Assembly (NCBI RefSeq): GCF_001570525.1
Contig: NZ_BBXC01000018.1
Location: forward strand, 1 to 41,000
Reading direction: 5' to 3'
Length of the DNA stretch: 41,000 nucleotides
From: Herbidospora sakaeratensis
GTDB lineage: Bacteria > Actinomycetota > Actinomycetes > Streptosporangiales > Streptosporangiaceae
The position numbers and the translations under genes were made by a program. Of this stretch, positions 1 through 41,000 are shown one piece after another; position 1 is the first letter of the stretch, and each line of letters opens with the position of its first letter. Below the pieces are notes generated by a model. The model saw only the letters and a program-made list of their open reading frames with translations, made no database searches and was not told where the DNA came from.

Positions 1-1
1 C

Positions 2-361
2 GCCGAGGCCGCCCGCGACCTGCTGGGCGGCGGCGAGCCGCGCGCCGACGCGCCGCCGTGGTGGGGCCGGCCGCCGGGCCTGCCGCTCGCCTCGCTGCGC
101 TGCCGGGTGGCGCCCCACGTGCCCGAGGGCGTGTCGGTACGCGGCTCGCTCGCCACCGGCGTCTACCTCGCCTCCGGCGCGACCGATCTCGACGCGTGGC
201 GGTCGCGGCTGCCCGCCGACGCCCGTCTGGTGGGCCTGGCCGGCCGGTTCACCGGCGACCGGTGGGGCCCGATCCCGTCGCTGCCGCTGATGCGGCGGGT
301 CAAGGAGCGGTTCGACCCCGAGCGGCGCATGTCGCCGGGACGGCTCGCGGGAGGAGTGTGA
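2..361 (+). CDS. glcE: Glycolate oxidase FAD-binding subunit GlcE, C-terminal part (5' end outside window)
   Basis: About 119 residues are visible in the frame that is open from base 2; the start lies upstream of the window. The C-terminus ends in FDPERRMSPGRLAGG, which fits the usual ending of FAD-dependent glycolate/lactate dehydrogenases of the GlcD/GlcE type (FDP..R.NPGR). GlcE with GlcD and GlcF oxidises glycolate to glyoxylate at the membrane. The stop TGA is followed after one base by the ATG of glcF, so the two are translationally linked. The short visible part alone could also fit GlcD or another FAD oxidase; the abutting iron-sulfur subunit favours GlcE. Confidence 0.75.
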   Translation, partial: AEAARDLLGGGEPRADAPPWWGRPPGLPLASLRCRVAPHVPEGVSVRGSLATGVYLASGATDLDAWRSRLPADARLVGLAGRFTGDRWGPIPSLPLMRRVKERFDPERRMSPGRLAGGV

Positions 362-362
362 C

Positions 363-1589
363 ATGGACCCGGAGCTGATCAAAGACTGTGTGCACTGCGG
401 CTTCTGCCTGCCGACGTGCCCGACCTACCTGTTGTGGGGCGAGGAGATGGACTCGCCGCGCGGCCGCATCCACCTGATGTCCCAGCACAACGAGGGCGTC
501 CCGATGTCGCCCGAGATGGCCGGCCACTTCGACGCGTGCCTGGGCTGCATGGCGTGCGTGACGGCCTGCCCTTCGGGGGTCCAGTACGACCGGCTCATCG
601 AGCACACCCGCCCGGTCGTCGAGCGGGAGCACACCCGGGCGCCGCGCGACCGGGCGGTCCGGGCGCTGGTGTTCGCCCTGTTCCCCTATCCGCGGCGGCT
701 GCGGCTGGTCAAGCCGTTCACCCGGCTCAACCGGCGGCTGGCGCCGTTCCTGGAGCGGGTGCACCCGACGCTCGGGGCGCTGGCCGAGCTCACCCCGCCC
801 CGTTCGCGGGTGAAGCCGCTGCCGGCGCTCGTCCGGGCCCGGGGGCGGCGGCGGGCCCGGGTCGGGCTGCTGACCGGCTGCGTGCAGGGGGCCTTCTTCC
901 CCGACGTGAACCGGGCGACCGCCCGGGTGCTCGCCCTCGAAGGCTGCGACGTGGTCATTCCCCGGGGTCAGGGGTGTTGCGGGGCGCTCTCCCTGCATTC
1001 GGGGTACGACGCCCACCGGTTCGCCAAGAAGACGATCGAGACCTTCGAGAAGGCCGGCGTCGACACCGTCGTGGTGAACGCCGCCGGGTGCGGGTCGTCG
1101 ATGAAGGACTACGCCGACGTGCTGGCCGACGACCCCGGCTGGCACGAACGGGCCCTGCGGCTGAAGGTGCGCGACCTGGCCGAATACCTGGTCGAGCTGG
1201 GCCCGGTCGCCGAACGCCACCCGCTCCCGATGACCGTGGCCTACCACGACGCCTGCCACCTCGCCCACGCCCAGGGGGTGCGCGCCCAGCCGCGTGAGCT
1301 GCTCGGCGAGATCCCCGACCTGAAGGTGCGCGAGATCGCCGAGTCGGCCATCTGCTGCGGGTCGGCCGGCACCTACAACCTCTTCCAGCCCGAGCCCGCG
1401 CGCGAGCTGGGCGAACGCAAGGCGGCCCGGGTCGAGGAGACCGGCGCCGACCTGCTGGTCTCCGCCAACCCCGGGTGCACCATGCAGATCACGGCCGCCC
1501 TGCGGCGGCTCGGGCGTCCGCCCATCCCGGTCGCGCACACCGCCCAGGTCCTCGACGCCTCCCTGCGGGGGCTGGGGACGGTGCGGTGA
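363..1589 (+). CDS. glcF: Glycolate oxidase iron-sulfur subunit GlcF
   Basis: A 408-residue protein with two N-terminal 4Fe-4S ferredoxin motifs, CVHCGFCLPTCP (Cys9, 12, 15, 19) and CLGCMACVTACP (Cys59, 62, 65, 69). Two cysteine-rich CCG domains follow, with GQGCCGALSLHSG near residue 200 and AICCGSAGTYN near residue 324. This is the full domain order of GlcF and of the related LutA/GlpC proteins. The subunit passes electrons from the FAD subunits to the quinone pool. The ATG follows the glcE stop by one base, and its own TGA overlaps the GTG of the IclR gene, so the three form one operon. Length matches the family. Confidence 0.9.
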   Translation: MDPELIKDCVHCGFCLPTCPTYLLWGEEMDSPRGRIHLMSQHNEGVPMSPEMAGHFDACLGCMACVTACPSGVQYDRLIEHTRPVVEREHTRAPRDRAVRALVFALFPYPRRLRLVKPFTRLNRRLAPFLERVHPTLGALAELTPPRSRVKPLPALVRARGRRRARVGLLTGCVQGAFFPDVNRATARVLALEGCDVVIPRGQGCCGALSLHSGYDAHRFAKKTIETFEKAGVDTVVVNAAGCGSSMKDYADVLADDPGWHERALRLKVRDLAEYLVELGPVAERHPLPMTVAYHDACHLAHAQGVRAQPRELLGEIPDLKVREIAESAICCGSAGTYNLFQPEPARELGERKAARVEETGADLLVSANPGCTMQITAALRRLGRPPIPVAHTAQVLDASLRGLGTVR

Positions 1590-2329
1590 GCGTCCAGTCG
1601 GTCGAGCGCGCGCTCGACGTGCTCGAAGCCCTGGCCGACCACGGCGGCGAGGCGGGCCTGTCGGAGATCGCGGCCCGCACGGGCCTCCCCTACGGCACCA
1701 TCCACCGCCTGCTCCAGACCCTTCTCCTGCGCGGGTACGTCCGTCAGGAGTCCGACCGCCGGTACGCGCTCGGCGGGGCGCTCGTGCGGGTCGGCGGCGC
1801 GGCCGAACGGCTGGTGGGGTCGTGGGCCGAGCCCTATCTGACGAAGATGGTGGAGCTGTCGGGCGAGACGGCCAACATGGCCGTGCTCGAAGGCGACTTC
1901 GTGGTGTACGTCGCCCAGGTCCCCTCCCCCCGGCGGCTGCGCATGTTCGCCGAGGTGGGCCGCCGGGTGCTGCCCCACAGCACGGCCGTCGGCAAGGTCC
2001 TCCTGGCCGACCACCCGAACGCGGCGGCGGTGTTCGAACGCACCGGCCTCCCCCGGCGGACCGAGCAGACCATCACCACCGTCGGGGCCATGATGACCGA
2101 GTTGTCGGCGGTGGCCGCCCGGGGCTACGCGATGGACCTCGGCGAGGAGGAGTCGGGCGTGCACTGCCTGGCCGTGCCGGTCGCCGACGGCGCCCGCGTG
2201 GTGGCCGCCATGTCGGTGTCGGGCCCCGCCGAGCGCATCTCCGCCCTCGACCGCGACGAACTGGCCCGGGGCCTGCGCAAGATCGCCGACGACTTCGGCG
2301 CGGAGGTCTTCGGCGCCCGGCCCGGGTGA
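1586..2329 (+). CDS. IclR-family transcriptional regulator
   Basis: A 247-residue protein with an N-terminal winged helix-turn-helix (SVERALDVLEAL, then SEIAARTGLPYGTIHRLLQT near residues 25-50) and a C-terminal IclR effector domain (TAVGKVLLA, then EEEESGVHCLAVPV-like sequence GEEESGVHCLAVPV). The reading frame is open further upstream, but the GTG at 1586 is chosen because it overlaps the glcF stop and places the conserved start of IclR proteins at residue 3. IclR proteins often repress small organic-acid catabolism, so local control of the glycolate operon by glyoxylate or a similar ligand is a reasonable inference. The effector is not visible from sequence. Confidence 0.88.
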   Translation: MSVQSVERALDVLEALADHGGEAGLSEIAARTGLPYGTIHRLLQTLLLRGYVRQESDRRYALGGALVRVGGAAERLVGSWAEPYLTKMVELSGETANMAVLEGDFVVYVAQVPSPRRLRMFAEVGRRVLPHSTAVGKVLLADHPNAAAVFERTGLPRRTEQTITTVGAMMTELSAVAARGYAMDLGEEESGVHCLAVPVADGARVVAAMSVSGPAERISALDRDELARGLRKIADDFGAEVFGARPG

Positions 2330-2359
2330 GAGTGCCGGGTGAGAGTGCCGGGTGAGAGT
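2321..2359. repeat. Three tandem copies of a 13-bp unit
   Basis: The unit GCCGGGTGAGAGT (first copy begins C instead of G) occurs three times head to tail, starting inside the last codons of the IclR gene and running past its stop. Each copy contains TGA, so the stop codon itself is repeated. It looks like a small slippage expansion just before the DUF2277 gene. Confidence 0.85.
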
Positions 2360-2386
2360 GTCGGGGGGCGGGGCTAGGTTGAGGGC

Positions 2387-2602
2387 ATGTGCCGAAGCAT
2401 CAAGACCCTGCGCCCGCCGTTCACCGACGACGTGACCGAGAACGACGTCGAGGCCGCGGCGCTCCAGTACGTCCGCAAGATCAGCGGCTTCCGCGCTCCC
2501 GCCGCCCACAACGCGGCGGCCTTCAACGACGCGGTCGCCGAGATCACCGCCGCGAGCGTCAAACTGCTCGCCGCGCTGGAGGTCCGGGGCGCGAAGGCGT
2601 GA
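2387..2602 (+). CDS. DUF2277 family protein
   Basis: A 71-residue protein starting MCRSIKTLRPPF, the hallmark N-terminus of DUF2277 proteins (MCRNIK.LRPP...T..DI..AA.QYVRK.SG). The helical remainder VEAAALQYVRKISGFRAPA fits the same family, whose function is unknown. GAGG lies just before the ATG. The stop TGA is directly followed by TCA, the stop of the convergent HNH gene, so the two genes end back to back in TGATCA with no spacer. Confidence 0.88.
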   Translation: MCRSIKTLRPPFTDDVTENDVEAAALQYVRKISGFRAPAAHNAAAFNDAVAEITAASVKLLAALEVRGAKA

Positions 2603-3343
2603 TCAGGCGCACTGCGTCAGCATGATGTCCTTGTCGGCCGTGGTGACCGGCAGGTCATACTTGAGCGCCACCTGGGCGAACCTGACGACGTAGGAGCACC
2701 GGATCTTCCGCACCGGCGGCAACCACGACGCCGGCCCGGAGTCGCTCTTCGAGGAGTTGGTCGACCCGTCGACCGGCAGCAGGTTCAGCGGATCGTTGGC
2801 CAGCCGCTTGCGCTCGGCCTCGCTCCACCGCGACGACCCCATCTGCCAGCTGTACGACAACGGGATCACGTGGTCGATCTGCACCTCGGAGGCGTCCTCC
2901 TTGCGCCAGTCGATGGTCTTCCCCGTGTACGGGTCGTCGAGCGTCATCGACACGACCACGCAGTCGGAGCCGCTGCGGAACTCGACGTCCTCGCCGTCGC
3001 GCTGGAGCAGGTCGTTGCGGGTGTCGCAGCCGTTGCGGGCGAGCGGGATGTCGTCGGCGTTGTCGGCCCAGGCGTAGCCGAAGTCGTCCCGGTCGTAGCC
3101 GGTCTTCGGGCCGCGCCCTTTGGTGTCGACCTTCTCGATGAGCTCCCGGGCCTCCTTGCGATCGGCCTCGGAGCTGATGGCCGACAGACCGGGCTTGGTG
3201 CCCTCGGGGTTGTCGAGCGGGTTGGTGCCCGACGACGACCCGCCCCCCTGGGAATCCCCGGGCGGCGCGGCCGCCTCGATCGCACCGCAACCCGACACGA
3301 GTAATCCCGCCAGCACGAACCCGGCGCCCAGTCTGCGCAGCAC
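2603..3343 (-). CDS. Lipid-anchored HNH endonuclease-family protein (DUF1524/GmrSD C-terminal type)
   Basis: A 246-residue protein from the GTG at 3343, preceded on its strand by GGGGGTGGG. The N-terminus is a lipoprotein signal (RRLGAGFVLAGLLVSGC, lipobox Cys19), followed by a Gly/Ser/Pro linker and a nuclease domain: DRDDFGYAW, then EVQIDHVIPLSYSWQMG, then ANDPLNLLPVDGSTNSSKSD and a C-terminal CSYV. The DHV...NLLPVD..TN..K pattern is the His-metal core of HNH nucleases related to the GmrSD C-terminus (DUF1524). Such secreted forms are common in actinomycetes and are thought to cut extracellular DNA. The upstream start at 3421 is less likely because it would bury the signal sequence. It converges exactly with DUF2277. 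Confidence 0.85.
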   Translation of the reverse strand: MLRRLGAGFVLAGLLVSGCGAIEAAAPPGDSQGGGSSSGTNPLDNPEGTKPGLSAISSEADRKEARELIEKVDTKGRGPKTGYDRDDFGYAWADNADDIPLARNGCDTRNDLLQRDGEDVEFRSGSDCVVVSMTLDDPYTGKTIDWRKEDASEVQIDHVIPLSYSWQMGSSRWSEAERKRLANDPLNLLPVDGSTNSSKSDSGPASWLPPVRKIRCSYVVRFAQVALKYDLPVTTADKDIMLTQCA

Positions 3344-3579
3344 CGCCCACCCCCAGGTCAAGAAATCGCAAGCCCAGGTATAGCAAATGCCCAAATTTCG
3401 CGCTTTAACAGGCCAGAACACAACGTTGGCTGGCTACGGGAAGGCGATCAGGCGTCGCTCCATCCCGGGCGACAAGCGACTCGGCCATCCAGCACCCACA
3501 GCAGGCGGCGTCCCGCCGCCCAAAGACAGGAAGCCCGTGCGGATCGCCATCAGGCCAAGCGCGGAGGCGGGGACGGCTG

Positions 3580-4350
3580 TCAGGTGATCAAGATCCCGCC
3601 GTCCACCGGGAGCACGGCGCCGGTCACGTAGGAGCCCGCGTCGGAGGCCAGGAAGACGGCCGCGCAGACCAGTTCCTCCGCCTCGCCCACCCGTCCCGCC
3701 GGAACCCGCAGGGCCAGGGTCTTCTCCAGGTAGCCCTCGGGATACTGCGAGGTCATCTCCGAGGCGAAGAAGCCCGGTTCGAGGCAGTTGACCCGGATGC
3801 CCCGCCGCCCCGTCCACTGCTGGGCCAGGTCGCGGGTCAGGCCGGTCAGGGCCGCTTTGGAGGCCGAGTAGGCCGCCTGGGGCAGGCCTCCGGTCGTCTC
3901 GCCCAGGATGCTGCCGATGTTCACGATCGAGGAGCCGGGCCTCATCACCCGGGCGCACGCCTGGGCCATCAGGAAGGCCCCGTGCAGGTTCACGTCGACG
4001 ACCGCGCGGAACTGCTCGGCCGACTCCTTGAGAGCGGGCACCGCGGTTCCGACGCCGGCGTTGTTGATCAGGATGTCGACGCCGCCCAATTCGGCGACCG
4101 CCGCGGAGACCAGGGCCGCGCAGTCGTCGGGTGAGGTGACGTCGGTGGCCACCGCGACGCAGCGGCGGCCGGTCGCTTCGACCAGCCGCCGGGTCTCCTC
4201 CAGGCGTTCGGCCCGACGTGCGCCGATGGCGACGTCGGCGCCGGCTTCGGCGAGGCCGCGGGCGAAGGCGACGCCCAGGCCCGACGAGGCTCCCGTGACG
4301 ACCGCGACTTTCCCGTCAAGACGAAAACGTTCGAGAATCACGGCCGCCAC
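3580..4350 (-). CDS. SDR-family NAD(P)-dependent oxidoreductase
   Basis: A 256-residue classical short-chain dehydrogenase: cofactor motif TGASSGLG near residue 19, NNAG near 95, catalytic Ser in NIGSILG, YSASK (Tyr-x-x-x-Lys) near 160, and a C-terminus ending VTGAVLPVDGG typical of FabG-like enzymes. The substrate cannot be read from sequence. A GTG start at 4350 is used; a second GTG three codons later is possible and neither has a clear ribosome site. It lies 16 bases downstream of the TPR gene on the same strand, so co-transcription is likely. The 236 bases between it and the HNH gene hold no gene that I can support. Confidence 0.85.
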   Translation of the reverse strand: MAAVILERFRLDGKVAVVTGASSGLGVAFARGLAEAGADVAIGARRAERLEETRRLVEATGRRCVAVATDVTSPDDCAALVSAAVAELGGVDILINNAGVGTAVPALKESAEQFRAVVDVNLHGAFLMAQACARVMRPGSSIVNIGSILGETTGGLPQAAYSASKAALTGLTRDLAQQWTGRRGIRVNCLEPGFFASEMTSQYPEGYLEKTLALRVPAGRVGEAEELVCAAVFLASDAGSYVTGAVLPVDGGILIT

Positions 4351-4366
4351 GATACAGAGCCACGTT

Positions 4367-6652
4367 CTAGAGGCCGTACTCCTTCACGATGTGCTCGTGG
4401 CGCTCGGCCTCGACACCGACCTCGCGGGCCAGGTCGAGCCAGGCCAGCGGGTGGACCCACGTCTCGGTCACGTCGTCGAGCACGGCGTCGAGCTCGGTCG
4501 CGCCGGCGTCCGGCGGGATCGCGATCCAGCCGAACACACCAGGGAGCTGCTCGCCGGTGCCGGGGTGGGTGACCGTGTAGTTCTTGTCGGAGTAGACCCA
4601 CATCGGCCAGCCGCGCTCGGCCATCAGCTCGTCGAACTCCGACCACTCCTCGTCGGTCGGGGCCGCGCCGTCGAAGAACCAGCTGGTGTAGCCGCCCGGA
4701 CGGAGCATCGTGACCCCGGCGAACGGGATGACGAAGTTCTCCTTCTCCTCTTCGGACTCGGGCACCGGCTCCAGCGGGCGCGGGTCGATGACCACGATGT
4801 CGCCGGCGTTGTACTCCATGCCGCGCGGCTGCGGGATGGCCAGCCGGGCGGTGGCGGGGCCGGTGCGGACCGCGAGGACCTCACGCTGGCTGCCGTCGGG
4901 CGCGGGGAGGATGGCGCGGATGAGGTGCCACTCCTCTTCGATCGGGCCTTCGGGCGACTGGATCGGCATGCCGAGCCGGTCCGCGCCCTTGCGGACGGTC
5001 ACCCAGTCTTCGGCGGCGGTGGCCAGCACGATCACGCGCCAGATGTCCTCTTCCTCGCCCTCGACGTCGCCGTCGATGATCGGGCGCAGGATCTCGGCGG
5101 CGCGCACGTTGTCGCCGAGCTGCTGCACCGCGCCCGACCACAGGCGCAGCGCCTCGAGGCCGGCGCCGCCCTTGGCGGCCTTCTCCGCCTCGTCGGCGGT
5201 CTCCTCCCAGCGCTCGCGGGCGCGGTGGAGGCGGGCCAGCGCCAGGTGGGAGGCGGGCGCCTTGAGACGGGCCGCGAGGTCGTGGACGCGTTCGTCCTGC
5301 CCCGCCTCGATGAGGAGGCCGGTCAGGTAGGCGATGTCTTCGGTGTCGGCCTTCGCCGGGTCACCCTGGACGGCCGCCATCTGCCAGTAGACGTCGGCGC
5401 CGGTGGGCGCGTAACCCAGGAAGCCGAGCGTGGTCGTGTGGCGGCGGGTCGCCTCGAGGTCTTTGCCCGACAGGGGCCAGAGCCAGCCCACCCAGCGCTC
5501 GGGGTCGGCGGTGCGGCCGTCGGCGGCGTCGAAGTAGGCGACCAGTTCGCCCTCGGGGCCGGGCGCGGGCAGCTCGACGGCGGCGTCGCACTCGGCGCGC
5601 AGCGCGGCGATCCGCTCGGCGACGCCCTCGGCCGACTTCAGCTCGCGCGAGGCGGCCTCGGCCAGGTCGGCGAGCAGCCGGGCCTGCCAGACGCCCTGCC
5701 GCCGCAGCGCCAGCCGGGCGCCGGTGAACGCCAGGTCGACGCGGGCGCGCGGGGAGCCCATGGTCTCGAAGTAGCTCATCCACTGCCGGACGATCCGGCC
5801 GAGCTGCCAGGAGTTCTGGATGGCGTCCTGCTCCGACAGGCGGTGGACGACCTGCGCCCACTCGACCCAGTCGCGCGGGTGCTCGCCCACGACGTCGAGG
5901 TCGGGCAGCGACTCGACGGCGCGCTGGATCTCGCCGAGCTCGACCAGGATGCGGGAGTGCAGGATGCCCTCGCGGCGGGCCTTGGCCACCGGGTCGTCGG
6001 GCTTGAAGCCGCCGGCCGCCTCAAGCGCGGTGAGCGCGTCCTGCGCGCGGCCGGTGGTCAGCAGGGCCCGCGCCGACATGGCGGCCAGTTCCCACGAGGC
6101 CTCGCGGCCGGCGCCGCGCAGCCGCTCGACGGCGGCCTCGGCGTAGGCGACGGCCTCGGCGGGCTTGCCCGCGTCGAGCAGCGCCAGCACGTATTGGGTG
6201 GTGAGCCCCGAGAAGGCGAGCGAGTCGGGCCCCACGGTCTGCAGCGCGCGGCCCAGCGAGCCGAGCCGCTCGTCGGCGTAGCCCGGCCCGTCGGTGTTGG
6301 CCTGGGCCATCGCCAGCACCTCGACGGCGCCGGAGGCCGCCGGGCAGTCGGCGACGTCACCGCGCGCGGCGAAGCTGACCAGCTCGCGCGCGTCGTCGAT
6401 GGCCACGGAGCCGTTGGCGCGGTCGCCGACGCGGCCGATCAGGTGCCAGTAACGGGCGAACAGTTCGAGCCAGGGCTGCTCCATGCCCTCGGCCTGCTGC
6501 GCGATCGCCGGGGCCACGACGTCGAGCTGGCCGTAGCGGCCTTCGAGGGCCTGCGCGGGAACGTCGCCCAGCGCCATCGCCAGCCCGACATTTCCCGCTT
6601 CGTGCAGTTGCCGCTGGGTGCCGCCGACCCACGACCAGATGTCCACGTCCAT
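4367..6652 (-). CDS. Large TPR-like protein of unknown function
   Basis: A 761-residue protein with no signal peptide or membrane span. The first two thirds are alpha-helical tandem repeats that resemble tetratricopeptides (for example ALLDAGKPAEAVAYAEAAVERL and ALLTTGRAQDALTALEAAG, about residues 150-230, and LARLHRARERWEETADEAEKA near 480). The last 220 residues are different: a mixed region rich in Trp, Glu and Pro with GDIVVIDPRPLEPVPE, GYTSWFFDGAAPTDEEW and ERGWPMWVYSDKNYTVTHP, which I cannot assign to a family. It may act as a scaffold or in protein-protein interaction, but no function can be given. The ATG lacks a strong ribosome site. It sits between the SCO6745-like gene and an SDR on the same strand. 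Confidence 0.75.
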   Translation of the reverse strand: MDVDIWSWVGGTQRQLHEAGNVGLAMALGDVPAQALEGRYGQLDVVAPAIAQQAEGMEQPWLELFARYWHLIGRVGDRANGSVAIDDARELVSFAARGDVADCPAASGAVEVLAMAQANTDGPGYADERLGSLGRALQTVGPDSLAFSGLTTQYVLALLDAGKPAEAVAYAEAAVERLRGAGREASWELAAMSARALLTTGRAQDALTALEAAGGFKPDDPVAKARREGILHSRILVELGEIQRAVESLPDLDVVGEHPRDWVEWAQVVHRLSEQDAIQNSWQLGRIVRQWMSYFETMGSPRARVDLAFTGARLALRRQGVWQARLLADLAEAASRELKSAEGVAERIAALRAECDAAVELPAPGPEGELVAYFDAADGRTADPERWVGWLWPLSGKDLEATRRHTTTLGFLGYAPTGADVYWQMAAVQGDPAKADTEDIAYLTGLLIEAGQDERVHDLAARLKAPASHLALARLHRARERWEETADEAEKAAKGGAGLEALRLWSGAVQQLGDNVRAAEILRPIIDGDVEGEEEDIWRVIVLATAAEDWVTVRKGADRLGMPIQSPEGPIEEEWHLIRAILPAPDGSQREVLAVRTGPATARLAIPQPRGMEYNAGDIVVIDPRPLEPVPESEEEKENFVIPFAGVTMLRPGGYTSWFFDGAAPTDEEWSEFDELMAERGWPMWVYSDKNYTVTHPGTGEQLPGVFGWIAIPPDAGATELDAVLDDVTETWVHPLAWLDLAREVGVEAERHEHIVKEYGL

Positions 6653-6710
6653 GGGCAGCCAGTCTGCCAGGTCACCAGGGTTGCCCCAAACGCCCGCACG
6701 GCTGTGCGCA

Positions 6711-7445
6711 CTAATTCACGCTGACCTGTGCCGCGCGCAGCAGTTCGCCCAGCTCGGCCGCCTCACCGTCGGTGAGCACGTCATATGCGGGCGCGACCAG
6801 CGCGTCGGTCAGCTCTTCGGCGTGCGCGCGCTTCGCCAGGTCGTCGTCGGCGGGTACGGGATAGGGCTCCGGCCACGACAGAAACCTGGCGACCTCGGCA
6901 GTGCTCTGATAGCTGAGCGGCGCGCCCGACTCGTCGCTGCCGACGATCGTGGCCATGAGGAGGTCGAGCCGCGCGGCGGCGACCGCGACGGCGTGCATGC
7001 CGCCCCGGTGCTCCCGCGCCACCTGGAGGGCGTGGGCGGCCCGGCCCGGGTCGTCGTCCGGGAGCGGCAGCGCCCGCCAGCCGGCGAACAGCGGCGCGGC
7101 GGCCGCGGAGGCCGACGCGGTGGCCTTGGTGAGGAGGTCGGCGAGTCGTCCGGCACCCTCGAAATCGAGGTTGCGGCGGCCCCAGTCGGCGCACGCCCCG
7201 GCGAACAGGGACGCGGCCTTCTCGGCGGGCAACAACCGGCCGCCCTCCCACATGGCGCGGGCGAATCCGGGCTCGAAGAACGGCGCGGCGGCGAGCACCA
7301 CGTCGGGGTGGACCTCACCGAGGACGCCGCACCGGCCGCGGAAGTACATCTCCCACCGGCCGAGCCCGTGCTCGTCACAGAGGGCCTTGACCTCGCGGGA
7401 GATCATGAACCTGCCCCCGAGCGCGCCGATCGCCTTCTTGTACAT
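6711..7445 (-). CDS. SCO6745-like conserved actinobacterial protein
   Basis: A 244-residue protein starting MYKKAIGALGGRFM from the ATG at 7445, with an ideal AGGAGG nine bases upstream; the longer frame starting at 7496 is rejected for that reason. The stretch WEMYFRGRCGVLGEVHPDVVLAAAPFFEPGFARAMWE has the pattern Y..GR.G.LGEV...VV.A...FF, which I remember from the SCO6745-type family of actinomycetes (helical, unknown function, some members in biosynthetic clusters). The assignment rests on that motif alone. It lies 89 bases after dapF on the same strand. Confidence 0.65.
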   Translation of the reverse strand: MYKKAIGALGGRFMISREVKALCDEHGLGRWEMYFRGRCGVLGEVHPDVVLAAAPFFEPGFARAMWEGGRLLPAEKAASLFAGACADWGRRNLDFEGAGRLADLLTKATASASAAAAPLFAGWRALPLPDDDPGRAAHALQVAREHRGGMHAVAVAAARLDLLMATIVGSDESGAPLSYQSTAEVARFLSWPEPYPVPADDDLAKRAHAEELTDALVAPAYDVLTDGEAAELGELLRAAQVSVN

Positions 7446-7534
7446 GTGTCCGCCTCCTGGGTCTGCGCAGCGCACCCAGGATGGGAGACAGAACAATATT
7501 CGGCAACCCAGTGATCAGGTGGGGATTGCGCCTC

Positions 7535-8341
7535 TCAGCCGTGGTAGTCGCCGTCGGCGACCAGGTCGGCCGGGCCCGCCAGGTAGCTGGTCAGCCCGTC
7601 GAGGGTGATCGTCAGGGTGCCACCGAGCACGCGTACCGACCAGACCCCCTCGTCCTCCCCCGCCGCGTGGGCCGCCGCCACCGCCGTGGCCACCGCGCCG
7701 GTGCCGCAGGAGCGGGTCTCGCCGGAGCCGCGTTCGTAGACGCGCATCGAGACCGAGTGGTCGCCGATCGGGTTGATCAGCTCGATGTTGACGCCGTCGG
7801 GGAAGTCGTGGCGGTCGAAGGACGGCTGGGCCGACAGGTCGAGCTCGGTCACCGGGTCGGTGATCACGCAGGCCAGGTGGGGGTTGCCGACGTTGACCCG
7901 CAGGCCGCGGTACTCGCGGCCGTTCAGGACGGTCCGGCTCTCGCCCGAGACGACCGGCCTGCCCATGTCGACCCGCACGTCGCCGGAGGCGCCCAGGCGG
8001 ACCCGCCGGACCCCGGCGCGGGTCGCCACGCCGAACTCGCCCGGCTCGGCCAGACCGGAGTCGACCAGGTAGCGGGCGAACACGCGCACGCCGTTGCCGC
8101 ACATCTCGGCCAGGCTGCCGTCGGCGTTGCGGTAGTCCATGAACCACTCGGCGTCGGGGGCCTGGGACTCCACCTCGGGGACCAGCTTGGTCGGGACCAC
8201 GTGGAGCACCCCGTCGCCGCCGATTCCGGCCCTGCGGTCGCAGATCTTGGCGACGAGCGGCGCGGGGAGGTCGAGACGCCCCTCGGGGTCGGGAAGCAGG
8301 ACGAAATCGTTCTCGGTCCCATGACCCTTCACGAAGCGCAT
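7535..8341 (-). CDS. dapF: Diaminopimelate epimerase DapF
   Basis: A 268-residue enzyme that converts LL- to meso-diaminopimelate for lysine and peptidoglycan synthesis. It starts MRFVKGHGTENDF (family FxKxHGxGNDF) and carries both catalytic cysteines: Cys81 in EMCGNGVRVFARY and Cys212 in ERGSGETRSCGTGA. GNPHLACVI near residue 152 is also typical. The ATG lies 13 bases inside the 3' end of miaA, so the two are translationally coupled, the same pairing seen in other actinomycetes. Length fits the family (about 270-290). Confidence 0.96.
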   Translation of the reverse strand: MRFVKGHGTENDFVLLPDPEGRLDLPAPLVAKICDRRAGIGGDGVLHVVPTKLVPEVESQAPDAEWFMDYRNADGSLAEMCGNGVRVFARYLVDSGLAEPGEFGVATRAGVRRVRLGASGDVRVDMGRPVVSGESRTVLNGREYRGLRVNVGNPHLACVITDPVTELDLSAQPSFDRHDFPDGVNIELINPIGDHSVSMRVYERGSGETRSCGTGAVATAVAAAHAAGEDEGVWSVRVLGGTLTITLDGLTSYLAGPADLVADGDYHG

Positions 8342-9234
8342 GAGACAACCTTAATCGCTTGAGCAGGCAGGTCTGGGGCGTCGTAGGGCAACCAGACCAC
8401 CCGGGGATCGCGGCGGAACCACGACTCCTGGCGGCGCGCGAAGCGCCGCGTGGCCCGGACCGTCTCGTCGACGGCCTGCCGCTCGGTCCATTCGCCGTCG
8501 AGGTATTTGATCACCTGGGCGTATCCGAGCGCCCGCGACGCCGTCACGCCCATGCCGGCCTCGTGCAGTTTCCGCGTCTCTTCCACGAAACCGGCCGCCC
8601 ACATGCGGTGAACCCGGAGCTCGATCCGCTCGTCGAGCACCGGACGCGGGATGCTCAGCCCGATCTGCACCGATCGGTAGACCGATTCGTAGGACGGCAT
8701 GGTGGCCGAGAACGGCCGCCCGGACAGTTCGATGACCTCCAGGGCGCGCACCACCCGCCGCCCGTTGCTGGGCAGGATCGCGGCGGCGGCCACCGGGTCT
8801 TCGACCTGGAGCCGGGCGTAGAGGGGCGCGACGCCCTTCTCGGCCAGTTCGGCTTCGAGCCGGGCCCTGATCGCGGCGTCGGTGCCGGGGAACTCCAGGT
8901 CGTCGAGGATCGCCCGGACGTACAGGCCCGAACCCCCGACGATCACCGGGGTGACCCCTCTGACCAGCAGCCCGTCGATCAGGGGACGGGCGAGCCGCTG
9001 GTATTCGGCCACGCTCGCGGTCTGGTCGACGCCCCATATGTCGAACAAATGGTGGGTGACACCTTTTCGTTCGGGGATGGTCAATTTGGCCGTACCGATA
9101 TCCATTCCTCGGTAAAGCTGCATGGAGTCGGCGTTCACCGCCTCGCCCCCGAGACGGATCGCCAATTCCACGGCCAGGTCGGACTTTCCGGCCGCCGTGG
9201 GCCCCACGACGGCGATGACTGGTAGCTGCCCCAC
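8329..9234 (-). CDS. miaA: tRNA dimethylallyltransferase MiaA
   Basis: A 301-residue enzyme that transfers a dimethylallyl group to A37 of tRNAs reading UNN codons. It has the P-loop VVGPTAAGKSDLA at residues 9-20, NADSMQLYRGMDIGTAK, HHLFDIWGVDQ, VIVGGSGLYVRAILDDLEFPG (Ser/Gly loop), and RRFARRQESWFRRD near the C-terminus. The frame is open upstream to 9417, but the GTG at 9234 gives the normal N-terminus just before the P-loop. MiaB, the next enzyme in the modification (2-methylthiolation), is also in this window at 13.8-15.2 kb. Its end overlaps the dapF start by 13 bases. Confidence 0.95.
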   Translation of the reverse strand: MGQLPVIAVVGPTAAGKSDLAVELAIRLGGEAVNADSMQLYRGMDIGTAKLTIPERKGVTHHLFDIWGVDQTASVAEYQRLARPLIDGLLVRGVTPVIVGGSGLYVRAILDDLEFPGTDAAIRARLEAELAEKGVAPLYARLQVEDPVAAAAILPSNGRRVVRALEVIELSGRPFSATMPSYESVYRSVQIGLSIPRPVLDERIELRVHRMWAAGFVEETRKLHEAGMGVTASRALGYAQVIKYLDGEWTERQAVDETVRATRRFARRQESWFRRDPRVVWLPYDAPDLPAQAIKVVSCAS

Positions 9235-9310
9235 GCCATCCAGTGTCCCAAGCCCCCGGGTAAGAATGGGACGAGTGGCGCCCGACGGCGTCACGATCGG
9301 GGGGTACGAC

Positions 9311-9502
9311 ATGTCCATGTTCGACAAGGCCAAGGACAAGCTCGGCGAACACTCCGAAAAGGTGGAAGACGCCGCCAAGAAGGGCGTCGACAAGGTCTCC
9401 GAGACCGCCCGGCACAAGACCGGCGGCCGTCACGACGACAAGATCGACAAGGTCGCCGACAAGGCCAAGGAAGCGGCCGACAAGATCGACGACCAGCAGT
9501 AG
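9311..9502 (+). CDS. Small MT0933-type antitoxin-like protein (first tandem copy)
   Basis: A 63-residue, highly charged, Lys/Asp/Ala-rich helical protein: MSMFDKAKDKLGEHSEKVED, then KKGVDKVSETARHKTGG and DDKIDKVADKAKEAADKIDD. The order of (M..FDKAKD), VDKV, KTGG(K/R)..DKID, and AKEAADK matches the MT0933/Rv0909-like antitoxin family (PF14013). A GGGGGG run eight bases upstream of the ATG serves as ribosome site and decides the start. No toxin gene accompanies it, and the family name says little about its real role, which may be that of a stress or DNA-associated protein. Eleven bases separate it from its paralogue. Confidence 0.75.
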   Translation: MSMFDKAKDKLGEHSEKVEDAAKKGVDKVSETARHKTGGRHDDKIDKVADKAKEAADKIDDQQ

Positions 9503-9513
9503 GGGGAACTCTG

Positions 9514-9774
9514 ATGTCGTTCTTCGACAAGGTCAAGGACATGTTCGGCGGACACCACACCCAGTCCGCCCCGACGACTCCTCGGCCCCAGCGCATGCCC
9601 GGAACCGAGCAGGACGGCTTCCGCGACAAGGTGGAGGATTCCGTGAAGAGCGGCATCGACTCCGCCGCCCGGAAGGCCGACGAGATGACCAAGGGCAAGT
9701 ACCGCGACCAGATCAACCGCACCGCGGGCTCGGCCAGGAACGCCGCCGACAAGATCGACGGCAAGCAGGACTAA
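9514..9774 (+). CDS. Small MT0933-type antitoxin-like protein (second tandem copy)
   Basis: An 86-residue paralogue of the preceding gene, with the same start ([13 protein letters not shown]) and the same second half ([40 protein letters not shown] pattern, ending [11 protein letters not shown]). It differs by an inserted stretch of about 20 residues rich in His, Gln, Thr and Pro after residue 13. AGGGGG precedes the ATG. It shares the transcript of the first copy and is followed by a GC-rich hairpin. The function is unknown beyond the MT0933-like family. Confidence 0.75.
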
Positions 9775-9787
9775 GGCGCCTCCGCCC

Positions 9788-9818
9788 CGCCCGCCTCTCC
9801 CGTGCGAAGGGGCGGGCG
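9788..9818. terminator. Probable bidirectional terminator hairpin
   Basis: CGCCCGCC (9788-9795) pairs with GGCGGGCG (9811-9818) around a 15-base loop, between the convergent ends of the second small MT0933-type gene and ogt. No T-run follows, which is common for actinomycete terminators. Confidence 0.5.
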
Positions 9819-9829
9819 CGGCCGGGCGC

Positions 9830-10342
9830 TCAGAACAGCGTCGGCGGCAGGTGGCCCTCCATGGTCAGCAGCCGGCGCTTCGACTCGACGCCCGTCCCGC
9901 CGGAGAACCCGCCCAGTCCGTCGCTCGCCACCACCCGGTGGCACGGCACGATGATCGGGATCGGGTTGCTCCCCATGATCGACCCGATCGCGCGGGCCGG
10001 GATGCCGGTCTCGCGGGCCAGATCGCCGTAGGTGACCGCGCGCCCGTACGGCACGCTCTCGAACAGCAGGCCCAGCACCCGGCGCTGCGTCGTCGACATC
10101 AGCCGCCAGTCGACCGGCACGGTGAACTCGGTCAGCTCCCCCGCGAAGTAGGCCGCGAGCTGACGGCCGACCTCCTCGGTCTCGGGCTCCGCCGCGTCGT
10201 CGGGGAACGGGCTCATGCGCTCGCGCACCCGCTCGCGGAACTCCGGATTGTCGTCGAACGAGGTGGCGACGACCCCGTCGCCGGTCACGGCCGCCACGAC
10301 GACCCCGGCGTCGGTCGGCACCGACACGAAAACCAGCCCCAT
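9830..10342 (-). CDS. ogt: Methylated-DNA--protein-cysteine methyltransferase
   Basis: A 170-residue suicide enzyme that removes O6-methyl groups from guanine in DNA. The active-site Cys134 is in [11 protein letters not shown] (family PCHR(V/I)), preceded by the helix-turn-helix [17 protein letters not shown] and [10 protein letters not shown], and followed by GLGGFSGG. The N-terminal domain is the usual RNase H-like fold. It is transcribed away from the RNase Z-like gene, with only 54 bases between the two starts, so their promoters must overlap. Confidence 0.93.
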
Positions 10343-10396
10343 TCACCCGACCATAGCCCCCGCCGCGGACCGAACCGGACCTCCTACCATGAGGCG

Positions 10397-11314
10397 ATGT
10401 CCAACCGTGAGCTGATCGTCCTCGGCACGTCGAGTGCCGTGCCGACGCGGTCGCGCAACCACAACGGCTACTTCCTGCGCTGGGACGACCAGGGTTTCCT
10501 CTTCGACCCGGGCGAGGGCACCCAGCGGCAGATGCGGCTGGCCGGGGTCAGCGCCCACGACGTGACCACGATCTGCGTCACCCACTTCCACGGCGACCAC
10601 TGCCTGGGCCTGCCCGGCGTGATCCAGCGCATCGCGCGCGACCGGGTGCCCCACGAGGTGCGGGCCGTCTATCCGGCCAGCGGCGAGACCTATTGGCAGC
10701 GGCTGCGCCACGCGACCGCCTTCGGCGACACCTCGGTCGTCACGCCGCACCCGGTCGAGGGCGCGGTCGTGACGCTGCCGTCCGGCGGGCTCACACTGAC
10801 CGCGCGGCCGCTGTCGCACCCGGTCGACGCCTACGGCTACCGGCTCGACGAGCCGTCGGGCCGCCGGATGATCCCGGCCGAACTCGCCCGGTTCGGCATC
10901 GGCGGGGCGCAGGTGGGCGCACTCCAGCGGGAGGGCCGCCTCGGCGAGGTCACCCTGGAGCAGGTCAGCGAACCCCGGCGCGGCCAGAGCATGGCGTTCG
11001 TCATGGACACCCGGTTGTGCGACAACGTGCACGAACTGGCCGACGGGGTCGACCTGCTGGTCGTCGAGTCGACGTTCCTGACGCCGGAAGCGGCGCTCGC
11101 CCACGACTACGGCCACCTCACCGCCGCCCAGGCCGGGCAGGTCGCCGCCGACGCGGGCGTGCGCAAGCTGGTGCTGACCCACTTCTCCGAGCGCTACGGC
11201 CACGACGACGAGCGCCGCTTCGCCGAGGAGGCCGCGAAGGCCTATTCGGGCGACATCGTGGTCGCCCGCGACCTCATGCGGGTGCCGGTGCCCAAACGCG
11301 CGGCCGTGACGTAG
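10397..11314 (+). CDS. rnz: RNase Z-like metallo-beta-lactamase-fold hydrolase
   Basis: A 305-residue protein of the ElaC/RNase Z group. It has [12 protein letters not shown] at the N-terminus, [10 protein letters not shown] near residue 38, the zinc motif [13 protein letters not shown] (His63, His65, Asp67, His68), [17 protein letters not shown], and the C-terminal VESTFL with LTHFSERY. These are the features of the enzyme that trims tRNA 3' ends. The ATG at 10397 has GAGG close in front; the longer upstream frame lies over ogt and is discarded. Its last 73 bases overlap the convergent LigB-like gene. Confidence 0.88.
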
Positions 11315-11943
11315 TAGGCCACGCCGTAGGGCGCGCCGGAGTAGAGGGACACGAGGGGCCGGTCGGGCAGGGTCTGGAAGGCCGCCCGTCCGGCCGCCCA
11401 CATCTCGGCTGCCTCGGCGGGGTCGAGCGTGGCGGCGCGGCCGTCGAGCAGCGCCGCCTCCATGCGCTCGGCGTATTCCGCCGCGCCGGGATGCAGGTAG
11501 CCGGGCGACTTCTCGGTCAGCCGGGCCGAGCCATCGCCCATGACCAGCAACGCCACCCGCCCGGCCAGCTCGCCCACCCGGTCGCCGAGGGCACGGCAGT
11601 CGGCGGTCGGGGTGTCGTACCGGAGCGCTTCGAGGTGGAGCGGCACCTCGGAGGAGGCCAGCAACCACCGCCCGATCGTGAGCGACAGCGGCAACACCGG
11701 CGTCCCGCTCCCGACGGTCACGTCACCGCCCCAGGGCCGCAACGTCCCGGCGGCGCTGGGGGGATAGACGCGCGCGGCGTCGGCGCCGCCCACGACCGCG
11801 ACGAGGTCGGGCGAGGCGGAGCGGAGCACGGAGACGGCCTCCGCGCAGGCGGCCCTGAGGGCGTCGAGCTCCCCGGCGGCCTCCCCGGCGAGGGAGGGAA
11901 CGATCAGCGGTGGATTCGGGCACACGGCAGCGGCGACGAGCAC
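11242..11943 (-). CDS. LigB-like (class III extradiol dioxygenase fold) protein
   Basis: A 233-residue protein starting at a GTG, with [17 protein letters not shown] at the N-terminus. That His/Asn-Pro-Pro motif and the later [21 protein letters not shown] are typical of the conserved actinobacterial LigB-like protein that lies between miaB and miaA in Streptomyces (from memory). The fold is that of class III ring-cleaving dioxygenases, but no substrate is known, and the usual HPP metal ligand reads NPP here, so catalysis is doubtful. The last 73 bases overlap the 3' end of rnz on the other strand. Confidence 0.75.
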
Positions 11944-12021
11944 CGCCTCAGCGTATCCACCGCTGATCAGTCCACGTCCCCCGATTCGGCGGGCCCGCCG
12001 CTAGCGGAAGGCCCGGGCCGG

Positions 12022-12108
12022 CCCGGCGGATCGAAATCGGCCCGTTCCCGCATCGATCGACCGCCCCGGCGAATCGAAATCGGCCCGATCCCCGCCTCGA
12101 TCGACCGC
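12022..12108. repeat. Two tandem copies of a 43/44-bp repeat
   Basis: Copy 1 (12022-12064) and copy 2 (12065-12108) share the core ATCGAAATCGGCCCG and the tail TCGATCGACCGC, differing at about four bases plus one insertion; a third copy begins CCCGGC and stops. They lie in the 366-base gene-free stretch 11944-12309. Confidence 0.8.
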
Positions 12109-12129
12109 CCCGGCACCGCCGTCTCTGCC

Positions 12130-12330
12130 TGATACCCACCGACCGGCCCGTCAGACCCGGTGCTTCCGGTCGATCTCGGCCGACCGCCCGCCCAGGTTCC
12201 GTGTTCCGGCTCGCTATCCCGCCGATCGGCGCGCAGGCTCGCGTTTCGGCCCCATGCCCACCGGCCGGTTCGTGAGGCCCAGTGCTCGCCGACCGCCCGC
12301 CAGTTCGGTTTAGTACCCGCCGATCGGTTC
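12130..12330. repeat. Diverged tandem duplication of the 3' end of the acidic membrane-protein gene
   Basis: The sequence around the stop of the neighbouring gene (CCGATCGG at 12320-12327) and the bases after it recur about 98-122 bp further along (CCGATCGG at 12222-12229; CCCACCG(A/G)CCGG at 12135 and 12257; GCCGACCGCCCGCC in both). The copies differ by substitutions and a roughly 24-base indel. Beyond these repeats I see no gene in this intergenic stretch. Confidence 0.6.
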
Positions 12331-12807
12331 GCCCGGCTCTACCGCGCCCGCGTCGCCGCCGCGGTCGATGGCGTCCGGGTCGTCCTGGGCCGACTGGGTC
12401 GGCTTCGCAGCGGGCTTCTTCGTGGGTTTGGCCGCGGGCCTGTTCTGGCCGCTGTTCCCGCCGCTGCCCTGGTCCTCCTGGGCCGGTGCGTCGCCGGAGG
12501 CGACGGCCGTGTCCTCCTGGACGTCCTCCTGGGCCGCCGGCGCGTCGCCCTCTTCGGCCGCCACGTCGTCGGGGGGCGACTCCGCCTCGGGGGCGTCGGC
12601 CACGTCAGGGTCGGCGTCGGCCACGGGGGGCGCGGCCGAGGTCGCCGGAGCGGGGGGCGGCGGGGTCGAGTCGCCGTTGAGGGCGAGGCCGATACCGGCT
12701 CCGCCGACGACCGCGACCAGCACGCCGGCGACGATCGCGATGGTCTTGGTGTTGCCGCCTGATCGTGCGCGGCCCGGCGGAGGCGCCTTTCGCGCGGATC
12801 GGTTCAT
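12310..12807 (-). CDS. Single-pass membrane protein with acidic Ala/Pro-rich tail
   Basis: A 165-residue protein from the ATG at 12807 (GGAG nine bases upstream; the longer frame from 12858 is less likely). A positively charged N-terminus (MNRSARKAPPPGRARSGG) leads into one membrane span, [20 protein letters not shown], at about residues 21-40. The rest, predicted outside, is low complexity: Pro/Ala, then many Asp/Glu, then PAAKPTKKPAAKPTQ, ending EPIGGY. No family is recognised. It lies directly downstream of the CAP-domain lipoprotein on the same strand, so a role at the cell surface is plausible but unproven. Confidence 0.7.
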   Translation of the reverse strand: MNRSARKAPPPGRARSGGNTKTIAIVAGVLVAVVGGAGIGLALNGDSTPPPPAPATSAAPPVADADPDVADAPEAESPPDDVAAEEGDAPAAQEDVQEDTAVASGDAPAQEDQGSGGNSGQNRPAAKPTKKPAAKPTQSAQDDPDAIDRGGDAGAVEPGEPIGGY

Positions 12808-12898
12808 GAGGGGAACTCCATGCTGCTTGGGTTGAGGGTCCCAGCAGCCTAGCCACAAACCCGAAATCCAGGCTCATAAATGCCGATATAGGCACAAA

Positions 12899-13543
12899 TC
12901 AGCGGTAACCGAAGTCCTGTGTCCACCACGGCCCGTCGACCCCCTGCTTCAGGCCGACGCCGATGGCCTCCAGGTCGCAGTTGACGATGTTGGCCCGGTG
13001 GCCGGGGCTGTCGAGCCACGCCTGCACGACCTGCCTCGGGGTGGTCTGACCTCGGGCGATGTTCTCGGCCGCCGGGTAGTCGTAGCCGGCCGCCTCGATG
13101 CGGTCCCACGGCGAGCGGCCGTCGAGGGAGTCGTGGCTGAAGTAGTCGCGGGCGGCCATGTCGGCCGAGTGGAGCCGGGCCGCCCGGCGCAGCCGTTCGT
13201 CGATGCGCAGCGGCTCGCAGCCCTCGGCCCGGCGGGCGACGTTGGTCAGCCGGACCACCTCGTCTTCGGCGGTCTTCAGCGGGTTCGACGGCGCGGTCGC
13301 GGCGACCGGAGCGGCCCCGGCGCGCTCTTTCGTGGTCTTGCGGGCGGGTTTGTTGGTCTTCACCCGGACCGTCGGCTTCTGCTTCGGCGGGCGAGGGGTG
13401 GCCTCCGGGCTCGGCACCGTGTAGGAGTCGACCGGCACGGGAGGCTCGCTGGCCATGTCGAACGCCCCGGTCTGCCCGCTCCCGCAGGCGGTCAGGAGCG
13501 CGGGCACCAGAAAAAGCCAGCCACGCTGCCGGAACGAGGGCAT
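12899..13543 (-). CDS. CAP (SCP/PR1)-domain lipoprotein
   Basis: A 214-residue lipoprotein: signal RGWLFLVPALLTAC with lipobox Cys20, a Pro/Lys/Arg-rich wall-spanning linker at about 40-85, then a CAP domain. Typical CAP motifs are present: VVRLTNVARRAEGCEPLR, ARLHSADMAARDYFSHDSL, GRSPWDRIEAAGY, AAENIARGQ, and WLDSPGHRANIVNCDLEAIG, including the His and Glu of the conserved cavity. Actinomycetes have many such secreted CAP proteins of unsettled function. AGGAAGG precedes the ATG. A perfect 8-bp inverted repeat lies just upstream (see 13556-13582), so regulated expression is likely. Confidence 0.9.
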   Translation of the reverse strand: MPSFRQRGWLFLVPALLTACGSGQTGAFDMASEPPVPVDSYTVPSPEATPRPPKQKPTVRVKTNKPARKTTKERAGAAPVAATAPSNPLKTAEDEVVRLTNVARRAEGCEPLRIDERLRRAARLHSADMAARDYFSHDSLDGRSPWDRIEAAGYDYPAAENIARGQTTPRQVVQAWLDSPGHRANIVNCDLEAIGVGLKQGVDGPWWTQDFGYR

Positions 13544-13555
13544 CCGGGACCTTCC

Positions 13556-13582
13556 TGTGTCACTCAGCGAACGGGTGACACA
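13556..13582. promoter_or_regulatory. Perfect inverted repeat, candidate operator of the CAP lipoprotein gene
   Basis: TGTGTCAC (13556-13563) and GTGACACA (13575-13582) are exact reverse complements 11 bases apart, beginning 13 bases before the ATG of the CAP gene and touching its AGGAAGG ribosome site. A TAGTGT that could be a -10 box overlaps the far arm on the minus strand. A related imperfect palindrome, TGTCGCC-TGA-GGTGACA, lies at 13644-13660. It could be a repressor site or a stem that hides the ribosome site. Confidence 0.5.
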
Positions 13583-13611
13583 CTATTCCCAGTAACGAAT
13601 TCGCCGCACGC

Positions 13612-13631
13612 GAATCACGAAAGAATCACGA
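13612..13631. repeat. Direct repeat spaced one helical turn
   Basis: GAATCACGA occurs at 13612-13620 and again at 13623-13631, an 11-bp spacing as in binding sites of many response regulators. It lies 69-88 bases upstream of the CAP gene start. Confidence 0.4.
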
Positions 13632-13767
13632 CATCTCGCATCGTGTCGCCTGAGGTGACAAAAGCCGACTTTCCGTTACGGCTCCCGCCTACCCCGGCCC
13701 CGACCCCCGCGCCCGCCGAGCGCCGCATCCGGCGCCGACCGGCCGCTCCCGGCGCGGGCCACGACGG

Positions 13768-15243
13768 CTAGGAGACCTCGCACCCCGACACGACCGGCAG
13801 CGGCGCCGGCCGCCCGATCGTGGGCATGCCGAGGTTGACCCCCTTGGCGGCCGCGGGCCGCCCCTGCCGGGCCTCCCACGCGTCGCCCGAGCGGGTGCGC
13901 CGGACAGCCACGACCTTGTCGGCCACCAGGTGGTGGGGCGCCGCGTAGGTCACCTCGGCCGTGACGACGTCGCCGGGCCGGGCGTCGGCCCAGGCCACGT
14001 GGACCAGCCGGTTGTCGGGCGCGCGGCCCGACAGGCGCCGGGTCGCGTCGTCCTTACGGCCCTCGCCCTCGGCGATCAGCACCTCGACGACCCGCCCGGT
14101 CTGGGTCTTGTTCTCGGCCCAGGCGATCTCCTCCTGGACCTCGATGAGCCGGTCGTACCGTTCGCGGACGACCTCTTTCTGCACCTGGTCGGGCATGGTC
14201 GCGGCGGGGGTGCCGGGGCGGATCGAGTACTGGAAGGTGAAGGCGTTGGCGAAGCGCGACTCGCGCACGACGTCGAGGGTGGCCTGGAAGTCGTCTTCGG
14301 TCTCGCCGGGGAAGCCGACGATGATGTCGGTCGAGATGGCGGCGTCGGGCATCGCGGCGCGCACCCGGGAGATGATGCCGAGGTACTTCTCGGCCCGGTA
14401 GGAGCGGCGCATCGCCTTGAGGATGCGGTCGGAGCCCGACTGCAGCGGCATGTGCAGCTGGTGCATGACGTTGGGGGTCTCGGCCATGGCGGCGATCACG
14501 TCGTCGGTGAAGGCGGCGGGGTGGGGCGAGGTGAACCGCACCCGCTCCAGGCCGTCGATGTCGCCGCAGGCGCGCAGCAGCTTGCCGAAGGCGAGCCGGT
14601 CGCCGAACTCGACGCCGTAGGTGTTCACGTTCTGCCCGAGGAGGGTGACCTCCATGACGCCCTGGTCGACCAGGGCCCTGATCTCGCCGAGGATGTCGCC
14701 GGGACGGCGATCCTTCTCCTTGCCGCGCAGGGCGGGCACGATGCAGAAGGTGCAGGTGTTGTTGCAGCCCACCGAGATGGCGACCCAGGCGGCGTAGGCC
14801 GACTCGCGCTTGGTCGGGAGGGTCGACGGGAAGACCGTCAGCGACTCCTCCAGCTCGACCTGCGACTCCTGCTCGATGCGGGCGCGTTCGAGGAGGACCG
14901 GCAGGGAGCCGATGTTGTGGGTGCCGAAGACCACGTCGACCCACGGCGCGCGGCGCACGATCTCGCCCTGGTCCTTCTGCGCGAGGCAACCGCCGACGGC
15001 GATCTGCATGCCGTCGCGGGCGGCCTGCCGCAGGTGACCGAGGTTGCCGTAGAGGCGGTTGTCGGCATTCTCGCGCACGGCGCAGGTGTTGAACACCATC
15101 ACGTCGGGGGCCGAGCCCTCGGACGCGCGCACGTAGCCGGCGTCTTCGAGCAGGCCCGAGAGGCGCTCGGAGTCGTGGACGTTCATCTGGCACCCGTAGG
15201 TCCGTACTTCGTACGTGCGGGTGCTCTCCTCTGTCGCAGTCAT
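13768..15243 (-). CDS. miaB: tRNA-2-methylthio-N6-dimethylallyladenosine synthase MiaB
   Basis: A 491-residue radical-SAM methylthiotransferase that adds the ms2 group to i6A37 of tRNA, acting after MiaA. The N-terminal domain binds one 4Fe-4S cluster ([33 protein letters not shown]), and the radical-SAM cluster is bound by [13 protein letters not shown] near residue 160. GRVHFTSPHP-type sequence ([11 protein letters not shown]), [15 protein letters not shown] and [14 protein letters not shown] follow, and a TRAM domain ends the protein. The ATG at 15243 is chosen; the reading frame stays open far upstream across the histidine kinase gene, which is an artefact of high GC. Length is slightly long (usual 440-500). 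Confidence 0.95.
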
Positions 15244-15283
15244 CTCAATCGACAAGCGTAGGCGCTCCGGCGAGCCCGCAAAG

Positions 15284-15310
15284 CCCGGGACAATGTCCCG
15301 GTTGTCCGGG
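15284..15310. promoter_or_regulatory. Tandem palindromes upstream of the sensor kinase (candidate response-regulator site)
   Basis: CCGGGAC-AAT-GTCCCGG (15285-15301) is a perfect 7-bp palindrome, and its right half also forms CCCGG-TTGT-CCGGG (15297-15310). A -10-like TATATC at 15321-15326 follows, only 10 bases before the ATG at 15337, and no ribosome site is visible, so the kinase transcript may be nearly leaderless. The 9-mer AATGTCCCG recurs at 18529-18537. Confidence 0.55.
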
Positions 15311-15336
15311 CATCTCGGTCTATATCCTGACGTGCG

Positions 15337-17238
15337 ATGACAGTGAGGTGGGCGGTCGGCGTGGGCGGGCTCGCGGCGGCGGCCGCGGCGCTCGTCCTCG
15401 GGCTGGTCAACGGGCTCGGGGCGGTGGCGCTCAGTCACCTGGTCTACGCGGCGGCGTGCGTGCTGATCGGCACGATCATCGCGGTGCACCGGCCCCGCAA
15501 CGCCGTGGGCGGGCTGCTGCTGACCGCCGGGCTCTCGTTCACGGCCCTGGACTTCTTCGGGCTGCTGGCGCTCTGGCGGCCGGAGTTGTCCCTGCTGGCC
15601 TGGCCGCAGAACTTCCTCTGGGTGCCGGCCAACCTGGCCATGGCCGCGATCCCCTACTGCTTCCCCGACCGCCCGCTCCCCGCGCCGAAGCTGGTCGTGC
15701 CCGCCGTGGTGCTGGCCGCGCTGCCCTGCGCGTTCGCGCCGGGGGCCAACCAGCAGCTCGGATACGGCCTCGCGCTGCCCAACCCCCTGGGGATCGAGGC
15801 CCTGGCCGGCGTCGCGGCGTTCATGGAGCCGGCGATCACCGTGGTGGCGGCCCTGCTGTTCCTGGTCGGCTCCGCCGACCTCGCCCGCCGGGCCCGGCGC
15901 ATCGAGCGGGCCCAGGTCCAGTGGCTCGTCTACGCCGTCTCGGTCGCCGGCGTGGTCGTCGTGCTCCGGCTGGCGGCCGGGCTGACCGACGACCTGCCGG
16001 ACACGATCTGGCCCCTCGACAGCGGCCTCTGGGAGCTCGCCGGGACCGCCGCGATCACCCTCGTGCTGGCCGCCATCGGCATCGCGATCGTGCGGCACGG
16101 CCTGTTCGACGTCGAGCTCGTCATCAACCGCACGCTGGTCTACGCCGTGCTGACCGCGTTCGTGACCGGCGGCTACGTCGGGGTCGTCGGCTACCTCGGC
16201 GCGGTCTTCGAGAGCAGCGGCCTGCCGCTCTCGGTGGCCGCCGCCGCCGTCGTCGCCCTCGTCTTCGCCCCGCTGCGGGCCCGCGTGCAGCGCGCCGTCA
16301 ACGTGCTCATGTACGGCCGCCGCGACGACCCCTACGCCGCCCTCGCCCACCTGGGGCGCAGCCTGGAGGCCCGGCCGGACGCCCAGGCGGCGGCCGCGTC
16401 GGTGGCCGAGGCGCTGAAGCTGCCCCACGCCGCCGTGGAACCGCCCGGCCACGCCGGCGATCCGGGGCTGGTGCGGTTGCCGCTGACGTACAAGAACGAG
16501 CTCGTCGGGCACCTGGCCCTCGCGCCGCGCCCGGGGCAGCGCGAGTTCGGCGCCCGCGACCTGCGGCTGCTGCGCGACCTGGCCCGCCAGATGGGCTCGG
16601 TCGTGCACGCCGAACGGCTGGCCGCCGACCTGCGGGCCTCGCGCGAGCGCCTGGTGGTGGCCCGGGAGGAGGAGCGGCGGCGGCTCCGGAGGGATCTGCA
16701 CGACGGGCTCGGGCCGACGCTGGCCGCGCTGACCATGCGGGCCGAGGCGGTCCAGGACCTGGTCGACGACCCGAGGGCGCAGGACCTGCTGGAGGAGATG
16801 ATCGGCGCGGCCCAGGCGGCCACGGCCGACGTGCGGGCCGTCATCGAGGGGCTGCGCCCGCCCGCGCTCGACACCCTCGGCCTGCTCGGGGCGCTGCGGG
16901 CCCACGTGGCGGGGCTGCCCGGGGAGCCGCGGGTCGGTCTCGATCTGCCTGCCGAGCTGCCCGAACTGTCGGCGGCCACCGAGGTGGCGGCATACCATAT
17001 CGCTGTCGAGGCGATCAACAACGCCCGCCGCCACTCCGGCGCCGGCACCGTCACGCTCCGGCTCGTGCCCTGGAAGAACCTGCTGGTCGAAGTCGTCGAC
17101 GACGGCCGCGGGGCCGGGGGGCCACCGGGCATCGGCCTTACCTCCCTGCGCGAAAGGGCCGTCGAACTGGGCGGCTCCTTCGCGGTCATCACTGCGCGCG
17201 GCACCACCGTCCGCGCGCAGTTGCCGATCGGAGCCTGA
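15337..17238 (+). CDS. Membrane sensor histidine kinase, NarL/DesK type
   Basis: A 633-residue kinase. About the first 320 residues hold a series of hydrophobic membrane segments (at least eight), such as [20 protein letters not shown] and [14 protein letters not shown] cytoplasmic GAF-like region follows at about 340-430. The dimerisation domain is HisKA_3 type, [19 protein letters not shown], with phospho-acceptor His455; the HATPase has [18 protein letters not shown] (N box), [10 protein letters not shown] and [11 protein letters not shown] (G boxes). The response regulator starts at the base after its stop. Signal unknown. From memory, S. coelicolor has a kinase/regulator pair in the same place between miaB and the glutamate transporter. 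Confidence 0.93.
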
Positions 17239-17874
17239 ATGAACCAGATCCGCGTCCTGCTCGTCGACGACCACCCCGCGTTCCGGGCGGGCCTGTCGGC
17301 CCTGCTCAAGCCGGTCCGCGAGATCGTGATCGCCGACGAGGCGTCCACCGGCGAGCAGGCCCTGGCGCTCGTCGGCGGGGTGCAGCCCGATGTGGTGCTG
17401 ATGGACCTGGCCATGCCCGGCATGGGCGGGGTGGCCGCGACCGAGCGGCTGGTGCGCGACCACCCGCACATCAGGGTGCTGGTGCTGAGCATGGCCGACG
17501 ACGACGACTCGGTGTTCGCCGCGCTGCGGGCGGGGGCCAGGGGGTACGTGCTGAAGGGGGCCAGGAAGGCCGAGCTGGTGCGGTCGATCGTGGCGGTGCA
17601 CGGCGGCGAGGCGATCTTCGGGCCGGCCATCGCGTCCCGGCTGACCGGCTACTTCACCGGCCTGGCCAGGCGCGAGCGGGGCTTCCCCGAGCTGACCGCC
17701 CGGGAGCGGGAGATCCTGATCCTGATGTCCAGCCATCTGACCAATCCGGTGATCGCCGAGCGGCTCGGGCTGAGCGGCAAGACGGTCCGCAACCACGTGT
17801 CGAGCATCTTCGCCAAACTGCACGTCGCCGACCGCGCCGAGGCGATCACGCGGGCGCGCGAGTCGGGGTTCTGA
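17239..17874 (+). CDS. LuxR/NarL-family response regulator
   Basis: A 211-residue regulator paired with the kinase directly upstream (no gap between the genes). The receiver domain has the acidic pair in [10 protein letters not shown], the phospho-acceptor Asp56 in [12 protein letters not shown], the Ser/Thr switch in [10 protein letters not shown] and Lys in [12 protein letters not shown]. The C-terminal LuxR helix-turn-helix is [36 protein letters not shown]; the usual Gly-x-Ser/Ala turn reads SHL-TN, a small departure. The 3' end overlaps the convergent membrane-protein gene by 29 bases. It is the natural candidate to bind the palindromes at 15284 and 18521. Confidence 0.95.
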
Positions 17875-18475
17875 GCAGCTCGCGGGCCACCCACCCGAGC
17901 GCGGCCAGCTCCAGCAGCGACCCGATCGACTGGACGGCGGGCGAAGAGCCCGCCACTGCGAACGGCACCGCGATGCCGGCGACCACGGCCGCCGGCACCC
18001 ACCACGGGGCGACCTTCTTGACCGCCAGGCCGACGAGCAGCACCAGCGTGCCGACGTGGGTCAGGAAACCCGGGAACAACATGCCGAACAGGAAGCCGGG
18101 CAGCTCGTTGGCCACCGCCGTGACCTGCTTGGCCGTCTCGGCGGGCACGGTCTGGGCCAGCGCCAGGTCGTAGAAGTCGGTCGTGAACAGGGTGCACGCC
18201 GCCGCCGTGCCGAACAGGCCGAGCGTCAGTCCGGTGTTGGCCAGGCCGCGGGCCTTGGGGTAGAGGAGCGCGGCCAGGCCGAAGAACGCGGGGATCATCG
18301 CGAGGGTGGCGTACAGGAACAACAGGCCGCTGACCTGCACCTGGCCCGGCATCGAGGCGAAGACGGCCGGGTCGTGCTCGTCGCCGGGCGGCGAGGTGAG
18401 GAAGGCGGCGAAGAGCAGGACGGGCCAGGCGACCAGCGCGCCCGCGGCGACGACGCGCCGGTAGTTATCGGTCAT
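17846..18475 (-). CDS. Polytopic membrane protein of unknown function
   Basis: A 209-residue protein with five or six predicted membrane segments, including [55 protein letters not shown] and [14 protein letters not shown]. No family is firmly recognised; the pattern resembles the DUF4386-like integral membrane proteins. The ATG at 18475 is preferred; an in-frame ATG at 18511 is also possible, and neither has a clear ribosome site. Its last 29 bases overlap the response regulator gene. A palindrome shared with the kinase promoter lies 46 bases upstream of the start, so it may be a target of the two-component system. Confidence 0.75.
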
Positions 18476-18520
18476 GCCATCAGCAAACCGATGAGGTGCC
18501 CCAAATCTCATGAGTCAGAC

Positions 18521-18548
18521 TCGGGAAAAATGTCCCGACCTGCCGGGA
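18521..18548. promoter_or_regulatory. Palindrome pair between the membrane protein and the glutamate transporter
   Basis: TCGGGA-AAAATG-TCCCGA (18521-18538) is a 6-bp palindrome whose right half also pairs with CGGGA (18544-18548). It resembles the site upstream of the kinase (CCGGGACAATGTCCCGG) and shares AATGTCCCG with it, but the half-site spacing differs by one base. It is placed between the divergent membrane-protein and glu transporter genes, about 40-50 bases before the likely transcription start of the latter. Confidence 0.5.
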
Positions 18549-18553
18549 TGACC

Positions 18554-18581
18554 AGGACAGTCGTGACGTGATCGGTATAAC
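18554..18581 (+). promoter_or_regulatory. Candidate promoter of the glutamate transporter operon
   Basis: AGGACA (18554-18559) and TATAAC (18576-18581) are 16 bases apart and resemble a housekeeping -35/-10 pair. A second AT-rich hexamer, TATAGC (18601-18606), is closer to the start. The ATG at 18626 has no ribosome site before it. Confidence 0.4.
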
Positions 18582-18625
18582 TCCGGTGCTGACTTGGAGA
18601 TATAGCCCCCTTTACGTTGACTCCC

Positions 18626-19381
18626 ATGACAGAAGCCGTCGGATCGACTTCTCTCGTCAGACTTGAGAACGTCAACAAGCACTTCGGCACCCTTCACGTG
18701 CTGAAGGACATCGACCTCGACATCGCGCGGGGCGAGGTCGTGGTCGCCATCGGCCCGTCGGGGGCCGGGAAGTCGACCCTCTGCCGGGTGATCAACCGGC
18801 TGGAGACCATCGACTCGGGCACCATCACCTTCGACGGCAAGAGCCTGGCGGTCGAGGGCCGCGCGCTGGCCCAGCTGCGCTCCGAGGTCGGCATGGTGTT
18901 CCAGTCGTTCAACCTCTTCGCGCACAAGACGATCCTCGAGAACGTCACGCTCGGGCCGATCAGGGTCCGCAAGATCGCGCGCGACCAGGCCGAGAAGCGC
19001 GGCATGGAGCTCCTGGAGCGGGTCGGCATCGCCTCGCAGGCGGAGAAGTACCCCGCCCAGCTCTCGGGCGGCCAGCAGCAGCGTGTCGCCATCGCCCGCG
19101 CCCTGGCCATGGACCCGAAGATGATCCTCTTCGACGAGCCGACTTCCGCCCTCGACCCCGAGATGGTCCAGGAAGTGCTCGACGTCATGATCTCGCTGGC
19201 CAGAGACGGCATGACCATGCTCGTCGTGACCCACGAGATGGGCTTCGCCCGCCGGGCCGCCAACCGGGTGGTCTTCATGGCCGACGGCGCCGTCGTCGAG
19301 CAGAACACCCCCGACGAGTTCTTCACGAATCCGGGCACCGACCGTGCCCGCGATTTCCTCAGCAAGATCCTCACACACTGA
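18626..19381 (+). CDS. gluA: Glutamate-type ABC transporter ATP-binding protein
   Basis: A 251-residue polar-amino-acid importer ATPase: Walker A GPSGAGKST near residue 45, Q-loop FQSFNLF, signature LSGGQQQRVAIARAL, Walker B MILFDEPTSALDPE, and switch His in VVTHEMGFA. It couples ATP hydrolysis to uptake through the two permeases encoded downstream. The ATG at 18626 is chosen over the TTG at 18617; neither has a Shine-Dalgarno sequence. It heads the operon with gluB (11 bases later), gluC and gluD, the same order as gluABCD of Corynebacterium and Streptomyces. Confidence 0.93.
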   Translation: MTEAVGSTSLVRLENVNKHFGTLHVLKDIDLDIARGEVVVAIGPSGAGKSTLCRVINRLETIDSGTITFDGKSLAVEGRALAQLRSEVGMVFQSFNLFAHKTILENVTLGPIRVRKIARDQAEKRGMELLERVGIASQAEKYPAQLSGGQQQRVAIARALAMDPKMILFDEPTSALDPEMVQEVLDVMISLARDGMTMLVVTHEMGFARRAANRVVFMADGAVVEQNTPDEFFTNPGTDRARDFLSKILTH

Positions 19382-19392
19382 AGGTGGCTGTC

Positions 19393-20199
19393 ATGCGTGT
19401 CCGTCGAATTGGTGCCCTCCTGATGACCGCCGCCGCGCTGGCGGCGACCTTGACCGCGTGCAGCGGCGGCGACAAGTTCGTCATCGGCGTGAAGTTCGAC
19501 CAGCCCGGCCTGGGCCTGAAGCAGACCGACGGTTCGGTGAAGGGTTTCGACGTCGACGTCGCCTCCTACATCGCCAAGGAGCTCGGCTACACCCCCGAGC
19601 AGATCGAGTGGAAGGAGACCGTGTCGGCCAACCGCGAGCCCTTCATCCAGCAGGGCCAGGTCGACATGGTGGTGGCGACCTACTCGATCACCGACAAGCG
19701 CAAGGAGGTCATCTCCTTCGCCGGTCCCTACCTGGTCACCGGTCAGGACATCCTGACCCGCGCCGACGACACCTCGATCACCGGCCAGGACAGCCTGCAG
19801 ACCAAGAAGGTCTGCGGCGCCCAGGGCTCGACCTCTCCCGCCCGCCTGGTCGAGAAGTTCGGCGAGGCGTGGAAGGGCCAGTACCTGACCGAGCAGCAGG
19901 GCTACGGCAACTGCCTGCCGCTGCTCGACCAGAAGCAGGTCGACGCGATCTCCACCGACGCCACCATCCTCGCGGGCTTCGCCGCCCAGAGCCCCGGCAA
20001 GTTCCGCCTCGTCGGGCAGGTCTTCTCCGAGGAGAAGTACGGCGTCGGCCTCAAGAAGGACGACAAGGAGACCCGCGACAAGGTCAACGCGGCGATCGAG
20101 AAGATGTTCGCCGACGGCTCGTGGAAGAAGGCCGTCGAGGCGAACTTCGGCGAGTTCGCGCCCAACTTCGCCACCCCGCCCGCGCTGGAGAAGTACTGA
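19393..20199 (+). CDS. gluB: Glutamate-type ABC transporter substrate-binding lipoprotein
   Basis: A 268-residue family-3 solute-binding protein. Signal RRIGALLMTAAALAATLTAC places the lipid on Cys23. The mature protein has GFDVDVASYIAKELGY, then the ligand-contact block REPFIQQGQVDMVVATYSIT with DKR immediately after and SFAGPYLVTGQD, as expected for a glutamate/glutamine binder. GGTGG before the ATG at 19393 decides the start over the GTG at 19384. A strong hairpin follows the gene. A shortened paralogue of this protein lies at the end of the operon (21787-22566). Confidence 0.93.
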   Translation: MRVRRIGALLMTAAALAATLTACSGGDKFVIGVKFDQPGLGLKQTDGSVKGFDVDVASYIAKELGYTPEQIEWKETVSANREPFIQQGQVDMVVATYSITDKRKEVISFAGPYLVTGQDILTRADDTSITGQDSLQTKKVCGAQGSTSPARLVEKFGEAWKGQYLTEQQGYGNCLPLLDQKQVDAISTDATILAGFAAQSPGKFRLVGQVFSEEKYGVGLKKDDKETRDKVNAAIEKMFADGSWKKAVEANFGEFAPNFATPPALEKY

Positions 20200-20212
20200 T
20201 CTGACCGGCTCC

Positions 20213-20237
20213 CGGCCCTCCCCTTCCGGGAGGGCCG
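20213..20237 (+). terminator. Intercistronic hairpin after gluB
   Basis: CGGCCCTCCC (20213-20222) and GGGAGGGCCG (20228-20237) form a perfect 10-bp stem with the loop CTTCC, followed by TTCTCG. It lies between the binding-protein gene and the first permease gene. It could act as a partial terminator or protect the upstream mRNA, so that more binding protein than permease is made. Confidence 0.7.
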
Positions 20238-20258
20238 TTCTCGTGGGGAGGTAGGGCG

Positions 20259-20927
20259 TTGGGTGCCCTCGTCGAAGAGTTCCCGGTCATCCTGGGCGCG
20301 TTCTGGCTGACCGTACGGCTCACGCTGGCCAGCGCCGTGGCCGCGCTGGTGCTGGGCACCGTCCTGGCGGCCATGCGGGTCAGCCCGTTCGCCGTGCTGC
20401 GCGGGGTGGCCACGGCGTACGTCAACACGCTGCGGAACACGCCGCTGACCCTGGTCATCGTGTTCTGCGGGCTCGGCCTCGGGCTGGTGCTCGACGTGTC
20501 GTTCTCCGAGTCGTTGTCGACCAACTACCTGTGGTTGTCGATCATCGGGCTGTCGGCGTACACGGCGGCGTTCGTCTGCGAGGCGATCAGGTCGGGCATC
20601 AACACCGTGCCCGTCGGACAGGCCGAGGCGGCGCGGGCGCTGGGGCTGACGTTCACCCAGAACCTGCGGTTCATCGTGCTGCCGCAGGCGTTCCGGGCGA
20701 TCATCGCGCCGCTGGGCAGCCTGCTGATCGCGCTGACGAAGAACACCACGGTCGCCGCCGCGATCGGCGTGGCCGAGGCGTCGCTGACGATGAAGTCCCT
20801 GTTCGAACGGCACCAGGACTCGGTCGTCGCGATCTTCTTCGGGTTCGCGCTGGCCTTCCTCGTGCTCACCCTCCCCACCGGCCTGTTCTTCGGCTGGCTG
20901 TCCCGACGGCTGAAGGTGGCCCGATGA
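20259..20927 (+). CDS. gluC: Glutamate-type ABC transporter permease GluC
   Basis: A 222-residue HisM-type permease with about five membrane spans and the EAA loop IRSGINTVPVGQAEAARALG (about residues 105-130), followed by FIVLPQAFRAIIAPLGS; RNTPLTLVI is also typical. The start is a TTG preceded by GGGGAGGT, the strongest ribosome site in the operon; no ATG or GTG fits. The stop overlaps the gluD ATG (ATGA), so the two permeases are coupled and likely form a heterodimer. Confidence 0.92.
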   Translation: MGALVEEFPVILGAFWLTVRLTLASAVAALVLGTVLAAMRVSPFAVLRGVATAYVNTLRNTPLTLVIVFCGLGLGLVLDVSFSESLSTNYLWLSIIGLSAYTAAFVCEAIRSGINTVPVGQAEAARALGLTFTQNLRFIVLPQAFRAIIAPLGSLLIALTKNTTVAAAIGVAEASLTMKSLFERHQDSVVAIFFGFALAFLVLTLPTGLFFGWLSRRLKVAR

Positions 20928-21778
20928 GCACCGTCCTGTACGACACCCCGGGCCCGCGCGGCATTTTGCGCAACCGGATCCTGACCTTCGTCTTCGCCGC
21001 CGCGCTGCTGGCCGGGCTCTACTTCGCCTACCTGAAGTTCGACGAGAAGGGCCAGTTCGACGCGGCCCTGTGGGAGCCGTTCCTGCAGGGCGACGTGTGG
21101 GTGAACCTGATCATCCCGGGCCTGGTCAACACGCTCTCGGCGGCCGCCGTGGCGGCGCTGATCGCGGTGCCGTTCGGGTTCGTGTTCGGCATCGCCCGCC
21201 TGTCGGAGCACAAGTGGATCAGGGTGCCCGCCGGGGCGGTGGTGGAGTTCTTCCGCGCGATCCCGCTGCTCATCATGATCTTCTTCGCCCAGTACGGCGG
21301 CTCGGCCGTGCTCGGGCTCACCGTGACCTCGTTCACGGCCGTCGTGTTCGGCCTGGTGCTCTACAACGGGTCGGTGCTGGCGGAGATCGTCCGGGCCGGG
21401 ATCCAGTCGCTGCCGCGCGGCCAGACCGAGGCCGCGCTGGCCGTCGGGCTGCGCAAGGGGCAGGTCATGCGGCTGATCCTGCTGCCGCAGGCGGTGACCG
21501 CGATGATGCCGGCCATCGTCAGCCAGCTCATCGTGCTGCTCAAGGACACCGCGCTCGGGTTCATCGTGGCGTTCGAGGACCTGCTGAACGCGGGCGCCCG
21601 CATCCTGCCCGCCAACTTCCAGAACCTGATCCCGGCGGTCATCGTCGTCGCGATCATCTACATCATCATCAACGTCGTGGTCGGACTGCTCGCCAACTGG
21701 CTGGAACGCCGTTCCCGCCGCAGCCGCAAGACCACGATCAAGCCCGTCGAGGCCCCTCAGTCGGTCGGCGTTGGTTAG
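20924..21778 (+). CDS. gluD: Glutamate-type ABC transporter permease GluD
   Basis: A 284-residue permease with a longer N-terminus (first membrane span ILTFVFAAALLAGLYFAYL), FFRAIPLLIMIFF, the EAA loop IVRAGIQSLPRGQTEAALAVG and LILLPQAVTAMMPAIVSQ, and a basic C-terminal tail. It starts at the ATG that overlaps the gluC stop by four bases, with GAAGGTGG upstream. The reading frame stays open further upstream inside gluC, but that part is a shadow. Confidence 0.92.
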   Translation: MSTVLYDTPGPRGILRNRILTFVFAAALLAGLYFAYLKFDEKGQFDAALWEPFLQGDVWVNLIIPGLVNTLSAAAVAALIAVPFGFVFGIARLSEHKWIRVPAGAVVEFFRAIPLLIMIFFAQYGGSAVLGLTVTSFTAVVFGLVLYNGSVLAEIVRAGIQSLPRGQTEAALAVGLRKGQVMRLILLPQAVTAMMPAIVSQLIVLLKDTALGFIVAFEDLLNAGARILPANFQNLIPAVIVVAIIYIIINVVVGLLANWLERRSRRSRKTTIKPVEAPQSVGVG

Positions 21779-21786
21779 GGCTTTAC

Positions 21787-22566
21787 GTGTCGGTTCGCCG
21801 CGATCGGCGATCAAGATCTGATCCTGATCGGGTGTGGCGTGTCGTCTCCGCGGGTATCGCGGCCCTCTCGATCGCGGCCGGGCTCACGGGTTGTTCGGGC
21901 ACCGGCCTCCTGATCGGCGTCCGGGCGGGCCAGCCCGGCCTGGCCGAGATGCTGCCCGGCGGCGGCTGGTCCGGGTTCGACATCGCCGTGGCCCACTACG
22001 TGGCCCGGCAGCTCGGCTACCGGAAAGACCAGATCCGGTACACCACCGACCTCGATTCGGCCGACCTGGTGATGGGGCCCGCGCGGGAGCCGTACGTCGG
22101 CCCCTACCTGGTCGCGGCCAAGGACATCCTGGTCAGGGCCCGTGACCGCGACCGGACCCTGAAGGATCTGGCCGGCGGGCTCGTCTGCGGCACCCGGGCC
22201 GACACCCTCGGCCTGAGCGGCCGGTTCGGCCCCGCGTGGCGGGCCGCCCACCTGGCCGAGGCCAACGTGCCGGCGGCCTGCGGGCCGCTGCTGGCCGACC
22301 GGCGCACCGACGCGATCATCGCCGACGCGCCCGTGCTGGCCGGGTTGTCGGCCCAGTATCCCGGCCGGTTCCGGCTGGTCGGACGCCCCCTCGCGCAGGA
22401 ACGTTACGGGATCGGCCTGTCGGAGCGCACCGAGTCGTGGCGCGACGACATCGAGGACGCGCTGCGCCAGATGTACGACGACGGTTCGTGGCACCGGGCC
22501 GTCATCGACTACCTGGGCGAGCTCGCCACCCAGTACGAGATGCCGCCGGCCCTGGAAAAGCGCTAA
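21787..22566 (+). CDS. Second, shortened family-3 solute-binding protein (gluB paralogue)
   Basis: A 259-residue lipoprotein with a signal VVSAGIAALSIAAGLTGC (lipobox Cys36 if the GTG at 21787 is used; the GTG at 21832 gives Cys21 and is also possible, with short inverted repeats between the two). It aligns end to end with GluB: SGFDIAVAHYVARQLGY, GPYLVAAKDILVRA, LVCGTRADT, LLADRRTDAIIADAPVLAG, RFRLVGRPLAQERYGIGL, DDGSWH, MPPALEKR. Between residues about 80 and 105, however, some 18 residues are gone, removing the REPF...VDMVVATYSIT..R block that contacts ligand in GluB. It directly follows gluD (8 bases). It may bind something else or not bind amino acids at all. Confidence 0.85.
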   Translation: MSVRRDRRSRSDPDRVWRVVSAGIAALSIAAGLTGCSGTGLLIGVRAGQPGLAEMLPGGGWSGFDIAVAHYVARQLGYRKDQIRYTTDLDSADLVMGPAREPYVGPYLVAAKDILVRARDRDRTLKDLAGGLVCGTRADTLGLSGRFGPAWRAAHLAEANVPAACGPLLADRRTDAIIADAPVLAGLSAQYPGRFRLVGRPLAQERYGIGLSERTESWRDDIEDALRQMYDDGSWHRAVIDYLGELATQYEMPPALEKR

Positions 22567-22607
22567 CCGCACAACATCATCCGCCGCGTTCGGGCAGGAT
22601 GCCGTGC

Positions 22608-24419
22608 ATGCTCCCCGAGCGCACGCCGTTGCCGTACGCCGCCCGCATATCCACCGCCGACGTGGCCCGGTCGGGCCTCAACCTCGGCTTCCCGACCGTG
22701 ATCGGCGACGAGGTGTGGTGGGAGGAGGACCGGCCCGCCCAGAACGGCCGCCGGACCCTCGTCCACCGCGCCGCCGACGGGCGGCGGCGCGAGATCCTGC
22801 CCGCCCCCTGGGACGCCCGCACGCGGGTGCACGAATACGGCGGACGGTCCCACCTCGTCGTGCCGGAACTCGGCGTCGTCTTCGCCGAACACTCCGACCA
22901 GCGGCTCTACCTGCTCTCCGACGGCACGCCCCGGGCGATCACCGAGGAGGGCGACTGCCGCTACGCCGACCTGTCGTGGGCGGGCGGGCGCATCTTCGGC
23001 GTCCAGGAACGCCACCACGACGACGGGAAGGTGGAACGCGCCGTCGTGGCCGTCTCGCTCGACGGCTCGGTCTCGGTGATCGCGTCGGGTTCCGACTTCT
23101 ACGCCTACCCCACGGTCTCGCCCGACGGGGAGCACGTGGCGTACGTCTGCTGGAACCACCCCCGCATGCCGTGGGCGGGCACCGAGTTGCGCGTCACCCG
23201 GATCGACGACGGCTCGTCGTGGACGGTCAAGGGCGGCCAGGCCGAGTCGGTGCTCGCGCCGGCCTGGAAGGACGACCGCACCCTCTACCTGGTGTCCGAC
23301 TGGTCGGGCTGGTGGAACATCTACCAGATCGGCCTGTTCGGCACCTCGCCCCGCGCGCTCTACCCGGCCGAGGAGGAGTTCGCCGGCCCGCTGTGGCAAC
23401 TCGGCGGCCGCCCCTTCGTGGTGCTCGGCGCCGACCGGCTCGGCGTGCTGCACGGGCAGGGCAACCTGCGGCTGGGCGTGCTCGACGTCGAGTCGGGCGT
23501 GCTGACCGACCTCGACGTGCCCTACGACGGCTTCTACCCGGAACTGTCGGCCGACGGCCGCATGCTGGTCGGCCTCGGCTACGGCTGGGACGTGCCCCGC
23601 TCGGTCGTCCGCGTCGACACCGTGACCGGCCGGGTCGAGGGCCTGCGCCGCGACATCGCCGAACTCCCCGACGTCGCCTGCCTGCCCCGGCCGTCGGAGG
23701 TGATGATCGACCACCGGGTGCCCGCCTACCTCTACGCGCCCATCGACGCGACCGGCCCCTCGCCGTTCGTGGTGTTCGCCCACGGCGGCCCGACCGGCCA
23801 CGTGACGACCGAGCTCAGCCTGGCGCGGGCCTTCTTCACCACCCGCGGCATCGGCGTGCTCGACGTGAACTACGGCGGCTCGACCGGCTACGGGCGCGCC
23901 TACCGCGAGAAGCTGCGCGGCCAGTGGGGCGTGGTCGACGTCGACGACGTGATCGCCGCCGCCGAGTGGCTCGCCTTCTCCGGCCACGCCGACCCGGCCC
24001 GGATCGCGATCCGCGGCGGCAGCGCCGGCGGCTGGACCGTGCTCGCCGCCTGCGCGGCCTCCGACGTGTTCGCCGGTGGCGTCTCGATCGCCGGGGTCAC
24101 CTCGCTCGGCCCGCTCCTGGAGGCGACCCACGACTTCGAGTCGCGGTACGCCGACTGGCTGGCCGGTCCCGACGGTCAGCGCCGCGAACCCCTGGCCCGG
24201 GTCGGCGAGATCGACTGCCCGGTCCTGCTGCTGCAGGGCCAGAACGACCCGGTCGTGCCGCCGTCCCAGGCCGAGACCTTCGTCGCGGCGCTCACCGCCC
24301 GGGGTGTTCCGTGCACCTACCTGGCGTTCGAGAGCGAGGGGCACGGGTTCCGCCGGCTGGAGACCAAGACCGCCGCCCTCGCCGCCGAGCTCTCGTTCTA
24401 CCTGCAGATATTCGGATAG
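22608..24419 (+). CDS. S9-family (prolyl oligopeptidase-like) serine peptidase
   Basis: A 603-residue protein with no signal peptide. The N-terminal beta-propeller (about 20-350) has WD/DPP-like blades such as YAYPTVSPDGEHVAYVCW and LVSDWSGWWNIYQI. The C-terminal alpha/beta hydrolase has the nucleophile Ser472 in RGGSAGGWTVLAA, Asp547 in QGQNDPVVPP and His579 in EGHGF; VFAHGGPTGH is the oxyanion region and NYGGSTGYGRAYRE is typical of acylaminoacyl-peptidase/DPP relatives. The ATG at 22608 has AGGA eight bases upstream and is preferred to the ATG at 22599. Its end overlaps the convergent synthase gene by 22 bases. Confidence 0.9.
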   Translation: MLPERTPLPYAARISTADVARSGLNLGFPTVIGDEVWWEEDRPAQNGRRTLVHRAADGRRREILPAPWDARTRVHEYGGRSHLVVPELGVVFAEHSDQRLYLLSDGTPRAITEEGDCRYADLSWAGGRIFGVQERHHDDGKVERAVVAVSLDGSVSVIASGSDFYAYPTVSPDGEHVAYVCWNHPRMPWAGTELRVTRIDDGSSWTVKGGQAESVLAPAWKDDRTLYLVSDWSGWWNIYQIGLFGTSPRALYPAEEEFAGPLWQLGGRPFVVLGADRLGVLHGQGNLRLGVLDVESGVLTDLDVPYDGFYPELSADGRMLVGLGYGWDVPRSVVRVDTVTGRVEGLRRDIAELPDVACLPRPSEVMIDHRVPAYLYAPIDATGPSPFVVFAHGGPTGHVTTELSLARAFFTTRGIGVLDVNYGGSTGYGRAYREKLRGQWGVVDVDDVIAAAEWLAFSGHADPARIAIRGGSAGGWTVLAACAASDVFAGGVSIAGVTSLGPLLEATHDFESRYADWLAGPDGQRREPLARVGEIDCPVLLLQGQNDPVVPPSQAETFVAALTARGVPCTYLAFESEGHGFRRLETKTAALAAELSFYLQIFG

Positions 24420-25543
24420 CGGTCGCGCACGACCTCACACGCCGCCACGATCCGGTCGACGTCGTCGTCACCCAGCCCGGCGTGCAGCGAGAGCCTGATC
24501 AGCGCCCGGTTCCGGGCCGTCGCGGGCGGCGCGAACACCGAGCCGAACACGCCGTGCTCCTCCAGCAACTCGCGGACCTCGATGGTGGCCCACTCGGTGC
24601 CGGTCTGGAGCGCCACGATCTGGCTCACCGAACCCTCCAGGTCGAAGCCGAGCGCGGCGACCTCGTCGCGCACCCACTCCGACACCTGGTGGAGCCGGTC
24701 GCGCCGCCACTCGTCGGTGCGCACCACCTCCAGGGTCGCGGCCAGCCCGGCCAGCTCATGGGGCAGCAGCGCCGAGGAGAACACGGCCGGGAACGACTCC
24801 AGCCGGAAGTAGGGCACGAAGGCCGGGTCGGCGGCCGTGACGAACCCGGCCCGCCCGGCGAACGCCTTCGAGAGGCTGGCGATGCGGAAGTGCACGCGGT
24901 CGGTCAGGCCCAGCGCGACGACCAGGCCGGCGCCCAGCGGGCCGGTCGTACCGAGAGAGTGCGACTCGTCGACCACGAGCACGCACCCGCTCTGCTCGAC
25001 CAGGTCGCAGATCTCCTCCAGCGGGCTGGCGCTCCCGTTGGTGCTGTAGAGGGCGTCGACGGCGACCACGCCGGGGCCGTTGCGGACGATCCGCCGTTCG
25101 AGGTGCGCGAGGTCGTTGTGGCGGAACGCGTGGATCGGCGCGCCGGCCAGCCGCGCCCCGGCCGCGAGGGACATGTGGGCGAGCTGGTCGACGTACACGG
25201 GCGTGTGCACGTCGGAGATCGCCTGTAGCAGGCCCAGGTTGGCGTCCCAGCCCGACTGGCACAACACCCCGGCGGCGGCGTGCACGTAGTCGGCGAGATC
25301 CCGTTCGAGCACGTGCTGGGGGTGCCCGATCCCGTCGAGCAGGCAGTCGGCCATCTGCTTGGCGACCCGCTCGTCACCGGCCAGGGCCAGGTAGTCGTTG
25401 GAGTCGACCACGACGTCGCCCGGCCGGGGCGGCCGCCCGAACAGCAGGTCCCGGCCGCCCCACTCCCCCGCGACCCTGTCCTGGTGGAACCGCTCGACCC
25501 GGGCCCGGACACGAGCGGTGGCGGGCTGGGAGGACAAGGTCAT
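24398..25543 (-). CDS. Alpha-oxoamine synthase resembling CAI-1 autoinducer synthase CqsA
   Basis: A 381-residue PLP enzyme of the AONS/KBL fold. The PLP lysine is Lys226 in IASLSKAFAGRAG, with VVDESHSLGTTGP (Asp192) and STNGS nearby. Beyond the fold, many stretches match what I recall of Vibrio CqsA rather than BioF or HemA: VVDSNDYLALAGD, CQSGWDANLGLLQAI, VDQLAHMSLAAGAR, NGPGVVAVDALYST, ESFPAVFSSALLPHELAGL, and HGVFGSVFAPPATARNRALI. CqsA joins an acyl-CoA to S-adenosylmethionine or aminobutyrate to give an amino/hydroxyketone signal. The segment around residues 70-80 is about 11 residues shorter than in Vibrio CqsA. No cqsS-like receptor is next to it. No biotin or haem genes lie nearby. 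The ATG at 25543 is chosen. Confidence 0.82.
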   Translation of the reverse strand: MTLSSQPATARVRARVERFHQDRVAGEWGGRDLLFGRPPRPGDVVVDSNDYLALAGDERVAKQMADCLLDGIGHPQHVLERDLADYVHAAAGVLCQSGWDANLGLLQAISDVHTPVYVDQLAHMSLAAGARLAGAPIHAFRHNDLAHLERRIVRNGPGVVAVDALYSTNGSASPLEEICDLVEQSGCVLVVDESHSLGTTGPLGAGLVVALGLTDRVHFRIASLSKAFAGRAGFVTAADPAFVPYFRLESFPAVFSSALLPHELAGLAATLEVVRTDEWRRDRLHQVSEWVRDEVAALGFDLEGSVSQIVALQTGTEWATIEVRELLEEHGVFGSVFAPPATARNRALIRLSLHAGLGDDDVDRIVAACEVVRDRYPNICR

Positions 25544-25646
25544 CGCACCAAGCTTTCTCTGAGCCGGAAAGTGGTCATTCAACAACTCAGAGTGATACAA
25601 CGCGCCGGGTATCGAATGCCACCCGCGCAGGGTCAAGAACGCGGAA

Positions 25647-25667
25647 GGCCCGCCTGGCGGGCGGGCC
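25647..25667 (-). terminator. Terminator hairpin between the hydrolase and synthase genes
   Basis: GGCCCGCC (25647-25654) and GGCGGGCC (25660-25667) form a perfect 8-bp stem with loop TGGCG, just after the stop of the secreted hydrolase. It suggests that the CqsA-like gene downstream has its own promoter in 25544-25646. Confidence 0.65.
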
Positions 25668-25683
25668 CTCACTCTCGTGTACG

Positions 25684-26478
25684 TCAGCGCGAGGCGGCCT
25701 TCACGATCAGCGAGGTGACCGTGTCGGGGTGGCTCATCATCGGCACGTGCGAGCTGTTGATCTCGACGATGACGCCCTTGGCGCGCTTGGCCATCGCCCG
25801 CTCGGCCACGGTCGGGATGATGTTGTCCTGCTTGGCGACCACGAAGTAGCTCGGGATCGTCTTCCAGGCCGCCGGTCCCGACGCGGTCACCAGCGCGCCC
25901 AGCGCCCCCGGCCGCTGCGTCGCGGCCATCACGGCGGTGGTGGAGCGGGGCAGATCCTGGGCGAACAGGCGGTGGAAGTGCGCCGGGTCGATGTAGGCGT
26001 CCTGGTCGCCGCCCTGGGCGCCCGGGAACGGCTTGGTCTTCAGGTGGTTGGTGACCTCGGTCTCGCCCCCGGCCAGGTGGTTCGCGTCCGACACGCTCTC
26101 GCCCTCGTTGAGCGCGTAGGCGGCCACGAACACCAGCGACTTCACGTTCGGGTTGCCGGTGGCGCCGTTGGAGATGACAGCCCCGCCGTAGGAGTGCCCG
26201 ACGAGCACGACCGGCCCCTCGATCGTCGTCAGGAACTGGCGCAGGTACTCACCGTCGGGCACCGGGCCCCGCAGCGGGTTGGAGAACGCGATCACCGGAT
26301 AACCCTTGGCGAGCAGCCGCCCCGCCACGTCGTTCCAGCCGCTGGAGTCGGCGAAGGCCCCGTGGACCAGCACGACGGTGGGCTTGGGCCGGGGCGTGCC
26401 CACGGCCTGCGCGGGGGTGGCGAAGGTGAGGCCGGCCAGCAGGAAGGCGGCCATGAGGGATTTCAGTAAGCGGGACAT
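25684..26478 (-). CDS. Secreted alpha/beta-fold hydrolase
   Basis: A 264-residue protein with a signal peptide (RLLKSLMAAFLLAGLTFATPAQA, cut after Ala25) and an alpha/beta hydrolase domain: TVVLVHGAFADSSGWNDVA (oxyanion HG), nucleophile Ser96 in VLVGHSYGGAVI, Asp in VVAKQDNIIP and His in INSSHVPMMSHP. This arrangement is common in esterases annotated only as alpha/beta hydrolases. The second of two adjacent ATG codons is chosen because GAGGAG lies five bases before it. The 3' end is followed by a hairpin. Confidence 0.88.
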   Translation of the reverse strand: MSRLLKSLMAAFLLAGLTFATPAQAVGTPRPKPTVVLVHGAFADSSGWNDVAGRLLAKGYPVIAFSNPLRGPVPDGEYLRQFLTTIEGPVVLVGHSYGGAVISNGATGNPNVKSLVFVAAYALNEGESVSDANHLAGGETEVTNHLKTKPFPGAQGGDQDAYIDPAHFHRLFAQDLPRSTTAVMAATQRPGALGALVTASGPAAWKTIPSYFVVAKQDNIIPTVAERAMAKRAKGVIVEINSSHVPMMSHPDTVTSLIVKAASR

Positions 26479-26656
26479 CATGCTCCTCGGAGTCGTTGAC
26501 GACCCGCTCATCGTCGGCCGGGGCACGGGGGCGGCGAATCATGTGGTGTTCGTAGTCTTTGCCCGCGATCTCCGGAGACGGTCACGCGCTTTCCGTGCTC
26601 GGACCACGCCCACCTGGGGGGATGGGTGGGCGAAGCCGTAACGGGGGCACCGGCGA

Positions 26657-26676
26657 CGGCGAGCCGGCGCTCGCCG
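26657..26676 (-). terminator. Terminator hairpin downstream of rny
   Basis: CGGCGAG (26657-26663) and CTCGCCG (26670-26676) are perfect arms around CCGGCG, flanked by CCGGCGA/TCGCCGG that could lengthen the structure. It begins 12 bases after the rny stop, reading on the minus strand. Confidence 0.5.
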
Positions 26677-26688
26677 GAGTGCGACGGG

Positions 26689-28329
<1,641 letters not shown>

Positions 28330-28337
28330 GCGCACCC

Positions 28338-28367
28338 ACCCCTTCTAGCGTCAAGCCGACAAGGGGT
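28338..28367 (-). promoter_or_regulatory. Stem that could hide the rny ribosome-binding site
   Basis: On the minus-strand transcript ACCCCUU (28361-28367) can pair with AAGGGGU (28338-28344), which is the Shine-Dalgarno sequence of rny, across a 16-base loop. This would block translation when folded. Confidence 0.45.
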
Positions 28368-28388
28368 CACCAGCACAGCACGAAGAGA

Positions 28389-28473
28389 CCTGGTGGCACC
28401 ACCAGGGCATATGTTCGTACCCCGAAACGATCGGGGCCGTGGTTCACCGTTATGGCAATCCGCGCTGCGCGGA
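28389..28473 (-). promoter_or_regulatory. Three short perfect hairpins in the rny leader
   Basis: In order on the minus strand: TCCGCG-CTG-CGCGGA (28459-28473), CCCCGA-AACGA-TCGGGG (28420-28436) and CCTGGTGG-CA-CCACCAGG (28389-28406). They lie between the end of recX and the rny start; their order suggests a structured 5' leader or a terminator-like block. Confidence 0.4.
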
Positions 28474-28496
28474 GTAACTCCTCACTGCGGTCGAGG

Positions 28497-28712
28497 TTAA
28501 GCGTCATTCGGGTAACGAGCAAGCAAAGACGCGGCAGGTGGCGAGTTTTTCTCGATCATCATTTCCCGGTTTCCGGACGAGCCGGACGGGGCACCCGATG
28601 ACAGTCCGGGTTTGATCCATTTCTGTACGTCATGGGCGATGCGCCCCCGATGCCGCGAAGACGGCGGTACAACGAGGCCCCAGATGCACCCAACAAATGC
28701 GATCAGGATCAT
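28497..28712 (-). CDS. Possible small membrane-associated protein (uncertain)
   Basis: A 71-codon frame in the 455-base gap between recX and rny, beginning MILIAFVGCIWGLVVPP, which could be a short membrane span, followed by a polar tail. There is no ribosome site before the ATG, and codon use is less GC-biased at third positions than in neighbouring genes. It may be a chance frame. Its stop lies 24 bases from the hairpin group in the rny leader. Confidence 0.3.
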   Translation of the reverse strand: MILIAFVGCIWGLVVPPSSRHRGRIAHDVQKWIKPGLSSGAPSGSSGNREMMIEKNSPPAASLLARYPNDA

Positions 28713-28784
28713 TTGAGCACGGGGCCGGTCATACTCGGCGTCAAGACACGCGGCACCCCGAACCAGGACGACCGCGCACCGGAG

Positions 28785-31664
28785 TCACGGAGACTCCAGG
28801 AAGCCCTCCTCCTCACCGGAATCCTCCTCCCCCTCGGCCTCCAGAGCCTCCCTGACGATCCGGAAGGCGAGCCCCGGCGGATAACCCTTACGAGCCAGCA
28901 TGCCGACCAGCTTGCGCGTCCGGGCGCGGGCGTCTCCCCTGGTCGAGCCCAGCTTGCGCGCCACCAGCCGCCGGGCCGTCTCGACCTCCTCATCAGGATC
29001 GAGCTGCTCGACGGCCTCCTTGACCATGTCCTCCTCGACGCCGCGATGCCGCAACTCCTGCGCCAGGGCCCGGCGGGCGAGCCCCCGGCCGTGGTGGCGC
29101 GAACTCACCCACATGGCGGCGAACGCCTGATCGTCGATCAGCCCTACCTCGGAGAACCGTTCGAGGACACGTTCGGCTACGTCTGGTGGGATTTCTCGTT
29201 TGAGCAGGGCTTCGGAGAGTTGGGCGCGGGTTCTTGGGGCGAGGGTCAGGAGGCGGAGACAGATGCCTCTGGCGCGGGCTTCGGGATCGGAGCTGTGCTC
29301 CTCGGAGAAGGGTGTGCGGCGCTTGGACCGACCGCCGGCGTTGTCGTCTTCGGAACCACCGCTCTTGGAGGCACGGTTGCCGGAAGCCCGATTGCTAGAG
29401 GCCCAGTCGCCGGAGGCGCGGTTGCCGGAGGCGCGGTTGCCGGAGGCGCGGTTGCCGGAGGCGCGGTTGCCAGAGGCCCGGTTGCGAGAGCCGCGGTTGC
29501 CAGAGGCGCGGTTACCTGATGCATCACCGAAGCCACCGCTCCGGTAGGCACCGTTGCCATAACCGCTGCCATAGTCATCGCTGCCGCTGCCGCTGCCGCT
29601 GCCGCTGCCGCTGCCGCTGCCGAAGAGCCCATCACCCTCGGCGGAATCGCCGTCAATGGGGTCGCTGTCAACGGGGTCGTCGCCGCGGGATGCACGCCGG
29701 CCCGCTCCGCCGGTCTTTGATCGACGCCCGTGGCGGCCACGACCGGAGGGCTCCTCATCGGGCAGGCCACCCCAATCAAGCGGATTCGGGCGCTCGTCGG
29801 CCGCTGTCCGGAGATCCGGAGACCCCGTTACATCGCCGCGCCCATCAGCACCGGTGAACCAATCCGCGTGACGCGGCCTATCGGAAGTCCGGCCTCCCCT
29901 TCCCCAACCATCAGCGCCGGAAGACCCCTCAGGCGTCCCTCCCCCTGGCTCCTCATCACCAGACGAGCCGCCAAGAGACTCCCGGCCATCCGGCGTCATA
30001 GGCAGATCAGAAGACCTCGCCTCATCACCGTCAGACGGTTGGCCAAGAGGCGCGAGCTGATCTTGTTCGCGATTCCAGGCCTCATGTCCTGACTCATCAC
30101 CATCCGAAGCCTCGGTAGGCCATCGCTCGTGGTTGCGCTCCTCGCCATGACCGGAAGACCGGGGGAAGTCCTCCACCCCGTCTTCATCGAGAACCGCGCC
30201 GCCGGCGTTCCCATCCTCACCATCAGACGGCTGGCCGAGACGCTCCCGCCGATCGTCTGGCGGAGACGGGACCACGTCTCCCTGCTCACCTCGACCATCT
30301 GACAATGCAGCCGGAACACCCTCCAGCACACCACCATCAGAGAAACGACCAGGAACGTCCGACGAGGACGAGATCAGGCCTTCGCGCTCACCACCATCGA
30401 CCGAACGGCCGAAGTGCCCCCTTTGACCATCCGGCGAATCCGATGAGACATCCTCCTGCTCACCGTCATGAGACGGACGATCGAGACGTCCCCACCGGTC
30501 ATCCGGCGAAGTCGAGGAGTCGCCCTCCCGCTCACCGCCGCCAGACCAACTGCCGAGACCATCTGGCCAAGTCGAGGAGAGGTCCTGCTGCTCACCACCA
30601 CCACGCCTACGGCCAAACCGCCCAACCCGATCATCCGACGAAGCCGAGGGGTCGCCCTCCGAGGCACCGCCGCCAGACTGACTACCGAGACGCCTCCCGC
30701 GACCATCCGGCGAATCCGAGGAAAGGTCCTGCTGCTCACCACCGCCAGACCTGCGGCCAAAACGCCCAACCCGATCATCCGACGCAGCCGAGGACTCGTC
30801 CTCCCGCTCACCACCGCCAGACCGACTGCCGAGACGCCTACCCCGACCATCCGGCGAATCCGATGACACGCCCTCCTGCTCACCGCCAACGAACCGATCG
30901 CTAAGACGCCCCCCTCGACCATCTGGCAGCAACCCCGCTGAGCCCTCATCGGACCTGCGACCAAGGCGGCTCCATCGACCATCCGACGAGGACGGGGGTG
31001 CGCTTTCAGGCTCATCGCTGTCAGGCGGCAATAGGGGTCGCCGACGCAGGCCGCTGCCTGAGGGCCTGCTCTCAAGATCCCAACCGTGCGGGCCCTCATC
31101 TGGCTGCTGATCGTCTTCGGGCAGCCGACTGAGCCGCCCCCGCCGATCACCCCAGGAAGACCGGCCTACGGCCTCCTGATCGTCCCCCTCCAAAGGCAGG
31201 CGGGATCGCCCCTGTTTGGAAGGCCGGCCCTTGCGCTGCCGACCGCGGCCGGGACTCTCAGCCGTCTTCTCCGCCTCGTCGTCGCCAAAGGACAACCCGG
31301 AAGCCGACCCGGCATCCTCCTGGGCATCACGCTGAGGCCACCGGAATCGTCCATGCTCCCCGTCATCCGACGGCTCACGCCGGCGGCCGAAGATCGAGTC
31401 GTCCGGTCCGGCTCCGATCAAGCCGCCCGGGTCGTCGTCGAACGCGGCGGCGCCGGGCCAGGGCCCGCCGCCGTCTCGGACCGTTTCCGGGTCGATCTCC
31501 GACCAGGTCGAGCCGCCGGTGGTCCATTCCGAGCGCGAATCCGGGAAGCCCCATCCCGGGGGGTCGGACTCGCGCTCGTCGGACCATCGGTCGTCGTCAT
31601 ACGGCCACCCGGGGCGGCCCCGGGCGCTCCGGTCGTCGTCGTTCCAGGGGTCGGAAGGTCGCAC
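28785..31664 (-). CDS. recX: RecX with a giant low-complexity N-terminal extension
   Basis: A 959-residue frame beginning at a GTG eight bases after the recA stop. Only the last 169 residues are RecX: ARARGICLRLLTLAPRTRAQL, VLERFSEVGLIDDQAFAAMWV, GRGLARRALAQELRHRGV and ARKGYPPGLAFRIVREAL give the three-helix repeats that bind RecA filaments and restrain them. Residues 1-790 are predicted disordered, rich in Gly, Asp, Arg, Ser and Glu: eight copies of a 24-residue repeat (about 260-452), a (GS)n run (about 681-695) and SGNRA pentapeptides (about 716-764). Typical RecX has 150-270 residues. No stop or better start separates the extension from the RecX domain. Codon third positions there are less GC-rich than in neighbouring genes. 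Confidence 0.8.
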   Translation of the reverse strand: MRPSDPWNDDDRSARGRPGWPYDDDRWSDERESDPPGWGFPDSRSEWTTGGSTWSEIDPETVRDGGGPWPGAAAFDDDPGGLIGAGPDDSIFGRRREPSDDGEHGRFRWPQRDAQEDAGSASGLSFGDDEAEKTAESPGRGRQRKGRPSKQGRSRLPLEGDDQEAVGRSSWGDRRGRLSRLPEDDQQPDEGPHGWDLESRPSGSGLRRRPLLPPDSDEPESAPPSSSDGRWSRLGRRSDEGSAGLLPDGRGGRLSDRFVGGEQEGVSSDSPDGRGRRLGSRSGGGEREDESSAASDDRVGRFGRRSGGGEQQDLSSDSPDGRGRRLGSQSGGGASEGDPSASSDDRVGRFGRRRGGGEQQDLSSTWPDGLGSWSGGGEREGDSSTSPDDRWGRLDRPSHDGEQEDVSSDSPDGQRGHFGRSVDGGEREGLISSSSDVPGRFSDGGVLEGVPAALSDGRGEQGDVVPSPPDDRRERLGQPSDGEDGNAGGAVLDEDGVEDFPRSSGHGEERNHERWPTEASDGDESGHEAWNREQDQLAPLGQPSDGDEARSSDLPMTPDGRESLGGSSGDEEPGGGTPEGSSGADGWGRGGRTSDRPRHADWFTGADGRGDVTGSPDLRTAADERPNPLDWGGLPDEEPSGRGRHGRRSKTGGAGRRASRGDDPVDSDPIDGDSAEGDGLFGSGSGSGSGSGSGSDDYGSGYGNGAYRSGGFGDASGNRASGNRGSRNRASGNRASGNRASGNRASGNRASGDWASSNRASGNRASKSGGSEDDNAGGRSKRRTPFSEEHSSDPEARARGICLRLLTLAPRTRAQLSEALLKREIPPDVAERVLERFSEVGLIDDQAFAAMWVSSRHHGRGLARRALAQELRHRGVEEDMVKEAVEQLDPDEEVETARRLVARKLGSTRGDARARTRKLVGMLARKGYPPGLAFRIVREALEAEGEEDSGEEEGFLESP
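29371..29517 (-). repeat. 15-bp tandem repeat coding for SGNRA pentapeptides in recX
   Basis: About ten copies of GCGGTTGCCGGAGGC (plus strand) run head to tail. Four central copies are identical and the outer ones have substitutions. The period keeps the reading frame. Confidence 0.85.
29581..29622 (-). repeat. Hexamer microsatellite (CTGCCG)7 in recX
   Basis: Seven perfect CTGCCG units code for a Gly-Ser run on the minus strand. A change in copy number would keep the frame. Confidence 0.95.
30309..30887 (-). repeat. 72-bp (24-codon) repeat array in recX
   Basis: About eight units of 24 codons. The first four alternate between two subtypes (SSDSPDGRGRRLGS and ASDDRVGRFGRR), which shows that a two-unit, 144-bp block was duplicated. 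Later units are more diverged and one is shortened. Confidence 0.8.
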
Positions 31665-31672
31665 CGGATCGG

Positions 31673-32770
31673 TCAGACGTCACCCGGCTTGGGGGTGGCC
31701 GACGCCTTCGAGCCGCGGCCGGTCGGGGCGGGAGCGGCGACGGGGACCGCGGGGGCCTCGGGAGCGGCGTCGAGGCGGGGGCCCACTCCGAGCTTCTCCT
31801 TGATCTTCTTCTCGATCTCGTTGGCGATGTCGGGGTGGTTCTTCAGGAAGTTGCGGGCGTTCTCCTTGCCCTGGCCGAGCTGGTCGCCCTCGTAGGTGTA
31901 CCAGGCGCCGGCCTTGCGGACGAAGCCGTGCTCCACGCCCATGTCGATCAGGCCGCCCTCGCGGCTGATGCCGAAGCCGTAGAGGATGTCGAAGTCGGCC
32001 GTGCGGAAGGGCGGGGCCATCTTGTTCTTGACGACCTTCACGCGGGTGCGGTTGCCGACCGGCTCGGTGCCGTCCTTCAGGGTCTCGATGCGGCGGACGT
32101 CGAGGCGGACCGACGCGTAGAACTTCAGCGCCTTGCCGCCCGTCGTGGTCTCGGGCGAGCCGAACATGACGCCGATCTTCTCGCGGAGCTGGTTGATGAA
32201 GATCGCGGTGGTGCCGGTGTTGTTGAGGGCGCCGGCGACCTTGCGGAGGGCCTGGGACATCAGGCGGGCCTGGAGACCCACGTGGCTGTCGCCCATCTCG
32301 CCCTCGATTTCGGCCTTGGGCACCAGGGCCGCGACCGAGTCGATGACGATGATGTCGATCGCGCCGGAGCGGATCAGCATGTCGGCGATCTCCAGGGCCT
32401 GCTCGCCCGTGTCGGGCTGGGAGACCAGGAGCGCGTCGACGTCGACGCCGAGCTTCTTGGCGTATTCGGGGTCGAGCGCGTGCTCGGCGTCGATGAAGGC
32501 GGCGATGCCGCCCTGGCGCTGGGCGTTGGCCACGGCGTGGAGGGCGACGGTGGTCTTACCGGAGGACTCGGGGCCGTAGACCTCGACGATCCGGCCGCGG
32601 GGGAAGCCGCCGATGCCCAGGGCGACGTCGAGCGCGATCGCACCCGTCGGGATGACCTCGACGGGGGCGCGCGCGTCTTCGCCGAGGCGCATGACGGAGC
32701 CCTTGCCGAACTGCCGCTCGATCTGGGCGAGGGCGGTCTCGAGGGCCTTGTCGCGGTCGTTCACTGCCAT
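31673..32770 (-). CDS. recA: RecA recombinase
   Basis: A 365-residue protein that forms filaments on single-stranded DNA, exchanges strands and stimulates LexA self-cleavage. Walker A is GPESSGKTT (66-74); [12 protein letters not shown], the Walker B region [22 protein letters not shown], loop 1/2 sequences with [14 protein letters not shown] and [22 protein letters not shown], and the C-terminal KIKEKLG are all present. A Pro/Ala-rich tail ends the protein, usual in actinomycetes. GGGGGCACCCCA precedes the ATG. The recX GTG starts eight bases after the stop. A LexA box lies about 110 bases upstream. Confidence 0.98.
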
Positions 32771-32840
32771 TGGGGTGCCCCCTGTGAGGGTCGTGGGTTG
32801 TTCCGGTCAACGGAACGCTATGGGGTGCCACTGACATTTT

Positions 32841-32868
32841 CTGGAGACGCTGCCTCCAGGGCGGCAGC
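32841..32868 (-). promoter_or_regulatory. Two mutually exclusive hairpins in the recA leader
   Basis: CTGGAG (32841-32846) can pair with CTCCAG (32854-32859), or GCTGCC (32849-32854) with GGCAGC (32863-32868). The two stems share base 32854 and interlock, so only one can form. They lie 70-100 bases before the recA ATG in the transcribed leader. Confidence 0.35.
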
Positions 32869-32872
32869 CACA

Positions 32873-32895
32873 AATATAGCCGAACGGCTGTTCGA
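32873..32895 (-). promoter_or_regulatory. LexA (SOS) box and -10 element of recA
   Basis: CGAACGGCTGTTCGA (32881-32895) matches the actinobacterial LexA consensus CGAAC-N5-GTTCG with perfect half-sites GAAC/GTTC. On the minus strand it reads into TATATT (32873-32878), a good -10 box three bases away, so bound LexA would block the promoter. A further half-site TCGAACGG lies at 32903-32910. Confidence 0.85.
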
Positions 32896-33055
32896 TCACA
32901 CCTCGAACGGCCCATCGTTTCGGGAAAGGGAACCCATCCGTAAGGTCACATTCGCGGGCATTGTGATCAGGGTGTTGCCATGCCGTTGACCTGCGGCGAT
33001 CCTGGAGGAGACGGGCGAATCAGCCAGACCAGACCGCGAGTGAGAAGGCGGCGCC

Positions 33056-33319
33056 GTGTCGACCGAAAACGAACGCCGTACTCTCCTCGAGGCGCTCGCC
33101 GAACGGCTTCCGGGGCGAGGGCTCCAGGGGCGGATGCTCGGCGGGGGCGAACCCGTGTTGTGGATCTGGCATCCCCGTACGAACAGGCAGACGATCGTCT
33201 TCGCCACGCAGTCGGCCGGGGGGTGGTTGTTCCTCTGGTCGCCCGACGGGCAGGAGGACGCCGCCGATCCCGACGTCGCCGCCGACACCCTGGAGAAACT
33301 GCTCTCTCAGGCCGCTTGA
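33056..33319 (+). CDS. Small protein of unknown function
   Basis: An 87-residue protein from a GTG preceded by GAGAAGGCGG. The compact middle VLWIWHPRTNRQTIVFATQ and GGWLFLWSPDG suggests a small beta-rich fold, ending in a helix (DTLEKLLSQAA). I do not recognise a family. It is transcribed away from recA, with its start about 160 bases from the LexA box. It could be expressed together with the SDR that begins 64 bases after its stop. Confidence 0.65.
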   Translation: MSTENERRTLLEALAERLPGRGLQGRMLGGGEPVLWIWHPRTNRQTIVFATQSAGGWLFLWSPDGQEDAADPDVAADTLEKLLSQAA

Positions 33320-33383
33320 CACCCCTTCTCCACAAATGTGTGGCACGCTGATCCGTTGAGCCCCAGCGGTGAGGAGACGACAC

Positions 33384-34136
33384 ATGGGCGCACTGGAGGC
33401 GAAAGCGGCTCTGGTGACGGGTGGATCGCGGGGGATCGGGCGGGCGGTCGTACAGAAACTGGCCCGTGAAGGCGCCCATGTGGTCTTCAGCTTCAACGAG
33501 AACCGTTCGGCGGCCGAGGAGGTCGTCGCGCAGGTGGCCAGGTTCGGCGGGACCGCCCACGCCGTGCGGGCCGACATGGGCTGTCCCGACGACGTGAAAC
33601 TGCTGTTCGAGCAGACGGTACGCAAGCTCGGCGCCCTCGACATCCTCGTCAACAACGCGGCGATCAACCCGATCCGGCGCATCATCGACGCCACCGCCGA
33701 CGACTTCGACCGGGTGATGGGCGTGAACGCGAAGGGCCCGTTCCTGGCGATTCAGGCGGCGTCCCGCATTCTGCGCGCGGGCGGGCGGATCGTGAACATC
33801 TCCTCGTTCGGCACCCGCGCGCCCGCCGAGGGGCTGTCGCTCTATCTGGCCAGCAAGGCGGCGCTGGAGCTGCTCACCGCCGTGGCCGCCCGGGAGCTGG
33901 GCGCGCGCGGGATCACCGTCAACGCGGTCTCCCCCGGCGTGACCGACACCGAGCTGATGCGCGAGTCGTCGGGGGCGAGCGCCGACGAGACGTTCGACGG
34001 GGTCACCGCCAAGACCGCCCTGCGGCGGCTGGGCGAGCCGGCCGACATCGCCAACGTGGTGGCGTTCCTGGCCGGGCCCGACTCACAGTGGATCACCGGG
34101 CAGAACCTGAGGGCGACCGGCGGCCTCATCGTCTGA
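33384..34136 (+). CDS. SDR-family oxidoreductase (FabG-like)
   Basis: A 250-residue short-chain dehydrogenase with TGGSRGIG near residue 17, NNAAINP near 90, catalytic Ser in VNISSFG, YLASKAAL (Tyr/Lys) near 155 and VNAVSPGVTDTELM. GAGGAG lies before the ATG at 33384, which decides against the upstream in-frame start. The C-terminus ITGQNLRATGGLIV is normal for the family. The substrate is unknown. It faces the convergent small gene 34147-34428, ten bases away. Confidence 0.88.
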   Translation: MGALEAKAALVTGGSRGIGRAVVQKLAREGAHVVFSFNENRSAAEEVVAQVARFGGTAHAVRADMGCPDDVKLLFEQTVRKLGALDILVNNAAINPIRRIIDATADDFDRVMGVNAKGPFLAIQAASRILRAGGRIVNISSFGTRAPAEGLSLYLASKAALELLTAVAARELGARGITVNAVSPGVTDTELMRESSGASADETFDGVTAKTALRRLGEPADIANVVAFLAGPDSQWITGQNLRATGGLIV

Positions 34137-34146
34137 ACCGGCCGAC

Positions 34147-34428
34147 TCAGTCGGCGAGCGCGTGCTCCCCCGAACCGGGCCCGGCGGGCAGTACCGCCGT
34201 CTCGGCGAAGGTGATCACCATGTATCTGCCGTTGGCGTAGCTGACGACCGGACGCCCCAGCTGCTCGCCGGCGTACCGCGCGACGTTCTGGAACATCTCC
34301 ACCATTTCGGGGGTGTCCGCGCTGATCCTGAACCGGCCACTGGCGGTCAGGTGCTCGACGACCAGAGGGACGAAGTTCCTTTCGGCGCGGACCTTCTCGT
34401 CAGGCGTGAGGGGGGTTCGTGCGGACAT
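34147..34428 (-). CDS. Small protein of unknown function
   Basis: A 93-residue protein with MSARTPLTPDEKVRAER, then FVPLVVEHLTASGRFRISADT and GRPVVSYANGRYMVITFAET. GGAGAG precedes the ATG at a good distance. It starts 11 bases after the DUF3046 stop on the same strand, so the two are probably translated from one mRNA. No family recognised. Confidence 0.7.
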   Translation of the reverse strand: MSARTPLTPDEKVRAERNFVPLVVEHLTASGRFRISADTPEMVEMFQNVARYAGEQLGRPVVSYANGRYMVITFAETAVLPAGPGSGEHALAD

Positions 34429-34439
34429 GTCTCTCCTGG

Positions 34440-34634
34440 TCAGCGGAGGCGGGGGTCGACGTCGACGACCTGGCAGACCGCCTGCCAGACCTGCTTCGCC
34501 GCGAAGCCGTCGGCCAGCGCCTGTTCGACGGTCCGGCCGCCGAGTCCTGCGATCACGTAGTCCTTCGCCCAGGACTCGGCGTACGTCTCGCCGAAATGGC
34601 GGGACATGCGGTTCCAGAATTCCGTGAGTCGCAT
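34440..34634 (-). CDS. DUF3046 family protein
   Basis: A 64-residue protein beginning MRLTEFWNRMSRHFGETYAE, the signature of DUF3046, and ending QVWQAVCQVVDVDP. This small actinobacterial protein is normally found close to recA-recX; the function is unknown. GGGGGCC is just before the ATG at 34634. It sits in an operon between a VOC-family gene (31 bases upstream) and a small unknown gene. Confidence 0.9.
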   Translation of the reverse strand: MRLTEFWNRMSRHFGETYAESWAKDYVIAGLGGRTVEQALADGFAAKQVWQAVCQVVDVDPRLR

Positions 34635-34665
34635 GGCCCCCAGTATGGCCGGATCGCGGGGGTGG

Positions 34666-35163
34666 TCAGAGCACGCGGGAGCCGTACATCTCACCGAGGG
34701 GGTCGGCGAGGAGTTCCAGGCGGGCGCCGTCGGGGTCGGAGAAGTAGATGGAGGCGCCGCTCTCCATGATGTACGGCACTCCGGCGGCCTCCAGCTTGCC
34801 GCGCAGGCGCTCCCACACGACGGGGTCGACGGAGATGGCGATGTGGTGGAGGCCGCCGAGCACCTCTTTGTAGGGGCCGAGGTCGAGGCCGGGGAAGTCG
34901 AAGAAGGCCAGCAGGTTGCCGTTGCCGATGTCGAAGAAGAAGTGGTTGGAGCCCCTGTAGTCGCGGTTCTCGAAGATCTCGGTGAGCGGGAACTCCAGAA
35001 GGTCCTGGTAGAATTCGATCGTGCGTTCGACATTCGACGACAGTAGGGCGAAGTGGTGGAGGCCGCGCGCGCTGCTCGGGGGGCGGCGTTCGTTGAGATG
35101 ACGTTCTTTTATGGAGGCCCGGGTGGCTTCGATGGCCTCGTAGTCGATGTCCATGGTTCTCAT
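34666..35163 (-). CDS. VOC-family (glyoxalase/dioxygenase-fold) protein
   Basis: About 165 residues with the paired beta-alpha-beta modules of the vicinal oxygen chelate fold: ARGLHHFALLSSNVERTIEFYQDLL, then LGGLHHIAISVD, and YFSDPDGARLELLAD. His in GLHH (twice) and Glu in RLELLAD are the likely metal ligands. Possible roles are ring-cleavage or a lyase; the substrate is unknown. The start is uncertain: ATG at 35163, 35154 or 35181 all lack a strong ribosome site. Confidence 0.8.
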   Translation of the reverse strand: MRTMDIDYEAIEATRASIKERHLNERRPPSSARGLHHFALLSSNVERTIEFYQDLLEFPLTEIFENRDYRGSNHFFFDIGNGNLLAFFDFPGLDLGPYKEVLGGLHHIAISVDPVVWERLRGKLEAAGVPYIMESGASIYFSDPDGARLELLADPLGEMYGSRVL

Positions 35164-35253
35164 GATTGTCGCTTTGCCCATAGATGAACCACACCGGGCC
35201 CGGCCAGAACTGTCGGTCGCCGGAGGCATGATGTGCGAAGGAGGTGGAGGCAC

Positions 35254-38200
35254 ATGGTGAAAGGCGCGCTGAGCAGGTTCGGAGCGGTGACGCGCGAGTG
35301 GTTCACCGGCGCCTTCGCCGAACCGACCGCCGCCCAGGAGGGCGCCTGGAACTCCATCGCCGACGGTGACAACACGCTGGTGGTGGCCCCGACCGGCTCG
35401 GGCAAGACGCTGGCGGCGTTCCTGTGGTCGATCGACCGGCTGGCGACGCGGGAGGATCCCGAGCGCAGGTGCCGCGTGATCTACGTGTCGCCGCTGAAGG
35501 CCCTGGCGGTCGACGTCGAGCGCAACCTGCGGGCGCCGCTGACCGGGGTGCGGCAGACGGCTCGGCGCACGGGGGTGGCCGTGCCGGAGATCTCGGTGGC
35601 GATCCGGTCAGGCGACACCCCGGCCGAAGACCGGCGGCGGTTCGCGTCCAAGCCGTCCGACATCCTGATCACCACGCCCGAGTCGCTGTTCCTGCTGCTC
35701 ACCTCGCAGGCGCGCGAGGCGCTGCGCGGGGTCGAGACGGTGATCGTCGACGAGGTCCACGCGGTGGCCGGCACCAAGCGGGGGGCCCATCTGGCCCTCA
35801 GCCTCGAACGGCTCGACGCCCTGCTGGAGAGGCCCGCGCAGCGGATCGGGTTGTCGGCGACCGTGCGGCCGGTCTCCGAGGTGGCGGCCTTCCTCGGGGG
35901 CGCGCGGCCGGCGAAGGTGGTGCAGCCGCCGTCCGAGAAGCAGATCGAGATCGACGTGGTCGTCCCGGTCGAAGACATGGCCGAGATCACCTCGCGCGAC
36001 GAGAACGAGCCCAATCGGCGCAGCATCTGGCCCCATGTGGAAGAACACCTGCTCGATCTGATCGAGGCCCATCGGTCGACGATCGTCTTCGCCAACTCGC
36101 GGCGGCTGTCGGAGCGTCTGTGCAGCCGCCTCAACGAGCTCGCATATGAGAGAAGCACGTCCGAGTCGATGCCCACGGGGGTGCCGGCCGAGCTGATGGC
36201 CCAGGCGGGGGCGTCCAAGGGGGCGATCCCCGAGGTCGTGCGGGCCCACCACGGGTCGGTGTCGAAGGAGGAGCGGTCGCAGATCGAGGAGGCGCTGAAG
36301 TCGGGGCGGCTGCCCGCGGTCGTGGCGACGTCCAGTCTGGAGCTGGGCATCGACATGGGGTCGGTCGACCTGGTCGCGTGCGTCGAGGCGCCGCCGAGCG
36401 TGGCGAGCGGGCTGCAGCGGGTCGGGCGGGCGGGGCACCAGGTGGGGGCCGTCTCGCGAGGGGTGATCTTCCCGAAATACCGGGGCGACCTGGTGCAGAC
36501 GGCCGTGGTGGCCGAGCGCATGAAGAGCGGCCAGATCGAGGAGATGCGCTATCCGCGCAACGCGCTCGACGTGCTGGCGCAGCAGATCGTCGCGATGACC
36601 GCCCTCGACGAGTGGACCGTCGACGAGCTCGAAACGGTGATCCGCCGGGCCGCGCCCTACGCCACGCTGCCCCGGTCGGCGCTGGAGGCCACACTCGACA
36701 TGCTGGCCGGGCGCTACCCGAGCGAGGAGTTCGCCGAGCTGCGTCCCCGCCTGGTGTGGGACCGGGTGACCGGCACCCTGCGCGGCCGTCCCGGGGCCCA
36801 GCGGCTCGCCGTCACCAACGGCGGCACCATTCCCGACCGGGGCCTGTTCGGCGTGTTCCTCGTCGGGGAGAAGGCGTCCCGGGTCGGGGAGCTCGACGAG
36901 GAGATGGTGTACGAATCCCGCGTCGGCGACGTCTTCGTCCTGGGCGCCACCTCGTGGCGGATCGAGGACATCACGGCCGACCGGGTGCTGGTCTCCCCCG
37001 CTCCGGGTCTGCCGGGGAAACTGCCCTTCTGGAAGGGCGACCCCCAGGGTCGTCCGGCCGAGCTGGGCCGGGCGATCGGGGCCTTCGTCCGGGAGCTGGC
37101 CGGGGCCGGTCCGGCCGCCGCCGAGCGTGTCCGCGGGGCGGGGCTCGACGAGTTCGCGACCGGCAACCTCATCGGCTATCTCGCCGAGCAGCGGGAGGCG
37201 ACCGGTTATGTGCCCGACGACCGCACGCTGCTGGTCGAGCGGTTCCACGACGAGCTGGGCGACTGGCGGGTGATCATCCACTCGCCGTTCGGGGCCCGGG
37301 TGCACGCGCCCTGGGCGCTGGCCATCGGGCGGCGGCTGCGGGAGCGTTACGGGGTCGACGTCCAGGCCGTCCACTCCGACGACGGGATCATCCTGCGCGT
37401 GCCCGACACCCTCGACGAGGCGCCGGGCGACGTGGCGGCGTTCGACCCCGAGGAGATCGAGCAGATCGTCACCGAGGAACTCGGCGGTTCGGCGCTGTTC
37501 GCGGCCCGGTTCCGCGAGTGCGCCGGGCGGTCGCTGCTGCTCCCGCGCCGCACCCCCGGGCGGCGCAGCCCTCTGTGGCAGCAGCGGCAGCGGTCGGCGT
37601 CGCTGCTGGGCGTGGCGGCCAAGTACGCCGGGTTCCCGGTCGTGCTCGAGACGATGCGCGAGTGCCTGCAGGACGTGTTCGACGTGCCCGGCCTGGTCCA
37701 GCTGATGCGCGACATCTCGGCGCGGCGCATCCGCGTGGTCGAGGTGGAGACCCGGCAGGCGTCGCCGTTCGCGGCGTCGCTGCTGTTCAACTACATCGGC
37801 GAGTTCATGTACGAGGGCGACGCGCCCCTCGCCGAACGCCGGGCCCAGGCTCTCGCGCTCGACACCACTCTCCTGGCCGAGCTGCTCGGCCAGGCCGACC
37901 TGCGCGAACTCCTCGATCCCGACGTGATCGCCGAGACCGAGCGCGAGCTCGCCCGGCTCGACCGGCCGCTGCGCGACGTCGAGGACCTGGCCGACCTGCT
38001 GCGCTCCCACGGGCCGCTGCTCGCCGAAGACGTGGCCATCCGCGAGGGCGATCCCGGCTGGCTGACCGAGCTGGAGCGGTCGCGGCGGGCCATCCAGGTG
38101 CGGGTCGCGGGGGTGCCGCAGTGGGCGGCGGTCGAAGACGCCTGGCGGCTGCGCGACGCGCTGGGGGCGCCGCTGCCGGTGGGGGTGCCACTGGAGTTCC

Positions 38201-39840
38201 TCGACGCGCCCGAGACGTCCGCCCGGCCCGATCCGCTGGGCGACCTGCTGTCCCGCCACGCCCGCACGCGCGGGCCGTTCCCGGCCTCGACCGCCGCCGG
38301 GCGGTTCGGCGTGGGGATCGCGGTGGTGTCCGACGCGCTGGCCCGGCTGGCGGCGTCCGGGCGGGTGGTGTCGGGCGAGTTCCGGCCCGGCGGGCGGGGT
38401 GAGGAGTGGTGCGACGCCGGGGTGCTGCGAATGCTGCGGCGGCGGTCGCTGGCCCGGCTGCGCAAGGAGGTCGAGCCGGTGCCGCCCGAGGCGCTGGCGA
38501 TGTTCCTGCCCCGCTGGCACGGCATCACGGCTCACGAACCACCGGGCACGGCCGGCGACGGGCAGGCCCGATCGGGTTCGGCCGCTTCCCATCGGGCGAT
38601 GGATTCGCTGGTCGCCGCCGTCGAACGGCTGCAGGGGGCGGCGGTTCCGGCGTCGGCGCTGGAGACGCTCGTGCTGCCGGGGCGGGTGCCCGGCTACTCT
38701 CCGGCGCTGCTCGACGAGCTGACCTCGTCGGGCGAGCTGCTCTGGGTGGGGCAGGGGGCGCTGCCCGGCGGCGACGGGTGGGTGTCCCTCTACTTCGCCG
38801 ACACCGCGCCGCTGCTGATGCCCGCGCCGGCTGAGATCACCATGACGCCGGTCCACGAGGCCGTGCTCGGCGTGCTGGCGGGCGGCGGGGCGCTGTTCTT
38901 CCGCGACCTGTCCAACCGGGTGGTGCACGACGGCCTGCCCGACGACGCCACGCTTGCGGCGGCGTTGTGGGACCTGGTCTGGTCGGGGCGGGTGACCGGC
39001 GACACGCTCGCCCCCTTGCGGGCCACGCTCGGGACGGGCAAGCCGGCCCATCGTCCGGCGTCGCCGTCACGGCGTCGCCGCGCCGTGCTGCCGACGCGGT
39101 CGGGGCCGCCGACGGTCGGCGGGCGGTGGTGGCTGCTGCCGGAGCCGTCGGCCGAGGTGACCCTGCGGGCCCAGGCACAGGCCGAGATGCTGCTCGAACG
39201 CCATGGCGTGGTGACGCGCGGCGGGGTGACCGCCGAGCGGCTGCCGGGCGGGTTCGCGGCCGTCTACCAGGTGCTGCGGGCGTTCGAGGAGAGCGGGCGG
39301 TGCCGCCGGGGCTACTTCGTCGAGGGGCTGGGCGGGGCACAGTTCGCATTGCCGGGGGCGGTCGACCGGCTGCGGGCGTCCGACCGCAAGGAGACTCCTT
39401 CGGCGGCTCCGGCGGAAGGTGACTACGTCGATCCGTGGACGGTCTGGCGTCCCCAGGAGGCCGCACGCGAGGCGCCCAAGGCGACGGTGATGGCGGCGGC
39501 CGATCCGGCCAACCCGTTCGGGGCGGCGCTGCCGTGGCCCGACCGGGGCGGCGACGCCGGGCACCGTCCGGGGCGCAAGGCCGGCGCGCTGGTGGTGACC
39601 GTGGCCGGGAAGCTGGTGCTCTATGTCGAACGGGGCGGGAAGACGCTGCTGTCCTTCGGGGAGGACGAGCATCTGACCGCAGCGGTGGGGGCGTTGGCGG
39701 GAGCCGTACGGGAAGGAGCACTGGGGCGGCTCACCGTCGAGCGGGCCGACGGGACGGCGATCAACGACTCACCCCTGGCGGCGGCACTCGAAGCGGCGGG
39801 TTTCCATCCGACCCCGCGCGGGCTTCGGATACGGGGGTGA
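35254..39840 (+). CDS. lhr: ATP-dependent helicase Lhr (full-length)
   Basis: A 1528-residue superfamily-2 helicase acting in DNA repair, 3'-to-5' on DNA or RNA:DNA hybrids. The core is at residues about 25-450: Walker A APTGSGKT (45-52), DEVH box (166-169), LSATVRP (motif III), SLELGIDMGSVDLV and QRVGRAGHQVG (motif VI). A winged-helix and Lhr core domain follow, with the long C-terminal extension (Lhr-CTD) seen in actinobacterial Lhr. The perfect ribosome site GGAGGTGG before the ATG at 35254 decides the start. Length matches mycobacterial Lhr (about 1510). The SDR gene follows 38 bases later. Confidence 0.96.
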   Translation: MVKGALSRFGAVTREWFTGAFAEPTAAQEGAWNSIADGDNTLVVAPTGSGKTLAAFLWSIDRLATREDPERRCRVIYVSPLKALAVDVERNLRAPLTGVRQTARRTGVAVPEISVAIRSGDTPAEDRRRFASKPSDILITTPESLFLLLTSQAREALRGVETVIVDEVHAVAGTKRGAHLALSLERLDALLERPAQRIGLSATVRPVSEVAAFLGGARPAKVVQPPSEKQIEIDVVVPVEDMAEITSRDENEPNRRSIWPHVEEHLLDLIEAHRSTIVFANSRRLSERLCSRLNELAYERSTSESMPTGVPAELMAQAGASKGAIPEVVRAHHGSVSKEERSQIEEALKSGRLPAVVATSSLELGIDMGSVDLVACVEAPPSVASGLQRVGRAGHQVGAVSRGVIFPKYRGDLVQTAVVAERMKSGQIEEMRYPRNALDVLAQQIVAMTALDEWTVDELETVIRRAAPYATLPRSALEATLDMLAGRYPSEEFAELRPRLVWDRVTGTLRGRPGAQRLAVTNGGTIPDRGLFGVFLVGEKASRVGELDEEMVYESRVGDVFVLGATSWRIEDITADRVLVSPAPGLPGKLPFWKGDPQGRPAELGRAIGAFVRELAGAGPAAAERVRGAGLDEFATGNLIGYLAEQREATGYVPDDRTLLVERFHDELGDWRVIIHSPFGARVHAPWALAIGRRLRERYGVDVQAVHSDDGIILRVPDTLDEAPGDVAAFDPEEIEQIVTEELGGSALFAARFRECAGRSLLLPRRTPGRRSPLWQQRQRSASLLGVAAKYAGFPVVLETMRECLQDVFDVPGLVQLMRDISARRIRVVEVETRQASPFAASLLFNYIGEFMYEGDAPLAERRAQALALDTTLLAELLGQADLRELLDPDVIAETERELARLDRPLRDVEDLADLLRSHGPLLAEDVAIREGDPGWLTELERSRRAIQVRVAGVPQWAAVEDAWRLRDALGAPLPVGVPLEFLDAPETSARPDPLGDLLSRHARTRGPFPASTAAGRFGVGIAVVSDALARLAASGRVVSGEFRPGGRGEEWCDAGVLRMLRRRSLARLRKEVEPVPPEALAMFLPRWHGITAHEPPGTAGDGQARSGSAASHRAMDSLVAAVERLQGAAVPASALETLVLPGRVPGYSPALLDELTSSGELLWVGQGALPGGDGWVSLYFADTAPLLMPAPAEITMTPVHEAVLGVLAGGGALFFRDLSNRVVHDGLPDDATLAAALWDLVWSGRVTGDTLAPLRATLGTGKPAHRPASPSRRRRAVLPTRSGPPTVGGRWWLLPEPSAEVTLRAQAQAEMLLERHGVVTRGGVTAERLPGGFAAVYQVLRAFEESGRCRRGYFVEGLGGAQFALPGAVDRLRASDRKETPSAAPAEGDYVDPWTVWRPQEAAREAPKATVMAAADPANPFGAALPWPDRGGDAGHRPGRKAGALVVTVAGKLVLYVERGGKTLLSFGEDEHLTAAVGALAGAVREGALGRLTVERADGTAINDSPLAAALEAAGFHPTPRGLRIRG

Positions 39841-39878
39841 TCGCCGCTTAGGGTGGGCATTCGAGGCGAGGAGGCGTA

Positions 39879-40802
39879 ATGGCATGGACGGCTGCGGACA
39901 TCGCCGATCTGTCGGGCAAGGGCGCGATCGTGACCGGCGCCGGCAACGGGCTCGGGCTCCTCGCGGCAGGTGAACTGGCCCGGCGGGGCGCGAAGGTCGT
40001 CTTCGCGGTACGCGACGTGACCAAGGGCGAGGCCGCCGCGGCACGGGTCCGCGCCGCCGCCCCCAAAGCCGAGATCGTGGTGTCGCGGCTCGATCTGGCC
40101 GACCTGTCGTCCGTGCGCGACTTCGCCGGGCGCATGCCCGAGGTGTTCCCCAACGGGCTCGACCTCCTGATGAACAACGCCGGCGTCATGGCACTGCCCC
40201 GGCGGCTGTCGGTCGACGGCTACGAGCTGCAGTTCGCGACCAATCACCTGGGGCATTTCGCGCTCACCGGGCTGCTGCTGTCGTCGCTGCTGCTGCGGCC
40301 CGCTCCCCGGGTGGTGACGGTGAGCTCCAACATGCACGCACGGGGGCGGATAGACTTCGACGACCTGCAGGGGAGCCGGAAGTACTCGCCTTACGGGGCC
40401 TACTCGCAGTCGAAGCTGGCCAACCTGCTCTTCGCCTACGAACTCCAGCGGCGGGCGGCGGCCACTCCCCTGTTGTCGCTGGCGGCGCATCCCGGCTATT
40501 CGGCTACCGGCCTGGGGGAGGCCGGGCCCCGGATGACGGGAAGTGCGCTGCAGGGGCTGCTCATGCGGGTGGGGAACGCGCTCATGGCGCAGCGCGCGGA
40601 GATGGGGGTGCTGCCGCAGCTGTACGCGGCCACGGCGCCCGGGGTGCCGCGCGGGGGGTACTTCGGTCCGGATGGGCGCGGGGAGATGCGGGGGTACCCG
40701 AAGCTCGTCTCCAGCAGCGCGGCCTCGCATGACGAGAGGGCGGCCCGCCGGTTGTGGGACGAGTCGGAGCAATTGACCGGAGTGCGCTACAGCTTCGCCT
40801 GA
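39879..40802 (+). CDS. SDR-family oxidoreductase (retinol dehydrogenase/WWOX-like)
   Basis: A 307-residue short-chain dehydrogenase of the longer type: TGAGNGLGLLAAGELARRG near residue 19, LDLADLSSVRDFA, NNAGVMALP near 100, FATNHLGHFALTGLLL, VTVSSNMH and YSQSKLANLLFAYEL near 180. These motifs fit the actinomycete SDRs often labelled oxidoreductase or retinol dehydrogenase-like. GGAGG lies close to the ATG. Substrate unknown. Its stop is followed by the 37-bp repeats at the window edge. Confidence 0.9.
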   Translation: MAWTAADIADLSGKGAIVTGAGNGLGLLAAGELARRGAKVVFAVRDVTKGEAAAARVRAAAPKAEIVVSRLDLADLSSVRDFAGRMPEVFPNGLDLLMNNAGVMALPRRLSVDGYELQFATNHLGHFALTGLLLSSLLLRPAPRVVTVSSNMHARGRIDFDDLQGSRKYSPYGAYSQSKLANLLFAYELQRRAAATPLLSLAAHPGYSATGLGEAGPRMTGSALQGLLMRVGNALMAQRAEMGVLPQLYAATAPGVPRGGYFGPDGRGEMRGYPKLVSSSAASHDERAARRLWDESEQLTGVRYSFA

Positions 40803-40878
40803 CGAGGCAGCGGATGCGAGCGCCGGCGGTTCAACGACGACGAGCGGGCGGCAGTCGCGGACGGTGAGCAGCACGCGG

Positions 40879-40989
40879 ACAACGCAGCCACACCACACCG
40901 CGGAACAGCACCCCCACAACACAACCGCACCAAACCGCAGAACAGCACCCCCACAACACAGCCGCACCAGACAGCGGAACAGTACGGCG
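40879..40989. repeat. Three tandem copies of a 37-bp unit (minisatellite)
   Basis: Units at 40879-40915, 40916-40952 and 40953-40989 share ACAACRCARCCRCACCA and CAGAACAGCACC-type ends (third copy AGTACGG) with about 80% identity. They are A/C-rich on the plus strand, unlike the surrounding DNA. No spacers separate the units, so this is not CRISPR. The 198 bases after the SDR stop hold nothing else that I can identify. Confidence 0.88.
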
Positions 40990-41000
40990 GTTGCAAACGC

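Follow-up and report, generated by a model that had tools for sequence, protein, structure and literature searches.

Signalling by alpha-hydroxyketones has mainly been studied in Vibrio, Legionella and Janthinobacterium, and C8-C12 acyl-CoAs have been reported as donors for the Vibrio and Legionella enzymes. The phylum of the actinomycetes is well known for its signals and antibiotics. The closest described enzyme is CqsA, the CAI-1 synthase of V. cholerae and V. harveyi/campbellii, in which K236 binds PLP (PMC3376566) and the acyl pocket of the V. cholerae protein comprises H30, V32, F79, F257, I263, F264, C346, P348 and A349 (Ng et al. 2011, PMC3285556). Related synthases are known in Legionella (LqsA) and Janthinobacterium (JqsA) (PMC3376566, PMC3566124), with jqsA reported next to jqsS and jqsR (PMC3566124), and CqsA homologues have been noted in CPR and DPANN (PMC7567580). 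No description of an actinomycete CqsA was found in the available parts of the literature, PMC13220807 included, with subscription papers mostly outside the scope. The main text of a review of actinobacterial quorum sensing (PMC4748050) contains neither CqsA nor hydroxyketone nor CAI-1, and in PMC12838073 the letters have an unrelated use.

We analysed a window of 41,000 nucleotides (the whole stretch of DNA studied) from Herbidospora sakaeratensis, in which an initial annotation had proposed a CqsA-like synthase. The encoded protein, P0001, is about 40–42% identical to the CqsA proteins of V. cholerae and V. harveyi/campbellii (41.4% for Vibrio campbellii by tblastn), falls in the same clade and has the same catalytic K, D and H residues. 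Unlike Vibrio CqsA, it is devoid of loop 70-81 together with F79, the residues H30, V32, F257, I263 and C346 are replaced (by D, L, L, V and A, respectively), and no cqsS-type sensor was found beside its gene or in the genome. A Cupriavidus relative, 47.0% identical by tblastn, has a six-helix-type sensor gene next door, and P0001 also differs from the JqsA locus in that no such sensor was found with it. The features of the locus are as follows.

15337-17874, histidine kinase/response regulator (HK/RR) pair; the kinase is of the HisKA_3 type with weak GAF matches
22608..24419, forward strand, S9-type peptidase (named by eye; ORF and tblastn), convergent with the synthase and overlapping its end by 22 bp
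24398..25543, reverse strand, P0001, CqsA-type alpha-oxoamine synthase of 381 aa (NF005526, PDB match, trees and dN/dS)
24866..24868, reverse strand, codon of K226, equivalent to the PLP-binding K236 of CqsA (alignment)
24959..24970, reverse strand, D192-E-S-H195, equivalent to D202 and H205 of CqsA, which we take to lie at the cofactor ring as in the fold generally (alignment)
25328..25333, reverse strand, junction of the loop deletion at residues 71/72, where CqsA loop 70-81 with F79 is absent (alignments)
25684..26526, reverse strand, alpha/beta hydrolase (Pfam Abhydrolase_6) that probably carries a signal peptide (judged by eye), about 140 bp upstream of the synthase

Assignment to the CqsA family

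P0001 is a genuine member of the CqsA/LqsA clade, as judged by profile, phylogeny and catalytic residues. Against NF005526, the NCBIfam model for alpha-hydroxyketone-type quorum-sensing autoinducer synthases, it scores 455.2 bits (curated cut-off 428), and this model, which is used for RefSeq protein naming, already includes it. The next-best family was bioF (TIGR00858), with 206.8 bits against a cut-off of 426.45, while the HemA, Kbl and serine palmitoyltransferase models matched more weakly, all far under their curated cut-offs. Among PDB sequences the top match was V. cholerae CqsA (E 2.3e-86), aligned along the chain length, and serine palmitoyltransferase came second (E 5e-34). A structure model (mean pLDDT 72.6, pTM 0.59) also retrieved CqsA first in Foldseek (E 4e-34), yet with a TM of 0.42 and an rmsd of 17, so that its overall arrangement is unreliable and it was not used for conclusions on the pocket.

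For phylogenetic analysis, the partial rows L015, L075 and L124 were omitted beforehand, and 7 of 80 rows were dropped, namely the duplicates L101, L113, L114 and L102, the near-copies L104 and L106 of L105, and the short MAG contig L009. The resulting 73-row tree was built by a quick method and includes 25 Nocardia rows, fewer than the 32 matching genomes; a second, more careful tree was made from 53 of these rows after removal of the loop columns. Two rows, L110 (G1355) and L061 (G283), are matches with one in-frame stop whose called ORFs are open and may be shortened. The eight outgroup rows were BioF and Kbl of E. coli, BioF of Azospirillum, HemA of Sinorhizobium, one serine palmitoyltransferase, and L017, L019 and L064; the trees contained neither LqsA nor JqsA sequences.

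In the 73-row tree, 65 CqsA-type rows, P0001 among them, were separated from the 8 outgroup rows with an SH-aLRT value of 100, and the corresponding split in the 53-row tree (46 CqsA-type versus 7 outgroup rows) had a support of 100/100. A branch of 37 actinomycete rows adjoins the Vibrio rows in the latter tree (98/94), where the proteobacterial rows branch in an unresolved order and several outgroup rows form long branches. Constraining P0001 into the 7-row outgroup was rejected by the AU test (p-AU 0.0009). The proposal of a CqsA-type synthase in an actinomycete, distinct from BioF, HemA and KBL, is thus borne out by the profile score, the retained catalytic residues, the trees and the AU test; in the trees, which cover CqsA, BioF, HemA and KBL with LqsA absent, P0001 groups with CqsA and outside BioF and the other metabolic synthases.

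Both trees place the Herbidospora copy represented by P0001 (copy 1) with Nocardia, and the second copies from three Herbidospora genomes with most rows of group g37. The two copies are therefore distinct, as they group with different lineages.

Distribution

Matches were counted at E 1e-60 in Nocardia and in the phylum and class samples, and as over-cut-off matches in the family sample. Since each genome was scored on only part of its first-look candidates (4 in most of the phylum and class rows shown, 5 in the family, 6 in group g70 and up to 16 in Nocardia), all counts are lower bounds. The CqsA-type gene is not confined to one actinomycete, and its branch is common in Nocardia: at least 32 of 118 Nocardia genomes match, about a quarter, although two of these matches (G1340 and G1332) span the second half of the protein only. 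Nocardia members of the branch are 49–61% identical to P0001 over the matched part. In Herbidospora a strong match is present in at least 6 of 7 genomes, including H. sakaeratensis, and three of these carry two. The family sample gave at least 17 of 297 genomes, the class sample at least 6 of 394 and group g70, probably Streptomyces, at least 3 of 295, and among the 396 genomes of the phylum sample the sole match found, again a lower bound, was the genome of H. sakaeratensis itself. One g70 genome has copies near both ends of a single 11.5-Mb contig.

The genome of H. sakaeratensis encodes a separate BioF-like protein, L019, elsewhere (best family bioF, 376.8 bits, under the 426.45 cut-off), and biotin synthesis therefore need not use the P0001 gene.

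Genomic context

The Herbidospora synthase occupies one fixed site between the hydrolase and the S9-type peptidase. In G109, a Herbidospora genome, the matched flanks are separated by 891 bp in which tblastn with the synthase gave nothing better than E 0.49; the site instead holds an open frame that resembles a membrane protein (by eye). A stretch of 117 bp in this insert is alike (73.5%, E 5e-15) to the sequence after the synthase in L005, so that part of the insert also adjoins the synthase in H. cretacea. Because G109 has both flanks without the synthase, we regard the latter as an accessory gene with a fixed location.

The hydrolase adjoins the synthase in 5 of 6 Herbidospora loci and is a possible operon partner. 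No match was found at the L003 locus; that genome (G130) retains short hydrolase matches there and has an 83% copy in another place. G109, which is devoid of the synthase, still has the hydrolase in this position. The S9-type peptidase is regarded as a mere neighbour and is not thought to be part of the system. When loci were compared across the branch, no partner gene common to all lineages emerged. A gene for an EF-hand protein was rejected as a partner: one accompanies the second Herbidospora copy at all three loci and the synthase in 2 of 4 Streptomyces-like loci, and none adjoins the P0001 gene. The two Streptomyces-like genomes concerned have 12 EF-hand hits and one, respectively.

A different context is seen in L043, L053 and L099, which form a separate deep branch with a full-length loop and type II polyketide-like neighbours. 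An acyl carrier protein gene is adjacent in all three loci, and a ketosynthase-type gene in L053 (by Pfam) and L099 (by blast clustering). L043 and L099 share with P0001 an NF005526 score above the cut-off.

Search for a receptor

The initial annotation saw no receptor next door and suggested a search of the genome for a CqsS/LqsS-like kinase. We used a sensor profile built from three domains, two of the Vibrio CqsS type and one from the neighbour of the Cupriavidus CqsA-type gene. It recovered all four control records, of which three had supplied the profile; in the independent control, Tistrella, the sensor was found about 34 kb from the CqsA-type gene. With this profile no six-helix sensor of the CqsS/LqsS type was detected in any of 11 actinomycete genomes, including that of H. 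sakaeratensis, nor was one found beside the gene, in agreement with the earlier remark; as the profile had only three rows, a very distant sensor could escape it.

Several other candidates were discarded. The HK/RR pair at 15337-17874 contains an ordinary HisKA_3 kinase and lies 7 kb away; it also occurs in the other five Herbidospora species that carry the gene. In Nocardia, L006 and L007 have the gene flanked by OmpR-type HK/RR pairs, and L016 has a kinase on either side of it with a single regulator. The OmpR-type pairs are on the other strand and beside copies that have lost the PLP lysine (see below), and were taken as neighbours. A gene for an amino-acid-binding protein is located directly downstream in Nocardia L101 (= L008), L103, L107 and L110. 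It was not accepted as a receptor gene, as the related genes in the window are 1.8 and 4.2 kb off, on the other strand and non-adjacent.

The missing loop and the acyl pocket

Of the nine Vibrio acyl-pocket residues, F264, P348 and A349 are identical in P0001, five are substituted and F79 is deleted. The list of nine is specific to the pocket of the Vibrio CAI-1 synthase and does not define the clade. A deletion near residues 70–80 had been suggested to affect the choice of acyl chain length, and the alignment together with the published residue list (PMC3285556) makes this an apt suggestion, as loop 70-81 is missing and takes F79 with it. Given the missing loop and the altered pocket residues, the acyl donor of P0001 is very likely to differ from the C8-C12 acyl-CoAs of the Vibrio and Legionella enzymes.

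Loop length varies within the actinomycete branch of Nocardia and Herbidospora that contains P0001. Counting a loop as short when under 10 of its 13 columns are filled, we found short loops in 5 of 6 Herbidospora copy-1 rows, in 14 of the 25 rows from Nocardia and in the one row of g4; there were none among the g37 (0/20), Streptomyces-like (0/4), Herbidospora copy-2 (0/3) and proteobacterial rows (0/6). On the tree the loop must have changed state at least five times, which we read as repeated losses because the regain of a matching loop is unlikely. In g37 the pocket varies by substitution, position 79 having retained F or Y in just one of the 20 rows. The loop, which we take to be a substrate loop of the fold, is filled in all 8 outgroup rows.

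Catalytic residues

P0001 retains K226, D192, H195 and H123, which align with K236, D202, H205 and H133 of CqsA. Even the PLP lysine varies within the branch: it is absent in 5 of 25 Nocardia rows, being replaced by T in L006, L007 and L016 and by G in L103 and L107, where H205 is also changed to R. On the tree these losses require two changes, in two Nocardia lineages. The H133 position is replaced in 3 of 25 Nocardia rows.

Seven of nine scanned CqsA-type relatives exceed the NF005526 cut-off of 428, including the lysine-less L006 (471.3 bits) and L103 (442.4 bits), so that the label alone is no proof of synthase activity. L058 (381.3 bits) and L118 (363.1 bits) retain the PLP lysine yet fall under the cut-off.

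Selection

The P0001 gene is kept under purifying selection, looser than that on the core genes for RecA and RNase Y and near that on GluB and the hydrolase. Its NG86 dN/dS was 0.21 against each of the loop-less orthologues L001 and L002, which argues that the loop-less form is maintained, and 0.33–0.40 against L003-L005. The comparison genes gave 0.00–0.08 (RecA and RNase Y), 0.16–0.27 (GluB) and 0.14–0.36 (the neighbouring hydrolase). The lysine-less Nocardia lineages also remain under purifying selection, with values of 0.10–0.12 between pairs; the remaining pairs compared ranged from 0.08 to 0.29. YN00 estimates were below NG86 in 17 of 17 pairs.

Proposed function and alternatives

Of several possible explanations, we favour one in which P0001, as a member of the CqsA/LqsA clade, is a catalytically active alpha-oxoamine synthase that depends on PLP, with an altered acyl donor, an aminoketone product and no sensing of the CqsS/LqsS type, a reading that we consider somewhat more likely than not. 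By analogy with CqsA, K226 would hold PLP, an amino acid or SAM would displace it to form the external aldimine, the resulting carbanion would attack an acyl thioester, and loss of CO2 would yield an alpha-aminoketone or enaminone. The product would probably be a small lipophilic aminoketone which, once released, may serve as a non-essential signal or metabolite and would not be perceived through a CqsS/LqsS-type sensor. We count against this explanation that there is no sensor candidate and no cross-lineage partner, that 5 of 25 Nocardia rows are lysine-less, and that selection is looser than on core genes.

Loss of the loop might, on the other hand, abolish acyl transfer, since all 8 outgroup rows fill what is presumably a substrate loop. 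P0001 would then be a PLP enzyme that carries out another reaction on the amino-acid side, for instance a beta,gamma-elimination or a decarboxylation with SAM or a similar amino acid as substrate, and loss of loop and pocket with retention of K, D and H would fit such an enzyme. According to PMC10491745, the SAM-PLP adduct in CqsA loses methylthioadenosine before acylation, so that an enzyme restricted to elimination would be chemically near. However, 3 of 9 pocket residues are identical, the remaining chain aligns with CqsA along its length, and another reaction would seem to have no direct support; we regard it as unlikely, although it is the alternative to be taken most seriously. The acyl carrier protein beside L043, L053 and L099 of the same clade, with ketosynthase-type genes in L053 and L099, raises the further idea that P0001 supplies a building block for a natural product rather than a signal. 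Neither kind of gene was seen among those adjoining the P0001 gene, and the L043/L053/L099 branch is distant from P0001 in the trees, so this appears rather improbable.

A non-catalytic or regulatory protein, heading toward the lysine-less Nocardia state, is conceivable in view of the loss of the lysine in two Nocardia lineages whose genes are still under selection (NG86 dN/dS 0.10–0.12), but P0001 keeps K226, D192, H195 and H123, and we think this very unlikely. That P0001 is simply one of the metabolic synthases (BioF, HemA, Kbl or serine palmitoyltransferase) has in its favour the shared PLP core and the weaker matches to all four; as all of these lie far under the cut-offs and both trees and AU test oppose it, this explanation, largely refuted, is hardly credible. 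The active synthase with an altered donor remains our preferred reading.

What the analysis adds is a whole actinomycete branch of the family in which the acyl pocket is eroding, some members lack the PLP lysine yet stay under selection, and no sensor of the known type was found in the 11 genomes searched. Either the branch extends alpha-hydroxyketone chemistry to this phylum, or some of its members do not deserve the automatic name “autoinducer synthase”. A more speculative and in our view improbable idea is that, in a large and so far undescribed actinomycete branch of the CAI-1 synthase family, a signal synthase is being converted separately in each lineage, here to an enzyme that uses a new acyl donor, there to a non-catalytic protein that binds the ligand as its receptor or regulator; this view takes together a loop cut back several times, a PLP lysine lost at least twice, genes under selection and a known receptor type that was not found. 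The looped L003 (H. yilanensis) and the loop-less P0001 provide a natural contrast between orthologues within one genus, which would be informative on the function of the loop.

Relatives lacking the PLP lysine

The lysine that binds PLP in CqsA-type synthases (K226 in the window protein) is absent from the alignment rows of several Nocardia relatives, being replaced by threonine at loci L006, L007 and L016 and by glycine at L103 and L107, where the cofactor histidine is replaced too. The tree resolves these proteins as two lineages, corresponding to the same two sets of loci. Their genes show NG86 dN/dS values of 0.10–0.12, and in the profile scan the L006 and L103 proteins still exceed the curated autoinducer-synthase cut-off (NCBIfam NF005526, 428 bits).

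Neighbouring genes

An acyl carrier protein gene adjoins the CqsA-type gene in three of three loci (L043, L053 and L099), with ketosynthase-type genes also nearby in the latter two and a ketoreductase-type gene in L099. These loci look like a type II polyketide-like cluster containing an aminoketone-forming step. At four Nocardia loci (L101, L103, L107 and L110), the CqsA-type gene is followed on the same strand by an SBP_bac_3 gene of the glutamate-binding type, the Pfam assignment having been made on the L103 protein. Three Herbidospora genomes (L040, L041, L042) carry the CqsA-type gene twice, and in each an EF-hand protein gene lies immediately upstream of the second copy; in Streptomyces-like L097 and L098 an EF-hand gene is adjacent but divergent.

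Coordinates at these loci
L043:9142-10620, with acyl carrier protein
L053:6693-10420, with acyl carrier protein and ketosynthase-type genes
L099:5716-10764, with acyl carrier protein, ketosynthase-type and ketoreductase-type genes
L101:10458-11756, SBP_bac_3 gene after the CqsA-type gene, same strand (Nocardia)
L103:10951-12144, SBP_bac_3 gene after the CqsA-type gene, same strand (Nocardia; Pfam)
L040:8510-10259, EF-hand gene and second copy (Herbidospora)

Other observations

In the window, a second, divergent glutamate-binding-protein-like stretch (21856-22566) lies past the ABC permease genes; it shares 39% identity with the protein at 19384-20199, its SBP_bac_3 match falls under the Pfam cut-off, and it also occurs in the other Herbidospora loci.

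Adjoining recA is a large ORF:
28785-31664, minus strand, 959 aa
Its N-terminal part is very long and repetitive, and the C-terminal part looks RecX-like by eye.

The 11.5-Mb contig C1 of G1246, probably a Streptomyces, carries equally scoring CqsA-type copies about 4 kb from either end (L074, L076), a placement like that in the terminal inverted repeats found on linear chromosomes.
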